64,000 nucleotides of DNA from Flavivirga eckloniae (GCF_002886045.1 NZ_CP025791.1:1937001-2001000), one strand, 5' to 3'; positions 1-64,000 are shown, counted from the stretch's first letter. A program made the numbers and translations. The notes: generated by a model from the letters alone, not told the origin.

Positions 1-1198
1 CTCTATTAAAACCTGTATCTTTTTTAGTTTCGGTTGTTTTAATTCCAATACCATTATCTGTAATTAAACACAATAAATTATCTTCTTTGATTTTAAATTC
101 AATGTCCAGATTTTTTTCTCCCTTTTTTTCATTTAACCCATGTATAATGGCGTTTTCAACAAATGGCTGAATTAGCATTGCCGGAACTTCTGTTAAATGT
201 ATATCTATTTCTGGGGCTACTTTTATAAGGTAATGAAAAGTAAAGCGTAATTTTTCTAATTCAAGGTATTTTTTTATCGATTCTATTTCATCGAATAACG
301 GTACCAGACCTTTTTCTGATTTATCCAGAGTTAATCGCATAAGCTGTGAAAACTCAGTTAAATAATGATTTGCATTAGCGCTATCTCCTTTATTTATCAA
401 ATTTTGGATAGCCCCTAAGGCATTAAACAAAAAATGCGGGTTCATTTGAGAACGAATACTTTTAAGTTGCATTTCTATAAACATACGTTTGGCTACTTCT
501 TTTTTCTTGGTCAAGGCTATTTTCCACTTAAAAAGATAATAGCCAGTAAAAAAAAGTGATATAATAATTATTGAAATAAAACCTGTAAAGTATTTTTGAA
601 AAAAGGATTCTTTCTTAAATGGTATATCTTTTGAAAAACTTGTTCTCAAAAAGTGTCCATCTTCATTAAAATAATTAAAAGAAAAGTAATATTCACCACC
701 CTTATATAAAACAAAATAATGTTTAGTGTTGTTTATTGAAATTGCATAATCTAATTTGTATGAATCATCTAAAAAAAGCACCTCATCTTCTATTATTTTT
801 ATTTCATTTTTAGAAGCATACCATTTACCCATAATCGATTTGGGTAATTTACTCGTGCTATTCACTTGAGCTTTAAATAGTTTTGTTATTTTATACCCTT
901 CGTCTAAATAAATGTTAGTAGAATCAATTCCTTTTATACTAACATATTTCACATTAAAATCATCAATACAAGTAAGGTTTATAATCTCATCCTCTTTTAC
1001 TATTTCATTGTAATAATATAATTCAGTCTTAATAACAATGTATTCTTGAGTAACGATAAGCGCTATATCATTTTTCTCGTCTACCCAACTTCCCAAAATA
1101 TGTTCTGGGAGTTGTGAAGGCAGCAGACTTAAATTCTGTCCAAATAATACTATAGGAAGAAAAAGTACAGATAAAAAGAATATGCTTTTTAGTTTCAA
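1..1198 (-). CDS. LytS/YehU-type sensor histidine kinase, C-terminus cut by window edge
   Basis: I translated this frame from the complementary strand. It starts with TTG at 1196-1198, because the frame has an in-frame stop shortly upstream and no ATG near. A signal peptide ending in LFGQ is followed by a periplasmic region of about 180 residues with two LP-x3-G-x-W modules, one transmembrane helix (GFISIIIISLFFTGYYLF), and a His_kinase domain with the hallmark MNPHFLFNAL and the ATPase motif VENAIIHG, then DNGIGI. The frame runs off the window, so the last residues are missing. Family knowledge: such kinases phosphorylate a LytTR-type response regulator, probably encoded just outside the window. 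The gene begins 21 bp after the preceding secreted-protein gene and is probably co-transcribed with it. Confidence 0.88.
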   Translation of the reverse strand, partial: MKLKSIFFLSVLFLPIVLFGQNLSLLPSQLPEHILGSWVDEKNDIALIVTQEYIVIKTELYYYNEIVKEDEIINLTCIDDFNVKYVSIKGIDSTNIYLDEGYKITKLFKAQVNSTSKLPKSIMGKWYASKNEIKIIEDEVLFLDDSYKLDYAISINNTKHYFVLYKGGEYYFSFNYFNEDGHFLRTSFSKDIPFKKESFFQKYFTGFISIIIISLFFTGYYLFKWKIALTKKKEVAKRMFIEMQLKSIRSQMNPHFLFNALGAIQNLINKGDSANANHYLTEFSQLMRLTLDKSEKGLVPLFDEIESIKKYLELEKLRFTFHYLIKVAPEIDIHLTEVPAMLIQPFVENAIIHGLNEKKGEKNLDIEFKIKEDNLLCLITDNGIGIKTTETKKDTGFNR

Positions 1199-1219
1199 AT
1201 AAGGATGCTTTGTTTATTA

Positions 1220-2296
1220 TTATTTTATCTTTTTGTATTGAGTTTCCATATGTCCTCTGGGCCCCAACACATAGTTGCCGTTTATTTTATTTGCGATGTA
1301 CATATTAAATTTTCCCTGGTCATATAATATAAACCAAATGGCATCGTCTGATTTAGACACCGCCACATGATCAATATATTTTTTTTCGTTGCTCAATATA
1401 TTTTCGGGTGTTTTGTGGAAAAAAAATAAATTTTCAGACACGGTAAGCTTCCCTTTTCCATTCTTATTAATCCAATGACCTTTAATGAATTCGGGTACGT
1501 TAGTATCTGGTTTCCTTTTTAAATTGGTCAATTTGTCTGTTCTAATGATCATATTTTCATTATCAAGACTTAAAATTTCAAAAGTGTTTGCAGTAGTTTC
1601 AATCTTAAATTTATTATTTCCAATTTTTTGAATATCAACATAATATCGAATTCTAAAATCAGAAACAACGTAATCCGGTGTTGTAATTAATATAAGTGTA
1701 CCATATTTATCATACCAATTACCAAAAAAATCTTTGGGTAGATCTTTGGGAAAGATGTCTCCATCAGTTTTCACCGTTTTAACTTCTCTTAATTGTTTGT
1801 CTTTATTATTTATTGAAGATTTCTTTTTACTACTTATGTATTCTCGCGTATTATGCCATCTGTCTGACTTAAAGCGGTAACCATTTTTAGAAACATCTAA
1901 TTTATATATAAACCTATTGCCTTTTAGGTTAGATTCACCATAATTTATCTTTTTAACATCTTTTCCTAAGGCGGGGAAATATAGTTTATATATTATCTCA
2001 TTTGTTCGTGATAAATAATACTTTTCGCCCACTCCAACCTCTTCTCCTTTAATAACATACAAACGACCTTCATTAGTTAAGCTGTTTTCAATATAAGTTT
2101 CGCTAGGGATGTAAACCCATCCTCCTCTAGGCTTTTTTAAATGAAAATGAAGTATCGTTTCTTTTTCTGTAAGTTCTACTTTTTCTACTTTACCGGAAAC
2201 ATTACCATAAATATAATCTGGCTTGTGAATAATTTTCTGCCCATATGCATTTATAGAAAGTATTATAATGAATAAAATTAAAAGACTTCTTTTCAA
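1220..2296 (-). CDS. secreted protein resembling the sensor region of the adjacent kinase
   Basis: This protein of 358 residues has a signal peptide (MKRSLLILFIIILSINAYGQ) and no transmembrane helix. I recognise no named family. Residues about 175-350 contain two modules, LPKDFFGNWYD and VPEFIKGHWIN, each followed by beta-rich sequence. They line up with the two modules LPEHILGSWVD and LPKSIMGKWYA in the periplasmic part of the kinase encoded 21 bp downstream. The shared layout suggests that both bind a similar ligand or each other, and that this protein acts in the periplasm as a partner or decoy of the kinase. That role is inference. Confidence 0.8.
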   Translation of the reverse strand: MKRSLLILFIIILSINAYGQKIIHKPDYIYGNVSGKVEKVELTEKETILHFHLKKPRGGWVYIPSETYIENSLTNEGRLYVIKGEEVGVGEKYYLSRTNEIIYKLYFPALGKDVKKINYGESNLKGNRFIYKLDVSKNGYRFKSDRWHNTREYISSKKKSSINNKDKQLREVKTVKTDGDIFPKDLPKDFFGNWYDKYGTLILITTPDYVVSDFRIRYYVDIQKIGNNKFKIETTANTFEILSLDNENMIIRTDKLTNLKRKPDTNVPEFIKGHWINKNGKGKLTVSENLFFFHKTPENILSNEKKYIDHVAVSKSDDAIWFILYDQGKFNMYIANKINGNYVLGPRGHMETQYKKIK

Positions 2297-2436
2297 TATC
2301 TAATAAGTTTTAAACAAATATAATATACTGAATAAACAAACTTGATCGTTTATTAGGGTTTAGTATTAAAAAATGAGGGGTTTGTTAGAATAGCCTAGAA
2401 TATGTATTCATTTTAACAAGTAGTAGACGAATCAAA

Positions 2437-3741
2437 CTACTTTTTACGCATATAAACACTTACCGGAACACCATTAAAATCAAAGTGTTCACGAAGTTTA
2501 TTCTCTAAAAAGCGTTTGTAAGGGTCTTTTACATACTGTGGTAAGTTACAGAAAAATGCAAACTGTGGCTGTGGTGTTGGCAACTGCATAATGTATTTAA
2601 TTTTTACAAATTTGCCTTTGTATGCCGGTGGCGGGTAATTTTCTATAATTGGAAGCAAAACATCATTAAGCTGGCTTGTTTTTATTTTTTTAGAACGGTT
2701 TTTATAAACCTCGACAGCTGTTTCTATAGCTTTAAAAATACGTTGTTTGGACAAGGCAGAAATAAATATGAGCGGAACGTCTGTAAAGGGCTCTATTTGC
2801 TTTTTAATGGCCTTCTCGTATTCCTTTACCGACTTATGGTCTTTCTCTACTAAATCCCATTTGTTAACTAAAATAACGATGCCCTTTCTGTTACGCTCGG
2901 CCAACCAAAATATGTTCTGTACCTGACCATCGAAACCACGGGTAGCATCTAAAACCAAAAGGCAAACATCTGCATGCTCAATGGCTCTAACACTACGCAT
3001 TACAGAATAAAATTCTAAATCTTCTTTTACTTTCGATTTTCTGCGTATCCCGGCTGTATCAACTAAGTTAAATTCAAAACCAAAACGGTTGTATTTGGTA
3101 TCTATAGCATCTCTTGTTGTTCCTGCTATGTCTGTTACTATATATCTATCTTCACCAATTAATGCATTTATAAATGACGATTTTCCAGCATTAGGGCGAC
3201 CAACTACTGCAAAACGAGGCAACTCTTCCTCTACTACTTCTTCTTTTTCAGGCAATGCTTCAACTAAAGCATCGAGCAATTCCCCTGTACCACTTCCGTT
3301 TATACTTGCAATACAATAATATTCTCCTAACCCTAAAGAATAAAACTCAACAGCATCTTCAGAACGCTTTGCGTTATCAACTTTATTAATTGCTAGAAAA
3401 ACTGGTTTATCTACTTTTCGGAGCAAATTGGCAACATCCTCATCCATACCTGTTACACCATTTTCAACATCTACCATAAAAATAATAGCATCAGCTTCAT
3501 CAATAGCCAACTCAACCTGTTTGTCTATTTCGGCTTCAAAAGCATCATCACTTCCTAATACGTATCCACCTGTATCTATAAGCGAAAACTCTTTACCATT
3601 CCAGTCGCTTTTACCATAATGGCGGTCTCTTGTAACACCACTCACGGCATCAACGATAGCTTCTCTTCGTTGTATTAAACGATTAAAAAATGTTGATTTC
3701 CCTACATTGGGTCTTCCTACTATAGCTACTATATTGCTCAT
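2437..3741 (-). CDS. der: ribosome biogenesis GTPase Der
   Basis: Der (EngA) has two GTPase domains in tandem and a C-terminal KH-like domain and acts in maturation of the 50S ribosomal subunit. The 434-residue product has the usual family length. Domain one shows GRPNVGKS at 9-16, DTGG at 56-59 and NKVD at 119-122. Domain two begins with GRPNAGKS at 181-188 and carries DTAG and NKWD. The C-terminus (about 350-434) is the KH-like module. The gene starts with ATG after an AT-rich leader, and a divergent membrane-protein gene begins 170 bp away. It appears monocistronic. Confidence 0.98.
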
Positions 3742-3911
3742 AATCTATAAATGGTATACAACAGTCTAAAACTGATTTGTTTATACTCCCTGCTGGAAAT
3801 ATTTTGCAAAAATAGGAAATATAGTCTACCTAGTGTTCTTTTTTATAAAGATTAAAAGTATTTGCAGTTAATAAAAAAATAGTAATTTAATAAGCGTAAA
3901 ACGCTAATAAT

Positions 3912-4424
3912 ATGCCAACTGCCAATGATATTGTTTTAAGACCCCGTTTTAAAATGGAACTTAATAAAAACAATGAGTCTATTTTGAAAGATTTTGAAGT
4001 CTTAAAAGCCCAGCAATCTGAATTTATTGTAACGCGATTAGACAATCATGTCTTTATTAAATTCCCGAAAGAAAAACAGCATTTTTGGTCGCCTCAACTT
4101 CATTTGGAAATTGATTCTATTGACGAAAATTCCAGTTTACTTTATGGGTTATTTGGTCCTAATCCAACGGTTTGGACCATGTTTATGTTTCTTCATTTTG
4201 TGGTTGCTGGCTTATTTATAGCTTTTGGTATATGGGCTTACACAAATTGGTCTTTAGATAAAACCTATGCTATACAGGTTAGTTTAATGCTCTTAATGAT
4301 TATTGTTTGGGTTGTTTTATACTTTGCCGGTAGTATCGGGAAAGCTTCAAGCAAAAATGAAATGCGTGAGCTGAATGATTTCATGCGTCGAGTTATAACA
4401 CATGAAAAAGCACCTCAATCTTAA
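3912..4424 (+). CDS. two-helix membrane protein of unknown function
   Basis: The 170-residue product has a polar N-terminal region of about 90 residues and two hydrophobic helices (about 93-115 and 121-143, the second MLLMIIVWVVLYFAG), then a short charged tail. I cannot assign it to a named family. The layout, a cytoplasmic beta-rich domain followed by a helical hairpin, is common among small conserved Flavobacteriaceae proteins. It is divergent from der and transcribed alone. Confidence 0.75.
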   Translation: MPTANDIVLRPRFKMELNKNNESILKDFEVLKAQQSEFIVTRLDNHVFIKFPKEKQHFWSPQLHLEIDSIDENSSLLYGLFGPNPTVWTMFMFLHFVVAGLFIAFGIWAYTNWSLDKTYAIQVSLMLLMIIVWVVLYFAGSIGKASSKNEMRELNDFMRRVITHEKAPQS

Positions 4425-4437
4425 AACTAAGGTGCTT
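4408..4437 (+). terminator. hairpin overlapping the stop codon of the 3912 gene
   Basis: The arms AAGCACCT (4408-4415) and AGGTGCTT (4430-4437) form an 8-bp stem that spans the stop codon. No T-run follows, so it may be a 3'-end stabiliser and not an intrinsic terminator. Confidence 0.35.
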
Positions 4438-4477
4438 AACAACTAACTAAAACTCAATAAAATAAACTAACTTAACA

Positions 4478-4690
4478 TTATTGAAGGTCTTTATAAAAGC
4501 AGACAGCTTTAGGAATATTATTTGAAGTCACAAAAAAGAAGCATCTTATTGAAGCTCTATTAAAGGACGAATTTAAATTTGAAATGCTATTTATAGTAGC
4601 CCAGATGGACTTTACACTTAGTGCAAAGCCTCTTTTAAGCATGGCATGGTGAGCTAAACTTGCGAAAAACAGTTTATTAGAATGTTTCAT
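4478..4690 (-). CDS. doubtful small open frame downstream of era
   Basis: This 70-codon frame on the minus strand lies 83 bp past the era stop. It has an ATG, a mildly hydrophobic start (KLFFASLAHHAMLKRGF) and no recognisable domain. It is the only open frame in the gap between the 3912 gene and era, but coding evidence is weak. It could equally be untranslated era 3' sequence. Confidence 0.25.
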   Translation of the reverse strand: MKHSNKLFFASLAHHAMLKRGFALSVKSIWATINSISNLNSSFNRASIRCFFFVTSNNIPKAVCFYKDLQ

Positions 4691-4773
4691 ACCTGGTTAT
4701 CTTTTAGATTCCAAATATGGAACTTGTATTTAAATTGAATGTTATCCTATTAAGAAGATACTATTAGGATTAT

Positions 4774-5655
4774 CTATTGATTGTAACCAAAACGTTTCAA
4801 CTGGTTTTGATTGCTTCTCCAATTTTTATTTACTTTAACATAAAGCTCTATATGGATTTGCTTGCCAAAGAACTTTTCTAAATCCTTTCTGGCCTCTACT
4901 CCTACACGTTTTAATGCACTTCCTTTATGCCCGATTATTATTCCTTTTTGTGTCTCGCGTTCTACCATGATAACCGAACGGATTCTTATAATGTTTTCTT
5001 CTTCTAAAAATTCTTCGGTATCTACCTCAACGGCATAGGGTATTTCTTTTTTATAATGAAGCAGAATTTTTTCCCTGATGCTTTCATTTATAAAAAATCG
5101 TTCTGGTTTGTCTGTTAATTGGTCCTTTGGATAAAATGGTGGCGACTCCGGGAGCAATTCTACAATTCTATCGAACACTTCATTTACCTGAAAGCCTTCT
5201 AATGCCGAAATAGGGATAATTTCTGCATTTGGAACTTTTTCTGCCCAAAGTTGCACTTGAGCTTCTAATTGTCCCTGATCTGATTGATCTATTTTATTTA
5301 AAAGCAACAACACCGGAATCTTCGAACTTGTTATTTTTTTAAAAAAAGCTTCGTCTTTTAACGTTTGTTCTCCTATTTCCACCATGTAGAGCAATACATC
5401 TGCATCTTCAAAGGCAGATTTTACGAATCCCATCATAGATTCCTGTAGCTCGTAGGCTGGTTTTATAATACCTGGTGTATCACTAAACACTACTTGAAAA
5501 TCGTCTCCATTTACTATACCTAAAATTCTATGACGTGTGGTTTGTGCCTTAGATGTAATAATAGATAACTTTTCCCCTACAAAGGCATTCATCAATGTAG
5601 ACTTACCCACATTAGGGTTACCAATAATATTTACAAAACCTGCTTTGTGACTCAT
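4774..5655 (-). CDS. era: GTPase Era
   Basis: Era is an essential GTPase that binds the 3' end of 16S rRNA during 30S subunit assembly. The 293-residue protein shows the G1 motif GNPNVGKS at 12-19, DTPG at 59-62 and NKID near 121. A C-terminal KH domain carries IIIGHKGSALKRVG. Length and order are standard. The upstream 760 bp contain no gene, so its promoter lies there. Confidence 0.98.
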   Translation of the reverse strand: MSHKAGFVNIIGNPNVGKSTLMNAFVGEKLSIITSKAQTTRHRILGIVNGDDFQVVFSDTPGIIKPAYELQESMMGFVKSAFEDADVLLYMVEIGEQTLKDEAFFKKITSSKIPVLLLLNKIDQSDQGQLEAQVQLWAEKVPNAEIIPISALEGFQVNEVFDRIVELLPESPPFYPKDQLTDKPERFFINESIREKILLHYKKEIPYAVEVDTEEFLEEENIIRIRSVIMVERETQKGIIIGHKGSALKRVGVEARKDLEKFFGKQIHIELYVKVNKNWRSNQNQLKRFGYNQ

Positions 5656-6415
5656 ATAATCTTAATTATCCATATGTTATAACAATTTAATTATAAAATA
5701 ACATATTAAATCCGTTCATTTTTCATTCCATTTCCTCGTTTGAAGTTCCTGTAATTAAAACTGTTCAAATCAATCTCCGTATTATAGAACAAAAACAATT
5801 TTGTTTTCTATACAACATTATAACTAAATTGGTATCGCAAAGTTACAATCTTGAATTGTTTATTTTGTTATAATTATACTTTTAAACATTCTGTCCATTA
5901 TTTTATAACTTGACTAGCCTCGAACTATGATGGGTCTCATTCATTTACTGAACGATTATTATTCTTATCCGTACTAATAATTTAAAATATTTTTTAATAT
6001 TAAGAAAAGAAATGTTCCATTCTTATTTACACGGAATATTTGCTCTATTTCAATCAATATGTCATTCTATTAATTTTATCAAAAACCTATGCCAACATTA
6101 ATAAAATATATTTCATAAGCATACAAATTCTATTTTTTTAATCTCCTTATTTAGATCAATTAAAGATTAGCAAAAGGACAAATTTTGTCCTTCTAGTATT
6201 TTTACTTTGTTCGATTCTTTAATTTAAAATAGGTTATATGGCACAAACTTCTCAATAAAACACCAAAGGAAACCTTATTTATAATATAGGTTAATGATTA
6301 TTTAAAGTTTTAAGTAATCATATATGTTTCAAAAGTAGCATATCCTTAAAATAGACTTTTTAGTTAAAAACAAAGTATAAGAGAATTTCTCTTTTTATGA
6401 ATTAAAATTAATAAT
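5656..6415. other. AT-rich gene-free stretch between era and the peptide operon
   Basis: No convincing open frame or RNA gene was found in these 760 bp. The stretch is visibly richer in A and T than the GTPase genes. It must hold the promoters of era (leftward) and of the peptide operon (rightward). The only ordered feature seen is the inverted repeat at 6174-6192. Confidence 0.6.
6174..6192. repeat. 19-bp inverted repeat, possible operator
   Basis: AAGGACAAA and TTTGTCCTT are perfect 9-bp arms around a single T. The site lies 223 bp upstream of the peptide gene in otherwise featureless AT-rich DNA. It could be a protein-binding site. No T-run follows, which argues against a terminator. Confidence 0.4.
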
Positions 6416-6688
6416 ATGAAAAATACTTTTTTCAAACTTATAACTCCATTAGGACTATTTGTTTTCGCTGTAATAACCTTTAATACAAATACGAGTAATT
6501 TAAATCAAAACGATTTGACTTTAGATAATATTTTAGCATTAAACTCTGCAAATGCTGAATTCTGGGGAGGAGGATGTTTAACTTGCACTGATGAAATCGT
6601 TGCTATATGTGGTAGGACAATTGCTGGGGATACATATTATGGCAAATTTGTAAGATACGATCCCAGCCCATGGAATCCATGTAATTAA
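6416..6688 (+). CDS. NVEALA-like secreted cysteine-containing peptide
   Basis: The 90-residue product has a hydrophobic export sequence (about 7-22). A leader-like segment contains LTLDNILALNSANAE (34-48), which resembles the NVEALA motif of the Bacteroidota peptide family of that name. The C-terminal part starts FWGGGC and has four cysteines at 54, 57, 65 and 89, of which the first two form CLTC. Family function is unknown, and such peptides are typically encoded beside propeller lipoproteins, as here. A strong hairpin separates it from the next gene. I infer processing after the ANAE segment and disulfide formation in the periplasm or outside. The family assignment rests on motif recognition only. 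Confidence 0.7.
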   Translation: MKNTFFKLITPLGLFVFAVITFNTNTSNLNQNDLTLDNILALNSANAEFWGGGCLTCTDEIVAICGRTIAGDTYYGKFVRYDPSPWNPCN

Positions 6689-6715
6689 TTTTACAAAAAT
6701 AACTAGTTTACAATA

Positions 6716-6749
6716 AAAGAAGTAAATGTACTATAACATTTACTTCTTT
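6716..6749 (+). terminator. strong hairpin after the peptide gene
   Basis: AAAGAAGTAAATGT (6716-6729) and ACATTTACTTCTTT (6736-6749) are perfect 14-bp arms with a 6-nt loop. The site lies 27 bp after the peptide stop and 19 bp before the next start. It probably acts as a partial terminator or mRNA stabiliser, giving more peptide than downstream lipoprotein. Confidence 0.7.
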
Positions 6750-6768
6750 AAATAATTATTACAAGTAA

Positions 6769-7806
6769 ATGAAAAAGTATTTAATATTTGTTTCAATTCT
6801 TATAAGTTGCTCCAAAACCTATAATAAAGATTTTGAAATTTATTTTACAGAAGTCAAAACTGTCGACTTAAAATCGGATAAAGTAAGGTTGAAATATGAT
6901 TCAGAAACATTTTTTAGTCAAATTCCAGAAATGATTTTTGTAGATAGCTTACTAATTATAAATGATCGAAATCCTGATTATACTATGAAAATTATTAATT
7001 TAAAAAATAATAAAGTCCAAAACTTTGGAAAAAAAGGGAGAGGTCCAAATGAATTCCAAATACCCTTTTCAAAAGTTTCTGTAGACAAATTTTCAAAAAA
7101 AATATACATAAGAAATTCTTCTAATTATCATATATATAGCATAGATAGCTTAAAAAAAGGAAAAGAACTTAACAAACCATTATCAAAATTTGAAATAAAA
7201 TTAAGCGATACACAGTTTTTAATAAATACATATTGCAAAAATTATATAATAGGTGGAACTTATAAAACCCCTATCGGTTTATATAATATTAAAACAAAAG
7301 CTAGTACAGAAAAATATGAATATGATACAGGAGGGTCATTGGGGAATCAAGCTAACTTTTTTAGCCATCCATCAAAACCTAAAGTTATATATATTCAATC
7401 TAATTCTGAAATTATGGGAATTGTCACCATAAAAAATGATGATGTAGAAAGAAAAGAATTATCCTGGTGGAAAGAGAACAACGAACAAGTTACTGAAGGC
7501 GGAAAAACACATGCTAAATCTAAATATTCAAGTAATAATAGACGTAGTTTTATGAGTGCAACCACATCTGAAAACTATATCTATATACTTTACAGTGGTA
7601 AACCAGTAGGAACTACTAAAGAATCTTATAATAAAGCTAGATTATGCGATATGATTTATGTGTTTGATTGGGAAGGTAATGCCATAAAAAAATACAGATT
7701 AGATCAAGATGTTACCTCAATTGCTCTAGATGAAAAAAACAATTTATTATATGCATCTTCTTATGGTGATGGCTCACCTTATATAGTTAAATATAAATTA
7801 GAATGA
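6769..7806 (+). CDS. 6-bladed beta-propeller lipoprotein
   Basis: The 345-residue product has a lipoprotein signal with the acylated cysteine at position 14 (ILISCSK). The rest is a beta-propeller of the Bacteroidota 6-bladed type, with the typical early motif FGKKGRGPNEFQIP and blade-like segments such as LDEKNNLLYASSYGDG near the end. Function of the family is unknown; the proteins are commonly found with NVEALA peptides. The gene lies between the peptide gene and a thioredoxin-like gene that starts 4 bp after its stop, so the three probably form one unit. Base composition is more AT-rich than in the flanking housekeeping genes. Confidence 0.75.
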   Translation: MKKYLIFVSILISCSKTYNKDFEIYFTEVKTVDLKSDKVRLKYDSETFFSQIPEMIFVDSLLIINDRNPDYTMKIINLKNNKVQNFGKKGRGPNEFQIPFSKVSVDKFSKKIYIRNSSNYHIYSIDSLKKGKELNKPLSKFEIKLSDTQFLINTYCKNYIIGGTYKTPIGLYNIKTKASTEKYEYDTGGSLGNQANFFSHPSKPKVIYIQSNSEIMGIVTIKNDDVERKELSWWKENNEQVTEGGKTHAKSKYSSNNRRSFMSATTSENYIYILYSGKPVGTTKESYNKARLCDMIYVFDWEGNAIKKYRLDQDVTSIALDEKNNLLYASSYGDGSPYIVKYKLE

Positions 7807-7810
7807 GCAT

Positions 7811-8350
7811 ATGAGTTTAAAAAAAAATATATATTATATTTTAATAGTGTTACTATTTATTAACCTAAGTTGTGTAAAAAACAAAGAAATAAATAGTGAA
7901 GTTAATAATTGGGTTGGTAAACAATTGACTTTACCTAAAGATAGTTTAATAAGAAATTATATCAAAAAAAAAACTAATCCTTTAAAGAAAAAAATAAAAA
8001 TATTAACAGTAATTAATGGTGACTGTAGTATATGTTATGATGAATTAAAAGCATGGAAAAGTTATATTAAAGAAACTGACACAAGTCAAGTTGGGTTTGT
8101 CTTTATAATTTACACTTTTAATAAATTAATGGAATTTAACGATATGAATAATTCAACATTAAAATTTCAATACCCATATTTTCAAGATGACGGGGAAAAA
8201 ATAGTTAAAGAAAATAATTTTCCTGATAATAGATTATTGAAAACATTCTTATTAGATAGTGAAAATAAAGTGATTTTAATTGGTAATCCAACTATTCATA
8301 AATCAATAAATGATTTATATAAAAAAGAAATAAAAAAAAGAATAAAATAG
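7811..8350 (+). CDS. thioredoxin-like lipoprotein with CxxC motif
   Basis: The 179-residue product has a lipoprotein signal (acylated cysteine at 21, INLSCVK). A thioredoxin-like region has the redox motif CSIC at 72-75 in the sequence NGDCSICYDEL, after a beta strand (KIKILTVI). It lacks the longer domain of typical TlpA-type proteins. With a four-cysteine peptide encoded two genes upstream, a role in forming or reducing its disulfides is plausible but inferred. The next gene is convergent, with a shared terminator between. Confidence 0.65.
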   Translation: MSLKKNIYYILIVLLFINLSCVKNKEINSEVNNWVGKQLTLPKDSLIRNYIKKKTNPLKKKIKILTVINGDCSICYDELKAWKSYIKETDTSQVGFVFIIYTFNKLMEFNDMNNSTLKFQYPYFQDDGEKIVKENNFPDNRLLKTFLLDSENKVILIGNPTIHKSINDLYKKEIKKRIK

Positions 8351-8370
8351 TAGTAGTTATTAGTTCTAAA

Positions 8371-8410
8371 AAAATAGCCCGAAAATATAATGTTTTTTCG
8401 GGCTATTTTT
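8371..8410. terminator. bidirectional terminator between the peptide operon and the FKBP gene
   Basis: AAAATAGCCCGAAAA (8371-8385) pairs perfectly with TTTTCGGGCTATTTT (8395-8409). The A-rich left flank and T-rich right flank allow termination in both directions for the two convergent units. Confidence 0.9.
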
Positions 8411-8423
8411 AAATTTATTTATA

Positions 8424-9152
8424 TTACTTAACTATCTCTAAAAGTTCTACTTCAAATATTAAAACATCAAATGGTTTAATTTTACCACCTTGACGTGGAA
8501 AAGCACCATATGCTAAATTTTGTGGGATGAAGAACTTGTATTTAGCACCAAGGTTCATAAGCTGAATTCCTTCTGTCCATCCTGAAACAACAGCATTTAA
8601 CTTAAATTCTTCTGGTTTTCCTCTTTCTACCGAACTATCAAATACTTCGCCATTAATTCTGGTTCCATGATAATGTACTTTAACTTTCGATGTTGCTACT
8701 GGATTATCACCCGTTCCTTCTTTTAAAACAATGTATTGCAAACCACTTTCTGTAGTTTCAATACCTTCTTTTGAGATATTCTCTGCTAAAAACTTTTCTC
8801 CTTCTGCTTTATTTGCTCCAAACTGTTCTTCGGCTTTCTTCAACGCTTCTTCTTTTTGCTTCTTCATCATATCTTCACGCTTCTTCATCATATACGTTTG
8901 AAGAAACTGTTGCACCTTATCTTTTTCTATTAGAAGCTTAGAAGAATCTGACGCATTTAAATATCCTTGTACAAGTAAATCCTTATTAATCTCATCAAAG
9001 CTACTTCCTACACCTCTTGCTATATCCATTCCAACAGCATAACTAACAGAATCTAATTCTGTTTTTAACGATGTACTATTATAATTCCCTTTATTACAAG
9101 AAACTACGAACAAAGTAGCAATTGATAGGCTTAAAATTTTTATTGTTTTCAT
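8424..9152 (-). CDS. FKBP-type peptidyl-prolyl isomerase lipoprotein
   Basis: This enzyme catalyses proline cis-trans isomerisation in periplasmic or outer-membrane-attached proteins. The 242 residues comprise a lipoprotein signal (FVVSCNKG), an N-terminal helical dimerisation region of FkpA/Mip type (about 30-130, including a charged Lys/Glu-rich helix) and a C-terminal FKBP domain (about 138-240) with VKVHYHGTRINGEVFDSS, VVSGWTEGIQLM and IPQNLAYG. All main FKBP landmarks are present. It is transcribed alone and ends at the bidirectional terminator. Confidence 0.95.
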   Translation of the reverse strand: MKTIKILSLSIATLFVVSCNKGNYNSTSLKTELDSVSYAVGMDIARGVGSSFDEINKDLLVQGYLNASDSSKLLIEKDKVQQFLQTYMMKKREDMMKKQKEEALKKAEEQFGANKAEGEKFLAENISKEGIETTESGLQYIVLKEGTGDNPVATSKVKVHYHGTRINGEVFDSSVERGKPEEFKLNAVVSGWTEGIQLMNLGAKYKFFIPQNLAYGAFPRQGGKIKPFDVLIFEVELLEIVK

Positions 9153-9298
9153 GTTCTTTTTTCAGTTTTTGTTAGTTTATAAAATTTATATAATCAATTC
9201 GAAATAAGTAATTAGAATCTCAATTACAAACGGTTTGCTTAGGTAATTATTTTTCTAATTGCAGCCAAAAGTAACAAATTTACAGGCATTAAAAAAAG

Positions 9299-9328
9299 AA
9301 AAGCCTTCTTGTATTCAAGAAGGCTTTT
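9299..9328 (-). terminator. intrinsic terminator of the kdgK-eda operon
   Basis: AAAAGCCTTCTTG (9299-9311) and CAAGAAGGCTTTT (9316-9328) are perfect 13-bp arms with a 4-nt loop. On the minus strand the hairpin is followed by a T-rich tract. It lies 33 bp beyond the aldolase stop codon. Confidence 0.92.
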
Positions 9329-9361
9329 AATATTGGAATATTATTATGATATTCTTAACAT

Positions 9362-10030
9362 TTAGCTTCGAACTTCTTTAATAAGATCAATAGAAAATTT
9401 TACTTTCTCTTCTATTTTAGCATAATCAAATTGTCCGTTAGCATCTTTAGCCATCAATTTAGATCCCATTCCAACACAGGTTACACCAGCACTAAACCAG
9501 GCTTCTAAATTTTCTTTTGTTGGAGACACACCTCCTGTAGGCATAATGTTCGTCCATGGTTGAGGCGCTTTTACACCCTTTACGAATTGTGGTCCGTAAA
9601 TATCGCCAGGGAACAATTTAACAATCTCGCAACCCAACTCTTCTGCTCTGGTAATTTCGGTTAAAGTACCACAACCAGGAGACCATAGCACCTTTCTTCT
9701 GTTACAAACAATAGCAATGTCTTCTCTTAAAACAGGTGTTACAATAAAGTTTGCTCCTAAAGCCATAAATCTTGAGGCTGCTGCGGCATCGGTTACAGAA
9801 CCAACACCTAATATCATACCGGGCAATGCTTTAATCGCATATTTTACTAACTCTCCAAAAACTTCGTGAGCAAAATCACCTCGAGCTGTAAATTCCAGTA
9901 ATCTAGCACCGCCATCGTAGCAAGCTTTTAATACTTTTTTACTTGCTTCTATATCGCTATTGTAAAACAAAGGAACCAGTCCTGTGCTTTTCATAACTTC
10001 TGCAACTTCTATTCTTGTATATTGTGCCAT
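9362..10030 (-). CDS. eda: KDPG / 4-hydroxy-2-oxoglutarate aldolase
   Basis: The enzyme splits 2-keto-3-deoxy-6-phosphogluconate into pyruvate and glyceraldehyde 3-phosphate, the last step of alginate monomer breakdown. The 222 residues fit class I KDPG aldolases. Glu46 lies in LLEFTARGD, and the Schiff-base lysine is Lys138 in EIVKLFPGD. The phosphate-binding MPTGGV lies near 163. It is the second gene of an operon, 10 bp after kdgK, and ends at a strong terminator. The LacI-type regulator encoded divergently upstream probably controls it. Confidence 0.95.
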   Translation of the reverse strand: MAQYTRIEVAEVMKSTGLVPLFYNSDIEASKKVLKACYDGGARLLEFTARGDFAHEVFGELVKYAIKALPGMILGVGSVTDAAAASRFMALGANFIVTPVLREDIAIVCNRRKVLWSPGCGTLTEITRAEELGCEIVKLFPGDIYGPQFVKGVKAPQPWTNIMPTGGVSPTKENLEAWFSAGVTCVGMGSKLMAKDANGQFDYAKIEEKVKFSIDLIKEVRS

Positions 10031-10040
10031 ATCTTATAAT

Positions 10041-11087
10041 TTATCGTGCAACGCGACCTGAAGCGTCTCCACCCATTAATTTTTCTACTTCTGCAACAGT
10101 AACTAAGTTAGCATCACCTTTTATTGTGTGTTTTAAACATGATGCTGCAACAGCAAAGTCTAAAGCATTTTGGTCATCTTCTGGATATTTAAGCAATCCG
10201 TAAATTAAACCACCCATAAAACTATCACCACCACCTACTCTATCAACGATATCCGTAATTTGGTACTGACGTGTTTCATACATTTTCTTACCATCATATA
10301 AAACTCCAGCCCATGTATTATGAGATGCAGATATAGAACCTCTTAGGGTTGTAATTACCTTTTTAGCTCTTGGGAATTTTTCCATCATTTGTTGACAAAC
10401 AGAAAGGAAAGCTTCAGCTTTTACATCATGTCCTTGAGTTTGAACTGTAATACCTTCTGGTTTGATACCAAAGTGCATTTCGGCATCTTCTTCGTTACCT
10501 AATACAATATCACAATAAGATGTAAGCTCAGTCATAACCGCTTCTCTATGTGCACCGTCACAGTATTTCCATAATTTAGCACGGTAATTTAAATCGGTAG
10601 AAATAGTAATGCCTTTTGCGCTTGCAGCTTTTACAGCTTCTAAACAAACATCGGCAGCACCTTGAGAAATCGCAGGAGTAATACCTGTCCAATGAAACCA
10701 CTCTACACCTTCAAAAACACTATCCCAATCAATCATTCCAGATTCAATTTCAGAAATGGCAGAGTGAGCTCTATCATAAACCACTTTACTACCTCTTGAA
10801 ACGGCTCCGGTTTCTAAAAAATAAATTCCTAAACGATCACCACCGTAAACAATTTTATCTACACCAACACCTCTTTTACGCATTTCCATCATGGCACACT
10901 CCCCAATATCATTTTTTGGTAAACGTGTTACAAAATCAACAGAAACTCCGTAATTAGCCAAAGAAACAGCTACATTAGATTCTCCTCCTCCATAAATAGC
11001 ATCAAAACTATTTGCTTGCGAAAATCTTAAAAATCCTTGAGGAGCTAATCTTAACATGATCTCTCCAAACGTTACTACTTTACTCAT
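10041..11087 (-). CDS. kdgK: 2-keto-3-deoxygluconate kinase (PfkB family)
   Basis: KdgK phosphorylates 2-keto-3-deoxygluconate to KDPG with ATP. The 348-residue protein has the PfkB start MSKVVTFGEIMLRLAP, the sugar-binding GGGESNVAVSLA and the ATP and anion-hole motif VDRVGGGDSFMGGLIYG near 280-297, whose Asp is the catalytic base. It is the first gene of the kdgK-eda operon. Upstream lies a 12-bp palindrome, then the 32-bp palindrome of the divergent LacI-type gene. Its place with alginate lyases and KdgF makes DEH-derived KDG the natural substrate. Confidence 0.94.
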   Translation of the reverse strand: MSKVVTFGEIMLRLAPQGFLRFSQANSFDAIYGGGESNVAVSLANYGVSVDFVTRLPKNDIGECAMMEMRKRGVGVDKIVYGGDRLGIYFLETGAVSRGSKVVYDRAHSAISEIESGMIDWDSVFEGVEWFHWTGITPAISQGAADVCLEAVKAASAKGITISTDLNYRAKLWKYCDGAHREAVMTELTSYCDIVLGNEEDAEMHFGIKPEGITVQTQGHDVKAEAFLSVCQQMMEKFPRAKKVITTLRGSISASHNTWAGVLYDGKKMYETRQYQITDIVDRVGGGDSFMGGLIYGLLKYPEDDQNALDFAVAASCLKHTIKGDANLVTVAEVEKLMGGDASGRVAR

Positions 11088-11122
11088 CTTTTAATTCTTA
11101 TTTAAATAATTCTTAGTTTTAG

Positions 11123-11134
11123 TTAAACGTTTAA
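11123..11134. promoter_or_regulatory. palindrome upstream of kdgK, probable LacI-family operator
   Basis: TTAAACGTTTAA is a perfect 12-bp palindrome with the central CG typical of LacI-family operators. It is followed by GC, so its right half TTTAAGC resembles the right half ATTAAGC of the large palindrome at 11213. It starts 36 bp upstream of the kdgK start codon. Confidence 0.6.
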
Positions 11135-11212
11135 GCAATATTTTAAAGAACTAAATCAAAACCTCTTAACCTTATAATAAATTTAGATATTTTGATTTCT
11201 TAAACTAAAAGA

Positions 11213-11244
11213 ATATATTTGCTTAATCGATTAAGCAAATATAT
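11213..11244. promoter_or_regulatory. 32-bp perfect palindrome, probable autoregulatory operator
   Basis: The core GCTTAATCGATTAAGC extends with perfect symmetry to 16 bp on each side of the central CG. It ends 8 bp before the start codon of the LacI-type gene, so a bound protein would block its own transcription or ribosome loading. Central CG and position fit a LacI-family operator. Confidence 0.8.
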
Positions 11245-11252
11245 ATAAAAAG

Positions 11253-12284
11253 TTGAGTAATAAAAAAAAATCAACAATAAAAGATATAGCAAATGTTTTA
11301 AACATTTCTCCTGCTGCGGTATCTAAAGCGCTTCACAATGATTCCCGTATTAGCGAAAAAACCAAAAAAGCGGTTAGGCAAGTTGCGAAAAATTTAAACT
11401 ATCAGCCCAACCACCTCGCTAGTGCCCTGCGTAAAGGAAAAAGTAATCTGGTGGGCGTTATTGTACCCAGAACGAATAGCAACTTTTTCTCTTCTGTGAT
11501 TCAAAATATGGAAGAGGAATTAAATAAAGAAGGTTACAATATTATTATAACCCAATCCAACGAATCGTATAAAAAAGAATGCAATAATATTGATGCGCTT
11601 TTATTTACTCAAGTTGATGGTATTATCGCTTCTATGGCTAACGAAACAACCGACCTAGAGTACTACGAAAAAATTAAATCCAAAGGAATTCCTTTAATCT
11701 TGTTCGATCGTGGGGAAAACGATTTAAATGTCGATTATATTGGGATTAACGATTATGACAGCAGTCATTTAATTGTTAATCATTTAGTAGAGCAGGGTTG
11801 TAAACGCATTGCTCATATTGGCGGTTTTAAGCGTACTCGTATTTTTAACAATAGGATTAGAGGTTACATTGATGCACTAAAAAAACACGATCTTCCTTTA
11901 GAAAATGAACTATTAATTGAAAGTAGCCTTACTACAGAAGATGGAAGGGAAAAAATGATTCGGTTATTGGCTTTAGAAAACAGACCGGATGCTGTTTATG
12001 TTGCTGGTGATTATGCTGCCTTAGGGGCGTTGCAAGTGCTAAATGAACAACATATTAAAGTCCCCGAAGACATTGCTTTGGTTGGCTTTGGCAATGAACC
12101 TTTTACTGCTATGGTAACGCCTACTATTACAAGTATAAATCAGCATAGCTCCGAAATTGGAAAACAGGCTGCCAAAACATTTTTAGAACACTCCAAGAAG
12201 TCTGTAGTTAAACAAACATTAAATAAGATAATATTGGATGCCGAATTAATTGTTAGGGATTCTTCTAATATTAAAGATTCGTAG
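11253..12284 (+). CDS. LacI-family transcriptional regulator
   Basis: This 343-residue DNA-binding repressor has an N-terminal LacI helix-turn-helix (about 6-55: STIKDIANVLNISPAAVSKALHN, hinge NYQPNHLASALRKGKSNLVGVIVP) and a periplasmic-binding-protein-like effector domain (about 60-335). Translation starts with TTG at 11253, because no ATG precedes the HTH and the palindrome sits just upstream. It diverges from kdgK-eda, so a breakdown intermediate such as KDG or KDPG is the likely effector. The specific effector is inference. Confidence 0.93.
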   Translation: MSNKKKSTIKDIANVLNISPAAVSKALHNDSRISEKTKKAVRQVAKNLNYQPNHLASALRKGKSNLVGVIVPRTNSNFFSSVIQNMEEELNKEGYNIIITQSNESYKKECNNIDALLFTQVDGIIASMANETTDLEYYEKIKSKGIPLILFDRGENDLNVDYIGINDYDSSHLIVNHLVEQGCKRIAHIGGFKRTRIFNNRIRGYIDALKKHDLPLENELLIESSLTTEDGREKMIRLLALENRPDAVYVAGDYAALGALQVLNEQHIKVPEDIALVGFGNEPFTAMVTPTITSINQHSSEIGKQAAKTFLEHSKKSVVKQTLNKIILDAELIVRDSSNIKDS

Positions 12285-12736
12285 TTGCTTAACCTGATCT
12301 TCAACTGTATTTAAGACATTAGTTTACGCGAATGGCTTCTCAATATGGCCGTATCTCCGTACTAACCCTGTTCACGAATTAGACTTTCAGCTAAGTTTAA
12401 TTTGGTACTAACTTTAACATGAATCTTGCTTAAGAATTCAAGGTGTTCCTCCCTTTTTAAAAGGGAGGTGGATCCCGATGTGATCGGGATTCGGAGGGTT
12501 ATATTTGTTTGTTATTTTTAATAAAACTCCTCTTTCTTCCAATTTTTATCAAAATTGGAATTCATTCTCTTTAAATAAAGAGGAGAGCATGGCTTATTGT
12601 ATCTTTTTAACGTACGTTTACAAATTAGTAAATGCAATTTACTAATTTGTAAATTATCAATAATTGGAACTATCAGCAATTTCGTGAAATTAATGTCTCT
12701 ACGTTTTATTCTTCCTGAAATCTTGATATAAAAAAC
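12285..12736. repeat. intergenic block of short palindromes
   Basis: No gene is supported in this stretch. It holds several perfect or near-perfect hairpins. CCTCCCTTTT/AAAAGGGAGG lies at 12448-12468, ATCCCGAT/ATCGGGAT at 12472-12490, and a 17-bp-arm hairpin (TTTACAAATTAGTAAAT, loop GCA) at 12617-12653. The last and its flanks recur in related form at 30393-30431. These are dispersed, non-coding repeat remnants. Confidence 0.7.
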
Positions 12737-12776
12737 AAATCTCTTTGCCACAAATAAATTTGCGACAAAGAGATTT
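12737..12776 (-). terminator. terminator of the MFS-SDR operon
   Basis: Arms at 12737-12755 (AAATCTCTTTGCCACAAAT) and 12758-12776 pair over 19 positions with two mismatches, of which at least one is a G-U wobble in the RNA. On the minus strand the stem is followed by TTTGTTTTTT. It lies 44 bp after the SDR stop. Confidence 0.82.
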
Positions 12777-12820
12777 TCACTATTATGATAACTTAGTTAA
12801 AAGCTACCCATTATTTAATC

Positions 12821-13585
12821 TTATATTCCTAGACCTTGTCCGCCACCAATTTGAACAGTTTCTGCAGTAATAAAAGAAGCATCTTTACTTGCTAAAAATG
12901 ATACTACGCCTGCCACTTCTTCTGGCTGCCCTAATCTTCCTAACATAATGTTGTTCTTCCAGGAAGCAAAAACTTCTGGTTTTGTCGATTTAATTTGCGC
13001 GTGAAATGGCGTATCGATTGTACCTGGAGACACGGCGTTTACTCTAATTCCGTATTCTGCAAGGTCTTTTGCCAATGCTCTTGTAATGGTATGCACGCCA
13101 GCCTTAGATGTACCGTAAATTCCAGCTCCCGGTCCTCCGGCATTCCATCCTGCATTTGATGTATAATTAATTATTGAAGCATTATCACTCTTTTTAAGAA
13201 ATGGTATGGCCGCTCTTGATGCAAAAAATGTTGAATCTAAATTTAATGCCATTACAAATCTGTAAAACTCGGTGGTCATATCTTCAAATCTAGATCTTCC
13301 GCCTAAGCCTCCTGCATTGTTTACAAGAACATCTATTTTACCGTATTTCTCACCAATTTTCTTAATATTTGAAGTTACTGCTTCTTCATTAGTAACGTCA
13401 AATCCATAATATTCGGCTGTGATTCCTTCAGCTTCAAGTTCTTTAACTTTTTCTGCCCCAACTTCATCTTCAATACCATTTAAAATTACAGTATATCCAT
13501 CTTGACCGAGTCTCTTTGCCACTTGAAAACCAATACCTCCTGTAGCACCTGTAATTATTGCTACGCTTCCTTTTAAACTACTCAT
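12821..13585 (-). CDS. SDR oxidoreductase, probable DEH reductase
   Basis: In alginate pathways an SDR enzyme reduces DEH (4-deoxy-L-erythro-5-hexoseulose uronate) to 2-keto-3-deoxygluconate with NAD(P)H. The 254 residues are a classical SDR. The cofactor motif TGATGGIG is at 12-19, NNAGG at 89-93, the active-site Ser near 143, Tyr157 and Lys161 (YGTSK), and the C-terminal IGGGQGLGI. The gene follows an MFS transporter gene by 53 bp and lies between kdgK-eda and the lyases, so DEH reduction is the most coherent role. Family sequence alone would also allow a KduD-like uronate dehydrogenase. Confidence 0.85.
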   Translation of the reverse strand: MSSLKGSVAIITGATGGIGFQVAKRLGQDGYTVILNGIEDEVGAEKVKELEAEGITAEYYGFDVTNEEAVTSNIKKIGEKYGKIDVLVNNAGGLGGRSRFEDMTTEFYRFVMALNLDSTFFASRAAIPFLKKSDNASIINYTSNAGWNAGGPGAGIYGTSKAGVHTITRALAKDLAEYGIRVNAVSPGTIDTPFHAQIKSTKPEVFASWKNNIMLGRLGQPEEVAGVVSFLASKDASFITAETVQIGGGQGLGI

Positions 13586-13638
13586 ATCTTTTAACTTGTT
13601 TTAATTATTTTATGATTTTTATTTTGAATTCTTATACT

Positions 13639-14943
13639 TTAAACTTTTCTTTTTAATGGCTCTATTTTTCCACATAATATCCAAATGCTTGCAAGAGCAA
13701 TAATAGCTAAGGCAGCTCCAATAATGAAAGCCGGTGTGTAATGACCTCCTTTTGTTAATATGGGAACCAAATATGTTAAACCTGCCGCCGTTAATTTTGC
13801 AGCCATACCCGAAAACCCTGCCAATGTACCTACTGTCTTACCTCCAAAATAATCGCTTGGTAAGGTTTGTACGTTTCCTATAGCTACTTGGAATCCAAAT
13901 AAAATAACCGCCATTATTATTACAGCCATTACTGGTCCTCCAGGGCTAGCCATTCCCAATAGCGCTGGTAACATGATTAAACAACCTAAGGTAATTACTA
14001 ACTTTCTTGTTTTATCGACCGTCCAACCGGCTTTTATACGATTTTGAGCTAACAAACCTCCAGTCCAAGCACCTATCATGGCTCCTACATAAGGCACCCA
14101 TCCATAAATCCCAATGGTTTTAACATCCATACCATAAACCTCGAAAAGGTAAATTGGTATCCAGAATACGAATAACCACCAAATAGGATCGATCACTGCT
14201 GAAGCTACAATGACACCCCAGCTTTCTTTTCGCGATAACATCTCTTTTACTGTTGGATTATATTCTTCTTCTTCAAAATCGCCATCGGCATCGGCATCCT
14301 GATTTTTTTGACCTGTAAGGATATATTGCCGTTCTGCCTCTGTGATCCATGGGTGCGATTTAGGTGGTGCTTTTACTAATATCATCCAAGGAATTAGCCA
14401 CAATAAACCTGCTAAACCTACCAGTATAAATATGGCTTGCCAACTAAAATAAATTGTTAAAGCGGCAATTAGCGGAATAGAAATAATACCACCTATTGCT
14501 GCGCCCGAATTAAAAATTCCTTGAGCCAGGGCCCTTTCTTTAGTGGGGAACCACTCGGCATTCCCTTTGGTTGCTCCGGGCCAGTTACCTGCCTCTGCTA
14601 TACCTAAAATTCCACGGAATATCCCGAAGCTCAATAAGCCTTTAGCTAAAGCATGTAATGCCGTTGCTATTGACCAAATTCCTATAGAAAGCGCGAACCC
14701 TATACGTGTACCAACCCAATCAAAAATTTTCCCGAATATGGCTTGACCAAAAGCATAGGAAAACACGAAAATGATTGAGATATAAGCGTATATTGATTTA
14801 TGTTCATCAGCCGAACTGTCTGGGTAGAGATCTTTTGCGATCTCTGGCCATAGTACACTTAACGACTGGCGATCGATATAGTTGATAATAGTGGCAAGGG
14901 CAATTAATCCGACTACCCACCATCTTAAACCTTTTAGTTTCAT
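13639..14943 (-). CDS. MFS transporter, ACS/hexuronate type, probable alginate-monomer uptake
   Basis: The 434-residue inner-membrane protein has about twelve hydrophobic helices and a central cytoplasmic loop rich in acidic residues (QDADADGDFEEEEYN). It shows ExuT/anion:cation symporter features, such as IDRQSLSVLWPEIAKDL in helix 1 and NWPGATKGNAEWFPTKERA after helix 4. Relatives carry hexuronates with protons or cations. Being co-transcribed with the SDR, it is a good candidate for uptake of DEH or unsaturated monomers from the periplasm. The substrate is inferred from context. Confidence 0.88.
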   Translation of the reverse strand: MKLKGLRWWVVGLIALATIINYIDRQSLSVLWPEIAKDLYPDSSADEHKSIYAYISIIFVFSYAFGQAIFGKIFDWVGTRIGFALSIGIWSIATALHALAKGLLSFGIFRGILGIAEAGNWPGATKGNAEWFPTKERALAQGIFNSGAAIGGIISIPLIAALTIYFSWQAIFILVGLAGLLWLIPWMILVKAPPKSHPWITEAERQYILTGQKNQDADADGDFEEEEYNPTVKEMLSRKESWGVIVASAVIDPIWWLFVFWIPIYLFEVYGMDVKTIGIYGWVPYVGAMIGAWTGGLLAQNRIKAGWTVDKTRKLVITLGCLIMLPALLGMASPGGPVMAVIIMAVILFGFQVAIGNVQTLPSDYFGGKTVGTLAGFSGMAAKLTAAGLTYLVPILTKGGHYTPAFIIGAALAIIALASIWILCGKIEPLKRKV

Positions 14944-15189
14944 ATACTTAAATGTTTTTTAATTATTTATCTTAAAATTTAGACAATAGTGTTCCTCTAC
15001 TGATTAAACCAGTACTTCGATTTAAATAAACTATTTACTAAATCATAGCTTTTTAATTGGCTACAGCGAGTTACCATAAAAGCTATTTTACTTTTGTGAA
15101 GAAATACCTTAAAGTATTCACTTCCCTCCTTATTTTTATTTTTTTACACAGAAACCAAGGCGTGCACTCCTAGCTTCTACGATTTATAT

Positions 15190-15894
15190 TTATTCTACAT
15201 TATAACAATACTGATACAACGCTCTAAAATGGTCTTTCATTTTTTGTTTTGCCAATTTAGGATCTTTGCTTTTAATAGCTTCGTAAATCTCTGTATGTTC
15301 CTTAATGCCCTCAAAGGCTTGATCTATATCGCAAACATGATATTTTTCAAAATCGATAATGATCTGTGGGGTAATAGATAACATAAATGTATTCATAGTA
15401 CTATTACCACTTGCTTTTGCTATGGCCAAATGAAACAACAAATCTTCTTGTACGGCATCTTCGCCCGACAATGCTTTTTTCTCGTAAGCATCTAAGGCTT
15501 CTTTAATATGTTTTAAATCCTCTTCTGTACGTCTTAAAGATGCTAATTTTACAGTTTTTAGCTCTAATAAAATTCTTGTTTCTACCAGCGACTTAAAATC
15601 TTGAGATTCTAATCTCAAGATATCTTCTATCATTCCGTTCATAGCAACCACACCAATGTTTGCGACAAATGTTCCACTTTGAGGAATGGATTTTAACAAT
15701 CCGTAAAACTCTAATTTTTGAATGGCATCCCTAACATTACTTCTACTCACCTTAAATTTCTCAGATAACATACGCTCGGAAGGTAATTTATCCCCCGGCT
15801 CCAGATTTTTATAGTTTATTAACTCTTTAATTTTACTAATTATAGAGTTTTGTATTTCTCTGTTATCTCCTACTGTAAGTATTTCCAATTTCAT
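15190..15894 (-). CDS. GntR-family regulator with FCD domain (FadR subfamily)
   Basis: The 234 residues carry a winged helix-turn-helix (about 15-78: LEPGDKLPSERMLSEKFKVSRSNVRDAIQKLE) and an FCD ligand domain (about 90-230). The expected metal and ligand residues are visible: Arg107, Asp151, His155, His200 and His222. FadR-subfamily members that respond to uronates (UxuR, ExuR) bind sites of the type TTGGTATACCAA. Six promoters in this window carry tandem TTGGTWWACCAA-like repeats. I therefore propose this protein as their regulator, with an alginate-derived uronate as inducer. Its own upstream region shows no such site. Confidence 0.93.
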   Translation of the reverse strand: MKLEILTVGDNREIQNSIISKIKELINYKNLEPGDKLPSERMLSEKFKVSRSNVRDAIQKLEFYGLLKSIPQSGTFVANIGVVAMNGMIEDILRLESQDFKSLVETRILLELKTVKLASLRRTEEDLKHIKEALDAYEKKALSGEDAVQEDLLFHLAIAKASGNSTMNTFMLSITPQIIIDFEKYHVCDIDQAFEGIKEHTEIYEAIKSKDPKLAKQKMKDHFRALYQYCYNVE

Positions 15895-16081
15895 GTGCTT
15901 ATATTTACCTTATACTTCAATTTCTTGGCGCTAATATAACGCGTATAGATTAGTTATTTATGCCTTTATTTTTTAGTTATAAACATTATTTTCACTCGTA
16001 AATTATTCTTCTTGAGCCTATTGTTTAACCGTAATGATAAAATTAAAAAAAACATCACTCTTTTTTTAATTTTTTGAGTCA

Positions 16082-16112
16082 GATTATACTGACTTTAATA
16101 GCCAGTATAATC
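16082..16112 (-). terminator. terminator of the first SusC/D-PL7 operon
   Basis: GATTATACTGAC (16082-16093) pairs with GCCAGTATAATC (16101-16112) with one wobble. On the minus strand a run of T and A residues follows. It lies about 60 bp past the last PL7 stop. Confidence 0.8.
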
Positions 16113-16172
16113 CAACCAAAAACAAACTCAAACTATTACTAAATTCATTTAATTTTGCTATAAATTAATTCT

Positions 16173-17111
16173 TTAATGGGTTACTTTTAATTCGTAATAT
16201 TTAACTTTCGAAAAGGCGTTTTTATCTTTTGTTACCAAATAATTTCCTGCTTTAAAATAGTTTTCAAAAACACCCCATTTTTTAATATGTATATCGTCGT
16301 ACACTATAGATTCTTCATCATTTAAAATCACTTCCATTCTCTCATTTTCAACTTTAACCTCCAATTTAAATTTATCAAAGCCTACGTGTGTCGAAAAGGT
16401 ATGTCCTTTGTCATCGCCCCAAGCATCGGTATGTAATATTTCTGTACTTGATGCATTCAAATCTTTTAATACTTTCGTTTTCACCCTCACGTATCCATTG
16501 TTCCAATAAATCTTTAACATAGGTGGTGCATTGTTGTCATCTTCTCTTATTAAATCACGTTGCGCATTGGTTAACCTTCCGTGAATTTGCATAATGATCG
16601 TTCTATGGTATTTACCATCGGCATCTTTCGAAATATCATCCATTTGTAAAACACCTTCCATGTTTCCGCCCTCTGCAAACGTCCAGTTTGTACTGTTACT
16701 ACCAGGTACCATTTGCTCTCTTAGCTCTGTTCTTGAGTAAGATGAATTGGCGGTTGAAGCGCCCGGATAAGTATAAAACACCAGTGCTCCATTAACAGAA
16801 TCGTTATAAAAAAACGGTTTCAAAGTTTCATTGGTAGCATAATCTAAAATTTCTGGAGGTTTCACCTCGGTTGGCTTACCTATAGGCAGTGTTACTTTCC
16901 AGTGACTTAAATCTATATTTGGTAATTTGTATGATGTATTGCCGTTTGTTTCTTCTTTTTCATTGGGTTCTTCTTCATCTACAACTTGTTCCTTGTCAGC
17001 TTCTTGTTGAGGATCCTCATTACTTTTATGGCAACCAAAAGCCATAAGAAGTATCATGATTCCCAGGAATGCTTTTTTTAATATGATGTTATGTTTTTTT
17101 AAAATGATCAC
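16173..17111 (-). CDS. PL7 alginate lyase lipoprotein
   Basis: Alginate lyase of family PL7 cleaves alginate by beta-elimination. This 312-residue protein has a lipobox (MAFGC, Cys27), an acidic linker (about 30-58) and an alginate_lyase2 jelly-roll domain. All three signature motifs are present: SRTELRE (126-132), QIH (165-167) and YFKAGNY (285-291). The Ile in QIH is usually linked with guluronate-containing bonds. Translation starts with GTG. It is the last gene of the susC1 operon, 14 bp after a paralogue. The acidic residues right after the cysteine fit a surface-exported lipoprotein. Confidence 0.95.
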   Translation of the reverse strand: MIILKKHNIILKKAFLGIMILLMAFGCHKSNEDPQQEADKEQVVDEEEPNEKEETNGNTSYKLPNIDLSHWKVTLPIGKPTEVKPPEILDYATNETLKPFFYNDSVNGALVFYTYPGASTANSSYSRTELREQMVPGSNSTNWTFAEGGNMEGVLQMDDISKDADGKYHRTIIMQIHGRLTNAQRDLIREDDNNAPPMLKIYWNNGYVRVKTKVLKDLNASSTEILHTDAWGDDKGHTFSTHVGFDKFKLEVKVENERMEVILNDEESIVYDDIHIKKWGVFENYFKAGNYLVTKDKNAFSKVKYYELKVTH

Positions 17112-17125
17112 TTTTAATTAATTAT

Positions 17126-18043
17126 TTAATGACTTACTTCTAATTCGTAAAATCTAACTTTTGAATAAGCTCCTTCATCTCTAGACTGAAAATAGTTTCC
17201 AGCCTTAAAATAGTTTTCAAAAACGCCCCATCTTCTCATATGGACACTCTTGTACACCTTATATTCGTTTCCATTTAGTATAATTACCATTTTACCATCG
17301 GAGACTTTTACTTCTAAAGTAAACTTATTAAACCCTACTTCTTGTTCGAAGTTAAAGCCTTCATCATTATCCCAGGCATCTTCATGAAGTATTTCGGTCT
17401 CTGAGGCATTTAAATTCTTAAGAACTTTTGTCTTTACGCGAATTTTTCCCTTATCCCAATATATTTTTAATATTGGCGGTGCATTATTATCATCTTCACC
17501 AATCAAATCACGCTGTTCATTAGTTAAACGCCCATGGATTTGCATGATAATAGTTCTATGGTACTTCCCATTAGAATCTCTGGAGGTTTCATCCATTGCT
17601 ATTTTAGCCTTCATGATACCGCCTTGCTTAAAGGTCCAATTCACATTATTATTGCCAGGCTCCATCTGCTCTCTTAATTCCGACCTCGTGTATTTGGTAT
17701 TCCTGGTTTTCGATTTGGTTGGCATGGCATGAAATACAATTGCGCCTTTGGTAGAATCTATATACATGTAAGGTTTTGCTATGTCGCTTGATGCAAAATC
17801 CAGAATCTCTGGCGGACTAATTTCGTAAGGCTTACCGTTTTCTTTAACTGCCGGCAAAGTAACTTTCCAATGACTTAAATCTATATTGGGAAGTTTTACT
17901 TTTTTCTTTTTTCTTCTCTTCTTCTTTTTTTCAACTTTAACATCCGAATCTGAAGCGCTACCTGTTTGTGCTTTACAAGCAGCGCTTACAGCTAGAAATG
18001 TTATTAATACAATACTTAATATTTCTATTCGGAAGTTTTTCAT
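17126..18043 (-). CDS. PL7 alginate lyase lipoprotein with polybasic linker
   Basis: The 305-residue paralogue of the next gene has a lipobox (VSAAC, Cys23) and the PL7 signatures RSEL (120-123), QIH (168-170) and YFKAGNY (278-284). Catalytic regions are near-identical to the neighbour. Its linker differs sharply: residues 36-50 are almost all Lys and Arg, encoded by a purine-rich tract, where the paralogue is acidic. A basic linker could hold polyanionic alginate or cell-surface polymers close to the enzyme. That effect is inference. Confidence 0.95.
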   Translation of the reverse strand: MKNFRIEILSIVLITFLAVSAACKAQTGSASDSDVKVEKKKKRRKKKKVKLPNIDLSHWKVTLPAVKENGKPYEISPPEILDFASSDIAKPYMYIDSTKGAIVFHAMPTKSKTRNTKYTRSELREQMEPGNNNVNWTFKQGGIMKAKIAMDETSRDSNGKYHRTIIMQIHGRLTNEQRDLIGEDDNNAPPILKIYWDKGKIRVKTKVLKNLNASETEILHEDAWDNDEGFNFEQEVGFNKFTLEVKVSDGKMVIILNGNEYKVYKSVHMRRWGVFENYFKAGNYFQSRDEGAYSKVRFYELEVSH

Positions 18044-18102
18044 TTTTAATTTTTTGCTTTACTATAACTTATCGTACTGAATATATTTTTTATGTTTTAA
18101 AA

Positions 18103-19608
18103 TTAAAATCCAGGGGTAATAATATCTATATTGTCATAGAACACTTCATTACTACTATCTACGGCATTTGATGCTCTAACATATATTACAACCTTATTTG
18201 TTGAAGGTGTAAATGTAAATGTAGTCGTTGTAAATGTGTCGTTGGTACTAGACGATTTAGAGCTATTAAAATCATTATCAATTAGAAAATAAGCATCTGC
18301 ATTGGTATCGCGTGCAGCTTCTGTATTAATAGCATCTTCGCTAGCAATTTCATTATTCAAAATGAATACTTCTGAATTAACACCAGCAGCTTCTGAACGC
18401 GAATCGATAGTAAAAGTATATTCTACACCAACTTCTACATCTACAACTTGATAAAGTCGACGACAAGCTTCGTTTATCTTTACACCTCTGCCGCCGCCGG
18501 CATCTGGTCCAAATTTGTTACCATCACTTGTAGAACCTGGTTGCTCATCAGCATCACCACAATTAGTTGCAAGCCAATCTTGTAAAGCTGTATTATTCCA
18601 AAGCGCTCTATAAGGGCTATCTATTTCTCCCAGAGCATCATCAATAACCTTACTATTAGGTGTCATATCCCAAGCATCTGCATTATCACCCGTATTAGAT
18701 GTGTGATCATTACATGCGCTATTTAGAACTATAGCTTTAAAAGTAGGTTCAATACCTCCAACTGGAACGGCTTTAACAATACTTTTTGATACACCAGCAG
18801 CGTTTGTTGTTGTTAATGTTACATTATATGTACCAGCAACTGCATAAGTGTGCGAAGGGTTAACTTCTGTAGAGGTATTACCATCTCCAAAATCCCAGCT
18901 ATGTGATACTGCTAAAATTGAATCATCTGTAAAGTTTGCCGTAAGAGATGACGTTGTAAACGTAAAATTAGGAACTGTAGATAATACCAATCCTTCTATG
19001 TTTTTGGAAACAGAAACCTCAACTCCTAAAAAGTTAGTGGCTGTAAGCGTTGCTACAAAAGTTTCTGCCGAAGCATATATGTGTACGGGATTAAACTTAG
19101 GATCATCTTCTGTGTCTTCTTCAGAATTCCACTCTACAGTGTCTCCATCACCGAAATCCCAAACCAGTTTACTGGCTCCAGAAGTTAGGTTTTCAAAAGT
19201 TACTTCGGAGTCTACAGCAGTGTGATTAAAACCAACAAAAATAGGTGCCACATCCGATGAAGCTTCCGCTACTAAACCATCAGAACTTGTTGTGGTTAGC
19301 TTCACGGTATATAGGCCACCTGTTGCATAGGTATAATCTGGATTGGCTTCTGTTGATGTATTGCCATCTCCGAAATCCCATAAATACGAAGCTGCATCTG
19401 TTGAATAGCTTCTAAATACTACCGATAAATTATCATTAGCACCTGCACTAGTAGTAAATAGTGTATTTGGTTGTATATTGTTCACATTTCCAGTTGGTGG
19501 TACGAAATCTTCGTGACCACTATCGTAACATGATATAAGGCTCAAAGTTATAAACAATAGTGCGAAAACGCTTCTATTGATTTTTTTATTTAATTTATTA
19601 TAAACCAT
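18103..19608 (-). CDS. surface lipoprotein with three PKD domains
   Basis: This 501-residue lipoprotein (LISCYDSG) carries three PKD repeats, seen from WDFGDGNTSTE (first and third) and WDFGDGDTVEW (second), each followed by the PKD ending of HTYA-x-AGTY type. Residues about 290-500 form a separate beta-rich module, probably a carbohydrate-binding domain, containing GRGVKINEACRRLYQVVDVEVG. It stands where SusE/SusF-type glycan-binding proteins usually stand, after susC-susD and before the lyases. It is probably an alginate-binding surface protein, but the ligand is not shown by the sequence. Confidence 0.82.
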   Translation of the reverse strand: MVYNKLNKKINRSVFALLFITLSLISCYDSGHEDFVPPTGNVNNIQPNTLFTTSAGANDNLSVVFRSYSTDAASYLWDFGDGNTSTEANPDYTYATGGLYTVKLTTTSSDGLVAEASSDVAPIFVGFNHTAVDSEVTFENLTSGASKLVWDFGDGDTVEWNSEEDTEDDPKFNPVHIYASAETFVATLTATNFLGVEVSVSKNIEGLVLSTVPNFTFTTSSLTANFTDDSILAVSHSWDFGDGNTSTEVNPSHTYAVAGTYNVTLTTTNAAGVSKSIVKAVPVGGIEPTFKAIVLNSACNDHTSNTGDNADAWDMTPNSKVIDDALGEIDSPYRALWNNTALQDWLATNCGDADEQPGSTSDGNKFGPDAGGGRGVKINEACRRLYQVVDVEVGVEYTFTIDSRSEAAGVNSEVFILNNEIASEDAINTEAARDTNADAYFLIDNDFNSSKSSSTNDTFTTTTFTFTPSTNKVVIYVRASNAVDSSNEVFYDNIDIITPGF

Positions 19609-19630
19609 AATATTAAATTTTAGAACTTTA

Positions 19631-20824
19631 CTATTGTTTTACTGTTATATCAAATGAATCCAATCTACTCTCTACACCTGAATTTGTTGCAAAGATTATT
19701 ACAGTTTCATTTTCTCCTGCTTCGAATGTAATAGCATGTTTTTTGAAAACATCGTCTACTCTTCCCGCATTGGTATCTGTTCTTGAAGCAATAATATTCT
19801 CCTCCAATTGAGCTTCTGCATAGCTAGAAGTATTTGGAGTTAATATAGATACTTTCATTTCTCCAGAGCTATTCTTTTCAAAAGCAGTAAAGTAAGTTAG
19901 TACATATTCTGCTCCAGGAGTAACACTTATTTCCTGATAAGCAACTCTAGCACCATCTGATGGGAATTTTGCTGCTTGCGTACCTTCTGGTAAAATACCT
20001 TCTTCAGATTTTGTATTAATCTGTATTACCGTAGTACCTCCTCCTAGTGGACTCCAGGCACTGTTACTTGGAGCTCTCCAGGAATCTCTACCATCACCTG
20101 TTCCATCGAACAAACTGTTGTCTTCAAAACCAGGTTCTGCAATCTCAGGTATTGGAATTGTTGGTATAGCCTGATTAACAGTAATTGTTTTCTCTGTAAA
20201 ATCTGATTTACCAAGGTTATCTGTTACCGTTAAACCAACTTTATATTCACCTGGACCAGGGAAAGAAAAGATTAATTCCCGATCTTCTAATGTTGCTGCT
20301 TCTAACGCAGAGATTTGACTTTCTAAATCAGCTACTTTTTGTAAAACTTCATCTGAAAGCCCTGCTCTTGCTGCATCTAATTGAACTTCGAGTGCATCAA
20401 TTTCTGCCTCTAACACAGTAACCTTATCGGGGTTAGATTCGCAAGGTATTTTAAATTCCAGTTTTGCAATTTGCTGCTCTATTGCTACAATGGTAGCCAA
20501 CTCAGCATCAATTGATTGCTTTAAAACGGGTAAGTTTTTATTTATTAATGTTACGCCATCAGAAGGTGTAATGACCCATTGATATTTTGTACCATTTACA
20601 GCCAAATTTGAACCTGCTTGAAACTTAAAATCATATTTAGCCCACAATTCAACATCATTACAGTCAAATTTTGAAGTAGTCACGTCCGTCACATTATAAA
20701 AAGGTGTTGGGCCTGTAATATCTTCTAAATCGCCAACCTCTGCTAAATCATCACTAACACAAGAAGCTATAGCTACACATGTACCTAAAACTATATATTT
20801 TATTTTTGTCAAATATTTATTCAT
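19631..20824 (-). CDS. PKD lipoprotein with coiled coil inserted in the PKD fold
   Basis: The 397-residue lipoprotein (IASCVSDD) begins a PKD-like domain at about 62-97 (WVITPSDGVTL). A charged heptad-rich insertion of about 80 residues follows (98-180, LEAEIDALEVQLDAARAG), and the fold then completes with FSFPGPGEYKVGLTVTDNLG (about 186-205). The C-terminal half (about 225-397) is a second beta-sandwich of CBM type. It occupies a SusE-like position directly after susD and probably binds glycan at the surface. The two-cysteine pair at 55 and 128 brackets the first half and the insertion. Confidence 0.8.
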   Translation of the reverse strand: MNKYLTKIKYIVLGTCVAIASCVSDDLAEVGDLEDITGPTPFYNVTDVTTSKFDCNDVELWAKYDFKFQAGSNLAVNGTKYQWVITPSDGVTLINKNLPVLKQSIDAELATIVAIEQQIAKLEFKIPCESNPDKVTVLEAEIDALEVQLDAARAGLSDEVLQKVADLESQISALEAATLEDRELIFSFPGPGEYKVGLTVTDNLGKSDFTEKTITVNQAIPTIPIPEIAEPGFEDNSLFDGTGDGRDSWRAPSNSAWSPLGGGTTVIQINTKSEEGILPEGTQAAKFPSDGARVAYQEISVTPGAEYVLTYFTAFEKNSSGEMKVSILTPNTSSYAEAQLEENIIASRTDTNAGRVDDVFKKHAITFEAGENETVIIFATNSGVESRLDSFDITVKQ

Positions 20825-20836
20825 AATTATAAGTTT

Positions 20837-22441
20837 TTAGTATCCGTCGTTCTGTCTATAAAAATTAGGTAAATTGTCTATTTCCCTTTGTGGAAAAGGA
20901 AGGTATTTCTTTTCATTTGTATAGAACAAATTGTTTGCGTTCGAAAACTGGTTTAAAACATCATCGGCTTCACCAAATCTTATTAAATCGTACAAACGTT
21001 GATTTTCGTATACAAACTCAACTCTTCGCTCATCTAACAACCCTTGTTTTGTTAAATTAGCAACTTCTTCAAGTCCTGCTCTTGCTCTAACTTGATTAAA
21101 AGCTTCAACAGCTCTTGGGTCTGTAGTGCTATCGGCACCAGCCAAAATGGCTTCTGCATATAACAACAGGACATCGGCATATCTTAAAACAATCCAATCA
21201 TTATCCCCAATCTCACCATCTGTTGGGAATTTAGCATTAAAAGTATCGTTTGTTAACACTGTTGGGTTATAAGACAACTCATCTATACTGGCAAAGAATC
21301 TCACTGGTTGCTCTTCTGGGGTCATAACCCCTAAAAAGTCAAGTGAAGCAATATTTACACCATTAGATGGCCCTTGTAAAGTCATGGCAAAACTATGTGA
21401 TTCTGAATCGGTTTCTACCTGATCGTCTAAACCGCTATCGCTGGTTGCATAGTTATCGCTATTAACAAGATCGTAAGCAATCGAGAAAATGACTTCATTG
21501 TTAATTTCGAGTGCCGTACTGTTTGACCAGGCACCAGTAAGTCTACCATTTGAATACCCATCTGAAATTGCATTTCCAAATATATGACCATAATTCATGA
21601 TCAAATTAGCAGTATATTCTTCATCTGTTAAAACGTCCGCAATATTATTTATAGGATCCGGATTAAGTTCCAATTGTTTGGCACTTGCTCTTTCTGTAAA
21701 AATCAGTTCATATTTATAAGTGCTACTGTTTTCTACAACAGATGCCAATAAAAGTTCTGCCTCTGTATAATTAGGGGTAGGTTGACTTAAATATGCTTTT
21801 GCTGCTAAACAAATAGCTGCCCCCTCAGAAGGTCGATATCTATTTTGTGCCACGCCATTTAAATAAGCAATTGATGTTTTAAAATCATCAATAATTTTCT
21901 CGTAAACCTCAGCCTCAGGTAATTGAGGATAGTTTAAAGCTTCTTCCTTAGTTATATCTAAAACCTTATCTACATAAGGAATATTTTGATATGCTCTTAC
22001 TAAGTTGAAATGGCATAACGCTCTCATAAAATAAGCTTCCCCTACTGTATATTGAAATGCTTCCGGAGCTAAAAATCGGTTATCTATAATAGTATTGGCA
22101 TGCTTAATGGCAGCCATATTATTAGAATAATAGGTAGCTACATCGCCATTATTTGGGTCTACATTGTAAGCATTAATTGCTGGAAAGTTTCCGTTTTCTG
22201 TATTTGCTCTTACATTATCCGATCTTAACTCGGTTAATAAAAATTCGTTTGCCGGAACTTTTTGGTAGGCATCTAAAATACCATTCGCCAATAGTTTAAA
22301 TCCATTATCGGTTTGTAGTAACTCCTCTAAGGAAAGTGCTGTAGGGTTACTAAGATCGAGTTCTTCCTCACAACTTGTAAATAAAGCTACAAAAGAAAAA
22401 CAAACTATTATATTTAATAAATATATTCTTTTCATAATCAA
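20837..22441 (-). CDS. SusD-family outer-membrane lipoprotein (cassette 1)
   Basis: SusD proteins bind glycan at the cell surface and act as the lid of the SusC channel. This 534-residue lipoprotein (LFTSCEEEL) has the tetratricopeptide-like N-terminal half and the C-terminal SusD landmarks: WIVLRYADVLLLYAEA, AFNQVRARAGL, LLDERRVEFVYENQRLYDLIRFG and the end PFPQREIDNLPNFYRQNDGY. Its start abuts the susC stop by one base, indicating tight coupling. Context makes alginate or its oligomers the ligand. Confidence 0.96.
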   Translation of the reverse strand: MIMKRIYLLNIIVCFSFVALFTSCEEELDLSNPTALSLEELLQTDNGFKLLANGILDAYQKVPANEFLLTELRSDNVRANTENGNFPAINAYNVDPNNGDVATYYSNNMAAIKHANTIIDNRFLAPEAFQYTVGEAYFMRALCHFNLVRAYQNIPYVDKVLDITKEEALNYPQLPEAEVYEKIIDDFKTSIAYLNGVAQNRYRPSEGAAICLAAKAYLSQPTPNYTEAELLLASVVENSSTYKYELIFTERASAKQLELNPDPINNIADVLTDEEYTANLIMNYGHIFGNAISDGYSNGRLTGAWSNSTALEINNEVIFSIAYDLVNSDNYATSDSGLDDQVETDSESHSFAMTLQGPSNGVNIASLDFLGVMTPEEQPVRFFASIDELSYNPTVLTNDTFNAKFPTDGEIGDNDWIVLRYADVLLLYAEAILAGADSTTDPRAVEAFNQVRARAGLEEVANLTKQGLLDERRVEFVYENQRLYDLIRFGEADDVLNQFSNANNLFYTNEKKYLPFPQREIDNLPNFYRQNDGY

Positions 22442-25400
22442 TTAAAATTGTAAGTTAATCCCTGCTGAAATTGTTCTAACCACTGGCCCATCACCTCTTT
22501 GATAACCTGCTGTTAGTGGTGTATTAGCATTATCTGACGTTTGACCAGCAGCATCTGGGTTAAACCCTTCGTAACCTTTAGCGGTAAAGAAGAGTAAGTT
22601 CTCACCCGTCATATACAATCTTAGTCTATCTATGTTAAGCTTTGAAGTAACTAACTCTGGCAACGTATACCCTAATGTTACATTTCTTAAAGTTACATAA
22701 GAAGCATCTTGTATATGATCGTTTGTAAATCTTCTATGAACTGTTAAATCTCTGTCTGGGAAATTGGAAACTTCATTTACAGCCGATTCACTGGCAAAGT
22801 ACAACTGATCTAAATCGGCAACCCTAACTTCGGCTCCATGAGATCCTTGCCATTGAAATGAAAAATCGAACTCGCGAAACGTAAAATCTGAATTGAATCC
22901 CCATACAAAATCAGGGTATGGACTACCTAATTCTGTTCTATCTTCATCATCAATAACCCCATCATTATTCAAATCTTTTACGTAAACATCAGCAAAATCA
23001 TTGTTAAACCTATTAAATGGATTGTCTACCCACTCTAACGGAATCTCCTTTTCGTAAACCCAACCGTAAAAAGAAGTTATCGGCTGTCCTACTCGTGCTA
23101 TAAATTCCGTAGGTCTGGTATCCTGATCAATTCTAGAGATAATTTGTTGGTTATTTCCTAAACTAACCACTTCATTCCTGTTTAAAGAGAATTGACCTGA
23201 CGCTCTCCAGCTAGCATTTTCGTTAGCGAAAATTCTAGAGCTCAATTCCAGTTCTATACCCTCATTTTTAACTTCTCCTATATTCTGTAACCAGTTATCT
23301 GTACCATAAGTGGCGGCTACTGGGGCAAAAAGAATTAAGTCTTCACTTGTTCTTGTATAGTAATCGGCTTTTAAGCTTAAAACACCTCTACCAAATGTAA
23401 CATCTAAACCAGGGTTAAACTCTATTAATTTTTCCCAACCTAAATTTTGATTCGCTAAGGTTACTCCTTTAACTCCTGTTCCTCCATTATAACCAATGGT
23501 ACTGAATGTTTCTTCGAATCTGTAAAGTGAATCGAATATATTGTTAGAGATCTCATTAGAACCTGAGATACCATAACTAGCTCTTAATTTTAAAAACGTT
23601 ACAATTTCGTTTGCTGGTAAGAAATCTTCGTTAGTTACAACCCAACCTACAGAAGCTGCAGGAAAGAATCCGAACCTTGTATTTGAACCAAATCTGGTAC
23701 TACCATCGGTACGAGCAGATACCTGGAACAGGTATTTCTCATCATAATTATAATCTAGTCTTCCAAAATATGAAACTAGCTTATCTGTTCCATTATTGGT
23801 AAATGTTGTCCCCCCATCTGCAATGGAGATATTGTTATTAAAATCGTCTGTAAAGCCTACCGCTTCAGATTCTTGTCTATAAAAATCTCTTTGCGTATAC
23901 TCAAACCCTAATACAGTATTAAAATTATGTTTGCCAAAATCTTTCTTATATTTAAGAATAGACTCAAAGGCATACTGATTTACTTCATCTCTTCGTTCTA
24001 AACGGTAAGATTCTTGTTCTCTATTTTCCTGACCAAATAAAAAGTCGGCCTCATTCGTCTTATTATGTCTAAAAACACCTGAAATAGTCTGTCTGAAATT
24101 AAGACCTTTAGCCAATTCAACATCAAAGTAAGAAGATGCATTTAAAGCTAATTTCTTTTTGGTTCTGGATCTTTCTAAAAAGTGCACTAAAGGATGAACG
24201 TTTTTAGTAGTAGATAAGGTTAATCCGCCTGATGTTAAATCGCTAACTAATGGAAGCCCTGTACTTGGATCTCTGGCAATTCTTCTCTGATCGTCTGGCG
24301 ATACTGTAAAAACATGATCGAAAGCTCTTGAAAATCCATAACTACCTACACCTAAGTTTTCAAATAATTTTCCTGCATCTGTTGAAGTACCAACATCTGT
24401 AGAAAACTGAGTTACATATTTTAAGTGCTCTTCGTTTAAGCGTAACGGCACATGCCCATATTGTCTTAATGGATCAGTAAATCTCGCAGGCAATCTATCT
24501 TGATCGTTGTAATTAACACGTAAATTTGCTCCAAACTTGATTTTCTTGTTTTTCGATTTACTGTCAACCTTTATTCTGGCATTATATTTTTTAAAATTAT
24601 CTTTTATTGCAATACCTTCATCTTCAAGATATCCTAAAGACGCTGTATAATTGGTTAGCTCCGATCCTCCTCTTGCTGCAAAAGAGTGACTTTGTATAAC
24701 ACCACCAATGAAAACTTCATCTTGCCAGTTTTTTTCTCCGCCTCCTAAACCAGCTAAAAAATCCATAGCTTCAAGCTCTGCATAAGCCGTGTTGTAGTCA
24801 CCGATTACTCTATCGTAGTTTGGACTATCAAGTGAAATGGCATCAACGGTACCCTGCAATCCATCTAACCTGGCTCTTTCCTGAGCGATAGATCTATTAA
24901 AGTTTTTGTTTTTGTTGGCGTATTTGTATCCTGTAAATGAGTTATAAGAAAACTTTGTTTTACCAATAACACCTTTTTTAAGTGTAACTAAAATGACACC
25001 GTTAGCACCACGAGAACCGTATATTGCTACCGATGAAGCATCTTTTAAAACACTTAAAGATTCAATGTTGTTATTATCAATAGTAGCTAAAATATCAGGA
25101 TCGGTTCCTAATACAACCCCATCGACAACAATTAAAGGTGATGATGAACCAGTAATAGATCCCGGACCTCTTAATGTAATTTTAGGATCACCACCTGCTT
25201 CAGATGCGACCACCTGAATTCTTAAACCAGCTACTTTTCCTTGAAGTGCATCTTCCACCCTCGATACAGAAAAGTCCTTAATATCTTTAGATGAAACCTT
25301 TGTTAATGCACTGGTAACATTTTTTTGCTTTTGATCTCCATAGGCAACAACCACAATCTCTTCCAGTTTGGATATATCTTCTACAAGAGAGATATTAATC

Positions 25401-25672
25401 GTCTCTTGATCGCCTACAGGAACATTTTGAGTTTCATAACCTATATATGAGAATTGCAACACATCCCCACTGCTCGCTCTTAATTGATATTTACCATCAA
25501 AATCTGTGGATGTCCCTGTGGACGTGTTCACTATAACAACATTTACACCGGGAATGGGAAGGTTATCTGTTGCAGACACAACCGTTCCTTTTATAACCGT
25601 TCCACTCTGTGCAATTAATACAATATTGAAAAACAATATTGTTATTAGAGTTAGTTTAGTTTTTAAATTCAT
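22442..25672 (-). CDS. SusC-family TonB-dependent outer-membrane transporter (cassette 1)
   Basis: This 1076-residue importer takes oligosaccharides across the outer membrane using TonB. It has a signal peptide, a CarboxypepD_reg-like domain (about 25-100: GTVVSATDNLPIPGVNV, GKYQL, FSYIGYETQ), a TonB-box-like EIVVVAYGD, the plug (ALQGKVAGLRI, DGVVLG, SVLKDASSVAIYGSRGANG) and a 22-strand barrel ending in INLQF. The first gene of a six-gene operon, it has a 300-bp leader with two conserved hairpins and a triple operator. Its first 110 residues closely match those of the second SusC, while the rest is much more divergent. Confidence 0.97.
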   Translation of the reverse strand: MNLKTKLTLITILFFNIVLIAQSGTVIKGTVVSATDNLPIPGVNVVIVNTSTGTSTDFDGKYQLRASSGDVLQFSYIGYETQNVPVGDQETINISLVEDISKLEEIVVVAYGDQKQKNVTSALTKVSSKDIKDFSVSRVEDALQGKVAGLRIQVVASEAGGDPKITLRGPGSITGSSSPLIVVDGVVLGTDPDILATIDNNNIESLSVLKDASSVAIYGSRGANGVILVTLKKGVIGKTKFSYNSFTGYKYANKNKNFNRSIAQERARLDGLQGTVDAISLDSPNYDRVIGDYNTAYAELEAMDFLAGLGGGEKNWQDEVFIGGVIQSHSFAARGGSELTNYTASLGYLEDEGIAIKDNFKKYNARIKVDSKSKNKKIKFGANLRVNYNDQDRLPARFTDPLRQYGHVPLRLNEEHLKYVTQFSTDVGTSTDAGKLFENLGVGSYGFSRAFDHVFTVSPDDQRRIARDPSTGLPLVSDLTSGGLTLSTTKNVHPLVHFLERSRTKKKLALNASSYFDVELAKGLNFRQTISGVFRHNKTNEADFLFGQENREQESYRLERRDEVNQYAFESILKYKKDFGKHNFNTVLGFEYTQRDFYRQESEAVGFTDDFNNNISIADGGTTFTNNGTDKLVSYFGRLDYNYDEKYLFQVSARTDGSTRFGSNTRFGFFPAASVGWVVTNEDFLPANEIVTFLKLRASYGISGSNEISNNIFDSLYRFEETFSTIGYNGGTGVKGVTLANQNLGWEKLIEFNPGLDVTFGRGVLSLKADYYTRTSEDLILFAPVAATYGTDNWLQNIGEVKNEGIELELSSRIFANENASWRASGQFSLNRNEVVSLGNNQQIISRIDQDTRPTEFIARVGQPITSFYGWVYEKEIPLEWVDNPFNRFNNDFADVYVKDLNNDGVIDDEDRTELGSPYPDFVWGFNSDFTFREFDFSFQWQGSHGAEVRVADLDQLYFASESAVNEVSNFPDRDLTVHRRFTNDHIQDASYVTLRNVTLGYTLPELVTSKLNIDRLRLYMTGENLLFFTAKGYEGFNPDAAGQTSDNANTPLTAGYQRGDGPVVRTISAGINLQF

Positions 25673-25848
25673 AATTAACTTATTTTATGTTTTTAAATTG
25701 TAAGTTTAAATTTGTATTCTTTGCCAATTAGTTTCGTCCCATTAAGAATTACATAATTTTTAGCTCACCACACAAAAAATATAATCTTCCATAAGTTTTG
25801 TAATTTCTAAAGATGTATATTTTTATATAGCAGCTACCTGTGTTTTAT

Positions 25849-25912
25849 TTTACCTCCCTCCTAAAAGAAGTAAATTAGTTATAAAAAGAATAGACGTGCA
25901 CCTGTTCTTTTT
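25849..25912 (-). ncRNA. conserved leader RNA of susC1, two hairpins
   Basis: In the transcript one hairpin has arms from 25867-25874 and 25849-25856 with a ten-base loop containing AGGAGG. The other has arms from 25901-25911 and 25884-25894 with the loop UGCACG. Both recur in the susC2 leader at 35901-35962. In the second hairpin a G-C pair there is an A-U pair here, and other differences keep G-U wobbles, which indicates selection on RNA structure. Function is not known. Confidence 0.65.
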
Positions 25913-25977
25913 TATTGTTTCGTCATATATGATTTGGATTTTTTGAAAGGTTATACATTGAGTTTGTCTTGTTTTTA

Positions 25978-26045
25978 CTGGAAAACCAAATTGGTTTACC
26001 AGATTGGTTTTCCAAATATATGTTAATTTTTTTGTTAAAACCAAA
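25978..26045 (-). promoter_or_regulatory. promoter A: triple 13-bp operator on the susC1 promoter
   Basis: Three repeats with a 13-bp period are CTGGAAAACCAAA (25978), TTGGTTTACCAGA (25991) and TTGGTTTTCCAAA (26004). On the minus strand the last unit runs into TATATTTG (26013-26020), a TAnnTTTG -7 box, with TTTG of the -33 element at 26042-26045. The operators thus cover the start of transcription. Confidence 0.82.
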
Positions 26046-26066
26046 AAAATCGAAATTTTAACACTA

Positions 26067-26150
26067 CTATTCTATATGGCGTTATAGAATTGGGCCAAAA
26101 ACATCGATTAGTATACTTTTACAAGCACAATAAGTACAATTGGGGCTTCT
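26067..26150 (-). pseudogene. decayed tail of a kdgF-like cupin gene
   Basis: Read on the minus strand this gives ILIDVFGPI, then a stop, then three codons and a TAG, against ILIDVFSPIREDFME in the intact cupin at 36117-36464. A cysteine five residues before matches as well. The remnant stands in the same place relative to promoter A as the intact gene does to promoter D. The region further upstream is too decayed to read. Confidence 0.75.
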
Positions 26151-26280
26151 TTAGCTCTATTTGCAGTGCATCTCTGTTAGACACTAACATTCCTTGTCTA
26201 TCAGCAGAAATCAAACATCAAGAAGCAATCATTAAAAACTAAAAAAGTCTATTTATATTAGTCACAAAACTTTAGATGTA

Positions 26281-26322
26281 ATATAAGAAAAGCCTTTTAT
26301 TTCAAAAAGGCTTTTCTTATAT
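26281..26322 (-). terminator. strong terminator after the 26336 gene
   Basis: Arms at 26281-26298 and 26305-26322 form a perfect 18-bp stem around a 6-nt loop, with the GC-containing centre AAAAGCC/GGCTTTT. It begins 14 bp past the stop codon. Confidence 0.9.
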
Positions 26323-26335
26323 AAAATGAGTAAGC

Positions 26336-27250
26336 TTACTTAACAACTATTTTTTGAGTTAAACTACTATTTTCTGTAGCTATTCTTAATAAATACATTC
26401 CAGAACTAAGGCTTGAAACATTAATATTACTATTTGATAAACCTTTTTGTCCGTAAACTTCTTTTCCTAATATGTTGTAAATTTTAACAGATGACACTTC
26501 AATATTATCAGCGTTTATTGTTAATACTTCTTCAACTGGGTTAGGGTGTACTTTAAATTTTGAGGCAAGAAAATCTTCAGCTGAAAGCGTTGTTGTATTA
26601 GCTAAAACCAAATTATCCATTCTAATCTCTGAATCTCCATTCATCCAACCTTTATCTTTACCCGAATCTCCGTGGGATCCAGCATCGTAAGGTCCTACAG
26701 CTCTAATAAATATAGCTATACTAGTCTCAGACCCAGTATTGAATGTTAACTGCGTGATCGCATTAGTATTTGTGTTTCCTGGAGGTGTTACAAGGGTTCT
26801 TGCAAGCTGGTTCGCAGCCATCTCAACGGCTGCAACGGTACTGTAACCAAATCCTTCCTGAGCAGCATCAGCTGGCACATCATATGCAGGTGTATATCCT
26901 CCTTCATACCCACTACCCTTTAGTATTATAATTTCAACATGCATTGTTGTCGTTGGGTCTATTTTGTAGGTGTAATCTAAATCTAATGTGTAATCACTAT
27001 TAGCAACAACAGCAACTTCTTGATAAATACCATCAGACTCAAAGTCATCAAATTTCACTACATCGTTACTATTCGACGTAGAGGATTCTGCTTGGTCAGC
27101 AATGTCTTTATTGATCCATCCAGAACAAGAACAATCAGTACCTGCAGATTTAGGAATTTTGTCAAAAGTAGCATTATGTACAGTTGGTTGCACTTGAGAA
27201 TACCCCAAAGCAGACACACAAAGCAATAATAAAAGTAATTGTGTTTTCAT
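26336..27250 (-). CDS. T9SS-secreted putative carbohydrate-binding protein
   Basis: The 304-residue protein has a signal peptide (LCVSALGYSQ), a beta-sandwich of CBM4/16-like type (about 22-215; NATFDKIP, GIYQEVAVVANSDYTLDLDY, SEIRMDNLVLA) and a T9SS type A sorting domain (about 225-304; FKVHPNPVEEVLTI, KIYNILGKEVY, SSGMYLLRI, QKIVVK). No catalytic residues are recognised. It has its own operator-bearing promoter and terminator inside the alginate locus, so it is probably a secreted or surface-attached alginate-binding protein. Confidence 0.82.
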   Translation of the reverse strand: MKTQLLLLLLCVSALGYSQVQPTVHNATFDKIPKSAGTDCSCSGWINKDIADQAESSTSNSNDVVKFDDFESDGIYQEVAVVANSDYTLDLDYTYKIDPTTTMHVEIIILKGSGYEGGYTPAYDVPADAAQEGFGYSTVAAVEMAANQLARTLVTPPGNTNTNAITQLTFNTGSETSIAIFIRAVGPYDAGSHGDSGKDKGWMNGDSEIRMDNLVLANTTTLSAEDFLASKFKVHPNPVEEVLTINADNIEVSSVKIYNILGKEVYGQKGLSNSNINVSSLSSGMYLLRIATENSSLTQKIVVK

Positions 27251-27322
27251 AATTATATAATTTTAATGAATTAATAGTAAATTGAAATTATCACAACTGT
27301 GCTAGGTTAAGTATATGTATTT

Positions 27323-27388
27323 TTGGAAAACCAAACTGGAAAACCAATTTGGTTAACCAAATATAGTTATTATTAGGAGTTTTCCAAA
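27323..27388 (-). promoter_or_regulatory. promoter B: triple 13-bp operator
   Basis: The repeats are TTGGAAAACCAAA (27323), CTGGAAAACCAAT (27336) and TTGGTTAACCAAA (27349). On the minus strand TATATTTG (27358-27365) is the -7 box and TTTG (27385-27388) the -33 element, with exactly 19 bp between. It drives the T9SS protein gene at 27250. Confidence 0.85.
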
Positions 27389-27422
27389 TTTTATTTTGTT
27401 AAAATGATTGTTTTACAAGTGT

Positions 27423-30029
27423 TTAACGTGAAATAATTATCATTTTAGATTCGCGTAAACCACTATCATTAGAAAAATTAATAAGATAGGGTCCGTTTAA
27501 CAGAGACGAAATATTGAGGATAATCTGTGATTTAGGAGTCGTTACATCCTTATTCATTACGAGTCTACCATCTAAGCTATAAACATTAATTTTATTTATA
27601 TTAAGTCCTGAAGTTCTAATATTGATAACATCTTTTGCGGGTACTGGAAATATTGATATTTCTGTATGGTCTATATCTTTAGTTGATAAACTGCTTTGGG
27701 TACCGTAAAATTCTATTTCTCCCACGGCATTCCAAACACTTTTTCTAGTATCTCCAGCACTATTAAATCTTCCGTAGCCTATTAATTTTATATAACGAGC
27801 ATTTGCAGTAACTTCATATTGATTAAAATCTGTTGTACTAGTTGCCGTTAATAACAAATCTCCTGTAGTTGGTAATGCCATAGTAAAATCTCCAGAATCT
27901 GTTCCAGTTGTTGAAACCCATACTTGGAAACCGAAAGGATCTGATTTGTTAGTTGTGCTGAATCGAACTAAATCTAGATTGTATTCATCACCTAAATCAT
28001 AAATTATATATTCGCCATCACCCTTATAATCTCCCGAGACAATAGAACCATCATCTGCCGCCCAAACAGTTCCGTTATCTTTGTCTAGCGTATTTGCTGC
28101 ATAATTAAATTTAGTTGTACCATTTACTTCTTCTTTTGAAAAAGAATGAATTGTTACAGGATCTCCAGCTAAACCCGTGTTAATAAGATCGTATAATTCT
28201 GTAATATCTGGAGCTGCTTGTGTTACACTTAAAACCCTGGATAGTGTACCTCCTACTTTAGTAAAAGTAACATGCCCCGTTCTTTCGGTTACGTTTGTGT
28301 TTTCAGTTACAGTTACAGCTACTGTTGCAGATCCCGATCCGGAGCTAACATCGGTTGTTATCCAGGAATCGCTAGTTTCAACATTCCAATCTATATTAGC
28401 TGTTACTGTTGTGTTCTGGCTACCGCCATCTATACCAAATTCGGAAAGATCGGAAACATATAAAGTCTCAACAGAAGCTATGGTACAAGTAGTAACAGTT
28501 AGCAAAACACCTTGAGCCCCAATAAAACAACTTCCAACAGAATCTCCCACATCACTATCAGCATGCGGTGAAAACGAAGCGGTACCTGTTGCCCCAGATA
28601 CTTCGCTAGCACCTATATCCTTGCCTGTACTTGGTCTGTTCAATCCTGTGATATCGAATGCTATTTCTGGAGTTGTAACGATAGCATTATTAGCAGCATC
28701 TCCTGAATCTGAAGGTAAAAACGTTTCTCCATCTGCAGCAAATCCAATAGTTCCTGAATTAAATTGGGTAGCAGATAACGTTGCTCCTAAAGTAGTACCT
28801 TGATAAACATTATTTCCAAAAGTTAATCCAGAACCTAGATCGCTAAAATCCCCAGTAATTATGGTAGTTAGCGTAGTATAAAACAAATTGTTAGTGAATG
28901 TGCCAATAGGATCGGTACTTCCTTTACTTGTATTAAAATACAATGGTGAATGTACGTTGTAAAATGAATTATGGGTTATTAAAACATTTTCTGTTTTTTG
29001 ATAACCATTTGAGCTTCCTCCTGAAGTCTCAGACCCTCCTAAAAATGTAATACCATTGTTCCATTGGGCTTGCTCATTTTCATTTATTAAATCTTGAAAG
29101 TAATTATTTGATATGGTGTGACCACTATCGGAAATTCGAACACCACCAGTTCCTTCTACATTTTCTCCTAAAAAATAATTTCCTTCAACCGTAGCGTTTG
29201 CACCATGCCTCAATACTAAAGAGCCTCTACATGCTCTAAACGTATTGTTTTTATATATGTTATTTGCACTCTTGTTTGTTATTATTTCATTCTCTCCATC
29301 CGATTTATTAAAATAATTTCCCTCTACATTTACATTTGCATTAAATGCTTGATAGTTACTTGCTCCTACCCTAATAGTTTCACTATCTCCAGCGTTTTGA
29401 GTGGCGGGATCTCTTTTTTCGTAATTATAAAAATAATTGTTTATTATTTGATGTCCAGCGGTAGCTTCTCCGTTATCAAAATTATACGAAAGCTCAACCA
29501 ATACCAAGGCTCCGGGAGATCGCTTGTTTAAAAAAGAACAATTAATTACGTTATTATATTGCCCGTACAAGACTACCCATCTATGTTTAGAGGTAGATTC
29601 ATCATCATCTATAGTTGTTGGATCGTCTGGCTCGGGTTCTAGCCCATTGATTGTACAATTTTGTATTGTACAATATCTTGCATAATCGGTACCATTTCTA
29701 AACTGGATATGGTTATTAACACCCTCTCCTCCATTCCAGTAAAAGCCATCTATAACTAAATATTCACCTCCTACATTCATCCTAAGGCCTCCGGTAAAAA
29801 TTACACCGCCTGGTGATTCTGCTCTAAAAACAATTGGGTTATCGGCTGTACCCATACCAACGAAGTCTATGCGTTCATCGGTGCTATAAACGCCATTTGC
29901 TAATATAATTTCATCTCCTGCTACATATACATTGTTCTCTAGATCTTCGGGGTCGGTGATGTTGTAAGTTGTTTGTCCTATTACTGATATAGAGAATAGT
30001 AATAGCCAATGTAGGGTAATTTTTTTCAT
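27423..30029 (-). CDS. T9SS-secreted PL6 alginate lyase with BACON and F5/8-type modules
   Basis: Family PL6 enzymes cleave alginate, mostly poly- or MG-blocks, on a parallel beta-helix. The 868 residues contain a signal peptide and a PL6 helix (about 20-500). The catalytic pair is Lys253 (NEIITNKSANN) and Arg274 (LVLRHG), 21 residues apart as in characterised PL6 lyases. A BACON-like domain (about 520-610, WNVETSDSWITTD), an F5/8-type C domain (about 630-780) and a T9SS sorting domain (about 790-868, FPVPAKDVINI) follow. Type IX secretion makes this the extracellular or surface-bound first attack enzyme. It has its own promoter with a triple operator. Confidence 0.93.
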   Translation of the reverse strand: MKKITLHWLLLFSISVIGQTTYNITDPEDLENNVYVAGDEIILANGVYSTDERIDFVGMGTADNPIVFRAESPGGVIFTGGLRMNVGGEYLVIDGFYWNGGEGVNNHIQFRNGTDYARYCTIQNCTINGLEPEPDDPTTIDDDESTSKHRWVVLYGQYNNVINCSFLNKRSPGALVLVELSYNFDNGEATAGHQIINNYFYNYEKRDPATQNAGDSETIRVGASNYQAFNANVNVEGNYFNKSDGENEIITNKSANNIYKNNTFRACRGSLVLRHGANATVEGNYFLGENVEGTGGVRISDSGHTISNNYFQDLINENEQAQWNNGITFLGGSETSGGSSNGYQKTENVLITHNSFYNVHSPLYFNTSKGSTDPIGTFTNNLFYTTLTTIITGDFSDLGSGLTFGNNVYQGTTLGATLSATQFNSGTIGFAADGETFLPSDSGDAANNAIVTTPEIAFDITGLNRPSTGKDIGASEVSGATGTASFSPHADSDVGDSVGSCFIGAQGVLLTVTTCTIASVETLYVSDLSEFGIDGGSQNTTVTANIDWNVETSDSWITTDVSSGSGSATVAVTVTENTNVTERTGHVTFTKVGGTLSRVLSVTQAAPDITELYDLINTGLAGDPVTIHSFSKEEVNGTTKFNYAANTLDKDNGTVWAADDGSIVSGDYKGDGEYIIYDLGDEYNLDLVRFSTTNKSDPFGFQVWVSTTGTDSGDFTMALPTTGDLLLTATSTTDFNQYEVTANARYIKLIGYGRFNSAGDTRKSVWNAVGEIEFYGTQSSLSTKDIDHTEISIFPVPAKDVINIRTSGLNINKINVYSLDGRLVMNKDVTTPKSQIILNISSLLNGPYLINFSNDSGLRESKMIIISR

Positions 30030-30058
30030 TAGGTTAGTATTAAAAAGTTTAAATTAGA

Positions 30059-30124
30059 CTGGTTTTCCAAATTGGTTTTCCAAATTGGTAAACCAAATAT
30101 AGATTTAATTCATTAATTTCCAAA
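30059..30124 (-). promoter_or_regulatory. promoter C: triple 13-bp operator on the PL6 gene
   Basis: The repeats are CTGGTTTTCCAAA (30059), TTGGTTTTCCAAA (30072) and TTGGTAAACCAAA (30085). The -7 box TATATTTG lies at 30094-30101 and the -33 TTTG at 30121-30124, 19 bp apart on the minus strand. Confidence 0.86.
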
Positions 30125-31003
30125 TTTTTTAACATTAAAGCCTGAAAATTAACATAGTAGTAACCTTTAATTGAAAGATTTAAACTACAATCGAAGAGGT
30201 TTGGAAAACTTGTCTGCCGACAGCTACGGTGTACCTGCATCTTTTTAATCAAGCTACGAATTACACAGATTTACACGAATAAAACCTCAATATGATGGAT
30301 AGCTCTCTATATTATTCATAATCACAAATCAGACTTTCAGTCTGTTTTTACAATCTAAACCCGATTTAACTCTATTATATTTCCATACTTCAATTTACAA
30401 ATAAGTAAATGCAGATTACTTATTTGTAAATAATTTGTATTTAGAACCATTTGTGATAATTCGTGAAATTAGTGTCTGTCTTTGTAAAATTATTATTTAA
30501 TATGCAGTCATATTTATGAGTAAACAATAGCTACCGACAGACAGGCAAAAAAGTTGAACTAAGTTGAGTACTCCGTCTACGCCAAAAAAACTAAAGTAGA
30601 AACCTAATTACACTTGTAGATTATCGTGATCTTTCGACTGTGCTGCCATTAACGTATTTTGTTAAAAGCTTAATTTAGAGTAGTTTGTCATTCAGAAGCC
30701 TCCCTGTCTGCCGACAGGCAGGCTTCTGAATGACACCCGATGACGTCATTTTATAAACACCTCTTAAATTGATGATTGACCTGTGTCTGGTCGAGCGCAG
30801 TCGAGACCTCCTTAAGACCTCTCGACTTCAGTTTATGCTGAGCACAGCCGAAGTACTAGAGGAGACATGACGTCAATATTTTACACTGGATAAAATTTTT
30901 ATTGGATGTCTCAAACTGACATCCATGCTTTAACTTAATGACATTGCTCGAGCTCAAACAGAATTATCATCAATACCTTGATTTTTGAAATGGGTACATA
31001 TTT
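30125..31003. repeat. gene-free stretch filled with dispersed repeats
   Basis: No gene is supported here. Contents: a hairpin with perfect 16-bp arms (30393-30408, 30416-30431) related to that at 12617-12653; a near-perfect 23-bp-arm hairpin at 30686-30735; and a segment at 30741-30875 bounded by two copies of TGACGTCA that holds GTCGAG/CTCGAC motifs. AGTTTATGCTGAGCA (30830-30844) recurs inverted at 55853-55867. These look like non-autonomous repeat elements or their debris. Confidence 0.7.
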
Positions 31004-31048
31004 TTTATCCCTGAATTTACATGTTAGATGTGTAAACCCAGGGATAAA
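31004..31048 (-). terminator. terminator of the susC2-susD2 operon
   Basis: TTTATCCCTG-AA-TTTACA and TGTAAA-CC-CAGGGATAAA form a long stem with one internal 2 x 2 mismatch. On the minus strand A/T-rich sequence follows. It begins 31 bp after the susD2 stop. Confidence 0.8.
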
Positions 31049-31078
31049 TAGTAAAAACTAAACTTAAATATTGTTTAT

Positions 31079-32623
31079 TTAGTAACCATCATTTTGAGGT
31101 AACAAGTTAGGGTTTCTCTCTAACTCATCTTCTGGTAATGGTAATAAATAATCGTCTGGAGTAAAATTGGGTTTTTCCCCTTCTAAACCAGAAGCACTAA
31201 ATACATTATAAGGAGCACCTCCCATTTTCCTTCTAGCTATGTCATACCACCTTTTACATTCAAAAGCTAGCTCTAATCTGCGCTCTTCCAATACATCTTC
31301 AACTGTAACGGTTCCTGCAAGGTCTGCTGGTACAGCACTAGGAGCTACCGTTACTGGAACATCCGCTCCGGTCTTAGTTGTACCACCCATTCTTGCTCTA
31401 GCTCTTACCTGATTGATATAGTTTAGAGCAGATGCATTATCTCCAAGCTCTACAGCTGCTTCTGCTGCAATTAACAATACCTCAGCATAACGTATCATAG
31501 AATAATTATGACTTGTTGCCCTAGCATTCCCGCGAGCAAATGCCCCTGGATAACGCGTATATTTTGCAATGTATGGGTTGTTTTTGGCATGCTCATGTCC
31601 ACTTACAGTAAAGTTAGTATAATCTACAACCGCACCTTTAATTGATGCTTCATCATCCATACTAACGGCTCTTCTGTAATCTCCTGCATCCCATGTAGTA
31701 TACACTGCAAGCGTAGGAACTGCTACAGACCATCCACCACCACTATTTCTATCATCTCCTCTAATACCTGTCATTGGAGCTATTTGATCATAAGCATTAT
31801 TATCGGCCTCAACATTATTATAATCTAATGCGAATATGGGTTCTTTAGAGCTGTCTATGACTTCTGCATTAAATAAGTTTTGGAAATTCGAATCTAATTC
31901 ATACTGGTAAGTCCCTGCATTGTCGATCACCTCTTTAGCTTCATCAAAAGCTTTTTGCCATTCTCCTTGAGTTAAATATACCAAAGCTAAATAAGAACTA
32001 GCAGCTCCCTTGGAAGGTATAGCTCTTGATGCTGTGGTGTTTGGTAACCACGTTTTCGCATATTGTAAGTCTGAAATAATATTATTATAGACTTCTGCTG
32101 CTGATGTTTTACTAATAGAAGCTATTGCATCTGCATCAGTTATTGGTGCATCAATATAAGGAATATCTCCAAACAGTCTTACTAAATGAAAATAGTAAAA
32201 TGCTCTTGCAAAATAAGCTTGGGCAGTTATAGGGTTTTTAACATTTTCATCTGTATCTACATCCTCTGCTCCAGCTATAGCTTGATTAGCTGCAGCAATT
32301 CCTTGATACGTTTTTGGCCAAAACTCACTAATCATTCCATTACTAGCTAAAGTAGTTAATTCGTCATGCTCTACCCGTCTTGTTTGGCTAGATGCAAGAT
32401 CCACCATATCAGAACGTAACATTAATGCTATTGATAGTTTTCTACCCCAAAATTTTTCATTGATACCAGCAGTAAAAGCACCATTTACAGCTGTTTGTAT
32501 ATCATCAGTAGTTTGAAAAAACCCTTCTGGGGCCAGTAAACCTACAGGCTCTTCTTCTAAATCTGAACATCCAACTATTGATAAACTTACCAACAATAGG
32601 AATAAATATTTATATATTTTCAT
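31079..32623 (-). CDS. SusD-family outer-membrane lipoprotein (cassette 2)
   Basis: I place the start at the ATG at 32621-32623, giving MKIYKYLFLLLVSLSIVGC. A longer frame would overlap the susC2 end and spoil the lipoprotein signal. The mature protein starts CSDLEEEPVG and shows the SusD signatures YAEVLLIAAEAAVELG, INQVRARARMGG, VLEERRLELAFECKRWYDIARR and LPLPEDELERNPNLLPQNDGY. It would bind alginate oligomers as the lid of the second SusC. The spacing to susC2 is 25 bp. Confidence 0.96.
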   Translation of the reverse strand: MKIYKYLFLLLVSLSIVGCSDLEEEPVGLLAPEGFFQTTDDIQTAVNGAFTAGINEKFWGRKLSIALMLRSDMVDLASSQTRRVEHDELTTLASNGMISEFWPKTYQGIAAANQAIAGAEDVDTDENVKNPITAQAYFARAFYYFHLVRLFGDIPYIDAPITDADAIASISKTSAAEVYNNIISDLQYAKTWLPNTTASRAIPSKGAASSYLALVYLTQGEWQKAFDEAKEVIDNAGTYQYELDSNFQNLFNAEVIDSSKEPIFALDYNNVEADNNAYDQIAPMTGIRGDDRNSGGGWSVAVPTLAVYTTWDAGDYRRAVSMDDEASIKGAVVDYTNFTVSGHEHAKNNPYIAKYTRYPGAFARGNARATSHNYSMIRYAEVLLIAAEAAVELGDNASALNYINQVRARARMGGTTKTGADVPVTVAPSAVPADLAGTVTVEDVLEERRLELAFECKRWYDIARRKMGGAPYNVFSASGLEGEKPNFTPDDYLLPLPEDELERNPNLLPQNDGY

Positions 32624-32648
32624 ACTTATATTTTTTAAATAATTGTGA

Positions 32649-35600
32649 TTAGAATTTAACATTAACACTAAAATTTACAGTTTGCACCGTCGGATAATTT
32701 CCAAAATCAAACCCTTGAGCAGTATTAGATGCTGTGTTGTTATTAGATCCAGCAGAATTAGCAGTAGTACTCTTGCGACCCGCAGATCCAAAGAAGCTTA
32801 CTTCAGGATCTAAACCAGAATAATCGGTAAAAGTCAATAGATTTTGTGCACTCAAGGAAAGCCTTATTCTTTCTATTCCTAGACCGTTAATTAGCTCTGC
32901 AGGTAGATTATAACCTAACGCTAGGTTTTTTAATCTAATATAGCTACCATCTTCTACAAAACGAGAAGAAATTTCTCTACTACTATTATTTCCAACACGA
33001 GGCATGTTTGTGTTGGTATTTGTAGGTGTCCAAGCGCCATTATAATATTCTTTGGTCGTATTTGCATCTCCATTAAACAACTGTACATTGGTCATATTAA
33101 AAATCTCTCCACCCTGAGACCCTTGGAAAAAGATATTTAAATCCCAGTTTTTGTATGTAAAGTTATTGCTTATACCAAAAGTGTAATCTGGATTAGGGTT
33201 ACCTATAGTTGTTCTATCGGCTTCAGTAATATCACCACTATCGTCAACATCTCTAAACAATGGATCTCCTGCTACACCATTAGCTAAAGTTGCGGTGCCT
33301 TCTGGTAAACTGCCTCCTTGATATACCCCTTGATAATCGTACCCCCAAAATAGTCCAACTTGTTCTCCTTCTCTTAAAACTAGAGATCTATCATGACTAA
33401 AATAACTTGGAGCTGCATTAAAAAATAAATCGGCTCCGTTTACTAAGCTCACTACTTCATTTTTATTTATAGACAAATTAAAATCTGTAGTCCAGCTAAG
33501 ATTGTCGTTCGTTATATTTCTTGTATTTAAATTAACTTCAAACCCTTTATTATTTATCTCCCCTACGTTTGTTAGAATTTCATCATCTAAGTAACCTGAA
33601 TATTCAGGTAAAGCATTGTTAATTAAAATTAAATCTTTAGTATCTATATTATAATAATCTAACGAAAGCGAAATTCTATTCTTCAGTAAGCCTAAATCTA
33701 TACCAAAGTTAGTTTGGTAAGATGATTCCCATTTTAAATTTGGATTAGCAGGTCTATCTGGCGTGATAGCACTTACAGTCTGTCCATTACTAGAAGCATA
33801 AAGACTTCTATTAACTGCTAAAGAGCCGTAAGCAGGAATTGAAGGGTTACCTGTTACACCATAACTTACTCTTAACTTTAAGTTAGAAATAGTTTCACTA
33901 TCTTCTAAAAAGCTTTCGTTCGATACTTTCCATCCTAAAGCCGCCGAAGGGAAAATGGCATATTTTTCATTAGCTGCAAAATTAGATGCTCCATCACGTC
34001 TTACTGTAGCTGTTAGTAAGTATTTATCATCGTAATCATAATTTAATCTTCCGAATTGTGATTGAATTTCTACTTTTTGTATGGAAGAAGATGGCTGTAA
34101 AATAGTTGTAGCAGATCCTAAATCATAGAAAGAAAAATTATCTGAAATAAAACCAGTAGCTTCATTAAAAATATTTTCTGAAATCTTTTTTTGATAAGAA
34201 TATCCCGCCAATAACGTTAAATTTCCTTTTCCTACTTCTTTTTTATAAGTCAAGTAACTTTCACTTAGCAGCGTTGAACTTGTATTATTTTGAACTATAG
34301 CTCTACCACCTACAGGACCTGCTGTAACCTTTAATCTTGAAGGCATATAAATCCCTCTTCTTTCATTTTCAGTGCTTAATCCGAAGGTTGTTTTAAAGGT
34401 TAGGTTTTCAAGAATGTCGTAGTTTGCATAAAAATTTGCTCTAAAATTATCTATCTTAGTTTCATCCGTTCTTTCTGTAGCAACTGCAAACGGATTATCT
34501 ATAGGATCTCCTACACCACCATTTCCTGCATTATAGCTAAGGTCTGCATCATATATAGGTAAATCTGGCGAATATCTCATTGCTAAAGTAACGGCATCAT
34601 CTCCACCTGCAGAAACTGAACCATCAGATTTTGTAGCAGCTCCATCTTTAACACCTCTGCTTCCAAAAAGATTAAGTCCTAATTTTAATTTATCTGATGC
34701 TTCTGCATTTATGTTTGTTAAGAAAGTGCCTCTTTCAAAACCAGAATTAATTAAAATACCTTCTTGTTTAAAATAGTTACCAGAAGCATAAAAGTTTAAT
34801 TTATCTGAACCTCCTGAAAAAGAAAGTTGGTGATTTTGGGTATTACCACTTCTATAAATTAAGTCTTGCCAATCTGTATTTGCTGGTCCTTGAACATAAG
34901 GTACTGGTGTACCTCCATTTGTTATGGCAACATTGGTTCTTACTTGGTTTTGGTAATCTGCAAATTCATTTGCATTTAATAAATCTATTTCATTTGATGT
35001 ATTTTGAACAGCATAGGTACTATTAAGCTCAATAGACACTTTACCGTTTTTACCTTTTTTGGTAGTAACCATAATAACTCCATTAGAACCTTGCGAACCA
35101 TATATAGCAGTTGATGATGCATCTTTTAAAACCTCTATAGACTCAATGTCGTTAGGCTGTGGCATTACTGCTCCCACAAAACCATCAACAACAATAAGTG
35201 GATTGCTATTTGCATTAATAGATGTATTTCCTCTAATTTTTATGTTGATAGGAGCTCCTGGCTCACCACCATTGTTAGATTGAATAACTACACCAGCTGC
35301 TCGTCCTTGTAATGCTTGAGCGGCATCCAGAACAGGGAAAGCATTTAATTCTTCAGATTTCACCGAAGACACTGCTCCTGTAAGATCGCTCTTTTTTCTA
35401 GCACCATATCCTACTACAACCACCTCTTCCAATTGCGCCAAATCTTCTTCAAGTGAAACATCTAAAGTAGTTTGAGCACCAACAGTAACGGTTTGACTTA
35501 CATAACCAACATAAGAGAACTGTATCTTTTCTCCTTCGTTAGCTCTTATTTGATATTTCCCATCAAAATCTGTTGTCGTTCCTCTTGAAGTATTTAATAG

Positions 35601-35735
35601 CATGACATTTACACCTGGGATAGGGACGTTATCTTTGGTAGAAACAACAGTTCCACTAATCACCCTATCTTGTGCAATAACCGTAATACTAAAAAGTAAT
35701 ATTACAATTAGCGTTAGTTTGTTTTTTAAATTCAT
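32649..35735 (-). CDS. SusC-family TonB-dependent outer-membrane transporter (cassette 2)
   Basis: The 1028-residue importer has a signal peptide, a CarboxypepD_reg-like domain (about 22-97), EEVVVVGYGA as TonB-box region, plug motifs (ALQGRAAGVVIQ, NPLIVVDGF, VLKDASSTAIYGSQGSNG) and a barrel ending with VNFSVNVKF. Its N-terminal 110 residues resemble the first SusC strongly, but plug and barrel belong to a different branch. The two therefore probably import different alginate fragments. The leader and triple operator are shared with cassette 1. Confidence 0.97.
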   Translation of the reverse strand: MNLKNKLTLIVILLFSITVIAQDRVISGTVVSTKDNVPIPGVNVMLLNTSRGTTTDFDGKYQIRANEGEKIQFSYVGYVSQTVTVGAQTTLDVSLEEDLAQLEEVVVVGYGARKKSDLTGAVSSVKSEELNAFPVLDAAQALQGRAAGVVIQSNNGGEPGAPINIKIRGNTSINANSNPLIVVDGFVGAVMPQPNDIESIEVLKDASSTAIYGSQGSNGVIMVTTKKGKNGKVSIELNSTYAVQNTSNEIDLLNANEFADYQNQVRTNVAITNGGTPVPYVQGPANTDWQDLIYRSGNTQNHQLSFSGGSDKLNFYASGNYFKQEGILINSGFERGTFLTNINAEASDKLKLGLNLFGSRGVKDGAATKSDGSVSAGGDDAVTLAMRYSPDLPIYDADLSYNAGNGGVGDPIDNPFAVATERTDETKIDNFRANFYANYDILENLTFKTTFGLSTENERRGIYMPSRLKVTAGPVGGRAIVQNNTSSTLLSESYLTYKKEVGKGNLTLLAGYSYQKKISENIFNEATGFISDNFSFYDLGSATTILQPSSSIQKVEIQSQFGRLNYDYDDKYLLTATVRRDGASNFAANEKYAIFPSAALGWKVSNESFLEDSETISNLKLRVSYGVTGNPSIPAYGSLAVNRSLYASSNGQTVSAITPDRPANPNLKWESSYQTNFGIDLGLLKNRISLSLDYYNIDTKDLILINNALPEYSGYLDDEILTNVGEINNKGFEVNLNTRNITNDNLSWTTDFNLSINKNEVVSLVNGADLFFNAAPSYFSHDRSLVLREGEQVGLFWGYDYQGVYQGGSLPEGTATLANGVAGDPLFRDVDDSGDITEADRTTIGNPNPDYTFGISNNFTYKNWDLNIFFQGSQGGEIFNMTNVQLFNGDANTTKEYYNGAWTPTNTNTNMPRVGNNSSREISSRFVEDGSYIRLKNLALGYNLPAELINGLGIERIRLSLSAQNLLTFTDYSGLDPEVSFFGSAGRKSTTANSAGSNNNTASNTAQGFDFGNYPTVQTVNFSVNVKF

Positions 35736-35900
35736 AATTAGTTTTTTATGTTTAATAGTAAAGTTTAATTAGCAATTTATGCTCAATAAATAATAGGTAA
35801 GATCCTATTATTAATATTAACTCTACAAAAACATCATCTTCTTTCAATTTTTTGTAATTTTGAAGATCACATGTTTTTATAAAGTATTAACAAGTGTTAC

Positions 35901-35962
35901 TTTACTTCCCTCCTAAAAGAAGTAAATAGTTATGAAAAGGATAGGCGTGCACCTGTCCTTTT
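35901..35962 (-). ncRNA. conserved leader RNA of susC2, two hairpins
   Basis: Hairpin one: arms 35919-35926 and 35901-35908 (GAAGTAAA/TTTACTTC as read on the plus strand), with a 10-nt loop showing AGGAGG in the transcript. Hairpin two: arms 35952-35962 and 35935-35945, with loop UGCACG and a self-complementary GUGCAC. It matches the element at 25849-25912 with structure-preserving changes. It lies in the 5' leader between promoter D and the susC2 start. Confidence 0.65.
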
Positions 35963-36028
35963 TTTTATTGTTTCATCATATTGGTTTTGAGTTTTTTGAA
36001 TAGTTAGACATTAGCTTAGTTGATTTTA

Positions 36029-36071
36029 TTGGAAAACCAAATTGGTTTACCAGATTGGTTTTCCAAATATA
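36029..36071 (-). promoter_or_regulatory. promoter D: triple 13-bp operator on susC2
   Basis: The repeats are TTGGAAAACCAAA (36029), TTGGTTTACCAGA (36042) and TTGGTTTTCCAAA (36055), followed on the minus strand by the -7 box TATATTTG (36064-36071). The -33 region is weaker here (CTTGG). The arrangement is almost identical to promoter A. Confidence 0.82.
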
Positions 36072-36116
36072 TGCTAATTTTTTGTTAAAACCAAGGAAAT
36101 CAAAATTTTAACATTG

Positions 36117-36464
36117 CTATTCCATGAAGTCTTCTCGTATAGGGCTGAAAACATCAATTAAAATACCTGCTTTAGTACACACAGCGCCATGAAGCACATT
36201 AGGTGGGATATATACTGAATCACCTCCTACTACAGTTTTTGTTACGTCGCCAATAGAAAATTCAAACGCCCCACTTTCCACATAGGTTACTTGAGAATGA
36301 TAATGCTCATGTTTATACCCTATGCCGCCTTCATCAAATGCAACTTTTACCAGCATGATTTTATCGTCATACCCCATTATTTTTCTTTTTACGCCTTCTC
36401 CAACGGCTTCCCATTCTATGTCCTTGTCTTCTATAAACTCTTTACTTGCTCCGAATGTTTTCAT
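36117..36464 (-). CDS. kdgF: KdgF-like cupin, unsaturated uronate ring-opening enzyme
   Basis: KdgF converts the cyclic unsaturated uronate released by exo-lyases into linear DEH (or DKI from pectin). The 115-residue single-domain cupin has the metal-binding cluster GYKHEHYHSQVTYVESGAFEF (His52, His54, His56, Gln58 region) and the second motif GDSVYIPPNVLHG with His92. No signal peptide is present, so it acts in the cytoplasm. It is co-transcribed with PL17, 6 bp downstream of it, which supports the role. A decayed copy of its end lies before susC1. Confidence 0.92.
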   Translation of the reverse strand: MKTFGASKEFIEDKDIEWEAVGEGVKRKIMGYDDKIMLVKVAFDEGGIGYKHEHYHSQVTYVESGAFEFSIGDVTKTVVGGDSVYIPPNVLHGAVCTKAGILIDVFSPIREDFME

Positions 36465-36470
36465 TATTTT

Positions 36471-38750
36471 CTAGTTTAATAATTTTAAACAATAAGGCCC
36501 TGACCAAACAACGTCCTTATTATTTATAGTTAATTTATGGTTTTCTGTTTTTATATTATTTGTATTTGATACTACAAAAAGGCTCTTTTTTCCTTTTTCC
36601 GTTTCAATTTGTATGGCTGTGTAATTGGCATCATCGTACACAACTTCTATATTTTTAATTTGACTGTAGGCATTTATGGCAAATTCTGAAACTGGACTGT
36701 AATTGCCATGAGATTCTATAATAGAAACAAAAACAACATCTTTAGCGTTCTTTTTTCTAATAATAAATGTTGGCTCTCTTCTTAAATTGTATTCTGGGTC
36801 GTTTGCACCAATTCTTGCTAGGATTAATTCGTCACCATTTGACGTAACGGATGTAATAGAATAAAACTTATTATTCAACAACCAATTAAACTTAGCGTTT
36901 CCTTCTTTTGCGACTCCTAAGGCCTCTTTATACAAATGCTGATATCCATTATTCGCGCCCAATGGCACAGGTTCTTTTAAAGCCTGATATTCAAAATTGG
37001 TTTGCATTAATTGCCCCAAATAATAAAATGGAACATCGTATTGATTGGCAGTTTTGGACGTCACCTTCATAACATCCAAAATATATGGATTGTCATAATC
37101 CTGATCGTGAATTAAAGCCATTGTTCTGTGTAACCCAGTACCCGGATAAGCATTTAACTCTTTGGCACTTGCAACTTGAACGGTATCATTATCTGAGCTA
37201 AAAATATACTTCTCGGAATGGTGCTTGCTCCCAATTTCGTATTTACCTTTAAAATGGGAAGTTTCATTTTGGGTTACGGTATTATGCGCAATAGTTTGCT
37301 TAGCCCAGGTTTTGTTTTCCTTTAAATAATTTCCGCCTCCTTTTTGCTCTATATTAACAAAACGGGCTAGTCCATAATCTTGAATAACTTCATAACCATC
37401 TTCATACAACGAAAAGGACAGCTTATCGTAATGCCCGTGGCTTAAACCCTGCGCGGCGTATTTAAAAACCAATTCCAGATCACCTTGTCGCAATATCCCC
37501 ACAGCACCTTGGTCGCCATTTGGTCCATCTCTAAACTCAATTGATTTCTTTGCGAATGGCATCGCTTTTCCTTCCTTTATCCCCATAGCTACAGACAAAC
37601 CTGCATCATCCAACAGCACACGATCTTGCTTTTGGGCGATACTCAACAGTTCCGGATTATTACCTCCAAAATGATAAGCTATATCTACTGCTGTTACCAA
37701 CTCCCTAGAATAATAAGACATGCCTTTTTGACCATCATTTAATGGGAAAAACTCCCCATCTTTATCAGATAAGTTTATCAAGGCATCTACCGCCTTAAGC
37801 AAAACACCTTCTTTATACTCAAAAATCTTTAATTCGGGCTTTACATTGTTAAGCGCTTCTGCAAATATTAAAAAGGGATACATAGCGTAACGTTGATAAT
37901 ACGGCCCTTCGGTATAGTAGCCATCTGGCGAAAAAGGTTCTTCTACATTTGCCAGAAAACCAACTTTTTGTCCTTCTACTTTTATAAAGCCGCCATCATT
38001 ATCTTTCATCCCTTCGGTTAAATTATCCGTTTTCAATCCATATAATGCTTTCTGTAATAATTCGTCATTATCCATAACCAATGCAATCATACCAACGGCA
38101 ACATTTCCCCAAGTACTATGATTATGCACCCGATTAAAGAATTGCGGATTGCCTTCTGATATAAAATTGGCAAATGGTATAAACAAATCATTTTCTAAAG
38201 TAGCTCTCTCTTCTTCTTTAAGCCAATTGTAAATACAATCGTAAGCCTGACTTGTGTACACCAACCAGTTAGAATCGTTTAAGCATTGCCAAAAGAGCTT
38301 ACCTCTAGCATAAGAACGTGTTTGAGGATGCACTGGCAATGTTGGGTATAATTTGGCGTAAGCCATGAGCATATCCCGTACATAAACAGCATATTTTTCG
38401 TCTTCTAAAATCTGAAACAATACACCTGCTTTCTGTAATACCAAAAAGTTCTTTTTATGTTTTTCGTGTGTGTAGCCGCCAGATAAATCTTTTGGTATGG
38501 GAACATCGATCCCAGTTGTTATCTCGGCATCTATTTCTGCCTTTACGGCTGCTAATGATTTATCGAAAATTGGAAGCTTCCCTAATTGTAATCGAATAGC
38601 CTTTACACCTTTTTTGGTAAGTATTAAACTTGGGTGCTCTTGTCCATTTTGTAACGCCTCCTCTGCTTGAACATTATTAGCCTGTTCTTTACATGAACTT
38701 ACCAAAACCACTAATGCAATTATTAAAACTCTAAATATATTTTTTTTCAA
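36471..38750 (-). CDS. PL17 exo-oligoalginate lyase lipoprotein
   Basis: PL17 enzymes release unsaturated monomers from alginate oligomers. The 759 residues comprise a lipoprotein signal (VVLVSSCKEQ, Cys20), an (alpha/alpha) toroid (about 40-390) and a heparinase II/III-type beta-sandwich. Active-site regions fit PL17: RVHNHSTWGNVAVGM with Asn210-His211, the tyrosine-rich DGYYTEGPYYQRYAMYPF, and GLSHGHYDKLSFSLY with its metal or catalytic His. It is the first gene after promoter E and is followed by kdgF, so product and next enzyme are coupled. It probably sits in the periplasm. Confidence 0.94.
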   Translation of the reverse strand: MKKNIFRVLIIALVVLVSSCKEQANNVQAEEALQNGQEHPSLILTKKGVKAIRLQLGKLPIFDKSLAAVKAEIDAEITTGIDVPIPKDLSGGYTHEKHKKNFLVLQKAGVLFQILEDEKYAVYVRDMLMAYAKLYPTLPVHPQTRSYARGKLFWQCLNDSNWLVYTSQAYDCIYNWLKEEERATLENDLFIPFANFISEGNPQFFNRVHNHSTWGNVAVGMIALVMDNDELLQKALYGLKTDNLTEGMKDNDGGFIKVEGQKVGFLANVEEPFSPDGYYTEGPYYQRYAMYPFLIFAEALNNVKPELKIFEYKEGVLLKAVDALINLSDKDGEFFPLNDGQKGMSYYSRELVTAVDIAYHFGGNNPELLSIAQKQDRVLLDDAGLSVAMGIKEGKAMPFAKKSIEFRDGPNGDQGAVGILRQGDLELVFKYAAQGLSHGHYDKLSFSLYEDGYEVIQDYGLARFVNIEQKGGGNYLKENKTWAKQTIAHNTVTQNETSHFKGKYEIGSKHHSEKYIFSSDNDTVQVASAKELNAYPGTGLHRTMALIHDQDYDNPYILDVMKVTSKTANQYDVPFYYLGQLMQTNFEYQALKEPVPLGANNGYQHLYKEALGVAKEGNAKFNWLLNNKFYSITSVTSNGDELILARIGANDPEYNLRREPTFIIRKKNAKDVVFVSIIESHGNYSPVSEFAINAYSQIKNIEVVYDDANYTAIQIETEKGKKSLFVVSNTNNIKTENHKLTINNKDVVWSGPYCLKLLN

Positions 38751-38928
38751 CTCTCTTATTTTTTAGTAATGACTTCCAAATCTAAATGAACGATATTCTT
38801 ATTATTTAGGGTGACTTTTCAAATCGTATATGTAAAGCTTGATTGTTTTTATTCTTAAAGGATATAAGAACCGTAAAAAAGAAAGAAAATCCTAACAAAA
38901 TATCGTATTTCATTTGGTATCAATTAAA
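38751..38928. other. leader between promoter E and the PL17 gene
   Basis: The gap between the PL17 start and the upstream heparinase-fold gene is 304 bp and contains no open frame of note. Promoter E occupies 38929-38981. About 180 bp of untranslated leader follow it, in which I see no stable hairpin. Confidence 0.5.
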
Positions 38929-38981
38929 TTGGTTTACCAGTTTGGTTTACCAAATATAAATTTAATTCATCACTAAACAAA
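38929..38981 (-). promoter_or_regulatory. promoter E: double 13-bp operator on PL17-kdgF
   Basis: The repeats are TTGGTTTACCAGT (38929) and TTGGTTTACCAAA (38942), with the -7 box TATATTTG (38951-38958) and TTTG of -33 (38978-38981) spaced by 19 bp. A weak third half, GGTATCAA (38916), lies just beyond. Confidence 0.85.
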
Positions 38982-39054
38982 AATTCTGAAGACTTTTAAC
39001 ACTAAAAATATGTTATTTAACCTATAAAGGCTTAATAGTTATTTTAAATTTCCA

Positions 39055-41298
39055 TTAATCTTTTATTATAAAATCTACCTGATTTCCCGGTAGGAGCTTT
39101 ATGCTCCCTGCTTTGGTAACACCTTTTATAGAAATTAGCAATTCTTTTTCGCTTAAAGACTGAACGACCAATTTATTGCTATTCTGTTTTATAAATACAT
39201 CTGATAATTCGGAAAACTCCATTTGCACCTTATTTAAGCGCAATTGTTTTGCTGAAAAAAATAGAGACATTTCTTCTTTTGTTAAAGAAATAACCTGTTC
39301 TCCTTCTGCCTTCCATTTAGATTGGTTTAGCTTCCAGTTCTTAAAGTTTGGTGTTGTTTGTGTTTCGTTAATTCTATTGGCATAGCCTTTATACGGAAAA
39401 AGAACCGTGATGAAACTGTAATTGGTTCGGTCTTTTTTTGATACTACAGACCACCCCTTCCCGCGTTGTCCGGAGTTAAAAACAGTATCGGCTTCTACTA
39501 ATTGGTAAATATCCAATCCTTCTGCTTTTTCGAATGTTGCCCTTATTAAATCTGGAGATGCTTCTAGACTGTAATGCCCCTGCCAAATCTGTTTATAGGT
39601 ATGCGGCTTGTTTGATTTGAAGTTGTCCTTCACTATCCAAAAATCATCTTTTATGTATATAGCTTGCCTATTATATTGCACACCCACATTTTCAAAGCCA
39701 TTGTGACTACCAACAAACAGATCCAAATTTTTATTCGTTTTCCAGGCTATTGTTTTTGGTTGTGGCAATACCTTAAATTTCCCAAAGCCACTACCTCCTT
39801 TATTAGACGTGTATTGTTTTCCTTGTAGCTCATCATCGACCAATGCTACATTTTTCACCATAGAGTTTTTAAATAGCTCCAGATCTTTTAACGAATACCG
39901 CACTTGGTAATTAGGAAGTATAACCCGACCATTAGCCATAGCCTGAACACCAAGCATGTCACCATGTTGGTGATCAGGTTTATGTGCATCTAATCCAGCA
40001 GAAATTACCATCATATTATCTTTAGCTCCCCAACCTTGCCGCATAACATAATAACCTGTGGTTGGAAATTCTAAAGACCCATAATCTGGTTGTTGTTTTT
40101 TAATCGCTTTTAACGATTTTAATTGTGCATCACTTAAATACCAATACATTTTTGCTTCAACACGATCTTCAGCAAAATAGCCCATGGTGGGGTCTTTAAA
40201 GAGCAAATAACCTAATGTTAAAGCACCAGAGATGTCATTTTTATCTGCCCAGGGATTGTCTGTATCATCAGAAAAAACCGGAGCCGATTTATCGGGGTAC
40301 GCAATCTTTGTTAATGTTGTAAATAAGGATCTTAGCCTATTTTCCCAAACGGTATTGACTTCTAATTTGCTTGTTTTTGCTAATTGGTACACATAAAAAT
40401 AGTTACCTATGTCGCTTATATGATAATGTACGGTACGTTCAAATTGAAATCCATCATCGTTAATTTCTTTTACCAAATGTTCTTCTAGCAAATGCATGGC
40501 ATGTTTGTACCACTGCTCGGTGCCTTTAAAATCTCTTAACAATATAGAAAGCATGGCTAAAGCCGACAATCCTCTTGTTTGATGGTTGCCTGCACGAAAT
40601 TTTTGGTTACGCTCATATAAATGTGCACCGTGTTGTAGCAAGGTGGCTATAGTCATCAACTGGTCTTTGTTCGAATAGGCTGCTTCACCTAAAAACATAT
40701 TGTGAATCTGTAACCAATTTAAAATACGATATCCGGAACGGAACGCCTCGTAGACGCCATTACCGTCTTCTATTTTTTCATATTTGTTTTGGCTTAAAGC
40801 TGTATTTAGAGATTTTAACTGGTCTTTAAAATAGTTTAAATGCTTGGCGTTTTTGTTCTGGTAATTATAATAAAACGCAATATCGACCATTTTGTGCTGC
40901 CTTGCCAAATGTCTTAACGCATAGGCATTAACTGGCGTACCGTTTAAATAATTAAATGGCAGCTTCCATGTGGTTTCTCCTGAAAATTTAGACAAATGAT
41001 CTAACGCTCTTTCTGTATGCGAATTTTCAATGCCTTTATAGATTGAGGTATAGTTTTTAAAACGTTCATCAAAATGCTTCCAATCGTAGAAGTAACGTTT
41101 TGAAAAAGCGTCTCTTAAATAATGTGCTAAATCTGCTTCTGAAACAGAAGCGTCATCACTTATTATCTCTTTAACCTCGTCTTTTAAAAAGTTGCCAAGA
41201 TTACCGGTTGAAATAATTTCTTTTGAAGGAATGTCTTGTGCGCATAGACATACACTCCAAAAAAAAACTAAAACCGGTAATCTTTTAATGGCTTCCAT
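39055..41298 (-). CDS. heparinase II/III-fold lyase, probable second oligoalginate lyase
   Basis: The 747-residue secreted protein has a signal peptide ending in CLCAQ, an alpha-helical toroid (about 40-390; NHQTRGLSALAMLSILL, FERTVHYHISDIGNYFY) and a heparinase II/III C-terminal sandwich (DAHKPDHQHGDMLGVQAMANGR). The conserved Asn-His, Tyr/His and His-x-His-Gly positions suggest an active polysaccharide lyase. It is not close to the PL17 gene next to it. It could belong to PL12, PL39 or an unlabelled alginate group. The gene follows PL6 by 11 bp in the operon of promoter F, so an alginate-related substrate is likely. Confidence 0.8.
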   Translation of the reverse strand: MEAIKRLPVLVFFWSVCLCAQDIPSKEIISTGNLGNFLKDEVKEIISDDASVSEADLAHYLRDAFSKRYFYDWKHFDERFKNYTSIYKGIENSHTERALDHLSKFSGETTWKLPFNYLNGTPVNAYALRHLARQHKMVDIAFYYNYQNKNAKHLNYFKDQLKSLNTALSQNKYEKIEDGNGVYEAFRSGYRILNWLQIHNMFLGEAAYSNKDQLMTIATLLQHGAHLYERNQKFRAGNHQTRGLSALAMLSILLRDFKGTEQWYKHAMHLLEEHLVKEINDDGFQFERTVHYHISDIGNYFYVYQLAKTSKLEVNTVWENRLRSLFTTLTKIAYPDKSAPVFSDDTDNPWADKNDISGALTLGYLLFKDPTMGYFAEDRVEAKMYWYLSDAQLKSLKAIKKQQPDYGSLEFPTTGYYVMRQGWGAKDNMMVISAGLDAHKPDHQHGDMLGVQAMANGRVILPNYQVRYSLKDLELFKNSMVKNVALVDDELQGKQYTSNKGGSGFGKFKVLPQPKTIAWKTNKNLDLFVGSHNGFENVGVQYNRQAIYIKDDFWIVKDNFKSNKPHTYKQIWQGHYSLEASPDLIRATFEKAEGLDIYQLVEADTVFNSGQRGKGWSVVSKKDRTNYSFITVLFPYKGYANRINETQTTPNFKNWKLNQSKWKAEGEQVISLTKEEMSLFFSAKQLRLNKVQMEFSELSDVFIKQNSNKLVVQSLSEKELLISIKGVTKAGSIKLLPGNQVDFIIKD

Positions 41299-41309
41299 GT
41301 TTATCTATA

Positions 41310-43655
41310 TTAATACATGAGTTTTAACTTTAAATTTTGTACTACTTCTATCTTACCAGAGTTTACTAAAGTATTGTCTACAGGTTTTTGTCCTTTTTCT
41401 CCCCATAAAACAGCTATTAACTTTACTGGATTGTTTTTAAACGTATTATTAGAGAAGTTTACATTTACAATTCCTCGATTATTTATTAAAATATGGTCTT
41501 GGTCTGTTTTACCACAATTTGTAAACGTATTATGCTGAAGCACTAAATTTCCTCCTATGGTAGACTCATCGTAACCACCACGGTAATAATTTAAAACATT
41601 GTTTCCTACATTATTAAATTCCGAATTGGTTATATAAACAAACTCTGCGTTATAATCGCCCTTATCGTTGGTTTCTTTATTTAATTGAATACCGTTTATA
41701 CAATCTTTGATTATAGAATTAGAAACCGAAACAGTATCGGCAAAAGATCCTTTAGAAACTCGTAATACATTTTTAAAATTGCTTATTTCGGAATTCTCTA
41801 TCCATAAATTATAAGCCTTGGTCATATTTTTATCTAACGTTGCAAAAGCATCCTGGCTTTTATTACCGTTTAGAATAACATCTTCTATAACCAAATTAGC
41901 ACTTGGATTCATTTCGAATGCCGGACTACTTGACGAAAACTCTAATGTCGCCTTATTCGTTTTATCTTGAGATGTAATTGTAATTCTTTTATCGATCACC
42001 ATCGAGGAAGCTATGGCATAAGTTCCAGATTGCAATGCTAAAATATCTCCCGAGTTTGCACTTTTAAGCGCTTCTGTTAATGCCTTAACGCCTGCTACTT
42101 TAATTGTTTTAGCTTCGTATTTTGGTTTTTCGGCAGAAAACCAATCTGTTCCGTACAAGCTTTTATCTATTAATAAAGGGTTCTTTTTTAGTGGTAATGT
42201 AATTGCTCCTATACTGTTATTAGATGCTCTTTTATTTCCAAAAAGGTCTGTTGTAATCGTTTCAAAATCAAAACCGGCAAATACATCTTCATGATTTTTA
42301 GCCGGCACATAGAGTAGATCCGACACGTTATTAACTTCAAATGTTTTAGTCATTAACCCATCTGGTTTCACATCGCCATTATTCTCACTGTTAGTCATGT
42401 TATTTTTAAATAAAACGCCATCAACCCTATCGTAGTTCTTAATTGGATATGCATCGCCTTCGCTGCTAAATATTAAATTATTGGCAACTGTTGTTCGTAT
42501 GGGTTGTGCAGAACGTATTTCGGAAGCTGGTAGCACATCCTTTTGACTAACGTTAGACCCTACACCAAAATGAAAAGGTGTTTTACAATCTATATAGGTA
42601 TTATGCGCTATCACAGCATCTGTTACCTGGTTGTATCTGTTTTGTGGCGATTTTGGTATACCATTCATTACCGCCAAAGGCGCTCTAAATATGGAACCTT
42701 TTAACTTATAGAAATAGTTATTTGTAATCCAATGTCCGGTATTAATAACGCGTATTCCTCCTATAAACTCCGAATTGTCGTTACCTATAAATACGTTTCC
42801 ATCTATGGTTGCATAATTTCCGTGTCTTAGCACCAAGGAACCTTCACTTTCGAAAAACACATTATTTCTAAACTCATTGTAGTTGGATTTACTTGAAATA
42901 ATCTCTACTTCACCATTACAGCGTTCAAAAAAATTGTTAGCTACATGGGTGTGCGATGGCGTCATAGAAGTTCCGCTATCTCCAATTTGCATCGTCTCTC
43001 CATGCGGCCCTCCTTTACGAGGCCTGGGACCAAAATGATTATTTACTATTTGATGATAATTTTTAATATGCTCGTTTCCTTTAAGCATTACCATTACGGT
43101 AGGTCCAAAATTAGATTTCCCTGCAATGTAACAGTTACTTAATTCGTTATGTCTTCCCCAAAATTCTACCCAATGATCTGTTCTATCTCGATCGGGTTGT
43201 GTAAAGTCCTCAATAACACAATGTGTTATTTTACAATGATTCGCAAAGGTTTTCTTATCAATTCTAAAATCAATAACCGTGTTTCTTGGTGTGTACCCAT
43301 TTCTAAAATATAAATTGCGAACTTCAAGATAGTCGCCACCCAATCTTAAATACGACTCACCTTCTATAAAAACCTTTCCAGGAGTTTGTGCTCTTAAAAC
43401 GATAGGCTTCTGCTTTGTTCCTTTTCCTTTAAATTCAATCTTCGCATCTTTCCAAATACCATCTGCCAGTACAATTTCGTCACCTGCTTTACAATTTTCA
43501 ATGGCTTGATTTAATTCATCAATGTTAGATACATCAATTGTTTTTGTTTGTTCTACTGACGTATTACAAGATGTTATAAACAAACATAACATCGAAAAAG
43601 CCAATATACTTTTAAGGTTTTTGTAGGGTGTTAAAATTTTAAAAATAGTATTCAT
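41310..43655 (-). CDS. PL6 alginate lyase lipoprotein, two beta-helix domains
   Basis: I place the start at the ATG at 43653-43655, giving MNTIFKILTPYKNLK and a clean lipobox (LFITSC, Cys30). A longer frame begins with TTG. The 781-residue protein has an N-terminal PL6 beta-helix with Lys236 (EIISSKSNYN) and Arg257 (LVLRHG), again 21 residues apart. A second beta-helix (about 520-780; TEALKSANSGDILALQSGTY, NSEISNFKNVLRV) follows, as in two-domain PL6 lyases such as AlyGC. It stands in an operon with a TIM-barrel protein and the heparinase-fold lyase, and is attached to the periplasmic or surface membrane. Confidence 0.93.
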   Translation of the reverse strand: MNTIFKILTPYKNLKSILAFSMLCLFITSCNTSVEQTKTIDVSNIDELNQAIENCKAGDEIVLADGIWKDAKIEFKGKGTKQKPIVLRAQTPGKVFIEGESYLRLGGDYLEVRNLYFRNGYTPRNTVIDFRIDKKTFANHCKITHCVIEDFTQPDRDRTDHWVEFWGRHNELSNCYIAGKSNFGPTVMVMLKGNEHIKNYHQIVNNHFGPRPRKGGPHGETMQIGDSGTSMTPSHTHVANNFFERCNGEVEIISSKSNYNEFRNNVFFESEGSLVLRHGNYATIDGNVFIGNDNSEFIGGIRVINTGHWITNNYFYKLKGSIFRAPLAVMNGIPKSPQNRYNQVTDAVIAHNTYIDCKTPFHFGVGSNVSQKDVLPASEIRSAQPIRTTVANNLIFSSEGDAYPIKNYDRVDGVLFKNNMTNSENNGDVKPDGLMTKTFEVNNVSDLLYVPAKNHEDVFAGFDFETITTDLFGNKRASNNSIGAITLPLKKNPLLIDKSLYGTDWFSAEKPKYEAKTIKVAGVKALTEALKSANSGDILALQSGTYAIASSMVIDKRITITSQDKTNKATLEFSSSSPAFEMNPSANLVIEDVILNGNKSQDAFATLDKNMTKAYNLWIENSEISNFKNVLRVSKGSFADTVSVSNSIIKDCINGIQLNKETNDKGDYNAEFVYITNSEFNNVGNNVLNYYRGGYDESTIGGNLVLQHNTFTNCGKTDQDHILINNRGIVNVNFSNNTFKNNPVKLIAVLWGEKGQKPVDNTLVNSGKIEVVQNLKLKLMY

Positions 43656-43714
43656 ATAATAGTGTTTTTCTTTATAATTAAGTTGTCTTATTTTCAATAA
43701 CGAACAGATCTAAA

Positions 43715-44659
43715 TCAGGCTGCCTTCCATAATTTCTGTATGGAATTTAAATCTTTTTTCATGGCATCAAACACCACTTTTTTATCAACAGCGATATTGG
43801 TTTTCCCATGTTCTGCTCCTCCTAAAGGATATTCTAAATGAAGTGATACTGGCGGTTTTAACCTATATTGTTTCAATAGTTTAAAATAAGCATCAAAATT
43901 TACCATACCTTCACCTATTGGGGTATTTACAATTTTCCATTTACCATTGGTTTTAGTCCATTTAAAGTCTTTTAACACAATGGTTTTAATGTGTGGTTGC
44001 AAAAGTTTTAATCCGTTTTTCCATGAATATCCGCCTTCCACTACCGCATGGCGTATATCGTACTGCACACCAAAATAATCTGGATTAACCGCATCTAATA
44101 TCTCTTTTACCTCCCAAAACGAAGACCCAACACCTGTTCCTGCATGATTTTGATAACAGCCAATTATTCCCAGCTTTTTATTTAAATCGCCCAATGCTTT
44201 TATTTCTTGCTGACACTTCTTTAAAGTATCAAGCATTGAGGCTTCCTTTGTAAACTTATACCAATTCGCTCTATAATACTTCACCGCCAACTTTGATGCA
44301 GCTTCCAATACATCTACATCCAATCGATTATTAACGCTCTTAATATTGGTAGTAATCATATGGCAGCTAGATCCGCCTTCTGTAATTTCTGCAATAGCCT
44401 TAGGTAAATCTTTACCAACACGTTCTGGCAACACATGCCCTTTTGGTCTTACTGTTAAATCGACACCAGAAAACCCCATAGTCGCTGCCATTTCTCCGGT
44501 CTCTCTATAATCCAAAAATTGTAAATGCTTAGAAAATATACTTACATCAAGTTTTTCATCCATATCCACCAGATCCAAGGGAAGGCGAAAACCTAAAAAA
44601 GGAATGACGCCAGCAGCAATAGCCGCTTGCCTTATAAAGTCTCTTCTGGTTTTATTCAT
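43715..44659 (-). CDS. Tat-exported sugar isomerase/epimerase-like TIM-barrel protein
   Basis: The 314-residue protein has a twin-arginine signal (MNKTRRDFIRQAAIAAGVIP) and a xylose-isomerase-like TIM barrel (AP_endonuc_2 family). Metal-ligand-like positions are present in GIIGCYQNHAG, FGVQYDIRHA, TIVLKDFKW and VSLHLEYPLGG. It is first in the operon of promoter F, before PL6 and the heparinase-fold lyase. Relatives include epimerases, isomerases and 3-keto-sugar hydrolases. Folding before Tat export fits a cofactor or metal enzyme that works on sugars in the periplasm. The exact reaction in alginate use is unknown. Confidence 0.8.
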   Translation of the reverse strand: MNKTRRDFIRQAAIAAGVIPFLGFRLPLDLVDMDEKLDVSIFSKHLQFLDYRETGEMAATMGFSGVDLTVRPKGHVLPERVGKDLPKAIAEITEGGSSCHMITTNIKSVNNRLDVDVLEAASKLAVKYYRANWYKFTKEASMLDTLKKCQQEIKALGDLNKKLGIIGCYQNHAGTGVGSSFWEVKEILDAVNPDYFGVQYDIRHAVVEGGYSWKNGLKLLQPHIKTIVLKDFKWTKTNGKWKIVNTPIGEGMVNFDAYFKLLKQYRLKPPVSLHLEYPLGGAEHGKTNIAVDKKVVFDAMKKDLNSIQKLWKAA

Positions 44660-44671
44660 GAATAACTCAAA

Positions 44672-44724
44672 TTGGTTTACCAGTTTGGTTTACCAAATAT
44701 ATACATATTTTGATATCAATCAAA
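44672..44724 (-). promoter_or_regulatory. promoter F: double 13-bp operator
   Basis: The repeats are TTGGTTTACCAGT (44672) and TTGGTTTACCAAA (44685), the same pair as at promoter E. The -7 box TATATTTG is at 44694-44701 and TTTG of -33 at 44721-44724, 19 bp apart. It lies only 13 bp before the start codon of the TIM-barrel gene, so the operator is within a very short leader. Confidence 0.86.
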
Positions 44725-45086
44725 TAATTTTAACACAAAACATAAATTTTGGAATCAAAAATGTTAAATACTAGGAACTACTTGGTTCATATTGCCTTTT
44801 TATACTTGTTTAAATAGCTCGTATCTATCACTAGATATAAACTCAAAACACTCTTTCTGGTATTTCTGCACCAATGTTCAACTTAAAAAGATAAGATAAA
44901 GAGAGGGAATTTTTAAATAAAAACGTTCCATTATTGCAGTTTATTTAAAATTGACCAATACTAGTAATGTAATCTGTATCTAAACCCCATAGCCTAGTAT
45001 TGGGGTAATAACACTTAGTTCATTAATAAATGAGCATTTTGTTTTGTCTAAAATTAATTATTGTACAATTAAACCCTAATAACAAA
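44725..45086. other. divergent intergenic stretch
   Basis: These 362 bp separate promoter F from the rightward T9SS protein gene. No operator-type repeat, hairpin or open frame of note was seen on the rightward side, so the next gene is probably outside the alginate regulon. Confidence 0.5.
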
Positions 45087-46868
45087 ATGAAAAAAAATAG
45101 CTTACTCCTTTTTACCGTATTAATAGTGAACCATTCATTATTAATAGCACAAAAAATAAGTGTTCAAAATACCCATACCGTTAACTTTGATGCTACAACA
45201 GTCGTAACTGAAACCTATTTTCGATCGGATTTTGTATTGGATCATGATGGCAATAAAATAATAGTTGGTGGTTTTGATGGCGAAAATGTTGCGTTTGATG
45301 TATCAAACCAGATTTCATCCGACAATAATAAAAACATTTTCATTGCAAAATATGATCGTAACAACACCATTTTATGGATAAAGAATATTGGAGGTAAAGA
45401 AATCGAACAGGATTTTGGATCTCCAAATACTATAGCTAACGACGTAATTACTTCCGTAAAAATTGATACCAATAACAATATTTATGTCTTAGGTACGGCT
45501 AATTTGAATTCTAAGGACATTGTAGACTTTGACCCAGAACATACAAACACTAATTCTATTCTGAATACGGGATTTGATCTTCAAGAGGAAATTATTTTTG
45601 CCAAATATGCCCCAGACGGCACCTTATTATGGCTAAAAATAATTGGAGATAGTGATACAGATAATTCATTAAAAATGGTTTTAGATAAGAATAATGATAT
45701 TTGGATAACGGGTACTATGATTGGCTTTACAACCAATAATATAGATTTTGATAGGGAGCACATACATCCCAACGGAGAGGATATACTCCCTGGACAATTT
45801 TTCCACTTAGGATTTATTGCTCATTATAACAACAACGGGGATTTTATATCTGTAAAAGGTATTGGAAATGGTTTTTTCTCCGATATTAATATTCAAATTG
45901 GGGCAACTGGAAATATATACATAGCTGGTAGTTTTAATGGAAAAAACACCGAATTATTTTTAGAAGACACAAATCCTCTGCTTATAACTAGTGACGGATC
46001 CTACGAATGGTCACCTCAAAATGAAGACATTTTTTTAATGAAATGCAGTTCTACCGGGGCTATTCAATGGGTAAAAACCATAGGTAATCCTTTATACAGT
46101 CGTGCTTCCGGTTTTGTTATCGATGCCAATGAGAACATTTATGTTACAGGCTTCTTTAATGGCAATATGGACTTTGATATTGACCACAACCACAGTTTTG
46201 ATATTAAAACCTCAACAAGCAAAGGGTCTGGCTTTGTTGCTAAATACGACACAAATGGTAAGTTAAAGTGGTTAAACACTATTTCTGGTGGTATTTCTAG
46301 CCGATCAAGAACTATTAAACTACGCGGTGGCTATTTGGTATTTAGTGGTGATTATAAAGGTTCGAACGTGCAATTTGGTGACAAGGCGTATTCTAGTGGT
46401 ACTAATTCTAATGCGTTTATATCTATTTTAAAAACCAATGGCAATTGGGTAGCGACTAAAGTCTTTCCATCTACCGACTATTCATCTATAACAAATATTG
46501 CGTTAAGTTCTAATGGAGCTATTCATTTTTTAGGCTTTAATGCCGACTTATATAGTGGTTATATAGATGCTACAAAAATGTTCTTCGGAGAAAGCAACAC
46601 CGTACTCTCTGCTGCAGATACTGGTAATACTTCAAATAAGATCTCTACCTACCCTAATCCAACCGAACGCTACATTAATATTAATAATACTGGGTTAGAA
46701 AAAATTGAAACGCTAGAATTATATTCAATTACCGGGCAATTAATATGGTCTAAAGCTTACAATCAGGAAAAAAGCATAGACATTCGGGATCAATCTCAGG
46801 GAATTTACATACTGAAGATTATCACCCAAAACAATCAAAGTCAAATAGTTAAATTAACAAGAAAATAA
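45087..46868 (+). CDS. T9SS-secreted beta-propeller-type protein
   Basis: I place the start at ATG 45087 (MKKNSLLLFTVLIVNHSLLIAQ), since the upstream part of the frame lacks a signal-like start. The 593-residue product shows repeated segments of the SBBP/propeller kind: TSVKIDTNNNIYVLGT, LKMVLDKNNDIWITGT, DINIQIGATGNIYIAGSFNG and SGFVIDANENIYVTGFFNG. A T9SS type A sorting domain ends it (KISTYPNPTERYINI, SQGIYILKI, QIVKLTRK). Function is not predictable. It lacks the alginate operators and so may be unrelated to alginate use. Confidence 0.8.
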   Translation: MKKNSLLLFTVLIVNHSLLIAQKISVQNTHTVNFDATTVVTETYFRSDFVLDHDGNKIIVGGFDGENVAFDVSNQISSDNNKNIFIAKYDRNNTILWIKNIGGKEIEQDFGSPNTIANDVITSVKIDTNNNIYVLGTANLNSKDIVDFDPEHTNTNSILNTGFDLQEEIIFAKYAPDGTLLWLKIIGDSDTDNSLKMVLDKNNDIWITGTMIGFTTNNIDFDREHIHPNGEDILPGQFFHLGFIAHYNNNGDFISVKGIGNGFFSDINIQIGATGNIYIAGSFNGKNTELFLEDTNPLLITSDGSYEWSPQNEDIFLMKCSSTGAIQWVKTIGNPLYSRASGFVIDANENIYVTGFFNGNMDFDIDHNHSFDIKTSTSKGSGFVAKYDTNGKLKWLNTISGGISSRSRTIKLRGGYLVFSGDYKGSNVQFGDKAYSSGTNSNAFISILKTNGNWVATKVFPSTDYSSITNIALSSNGAIHFLGFNADLYSGYIDATKMFFGESNTVLSAADTGNTSNKISTYPNPTERYININNTGLEKIETLELYSITGQLIWSKAYNQEKSIDIRDQSQGIYILKIITQNNQSQIVKLTRK

Positions 46869-47670
46869 TATTCTTAACACAAAACCTAAAAATTAATTAA
46901 AAGAGCATGGCCTTTGTATTTATGGTTTCATCTCGTTTAAAATAGAGTTGGGAAATCGGTTTTAAAAAAACCGATTTCAAATTATTGATTAACGGAAAAA
47001 GAATGATAAAATACCCATATGATTATGCGCCATATGATAAAATACACACCTTTAGAAACAAGTTAAAGTTCTTAAGCTCGAAACGAGAATTTTATTTAAG
47101 ATAAAGAATAATCGCATATACTTTTTCAGCTTTAGCTTTAGTATCCCATATACTAAAACCAAAGTTGAATTCCCATAAAATCTCTTAAAAATAAACCCTA
47201 AATATCAATAGATTAAACTTCTAATTTACGAACACAACAAACATCTTCACCAAAAGAATTAAATAAACTACTAGGTTATAAAATTATAACAATTATTTTT
47301 TTACTTTTACAAAAACCATTATGTATAAACATATACTCAAAATATTTATTTAAGCGTATTAAAAAGACATATGTTTAATGTATAGTGATTTTACCCAAAT
47401 AAAATGACTCAAATACTTTATTATGAAGAAAACCCACTTATTAACATCAACAATTTTAACTACTTATAAATTTTCATCTTATTACGAAGAAGCTTCTGCA
47501 TATTAGAAATATGTAAATTCGAAATCAATACTACCAAAGCAAAAGATGTATCTATTTTATTAAAGAAATCGTTAGCTATAACGATCATTTTACAATTAAA
47601 AAATCTAAAAATTAAGATTATAAAAAGATGCTCTTAGCTTTATTTTTAATAATCATTTATACGATATTAT
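46869..47670. other. AT-rich gene-free stretch
   Basis: These 802 bp contain only short broken frames and no recognisable gene or RNA. The one clear structure is a hairpin with perfect 12-bp arms, GAAATCGGTTTT (46952-46963) and AAAACCGATTTC (46967-46978), with a 3-nt loop. It may end or protect the transcript of the preceding gene, although no T-run follows. Confidence 0.55.
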
Positions 47671-48252
47671 ATGAAATCAAAAATTTTACTTTTAGCGCTT
47701 TTATTAAGTTTAAGCTTATTTTCTCAAGAAAATTTAACCGCAATTATTACAGGCGATTGTTCAAATCGTTCCGGCACATATCAATTTAATGGAATTGTGA
47801 ATGGAAAAAACCATTACCAACATTCCGAAAGAGCAAGCACATCACTAGGTTATAATGGTTCCCAATGGATGTTATATCAAACTGGTCAAATGAACGGTGC
47901 AAGAGCTTTTAATAATTTAAATACCTCATCCGATTTAACCCCACCAAAAACTGGCTGGACTGGTGCTTCTTGTAATGGAACTTTTATATTAGAATACTCC
48001 AGCACATTGAAAACAAATAATTTAACACATGATGACAAACAAATAATAATTAGCCCTAACCCATCCTCAGAAAACATAGAAATAAAAGGTTTAAAGAAAC
48101 AGCATCAAAGAGGTGTTATCAATAATATAAATGGGAAGAAAATTAAGGAAATTAAAAATATTTATGATAAAATAAATATATCGAGTTTATCAAAAGGAAT
48201 ATATTTTATCATTATAGACAATACTTATAGCTTAAAATTTCTTAAAAATTGA
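47671..48252 (+). CDS. small T9SS-sorted secreted protein
   Basis: The 193-residue protein has a signal peptide (LLLSLSLFSQ), a compact beta-rich domain of about 90 residues with two cysteines (ITGDCSNRSGTYQFNG, WTGASCNGTFILEY) and a T9SS sorting domain (IIISPNPSSENIEI, SSLSKGIYFIIID, LKFLKN). No known family is recognised for the central domain. It is transcribed alone. Confidence 0.75.
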   Translation: MKSKILLLALLLSLSLFSQENLTAIITGDCSNRSGTYQFNGIVNGKNHYQHSERASTSLGYNGSQWMLYQTGQMNGARAFNNLNTSSDLTPPKTGWTGASCNGTFILEYSSTLKTNNLTHDDKQIIISPNPSSENIEIKGLKKQHQRGVINNINGKKIKEIKNIYDKINISSLSKGIYFIIIDNTYSLKFLKN

Positions 48253-48345
48253 AACATATTGTTTACGGTTTATATGAAAAATGCTTGCTTTATCTTAATC
48301 TGATATATAACAACAAATTTTAACCTTTTAATATAAAAACTACGG

Positions 48346-49464
48346 ATGGGATTGTTTGACAAACTACGTGGTGAATTGGTCGACATTATAGAATGGCTCG
48401 ACGAATCTAACGACACTATGGTTTACCGTTTTGAACGGTACCAAAACGAAATAAAAAATGGTGCAAAACTCACAGTTCGCGAAGGACAGATGGCCGTTTT
48501 TATTAACGAAGGGCAAATTGCCGACGTATTCGAACCAGGCATGTACGATTTATTTACAGCCAATTTACCTATTCTTTCTACCATACAAGGCTGGAAACAT
48601 GGTTTTAAAAGCCCTTTTAAAGCCGAAGTTTATTTTATAAGCACAAGAAACATTACAGCCCAAAAATGGGGAACAAATAACCCGATTACATTAAGCGACC
48701 AAAGATTTGGAATGCTTGAAATACGGGCATTTGGAACTTATGTTATTAAAGTAAAAGATGCGCCTCTTTTTATTAAAGAAATAGTGGGCACCGATGGGCA
48801 CTTTACAACCGATAAAATTGCTGCCCAATTAAAAAGCATGATTGTTACCAGGTTTACAGATGCCATTGGAGAAGCAAACCTTCCTGTTGAAAATTATGCA
48901 TCTAATATAAATGAAATATCAGAATATGTTCATGGCGTGATTGCCCCCGAATTTGAACAATACGGCATTGAGGTTACCAAATTTCTTATTGAAAACGTAT
49001 CAATGCCAGAAGAAATTAAAAAAGAGATATTTGAATTAAGCCGTTTAAACGCCATAGATTTAAACAAACTCACCCAAATGAAAGCTGCTAAAGCTTTAGA
49101 AAAAGCTGCTGAAAACGACAGTGGTACTGCCGGAGCAGGCATGGGCATGGGCATGGGATTTGCCATGGCAAATCAAATGGGACAAGCTTTCACAGGAGGC
49201 CAGCAACAGCAATCACAAAATCAGCAAGCAACACCCCCAACACCTCCACCAGTGCCCCCTGCATTAACTTTTCATGCAGTAGTTAATGGACAACAAGCCG
49301 GGCCATACGATATAAGTACCCTTAAGCAATTAATAACACAAAATCAATTAACAAAAGAGACTTTAGTTTGGCGTGAGGGCATGGCCAACTGGACCGCTGC
49401 AGGCAAACTGCCCGAATTAAATAGCCTTTTTGGTAGTGTTCCCCCTCCAATACCCGGACAATAG
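48346..49464 (+). CDS. SPFH-domain protein with C-terminal GYF_2 domain
   Basis: The 372 residues contain an SPFH/Band-7 region (about 20-240; VREGQMAVFINEGQIADVFEPGMY, LEIRAFGTYVIKV, FELSRLNAIDLNKL), a glycine/methionine- and glutamine/proline-rich linker (about 255-310) and a GYF_2 domain (about 313-365; GQQAGPYDISTLKQL, VWREGMANWTAAGKL). This matches the YdjI-like group, which forms membrane-associated scaffolds. The partner gene starts 2 bp after its stop and encodes a zinc-ribbon membrane protein, as YdjG does for YdjI in the Bacillus pspA operon. A membrane-stress or envelope-integrity role is inferred from that parallel. Confidence 0.88.
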   Translation: MGLFDKLRGELVDIIEWLDESNDTMVYRFERYQNEIKNGAKLTVREGQMAVFINEGQIADVFEPGMYDLFTANLPILSTIQGWKHGFKSPFKAEVYFISTRNITAQKWGTNNPITLSDQRFGMLEIRAFGTYVIKVKDAPLFIKEIVGTDGHFTTDKIAAQLKSMIVTRFTDAIGEANLPVENYASNINEISEYVHGVIAPEFEQYGIEVTKFLIENVSMPEEIKKEIFELSRLNAIDLNKLTQMKAAKALEKAAENDSGTAGAGMGMGMGFAMANQMGQAFTGGQQQQSQNQQATPPTPPPVPPALTFHAVVNGQQAGPYDISTLKQLITQNQLTKETLVWREGMANWTAAGKLPELNSLFGSVPPPIPGQ

Positions 49465-49466
49465 TT

Positions 49467-50582
49467 ATGGCAAATATTGAAGAAAAGAAATTGGCCGTTG
49501 GCACTTTTCCTTGTACGGATTGTGGTGCCGATTTAAAATACAAACCAGGCACAGAACATCTTAATTGCGAATATTGTGGAGCAAACAACGACATCCCACA
49601 GATTGAAGGAGACATTGAAGAACTTGATTATTACGAATTTTTGGCAAAAAAATCGGAATCGGAAGAAACCTTTGTTGAAAGTTTTGTTAAATGCGGAAAC
49701 TGTGGTGCCTCATCAACACTCGAACCTAATGTAACATCGTCTCATTGCCCCTATTGCTCAACTCCTCTAGTACTTGAGCAGGCACATGACGAAAAAATGA
49801 TTCAACCAAAATCGATACTTCCTTTTAAGCTAGATAAAAACGCGGCCAAAGATGAACTTGAAAAGTGGATTAAGGACTTATGGTTTGCGCCCAACGATTT
49901 AAAAAAAGCTTCATTAAATTTCGATTTCTTTAAGGGCATTTATATCCCTTACTGGACTTATGATACTGAAACGGATACAAATTATATTGGTCAACGTGGC
50001 GAGTATTATTATGTAACCGAGACCTATACAGAGACCGTAGATGGCAAATCGGTTACCAAAACACGCCAGGTTAGAAAAACAAGATGGCATCCCGCAGCTG
50101 GTAATGTGCAGAAGTTTTTTGACGACCTTTTAATCGTTGCTACAAAATCGATACCCGAAAAATATGCTTTTAATTTAGAGCCATGGGATTTAGAAAACCT
50201 GGTACCTTTTAATAAAAACTATTTAAGTGGATTCGTTACAGAAAAATATCAAATTGAACTGGATGAAGGATTTCAAATGGCTAAAGAGGTTGCAGATCCA
50301 GAAATACGCCGCTTAATTGAAAGACATATTGGTGGTGACGAACAACGTATCATCTCGATGAATGTTAATTATACCGATATTACTTTTAAACACCTGCTAT
50401 TACCAGTTTTTGTTAGTTCTTATAAATTTAAAGATAAATTATATAAATTTTTGGTAAATGGCAGAACAGGCGAAGTTCAAGGTGAAAGACCTTACAGTAC
50501 AATTAAAATAGCATTAGCCGTTATAGCTGGATTGATAATAATTGGTTTAGCCATTTATATCTACCAAATAACGAAAGACTAG
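49467..50582 (+). CDS. zinc-ribbon membrane protein, partner of the SPFH protein
   Basis: The 371-residue protein has two CxxC-CxxC zinc ribbons (CTDCGADL...CEYCGA at about 16-38 and CGNCGAS...CPYCSTPL at about 74-95). A large cytoplasmic domain (about 110-335; GIYIPYWTYDTETDTNYIGQRGEYYYV) and a single C-terminal transmembrane helix (IKIALAVIAGLIIIGLAIYIY) follow. The tail anchor and tight coupling to the SPFH gene suggest that it brings the SPFH scaffold to the membrane. A hairpin terminator follows. Confidence 0.82.
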   Translation: MANIEEKKLAVGTFPCTDCGADLKYKPGTEHLNCEYCGANNDIPQIEGDIEELDYYEFLAKKSESEETFVESFVKCGNCGASSTLEPNVTSSHCPYCSTPLVLEQAHDEKMIQPKSILPFKLDKNAAKDELEKWIKDLWFAPNDLKKASLNFDFFKGIYIPYWTYDTETDTNYIGQRGEYYYVTETYTETVDGKSVTKTRQVRKTRWHPAAGNVQKFFDDLLIVATKSIPEKYAFNLEPWDLENLVPFNKNYLSGFVTEKYQIELDEGFQMAKEVADPEIRRLIERHIGGDEQRIISMNVNYTDITFKHLLLPVFVSSYKFKDKLYKFLVNGRTGEVQGERPYSTIKIALAVIAGLIIIGLAIYIYQITKD

Positions 50583-50605
50583 GTATTGAAAATATTTAAG
50601 ACATT

Positions 50606-50630
50606 AACGCCCTAAACGGGCGTTTGTCTT
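50606..50630 (+). terminator. terminator after the SPFH/zinc-ribbon pair
   Basis: AACGCCC (50606-50612) and GGGCGTT (50618-50624) form a 7-bp GC-rich stem with a 5-nt loop, followed by TGTCTTT. Confidence 0.75.
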
Positions 50631-50832
50631 TAACATTGTTAAATACAAATACCAATCAAAAGACTATTAACCCTATTTCTTAGCCAGGAACCTAAACATC
50701 ATTCATAATCTATATAATGACTTAGAGAATGAGAAGACATAAATGGAAAAGTATATATTTGTAATTACGGTATAGAATTAATAGTAATACAAGATTCCAT
50801 ATGTGTTTATTTCAAGAAAGTAAAAACGAAAT

Positions 50833-51243
50833 ATGGGAAGCAGCAATATCGAAATTAGAAAATATAATCCTTCACTAGACTTCGATAGGTTAATGGCAGT
50901 CATTGAATCTGAAGGCGAAGCATGGAGCGAATATTCTTCTCGCCCCAATAGAGAAAAATATAAGATATCTTTAGCTAAATCAATAACATATGTTGCTTAC
51001 TTATCCCATACGCTATGCGGGTACTCCCGTTCTATAGACGACTTCGGATTTACCATATATGTTTGCGACCTCCTTGTTAACAAACAATACCGAGGAAATG
51101 CAATCGGGCAACAACTGCTCGAATGTATAACAGAAGATTTTCCAAATCGGGATATCTATGTCATGTCTGATGTTGACGATTATTATCGTAAGTTAGGTTA
51201 TAAAATTGAAGGTTCCCTTTTTCAAGTAATAAAGCCTCAATAA
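50833..51243 (+). CDS. GNAT-family N-acetyltransferase
   Basis: The 136-residue protein has the GNAT fold: motif A with the acetyl-CoA pyrophosphate loop VNKQYRGNAIGQQLLE (about 86-101) and the C-terminal YYRKLGYKIEGSLFQVIKP. Substrate is unknown. It stands alone, convergent with the hybrid regulator gene, and has no visible link to either glycan locus. Confidence 0.88.
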   Translation: MGSSNIEIRKYNPSLDFDRLMAVIESEGEAWSEYSSRPNREKYKISLAKSITYVAYLSHTLCGYSRSIDDFGFTIYVCDLLVNKQYRGNAIGQQLLECITEDFPNRDIYVMSDVDDYYRKLGYKIEGSLFQVIKPQ

Positions 51244-51258
51244 AACAACTAGAAAACA

Positions 51259-54200
51259 TTAACCCTTTGTCTTATATTCCTTAGGGCTACAACCATATTC
51301 TTCTTTAAAACATCTGGAAAAATAACTCGCTTCTTTAAACCCTGATAGAAATGCCACTTCCGATACCCGGAAATTTTTATTATCCAGAAGCTGAACGGCA
51401 TGTTTTAAACGGATCGATTTAATAAAATTGTTTGGCGTTAATCCTGTTAACGCCTTTATTTTTCTAAACAACTGCCCCCTACTTACATTTACTTCTTCGG
51501 CTAATGATTGAAGTGTTAGGTTTTGATCCTGAATATTATTCTCTACGGTTTCCTTTAGTTTATATAGAAACTTCTCATCTATAGAAGTTACAGTAACTTT
51601 AGATGGTTCCAATAGTTTCGCCGATTGGAACATTAATCGTAATTTCTCTCTATTTTGAATTAAGTTATTGATTTTAGATACCAATATTTCTTTATTGAAT
51701 GGTTTTACAATATAATCGTCTGCTCCTGCATTAATACCTTCCACAACTTGATTATCGAAAGCTCTTGCTGTTAACAGAATGATTGGAATATGACTTGTTT
51801 CAAAATTTCCCTTGACCCTCGCACATAACTGTAAGCCACTAATTTCTGGCATTACAATATCGCTTATCACCAAATCTGGCACTTTTTCTTGTATTAGCTC
51901 AAACCCTGCTTCGCCGTTATTGGCCGTAAAGACATTATAATAATTATTTAGAAGTAATTCTAAATAGGTTCTTAACTCATCATTATCCTCTACAATTACA
52001 ACGGTATGTGTTTTAGTTTCTTTTGCGGTTAGTTTTTTTACTGCTACCTTGGGCGCTTGCAGATCTTCTTCTACATAAGGTTTAATAAATGTAGGTTCTT
52101 CTGAAGCCTTGTACAACTCATTGTTTTTAGGCAGAATTATAATGAGTGATGATCCTTTATTTCTTTTGCTTTTTATTAATATGGATCCGGAATGCATTTC
52201 TGTAAATTGTTTCACCATATACAATCCGATCCCAGTTCCTGAATCTACAGAATTAGTTTGATAAAAACGAGTGAAAATCCGTTCCAGATTTTCTTCTGTA
52301 ATTCCAACTCCGTCATCATCTACCTTAATACTAACATGATCATTAAAGTTTGTATATTTTTTTTCTCCACATATGAATTTATATTTCTTATAGTTAGGGG
52401 TTTCATCCTTAGGCCCCATCTCTTTTACCGATATTTTTACAACACCACCATTAGCAGATGCTTTAAAGGCATTAGATAAAATATTATAAACAATTTTCTC
52501 GATGCTGTCTTTATCATAAAACATCTTGATACTCTTTTCTGGAAGTTGTATCTTAAAATCAATATTTTTAATTTCAGAATGGTATGTAAACGATTTACTA
52601 ATCGTAAGAAGCGTGGCTACTATATCATTTTCGATAATATTTAAAGAAAACTTACCATACTCAAACTTTCTAAAATCCAGTATTTGATCTATGAGTCTTC
52701 GTAATCTATCAACATTATTCTTAATGATGTCGAATAACTCTTTATTGGCATTGTATACACTCTTTTGTTTGATTAAGCTATGTATTGGATCAAAAATAAG
52801 GGATAGAGGTGTTCTAAACTCGTGCGATAAATTTGTAAAGAATACTAATTTAGATTCATAAATTTCGTGTAATGTCTGTTGCTCTATATCCTTAATTTTT
52901 AAAGCATTTATATTATCCTTATTTTTTAATAGCATCCAAATAAACGTACTTAAAATAAGCAACCCACTTAAAAACCACACAGTTTTCATCCACCAGGTTT
53001 CATACCATGCCGGTAAAATTTCTATTCCAAAATTTAACTCAGGCGTATTCCATACCTCATCGTTATTGGTTCCCATGAGTTTAAACGTGTATTGTCCCTT
53101 GGGTAAATTCGCATAATTTATCGATCGCTTGTGTTTAAGGTCAATCCAATCATCATCAACCCCTAAAAGTTTACATTTATAAAAATTGTTGTACGAATAG
53201 GGTAAATGCAAAGAAGCAAACTCTAAACCTATAGTGTTCTTTTTGGCATCTAAAGTAATTTCTTTAGTATAGGATATATTGGACGTTAATATTTCTGAAT
53301 CGCCATACGAGGACAAGGGTTTTCCGTTTACAAAAAGCTTTGTAAGTACTAAATTTGGTCGAAAATCACTTTTACCAAGTTGATGCGATGTATTATAGAT
53401 ATTGATCCCTTTGGAGCCTCCAAAAAACAAATTTCCGTCTTTCGACTTGTATGCGGCACCTCCATTAAACTCCAAAGATTGCAAACCGTCTTTTACGGTA
53501 TAATTATTTTCTTCCTTGGTCTTGAAATTGTATGAAAACAATCCGTTATTTGTGCCTGCCCATAATTTATTATTAGCATTATCGTATAGTAAACTATATA
53601 TATAACTGGATTGTATGTTTCGTGAATTAAAATTTGGTGGAACGTTAGAGAAAGGTGATAATTCATTTCTTTCCTTATCTACTTTACACAACCCTAAATT
53701 TGTTCCTACGAATATATTTTTATCTCTTGTTTCTGTAATCGAAAATATAGAATAGTTATCGTAAAACTTCCTGTATTCTGGTATAACATTAATTAGATTA
53801 AATTCAATTGAATTGAAGTTACTGGGAAGCGACATATCTTTGTTTAGATAATCTTCTGGAGCGATATACCCTAACATACCATTAGATGTACCGTACCAAA
53901 TTCGCTTGTCGCTATCAAGTAACAGCGTATGGATGTCGTAATTATTTGTTTTTATTATGGCTTCAAAACCATCATCAGTTTTACTTAAACCATTTTTTGA
54001 TGTGTTAACATATAAACCACTATAAGACGTTAGCCATTTGTTTCCATCTTCATCTTTTAAAACATTTTGATTATTTGAGTTGGTTATAGCCTGAAACCCT
54101 CCTCCTATTTTTCTCAAAACATTTTTTGATGTATAAATATATAAACCACTATAAGAGCTTATCCATTTATTTCCGTCTTCATCTTCTAAAATACCGTGTA

Positions 54201-55650
54201 TAAAATCATCAGGTAGAATGTTTGGCGTTTTGTTCTTAAAACCCTGAATTAGTTTGTTTATATCGTCGCTAACCTCTTCAATAACATAAATCCCCTTTTC
54301 TGTACCTATCCAAATATGTTGTTTTTTATCTTGTACAATGGCCGTAATAAGATCTAAAGAACTTTTTCCTGCTCTTTTTATATTGGCTTGAGATTTTCTG
54401 CCATGACCTATAATAAAGATTCCCTCTCCTCTCGTACCTAACCATAAATTTTTATAATTATCCTGTAGAATGGAATGTACATTTAATATTTTTCCTTCTC
54501 TGTAATCATTCTTAATTCTGTTAATGAGCTGAAATCTATTAAACAATGGGTTAAATGTAGTTATTCCGGAATCTGTACCGGCTAATATCATACCCGATTT
54601 ATCCTCATAAAGTGTTTTTACAAAATCGTTGTCCAGACCATCGGCAAAATACATTTCTCGATTATATGTCTTCGATTCAAAAGTGTTTTTATCGTAAACA
54701 AATAAACCTTCTCCTTCTGTTCCTACCCATAACAACCCATTAGAATCTTCTAAAAAAACATTTGTCTTTTTTATTGTTGGCCAATTGGGATACATATCAG
54801 ACAACGGGTTTACATCATATTCTTTTTTATAAGCTAATTGAGTTTCATTAAAACTGGTGTAGTATTCATCATTATCTGTACCTATTAATAATTGATTTGA
54901 TTTTGTTAAATAAATCGTTCTTATTTTCTTCGATTCTTCAATAGAATCAAATTTCAAAAGGACTTTCCTTGCTATGCGAGAAGCTGTTTCTAAAAAAAAT
55001 ATCCCTTTGGAAGTACGAATGAGATTGCCGTTAGGTACATCAATAATTTGCAGGGCTTGAATATCTGACTCTTTCCATCGAAATCCTTCAAAATGAATCT
55101 CATCCACCGAAAAAGCATTGGCTTTTTCTGCTATTATGGTTAAAAACTTATTTCCTGTTCCTACAAGAATCTCGTTGTTTTTATTAACACCTATACAAGT
55201 AATATGGTTACTATACGAGAAACTATAATCTGAAGGAAAAACATAGCTGTATGTTTGATTTTTTTTATTTAGAATGTTTAATCCATTTCTGGTACCAATT
55301 AGTAAATGATTATCAACTCCTTTAATATCGGTTACCCAAGGATTACTAATACCGGTAACGCCATTAAATGTTAACTCTGTAACCTCAACCTCATACCCAT
55401 TGTATTTATGCAAACCATCCATTTTACCAAACCACATAACCCCAATACTATCAATGTAAATTGACGATACGGTGTTGTGCGTGATATTTGATTGATTAGC
55501 TAGGGTGCCTACTTTATAATTGAGATTTTGAGCACCTCCTTGCTTATATATACATAATAGAACAAATAATAAACCGAAAAAGGTTCTAAACTTGCGCTTT
55601 AAGTTATAAGAAAACGGATAATATGCTATTTTAACTCCTGCTAGACACAT
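51259..55650 (-). CDS. hybrid two-component system regulator (HTCS)
   Basis: HTCS proteins sense oligosaccharides in the periplasm and activate their utilisation genes. The 1463 residues comprise a signal/anchor, two Reg_prop beta-propellers (about 45-790), a Y_Y_Y domain (about 795-875), one membrane helix (TVWFLSGLLILSTFIWMLL), HisKA with phospho-His in FFTNLSHEFRTPLSLI, HATPase_c (DDDGVGITEENLERIF, GTGIGLYMVKQF), a receiver (IVEDNDELRTYL, VISDIVMPEISG, LLTARAF, DDYIVKPF) and an AraC-type HTH (about 1365-1463). A 43-residue segment of the first propellers is duplicated in tandem. It follows the glycoside hydrolase genes and probably regulates them. Confidence 0.96.
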   Translation of the reverse strand: MCLAGVKIAYYPFSYNLKRKFRTFFGLLFVLLCIYKQGGAQNLNYKVGTLANQSNITHNTVSSIYIDSIGVMWFGKMDGLHKYNGYEVEVTELTFNGVTGISNPWVTDIKGVDNHLLIGTRNGLNILNKKNQTYSYVFPSDYSFSYSNHITCIGVNKNNEILVGTGNKFLTIIAEKANAFSVDEIHFEGFRWKESDIQALQIIDVPNGNLIRTSKGIFFLETASRIARKVLLKFDSIEESKKIRTIYLTKSNQLLIGTDNDEYYTSFNETQLAYKKEYDVNPLSDMYPNWPTIKKTNVFLEDSNGLLWVGTEGEGLFVYDKNTFESKTYNREMYFADGLDNDFVKTLYEDKSGMILAGTDSGITTFNPLFNRFQLINRIKNDYREGKILNVHSILQDNYKNLWLGTRGEGIFIIGHGRKSQANIKRAGKSSLDLITAIVQDKKQHIWIGTEKGIYVIEEVSDDINKLIQGFKNKTPNILPDDFIHGILEDEDGNKWISSYSGLYIYTSKNVLRKIGGGFQAITNSNNQNVLKDEDGNKWLTSYSGLYVNTSKNGLSKTDDGFEAIIKTNNYDIHTLLLDSDKRIWYGTSNGMLGYIAPEDYLNKDMSLPSNFNSIEFNLINVIPEYRKFYDNYSIFSITETRDKNIFVGTNLGLCKVDKERNELSPFSNVPPNFNSRNIQSSYIYSLLYDNANNKLWAGTNNGLFSYNFKTKEENNYTVKDGLQSLEFNGGAAYKSKDGNLFFGGSKGINIYNTSHQLGKSDFRPNLVLTKLFVNGKPLSSYGDSEILTSNISYTKEITLDAKKNTIGLEFASLHLPYSYNNFYKCKLLGVDDDWIDLKHKRSINYANLPKGQYTFKLMGTNNDEVWNTPELNFGIEILPAWYETWWMKTVWFLSGLLILSTFIWMLLKNKDNINALKIKDIEQQTLHEIYESKLVFFTNLSHEFRTPLSLIFDPIHSLIKQKSVYNANKELFDIIKNNVDRLRRLIDQILDFRKFEYGKFSLNIIENDIVATLLTISKSFTYHSEIKNIDFKIQLPEKSIKMFYDKDSIEKIVYNILSNAFKASANGGVVKISVKEMGPKDETPNYKKYKFICGEKKYTNFNDHVSIKVDDDGVGITEENLERIFTRFYQTNSVDSGTGIGLYMVKQFTEMHSGSILIKSKRNKGSSLIIILPKNNELYKASEEPTFIKPYVEEDLQAPKVAVKKLTAKETKTHTVVIVEDNDELRTYLELLLNNYYNVFTANNGEAGFELIQEKVPDLVISDIVMPEISGLQLCARVKGNFETSHIPIILLTARAFDNQVVEGINAGADDYIVKPFNKEILVSKINNLIQNREKLRLMFQSAKLLEPSKVTVTSIDEKFLYKLKETVENNIQDQNLTLQSLAEEVNVSRGQLFRKIKALTGLTPNNFIKSIRLKHAVQLLDNKNFRVSEVAFLSGFKEASYFSRCFKEEYGCSPKEYKTKG

Positions 55651-56113
55651 AATACAAATTCGTACTTAGATAGATATTTTATTCTTAGGACTTGCTTTAA
55701 ATTCATCAACAAATTTAAAGTAAGCAAAAAAACAAATCAATTTAATAAGTACTTATTTTAACTTAACGTAAGTTTCGATTTAAAAATACAGTCTGATTTT
55801 AAGGGTAAACTCACTATTAAGGCTACCTGCCCCTCATTGAACCTTTCGTCTATGCTCAGCATAAACTAAAGTTGGAAGACCCAAACAGACAGATTATTTT
55901 AATGTTTTGGTCGCCAACTAAATAATACTTGTTGATCTATCAAGTTAGCTTTATTATGTGAGTTCAATTTAAATAACAAATCTTTTTTTATTACCAATAC
56001 AGATGATTAGCTGTCAGGTTGACAAGCAAGGCTATTATTGGCTTTATCATTAAAAATTGCTTTTTTAATCGAACTCACATTATTATTTAAAAAGTAGCAT
56101 CTCCGCTTATTTT
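55651..56113. other. promoter region of the HTCS gene
   Basis: These 463 bp hold no gene. A 10-bp inverted repeat, ATGTGAGTTC (55956-55965) and GAACTCACAT (56071-56080), encloses about 105 bp. A fragment TGCTCAGCATAAACT (55853-55867) is shared, inverted, with the repeat-rich stretch at 30830-30844. Confidence 0.5.
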
Positions 56114-58165
56114 CTAAAGTGTTACCTGAACAGTGTTTCCTTCATTGATTTTCTTGCTGAACACAACACCTCCATTGCTTTTAATCACTTTCACTCTTAT
56201 TTTACTACCTACTCTGTCTATCTTTATACTAAAGCTTTCCTCAAAGGCTTTAATATTGTTTAAATACATATAATTCCAATTTTCCGGAAGCCTGGGAGTA
56301 CAGGTGAAACTGTTAAGACCTTTAGGCATTATACCAAACACACCTTCTGTAAAAACTCTGCAGTACAATGCACTTTCTGCAGATAAATGTGCCATATTGC
56401 CTTCTGGAAATGCTTCTACAACGTAGGGCACTCTATTTCCCAATAATCTTTCGTTAGAGAATTGTTCTAGTTTTTCTAAGGACTTTTTTGTTTCGCCAGA
56501 AGCAAAGGTACCTCGTAAAGCGTATAAAGTACCTCGATCCCAAAAAATCTTAGAAATGGCTTCGTTATCGCTATTTTTTTCTACGTGAACACCATTATCT
56601 GTCCAAAGGCGATCGAAAAGCGCCTCTACAGTAGCATCTTTTCTTTCGTTAATTCCAACAACCAACGGCAAACAAATCCAATGACGTAGGTACTTGTGTT
56701 CTTTGTAATATTTATAAGTATCCAGTCCTTCTACATTTGCTCCAAAATAACTTTCTATAGCTTTGCGAAGTTTACTTGCTTGGGCTTTATATTTATTTTG
56801 TAATGCTTTTGATTTTTTAAGAGATTTTGCTAAATCTCTTGCATGGTGCAATGCGCCATAATACAATGAAGATGTTGATAGATTAGCATTGCCTGTTTCA
56901 ATTCGTCCTTCCATTTCATCGGTTTCAGACATTACAACACCTTCTTCATTAAGTTGTCTGTTACAATATTCCAGACACCACTCGATAAGCGGCCACAACT
57001 CATTTGCGATTTTTGTATCACCAAGCGCCATAGCATAATGTGCCGCTCCATAAGCAATCATAGCAGCATCGCCTCTATCTTTCAAGAAGGGTTTTACCAA
57101 GCCTTCTATTTCGAAGGAGTATCTTATTTTGTTGTATTCAGGGTTGGTTTCCTTAGCAAATGCCCTAAAAGTATTCATTGCCGATTCGTTTCCTATATCG
57201 TAGCCTAAATATGGGAAAAACGGATTGATATATTCGGCTTGATCGTTCGCCCATATCCCTACGTAATATCGACCTCCGCCTGGGGAGTGAATTAATCCTA
57301 ATTCTGACTCAAAAATACTTTCCGATGCTCTTATTTTTGAAAACTCAAACAATGTATTTAATACAGGGTTTGGTGTTTCGAGCTGTAAAGCTTCTGCCAT
57401 TAAACCAACAAACGCTTTTCTATTTGACAGTGTAGTTTCGGTTGCTTCTTTAGGAAATTCTTCTTCTGAAGTTTTAGCCATTATATTTAGCGAAAACGAT
57501 ATGTCTTCACCTGGCTTTAATGTGATGTTTTCTGGCGCATTTGTTCGAATGTGTCTACTATATTTTCCTTTAGCCCCATAATCGTTAAACTCAAGAGATG
57601 TATTACCAGTACGGATTTCCATAACGGCATCCGTTGTATTCTTTATAGTCCATTTTTCCGTAAAAAGTCGTTCATCCATCGATGGAAAAAGAGATCGGGA
57701 TAACTTCAATCCATTTTTAGAAGGCTGGTGCACAAAATTGAGAATACCGTTTATAGATATCGTTTTTACAGCACCCGGAACAAATTGCTCATTTTTAATA
57801 TAAAGTTTTGGCAGTAAATCGTCTGCATATTCTCCTTTTAAATAGGCTCTATAATCATGAAACCACGTGCTTTCTGATGTTTTAAACTCATGCAGTTGTG
57901 GAAAGAATACTTTCCTGTTTAATGACAATTTCCCCTTATCATCTATACTATATTCTACAATACCAGCAACACGTTTGCCAGACATTTCGATATTGTCTGT
58001 ATATGGTACGTTTTCTTTCTTGTCTATATCAAAAGTGATTTCTCTATCGCCAGAAATACTCCAATGTTTTCCTGATGTATTGACAATATCTTGAGCAACC
58101 AACGAGAATTGAACGAGAAAAAACAACAGCACTAAAGAAATTCTAATCATATGCTTTTTATTCAT
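56114..58165 (-). CDS. secreted six-hairpin glycosidase, family undetermined
   Basis: The 683-residue protein has a signal peptide (FLVQFSLVAQ), an N-terminal beta-sandwich (about 25-255) and an (alpha/alpha)6 barrel (about 270-600; GLIHSPGGGRYYVGIWANDQAEYINPFF, ETDEMEGRIETGNANLSTSSLYYGAL, SKIFWDRGTLYALRG, AEFPEGNMAHLSAES-type end). A short beta domain with MPKGLNSFTCTPRLPENW follows. The layout is that of GH78/GH95/GH65-like six-hairpin enzymes. Acidic residues in IWANDQAE and PEGNMAHLSAES are candidate catalysts. The substrate is not deducible. It is last in a glycoside hydrolase series with the same orientation. Confidence 0.75.
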   Translation of the reverse strand: MNKKHMIRISLVLLFFLVQFSLVAQDIVNTSGKHWSISGDREITFDIDKKENVPYTDNIEMSGKRVAGIVEYSIDDKGKLSLNRKVFFPQLHEFKTSESTWFHDYRAYLKGEYADDLLPKLYIKNEQFVPGAVKTISINGILNFVHQPSKNGLKLSRSLFPSMDERLFTEKWTIKNTTDAVMEIRTGNTSLEFNDYGAKGKYSRHIRTNAPENITLKPGEDISFSLNIMAKTSEEEFPKEATETTLSNRKAFVGLMAEALQLETPNPVLNTLFEFSKIRASESIFESELGLIHSPGGGRYYVGIWANDQAEYINPFFPYLGYDIGNESAMNTFRAFAKETNPEYNKIRYSFEIEGLVKPFLKDRGDAAMIAYGAAHYAMALGDTKIANELWPLIEWCLEYCNRQLNEEGVVMSETDEMEGRIETGNANLSTSSLYYGALHHARDLAKSLKKSKALQNKYKAQASKLRKAIESYFGANVEGLDTYKYYKEHKYLRHWICLPLVVGINERKDATVEALFDRLWTDNGVHVEKNSDNEAISKIFWDRGTLYALRGTFASGETKKSLEKLEQFSNERLLGNRVPYVVEAFPEGNMAHLSAESALYCRVFTEGVFGIMPKGLNSFTCTPRLPENWNYMYLNNIKAFEESFSIKIDRVGSKIRVKVIKSNGGVVFSKKINEGNTVQVTL

Positions 58166-58270
58166 GATTTATATATAGTTTAAATGAGGAAAAGAAAATA
58201 TAAGTATTCCTTCCCTCATTGATTCATTATTTTATAATCCTCAAGATATTAATTGTGAGGTGTTAATCTA

Positions 58271-58407
58271 TGCCAACCAAAAGACTTTAATGCTGCAGTC
58301 AGGGAACCAAAAGGAATTATTAGTAACTTTTGATGTCGCTCTAATTTCATTAAATTCTACATTTAGAATATATCAAACTATTCATTTGATATAGCATTTG
58401 GTTGGCA
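58271..58407 (-). ncRNA. nested inverted repeats between two glycosidase genes
   Basis: Perfect 11-bp outer arms TGCCAACCAAA (58271-58281) and TTTGGTTGGCA (58397-58407) enclose a perfect 9-bp hairpin, TATATCAAA/TTTGATATA (58369-58377, 58385-58393). The element fills most of the 270-bp gap and could be a structured RNA that separates expression of the two genes. It could also be a decayed mobile repeat. Confidence 0.4.
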
Positions 58408-58435
58408 CGTCATTAAACTTAATATAATACCTATT

Positions 58436-59782
58436 TTATTCTTCTATATTTAACAACATCCATTTATCATCAACAACACCTTCTAAAAGGTTTTGAATAC
58501 AAAGATTCCAGCTAATAAACCCAACAATATTGCCCTCGCGATCTACATGATCGTGACTAGGCGCCAATGGTGCCCCGGTATCTGCATGATAATTTTCATG
58601 CATGGTATTGTATTTGTTTATATCGTCTAGCAGTAAATTTCCTAAAGTTTCTGCTTGCCAATAAAGAGCCTCGTCAAACCCATAATTTTTTAACCCGATA
58701 GAGTAAATAAAATTGGCTATTGGCCAAACAGGTCCTTGCCAGTTAGAAAAAGGAATAATGATATTTTTGTTGTTATAATCTGGATCTTGTAATGATAAAG
58801 ACCTAAATCCGTATTTAGCTTTCATATGGTCTGAATTTATCAAATACTTTGAGATCATTGATTGTCCTCTTTCCTGAGGTGCAATGTTCTGCATTAACGG
58901 TACAAAAGAAGAGTAACTTACGCGTTTATAAAAATCGCCAGTTTCCCTATCTACCGTAAAGTAAATTTGGTCCTCTTCAGACCAAAGGTGATCATTAATA
59001 GCTTTTTTTAATTGCTCTGCTTTTAGCTTGTACTCGCCTGCTTCTTCTAATTTACCTAAGTTTTTGGCTATTTGAGCCTGGGCTAAGTATTCATTGTACT
59101 GAAAAGCACTTGCATCTGGTGCTAAAAACGATCGTTTATCATCGGTAAAGTAGTTCATTGCTACGTTATTATCTGCACCACTCTGCATACCATTGTCCCA
59201 GAAAAACAGCCCTGTTTTTTCATCTTGTTGTGTTTTTTCTCTGTAAGCCAGTACTTTTTTAAGGTCTTCGTAATAAGGTTCTACCCACTTATAATCCTTT
59301 AATCCTTTTGAAGCAAAATGTACGCCTTGCGACAAGAATGGTTTCATGGCAAATTTACCAAAAAGTAATCGAGGTCCTTTTGTTGTTGCACAACCAGAGG
59401 CATATCCTTCGTCGTCGATACCTTCTATTAAGTTAAGCGCCCAATATTTTAGGTATTCTGGCTTTCCTACACTTACAAAATGATTTCCCATAAAAAAACC
59501 ATCCCAATCCCACATTTGTTTGTAAAAGCCTGCTGGAATTAGGTACGGATACTTTAAATAGCCTTCTCCTGGCTGAATAACCTTTGGTCTAAGTTCATCG
59601 TATTTAGAAGTTATACTGGTTAACAAAGGGCGTAAATCTTCTGTATTCATCGTTTTAGTTTCTTCTTTAGTGCTTTCGCTTGCTATTTGTTTTTTTTCTG
59701 TGTTTTGGCAATTAAGCATCAAAGCACATATACTAGATAGAACAACTATTTTCTTACCTACTTTTAGTATGTATTTATTCAT
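58436..59782 (-). CDS. MGH1-like (GH63/GH37-type) glycoside hydrolase lipoprotein
   Basis: The 448-residue lipoprotein (LMLNCQNT) is an (alpha/alpha)6 enzyme of the trehalase / mannosylglycerate hydrolase / GH63 kind. It has AGFYKQMWDWDGFFMG early, NNVAMNYF and FLAPDASAFQYNEYLAQA in the middle, SNWQGPVWPIANFIYSIGL and HADTGAPLAPSHDHVDREGNIVGFISWN at the end. Those conserved Trp/Asp/Glu segments hold the expected acid and base. It probably hydrolyses an alpha-glycosidic bond in the periplasm. The locus also carries GH31 and GH20 genes, so a mixed oligosaccharide is likely. Confidence 0.8.
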   Translation of the reverse strand: MNKYILKVGKKIVVLSSICALMLNCQNTEKKQIASESTKEETKTMNTEDLRPLLTSITSKYDELRPKVIQPGEGYLKYPYLIPAGFYKQMWDWDGFFMGNHFVSVGKPEYLKYWALNLIEGIDDEGYASGCATTKGPRLLFGKFAMKPFLSQGVHFASKGLKDYKWVEPYYEDLKKVLAYREKTQQDEKTGLFFWDNGMQSGADNNVAMNYFTDDKRSFLAPDASAFQYNEYLAQAQIAKNLGKLEEAGEYKLKAEQLKKAINDHLWSEEDQIYFTVDRETGDFYKRVSYSSFVPLMQNIAPQERGQSMISKYLINSDHMKAKYGFRSLSLQDPDYNNKNIIIPFSNWQGPVWPIANFIYSIGLKNYGFDEALYWQAETLGNLLLDDINKYNTMHENYHADTGAPLAPSHDHVDREGNIVGFISWNLCIQNLLEGVVDDKWMLLNIEE

Positions 59783-59905
59783 GAGTGGTTTTGTTTTTAT
59801 TGTATTATTCTTTTTTGTTCTTTATTCTATTCCGTACCCCTAATGATAAGACCTGTCTTGATTTATAAACATTTTAAAGTCTTGCTACTAGTGTTTCATG
59901 TACGC

Positions 59906-62491
59906 TTATTTTAATAGATTATTTATTTTCTCGTATTTGGTATGATCTTTAGACCATAGTTCTATTTCAGATTGATTCTTCTTATATGTTTGTTGAAGCA
60001 ACGTATATTCTTTTATAGCTTCCTTAGGGTTTAAGTTAACCCTGTTGCCTGTTTGGGCAGCATGAACAAAATTATTGAACGGATATTTCCAATCTGGCCA
60101 ATGGTTTTCTCGGGCAAATTCAAATACGTCTTTCGATCGTGATATTAAGCCTTTAACACCATTTATCAATTCAATGTCTTCTTTTTCAAATGTTACTTCT
60201 ACCGTAACTTTATCATGTACACTATACTCATGAGTATATATAATGGCTTCAACATTTACACCATTGTATTTCCAAGTACCTTGCTTTTCTTCTTTTGAAA
60301 AAAAGAGTTCTTTACCGTTTACTATAACTTTTTCGGGCACATGACTAAGAGGGAAACGCAATTCGTAAGCGCGTTTAAATAACATCCCATCATACGCTCC
60401 TTTAATGCCTTCTATAACCACTGTGGTCTTTTTTCTATTGGATTGGGAGTTAACATGGGTAAAGGTATATTGGCCTTGTTGGTACTCCTGTGTGTTTCCT
60501 GCATCGTCATAAACCTTTGTGCTGCCATTTGCTCCCGGGAAAACATTTAGAATTAGCGGGTTTACAGGTTTCTCGTTCGTATTATTCATTTCAGGCATCA
60601 TTGGAATAATGGCTCCTGCTTTTACAAATACGGGAATCTCTGAAATAGTATACTTAGATTCAATTTCCTTTCCGCCTTCTAGAAGTGTTCCCGAACTCCA
60701 GTCTACCCATTTTCCTTTTGGCAACCAGACTTTTTTATTGGAAGCCATCTCTCCTCCTAAACTATCGATTACTGGAGCTATAATAAGATCATCTCCAAAA
60801 TAGTATTGGTCTTTGTATTTATAGGCTAATTCTTCGTCCGATTCGTAATACATTGGGCGACTCATACAAACCCCGGTATCGTAAGCTTTACGAGCCATGG
60901 TGTATATGTATGGTATTAACGCATAACGCAATTTGTACGCTTCGCGCATAGCATTGGCGTACTTTGGCGGGTAAGCCCATGGTCTTCGATCCATTTCCGG
61001 ATGTGCCCAATAATGAATTTTTGTAATAGGAGAAAAAATTCCGAATTGAATCCAACGGGTAAAAAGCTCTGGTTCTTCTTTACCTTTAAAAAAACCGCCA
61101 AGATCATGCCCCCAATAGCCCCATCCTACGTTTGACGATGTTGCTGTAAAATAAGGTTGAAATTGAAGCGATTTCCATGTATTGTAGGTATCTCCCGAAA
61201 AACCTATTTGGTAACGGTGATTCCCTAAACCGCCCCAACGGTGATAGATTAACGGACGGGTTTTATCACGTCTTTGCATATCTGTATAATGGAGGTAATT
61301 TAAATAGTACGTTGGGTTAACTCCAGGAATATCCGTATTGTTCCATTGTTGCCAATCGAGCCACCAAAAATCTATACCTTCATCTTCCATAGGGTTTAAA
61401 ACAATATCGAAGTAATGCTTTGCAAAAGACTTATCGGTAATATTAAAAGGGATGTGTTTTTTACTTTCTGGATCTACACCCATAGCATCTGCAAATGCTT
61501 CGTAAGTATCTTCATGGGGTTGGATTCCTGAGGCTGGATGAAGGTTCATACAGGTTTTTATGCCGTTATCTTCTGTCCAGTCTAAAAAGGCTTTAGGATC
61601 TGGGAAATAATTTTTATTCCATGTAAACCCTGTCCATCCGGCACCTTGTCCGGCCTGATCTGGCCTTTTTTTCTTACCATCGTACATTTCCGGAAGATTT
61701 ACTATATGCCAGTCCATATCAATCACTAATACATCGAGAGGAAAATCGTTTGTTTTATATTCTTCTACTAGAGCCTTTAAATCTTCATCGGTATATTTCC
61801 ACCAACGGGATTGCCAGGTTCCAAAGGCATACTTTGGCGGAAAAGCCACTTTTCCTGCAACTAATGTATAATCTGTTAATGCTCGCTTATAATCCGATCC
61901 GTATGCCATAAAATACCAATCTTGTGCCATTTTTTCGTCTCGGGACATTACCCATGGCCAATCAGAATTATCGAAAACGGGTTTTCCCGTGTCATCTATA
62001 AGCGTCCAACCCTCGCGAGAAAGAATACCATCTTCCAGAGGTGTTGCTCCATCAATTTGATCTAAAGTTCTGGTAGTTCCTTTTAGGTTTCCATTATTTT
62101 TTTGTCCAGGAGACCAAGCTATTTTTTTTGTTCCGGTCTGTCCTTCTATAGCTAAATTTGATTTTTTAAACGACCCTGTCCCTATTTTATATTTCAAGGT
62201 TAAGGCTTCAGTTTTAATCAACAACCAACCGTCTTGTTTGGTTACACTAAAATCCGGCACATCCAAATCTCGGTTTACAAATACCAATGACGCACGATCT
62301 TCAAAAAGACCATCCTCTGTCCATTCCAATCGTATCATTCGCGGAGTAAGCACTGTAAACCTACAGTTATCTTGAACAACAGTAGCCTTTACCTCCTTTT
62401 GGTTAACAGGTTTCCCAGTAACTTGGGCATTTAAATTAAAACTGATGATACAGCAACATGCCACTAAAAGCATTTTCGAAATTTTGGACAT
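59906..62491 (-). CDS. GH31-family glycoside hydrolase
   Basis: I choose the ATG at 62489-62491 (MSKISKMLLVACCCIISFNLNAQ), preceded by an A-rich leader. An ATG 30 bp further upstream is possible. The enzyme has an N-terminal sandwich, a TIM barrel with the family motifs VLVIDMDWH, IDFWWLDWQQW (nucleophile Asp), HRWGGLGNHRYQIGFSGDT (acid/base Asp) and WAHPEMDRRPW, and a C-terminal DUF5110-like domain (VFPGANGSTKVYDDAGNTQEY). The WWLDWQQ variant is that of a Bacteroidota subgroup and not of classical alpha-glucosidases, so the sugar cannot be named safely. It follows the GH20 gene closely. Confidence 0.9.
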   Translation of the reverse strand: MSKISKMLLVACCCIISFNLNAQVTGKPVNQKEVKATVVQDNCRFTVLTPRMIRLEWTEDGLFEDRASLVFVNRDLDVPDFSVTKQDGWLLIKTEALTLKYKIGTGSFKKSNLAIEGQTGTKKIAWSPGQKNNGNLKGTTRTLDQIDGATPLEDGILSREGWTLIDDTGKPVFDNSDWPWVMSRDEKMAQDWYFMAYGSDYKRALTDYTLVAGKVAFPPKYAFGTWQSRWWKYTDEDLKALVEEYKTNDFPLDVLVIDMDWHIVNLPEMYDGKKKRPDQAGQGAGWTGFTWNKNYFPDPKAFLDWTEDNGIKTCMNLHPASGIQPHEDTYEAFADAMGVDPESKKHIPFNITDKSFAKHYFDIVLNPMEDEGIDFWWLDWQQWNNTDIPGVNPTYYLNYLHYTDMQRRDKTRPLIYHRWGGLGNHRYQIGFSGDTYNTWKSLQFQPYFTATSSNVGWGYWGHDLGGFFKGKEEPELFTRWIQFGIFSPITKIHYWAHPEMDRRPWAYPPKYANAMREAYKLRYALIPYIYTMARKAYDTGVCMSRPMYYESDEELAYKYKDQYYFGDDLIIAPVIDSLGGEMASNKKVWLPKGKWVDWSSGTLLEGGKEIESKYTISEIPVFVKAGAIIPMMPEMNNTNEKPVNPLILNVFPGANGSTKVYDDAGNTQEYQQGQYTFTHVNSQSNRKKTTVVIEGIKGAYDGMLFKRAYELRFPLSHVPEKVIVNGKELFFSKEEKQGTWKYNGVNVEAIIYTHEYSVHDKVTVEVTFEKEDIELINGVKGLISRSKDVFEFARENHWPDWKYPFNNFVHAAQTGNRVNLNPKEAIKEYTLLQQTYKKNQSEIELWSKDHTKYEKINNLLK

Positions 62492-62527
62492 GTTTATTGT
62501 TTTTATAACACTACTACTCATTGCAAA

Positions 62528-64000
62528 CTATTTTAAGGGCAAAGCCAAATCTTCAAAAGGTTCAAAATCTTTCATTTCTGGGGTTTTGTACAAAATACTT
62601 AGTTGATTCTGTATCTGCTTGTAAAAATATTTTATGGTTATTTTATGAGTACCTGCTGTTAATTTCAGATTAAATTCTTCAGGTTTGTTGCCAAAATTCT
62701 CGCCTTTTGCAACTAATTTGTCATCTATGTAAAGTTCTGCCAAACCATCGTGGGTTTGCAACCTTAATTGATAGTCGTTGGTCTCTTTAATAGAAATATT
62801 GCCTTTTAACTCTACGGCATATTGGTTATAAATTCCTTTAAATCGGGTTTCTATATGACCTTCTTTTTTAACTTTTGCGAAAAGCTCTCCGTTAATCTTT
62901 TTTAAGCGTTCTGATGTCATTCTTCCGGAAACGCCTTCTCTAATACGCTGTAACTCCTCAAAATTTGGCATCTCGTTCCACCCTTTATTCGGAGCAGGAC
63001 CAAAAACTTTATATTGGTATATAGGCTCTATTTTGTAATAGTACTCTTGTATAGGAAACCCTATTTTATTACCATCTTTACCATAGTGTTGTGTGGTAAG
63101 AATGCCGCTTTTCTTAAGGGTTATTTTTTCGTTATAAACTGAAGCTTTATCCATATCTGGCATGTCCCAGGAATCTGAATAGGTATATTTTATTTGACCT
63201 TCTAAAGACGATTTTAAAGTAATATCCATAAACTCCGTGAAGGTTTGATCTTCTTCTTGAATTAGGCTATCGACAACAATTTCTACGGGGCTAAATAATT
63301 GCGAATACAACTGATTTTGTTTCTCGTATCTGTTTAAAAAACTGGTGTAGTCGTCAACTCTATTTTTATTCCACAAACGTTCTGCCATTACCGGAACTCG
63401 CTCCCGAAGCACTGGAATTACTTTGTAATGATTTTGTTCCCAAAAACATATTTGTGCTCCAAGTGTTGCTTGGTTGGCTTCTATTTTAATATCATCGATT
63501 TTATCGTCCCAATGGCTCCACATTTGGGCATCCCAGTTATAGGCATTTTCTGTTGAAGGCGCTAAATTCATAGCTCCAACCATATACCACGGAATCCATG
63601 CGGCATTAACTATTTTGTATCCGTTTGCTACTAAATTATCTGGTTTATTATACGTGGCATTCCAAACAATAACCGTAATATCTTTAGAAATGGTTTCTTT
63701 GCCTGCTCCTGTACCATGAAACCCTTCCCATATTAACGATTTTTTACCTTTGGCTTTAACCATAGCATCCATTCTATTTATAAAATGGCAAAACAATTCG
63801 TTTGCGTCTCCTTTAAGTGCCAACTCCAAATTATGCTCTTTACAATAGGTCTTGTATTCTGGTACGGTTTTAATCGCTTCTAAATAAACCTCATCGCCAC
63901 CAAAGTGAATGTAAGGGCTTGTATAGAAAACCTCACTTAACTTGTCTATTATGGTTTCGCAAGCCTTATAAGTTTCTTCTTTTGCCATGTTAACAACATA
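62528..64000 (-). CDS. GH20 beta-N-acetylhexosaminidase-type enzyme with PA14 domain, 5' end beyond window
   Basis: The frame continues past the window edge (YVVN precedes the first Met seen), so the N-terminal part is missing. The visible part has the GH20 catalytic pair in SPYIHFGGDEVYLEA, SLIWEGFHGTG, VIVWNATYNKPDNLVANGYKIVNAAW and PVMAERLWN. The last about 90 residues form a PA14-like ligand-binding module (IETRFKGIYNQYAVELKGNISI, LAELYIDDKLVAKG, GTHKITIKYFY). GH20 enzymes remove terminal beta-linked GlcNAc or GalNAc by substrate-assisted catalysis. The next gene, GH31, starts within tens of bases, so both are co-transcribed. Confidence 0.92.
   Translation of the reverse strand, partial: YVVNMAKEETYKACETIIDKLSEVFYTSPYIHFGGDEVYLEAIKTVPEYKTYCKEHNLELALKGDANELFCHFINRMDAMVKAKGKKSLIWEGFHGTGAGKETISKDITVIVWNATYNKPDNLVANGYKIVNAAWIPWYMVGAMNLAPSTENAYNWDAQMWSHWDDKIDDIKIEANQATLGAQICFWEQNHYKVIPVLRERVPVMAERLWNKNRVDDYTSFLNRYEKQNQLYSQLFSPVEIVVDSLIQEEDQTFTEFMDITLKSSLEGQIKYTYSDSWDMPDMDKASVYNEKITLKKSGILTTQHYGKDGNKIGFPIQEYYYKIEPIYQYKVFGPAPNKGWNEMPNFEELQRIREGVSGRMTSERLKKINGELFAKVKKEGHIETRFKGIYNQYAVELKGNISIKETNDYQLRLQTHDGLAELYIDDKLVAKGENFGNKPEEFNLKLTAGTHKITIKYFYKQIQNQLSILYKTPEMKDFEPFEDLALPLK

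Follow-up and report, generated by a model that had tools for sequence, protein, structure and literature searches.

An antisense small RNA predicted opposite the leader of the alginate susC gene in Flavobacteriaceae

Members of the Flavobacteriaceae rank among the major degraders of brown-algal alginate. To our knowledge, control of their alginate loci has been described only at the level of the GntR repressor. In Flavivirga eckloniae, two susC genes are each preceded by a pair of similar hairpins, which raises the question of what these hairpins do and on which strand. We analysed them in a stretch of 64,000 nucleotides (NZ_CP025791.1:1937001-2001000; the window, numbered here from its first letter) and in related genomes. 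The answer proposed below is a small RNA (sRNA) gene on the strand opposite susC, which would most likely restrain the alginate susC.

Hairpins in two paralogous susC leaders

Both susC genes lie on the minus strand of the window: copy A at 22442..25672 (1076 aa, TIGR04056 735 bits) and copy B, the proposed target gene, at 32649..35735 (1028 aa, TIGR04056 897 bits). The original prediction described two hairpins in each leader, one with AGGAGG in its loop and one with the loop UGCACG. Both were recovered on the minus strand, at 35901-35926 (AGGAGG) and 35935-35962 (UGCACG) for copy B and at 25849-25874 and 25884-25911 for copy A, as was the G-C pair of the UGCACG stem that is A-U in the other copy. 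The G-U pairs cited as preserving this stem are indeed present on the sense strand of copy A, but in this degenerate copy they break the antisense hairpin. When folding was compared with dinucleotide shuffles, copy B gave z scores of -3.9 on the minus and -4.3 on the plus strand, and copy A gave -2.6 and -2.1. The two leaders are paralogues, 82% identical over about 230 bp, so on their own the window copies are weak evidence.

The original prediction did not mention a C.A mismatch in the UGCACG stem. The mismatch occurs on the minus strand in both copies and corresponds to a U.G pair on the plus strand, which was the first pointer to the opposite strand. On the plus strand of copy B this hairpin also has the form of an intrinsic terminator, a GC-rich hairpin followed by a U-tract, and, with eight T after it, it ranks first among the terminator calls in the region. 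A reading of AGGAGG as a Shine-Dalgarno sequence or an anti-16S device was rejected; because one clade carries GAAGG, the motif is not a conserved Shine-Dalgarno-like sequence.

Read from the plus strand, the copy B leader contains a predicted antisense sRNA of about 99 nt (35868..35966), delimited by a -7 box, three hairpins and a U-tract. The -7 promoter box TAATTTTG (35855..35862) falls where most of the 84 loci described below have TAnnTTTG, the -7 consensus reported for Bacteroidetes (PMC7366714). It is followed by a 5' hairpin, HP3 (35868..35896); by HP2 (35901..35926; loop CCUCCUAAAA), the former AGGAGG hairpin; and by the terminator, HP1 with its U8 tract (35935..35966; loop CGUGCA), the former UGCACG hairpin. 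Among 76 homologues that were modelled, the predicted sRNA had a median length of about 95 nt (range 75-101).

Distribution of the element and its coding strand

A covariance-model search upstream of susC genes in Flavobacteriaceae had been put forward as a check of the two-hairpin structure, and it returned covarying homologues. A model built from seven sequences (R1) matched 81 of 399 genomes, a few of the weakest matches being doubtful, and these represented 65 of 237 genera with one or two copies per genome. By DNA search, the element was found in 5 of 11 congeneric genomes. A second model, R2, built from 61 antisense sequences, located the element in further PL17-bearing genomes (three clear cases, the others weak and beside PL17). 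Among 395 class-level genomes, R2 gave no match above 36 bits outside Flavobacteriaceae and none there that was convincing. An exact-pattern scan of GTDB matched 95 stretches; the 80 matches listed came from flavobacterial or unclassified Bacteroidia/Cytophaga-labelled records and included Zobellia, Maribacter, Arenibacter, Aquimarina, Kordia, Algibacter and Lutibacter. Zobellia uliginosa, Z. russellii, Flavivirga amylovorans and Kordia algicida are culturable carriers in this listing. No match to the element was found in viral contigs. The homologues are related, so these counts are not independent events.

Our working set comprised 84 elements; four weak covariance-model matches that are not beside susC (L096, L098, L099 and L100) were excluded from the counts. 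In nearly all of the 84, the element lies 95-200 nt upstream of the susC start, and this susC is nearly always that of an alginate utilisation locus. A cupin gene was present in 75/79 loci with the element and a PL17 oligoalginate lyase gene in 58/79, together with PL6, PL7 and a GntR/FCD regulator. The AusR-like GntR/FCD regulator of the alginate locus in the window is encoded at 15190..15894 on the minus strand (PF00392 and PF07729), and such a regulator is a neighbour in homologous loci. The element and PL17 occurred together in 61 genomes (Fisher p = 1e-35).

Three elements (L063, L089 and L107) precede a GntR gene instead of susC. One of these adjoins the tail of a susD gene; susCD has therefore been lost there, and this element may be a relic. 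The GntR-side elements were accordingly rejected as proof of trans action. The F. eckloniae genome has about 50 susC genes, and only 2 of the 30 leaders searched, those of the alginate susC and of the unrelated L261, carry an antisense promoter-terminator unit, so such a unit is not generic to susC leaders.

In the antisense alignment, 97.6% of cells were paired and eight pairs showed two-sided changes, a result that no shuffle out of 500 equalled; slid versions of the structure were 44-65% paired. The corresponding value for the sense alignment was 93.4%. Pairing on the antisense strand reached 99.3% of cells in HP1, where 6 of 11 pairs had two-sided changes, and 95% in HP2, whose outer pair covaries. 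Wobble pairs in HP1 distinguish the strands: G-U pairs possible only in the antisense RNA occupied 68 cells and those possible only in the sense RNA occupied 6, or 23 against 5 after removal of the strongest column. The named GTDB set gave 61 against 1, with a search pattern that permitted both kinds of wobble and sequences that partly overlap the first set. HP2 was uninformative in this respect (13 against 8). HP1 contained a C.A mismatch in 45 of the 84 sense sequences.

The signals that would start and end an antisense transcript are also conserved. TAnnTTTG occurred 30-40 nt before HP2 with 55 matches in a single 10-nt bin, against 0.8 expected, and in 68/80 of the GTDB set. Anchoring on TTTG alone placed TA at the expected distance in 63/73 and 68/73, with a variable first n, and the box departs from the consensus in about one fifth of cases. 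The antisense U-tract is 6-9 nt long in most loci, and the sense T-tract following HP1 is short. For the stretch that separates HP2 from the -7 box and forms HP3, the mean z score over 68 homologues was -2.1 on the antisense strand versus -0.6 on the sense strand; the whole antisense RNA had a mean z of -4.5. When the longer leader was aligned with MAFFT, HP3 proved unalignable, and RNAalifold returned HP1 and HP2 only. In these comparisons, the structured RNA under selection is that of the strand opposite susC. The original prediction of a regulatory leader controlling SusC output, or a target of a small RNA, was thus borne out as to a conserved, covarying and susC-linked RNA and was mistaken as to the strand, the structured RNA being antisense. 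Its second option came close to the truth, with the strand indicated by the wobbles, the -7 box, the U-tract and the third hairpin.

The susC mRNA may itself form a further, fourth hairpin whose arms flank the antisense -7 box. The longest exact arms were 5.4 versus 4.0 in shuffled sequences, which is suggestive only; in the window there is an interrupted match of 12 bp.

The susC leader and a proposed antisense RNA

The promoter -7 box of susC copy B, TATATTTG, lies at 36064..36071 on the minus strand. Homologues have a sense TAnnTTTG between -130 and -40 relative to HP1 (78/80 in the GTDB set). Because the promoter is upstream of HP1, the mRNA leader holds the complement of the whole sRNA. 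Operator-like repeats (TTGGAAAACCAATCTGGTAAACCAATTTGGTTTTCCA; 36030..36066, minus strand) extend across the promoter, as in the homologous leaders listed, where the -7 box overlaps the repeats TTTGGTWWACCA, and they are also found upstream of other units of the alginate locus. We predict that the operator at the susC promoter is of the GntR/AusR type.

Between the operator and HP1, the copy B leader encodes a mini-ORF, MMKQ* (35965..35979, minus strand), that ends at the 5' side of HP1 and is conserved in long leaders. A mini-ORF of 2-8 codons ending just before HP1 was present in 49 of 58 long operator-HP1 gaps, versus 14% of shuffled sequences, and in 30 of 33 further GTDB leaders, versus 16%; examples are MKK*, MKI*, MRK* and MKQ*. 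Of all trinucleotides in the long leaders, ATG and TGA show the strongest over-representation. At about 26 loci the operator is close to HP1, with scant or no space for a mini-ORF. The peptide sequence is not conserved, so it is likely that the act of translation matters rather than its product.

The sequence itself shows a promoter box, a terminator, pairing specific to one strand, covariation, and synteny of the element with the alginate locus. The element is quite probably a gene for a cis-encoded antisense sRNA of about 95 nt that lowers susCD. The sRNA would start at a sigma-ABfr-type promoter (TAnnTTTG) within the susC leader, fold as HP3, the C-rich-loop HP2 and the HP1 terminator, and end at the U-tract. 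When alginate is absent or scarce, it would pair with the susC leader, a process that probably begins by contact of the HP2 and HP1 loops with their complements, and this pairing would reduce the translation or stability of susCD. A clash between the facing promoters may aid repression. Upon release of the GntR repressor, susC mRNA would exceed the sRNA.

The strongest competitor of this reading, possible though not favoured, is a trans-acting sRNA that resides in the susC leader only incidentally and whose HP2 (CCYUC) and HP1 (GUGCAC) loops are seeds for mRNAs or bind protein. Both loops are near invariant over 65 genera, a degree of conservation that exceeds the need of a purely cis-acting antisense RNA and may indicate a trans target or a protein partner. 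The three copies beside a GntR gene without susC also fit trans action, as does leader A, where the antisense promoter decays but the target loops are retained. Yet wherever susC is present, a complete complement of the RNA is always found in its leader, and the element is nearly always single-copy and within the alginate locus. It is improbable that HP1 and HP2 act in the susC mRNA itself as an attenuator, a translational switch or a target for a small RNA. The leader is transcribed with susC from the upstream promoter, its sense folds also outperform shuffles, and the conserved mini-ORF precedes HP1 on the sense strand; however, the wobbles in HP1 are kept on the opposite strand, more than half of the sense sequences have the C.A mismatch, HP3 forms only on the antisense strand, and the sense T-tract past HP1 is short.

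Transcriptional interference between the facing promoters, about 200 bp apart, with an irrelevant RNA product, would account for the conservation of both the sense and the antisense -7 boxes. Such a mechanism has no need of HP2, HP3 and the loops, which are among the most conserved parts, and we regard it as very unlikely to be the whole explanation. The two leaders of the window are 82% identical paralogues, as would be expected of a chance likeness between recent duplicates with no RNA function, but the family-wide covariation relative to shuffled and slid controls, together with the promoter results, leaves this reading with almost no credibility. An antisense sRNA directed at susC thus remains our preferred reading. 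Within it, the mini-ORF may have a role of its own: a ribosome terminating there would cover the 5' edge of the sRNA target and so gate sRNA pairing below the GntR operator. We consider this addition doubtful. If it is true, a single leader would sense substrate and antisense RNA along with the capacity for translation, and we know of no other polysaccharide utilisation locus (PUL) with this layout of mini-ORF, antisense sRNA and operator. The conserved mini-ORF would link translation with antisense control in a clear and testable manner.

With an antisense sRNA conserved in at least 65 genera, the control of alginate loci would gain a layer at the RNA level. We know of no earlier family-wide, alignable PUL antisense RNA outside Bacteroides, so this would be the first, and model R2 provides a means to search transcriptomes and genomes for it. 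In Zobellia galactanivorans, the AusR system comprises a GntR/FCD regulator, repeated TTGGTTWACCA-type operators, susCD, PL7, PL17, PL6 and genes of the KDPG pathway, all of which have counterparts here. No antisense RNA in that system was found in the literature searched, and we are aware of no report of one. CopA/CopT of plasmid R1 is a kissing-loop antisense system for plasmid copy control. Like CopA and CopT, the element has structured antisense stem-loops that face complementary leader stem-loops, which makes a loop-loop start plausible; unlike them, it concerns sugar uptake and shows no homology (the CopA model scored 15.5 bits, equal to noise).

Closest in arrangement and size are the DonS-like cis-antisense RNAs of Bacteroides PULs, which PMC7366714 gives as 78-128 nt long (Cao 2016) and of which DonS is reported there to lower the output of its cognate susC operon. 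The likeness consists of an antisense RNA encoded divergently to the susC homologue that heads a glycan operon, with its own Bacteroidetes -7 promoter on the opposite strand of the susC leader; the RNA of about 95 nt described here is predicted from sequence. Unlike DonS, it can be aligned as one RNA across 65 genera, is tied to a single substrate class (alginate), has a paralogue in decay and faces a target leader that contains a mini-ORF. FopS of Bacteroides thetaiotaomicron, one of the FopS/GibS sRNAs, also controls susC-led operons, but it is multicopy and trans-acting, with an unstructured 5' R1 seed, a terminator and an Rfam model (PMC11697453), whereas the present element is nearly single-copy, cis-encoded and begins with a 5' hairpin. 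Rfam 15 at the gathering score had no match in the window or in ten homologues. A candidate match to BTnc231 (RF04180) with plausible ends was rejected at 23.3 bits versus a gathering score of 80.4; weak BTnc231 matches in eight carrier genomes lay elsewhere and none at the element.

A degenerate antisense unit in leader A

The antisense unit of copy A, judged from its predicted parts, is decaying. Its -7 box, TAATTTCT (25801..25808, plus strand), is degenerate, TAnnTTTG being absent in copy A. When folded on the plus strand, HP2 (25849..25874) contains one C.A mismatch and HP1 (25884..25911) one A.C mismatch and a weaker terminator. The minimum free energy of the antisense RNA is -11 kcal/mol for copy A versus -21 kcal/mol for copy B. 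On the minus strand, leader A retains a sense promoter with the -7 box TATATTTG (26013..26020), operator-like repeats (25979..26016) and a mini-ORF, MTKQ* (25912..25926), and it has kept both loop sequences. The computed pairing energy between sRNA B and leader A is -113 kcal/mol. It may be that sRNA B acts in trans on leader A, and cross-control of copy A is therefore possible.

Mini-ORF and inverted repeats in the susC leader

A mini-ORF of 2-8 codons is conserved in susC leaders, where it was present in 49 of 58 and 30 of 33 leaders, compared with 14-16% in shuffles; leaders beyond the window were drawn from the homologous loci L010-L125 and L160-L239. On the susC strand it lies immediately 5' of HP1, the terminator hairpin of the predicted antisense sRNA; in the window it reads MTKQ* in copy A (25912-25926, minus strand) and MMKQ* in copy B (35965-35979, minus strand).

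The antisense -7 box is flanked on both sides by inverted-repeat arms in the window (35820-35880, minus strand) and at L107 (for example AGCTCATTA...TAATGAGCT), L120 and L124; the excess over shuffles is modest. Paired in the susC mRNA, the arms would compete with the complement of HP3.

Operator-like repeats of the alginate locus

Operator-like repeats (TTGGTTTTCCA/TTGGTTTACCA) lie 5' of several transcription units of this locus (in the region of 26000, 27330, 30060, 36040, 38940 and 44650), and at susC they overlap the TATATTTG box.

Related and unrelated predicted antisense units

At L063, L089 and L107 (15321-15385), the element precedes a GntR regulator gene and susC is absent; at L107, a C-terminal susD remnant lies between the two.

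In another susC leader of the source genome (L261; susC match G000:C1:5251159-5254272, plus strand), a TAnnTTTG box and a terminator (GTATCGAGAAGTATTGCTGTACTTCTCGATTTTTTG), both on the antisense strand, lie ~230 nt from the match in the antisense direction. This unit, unrelated in sequence to the alginate-susC element, is a candidate for a second, predicted DonS-like antisense RNA.
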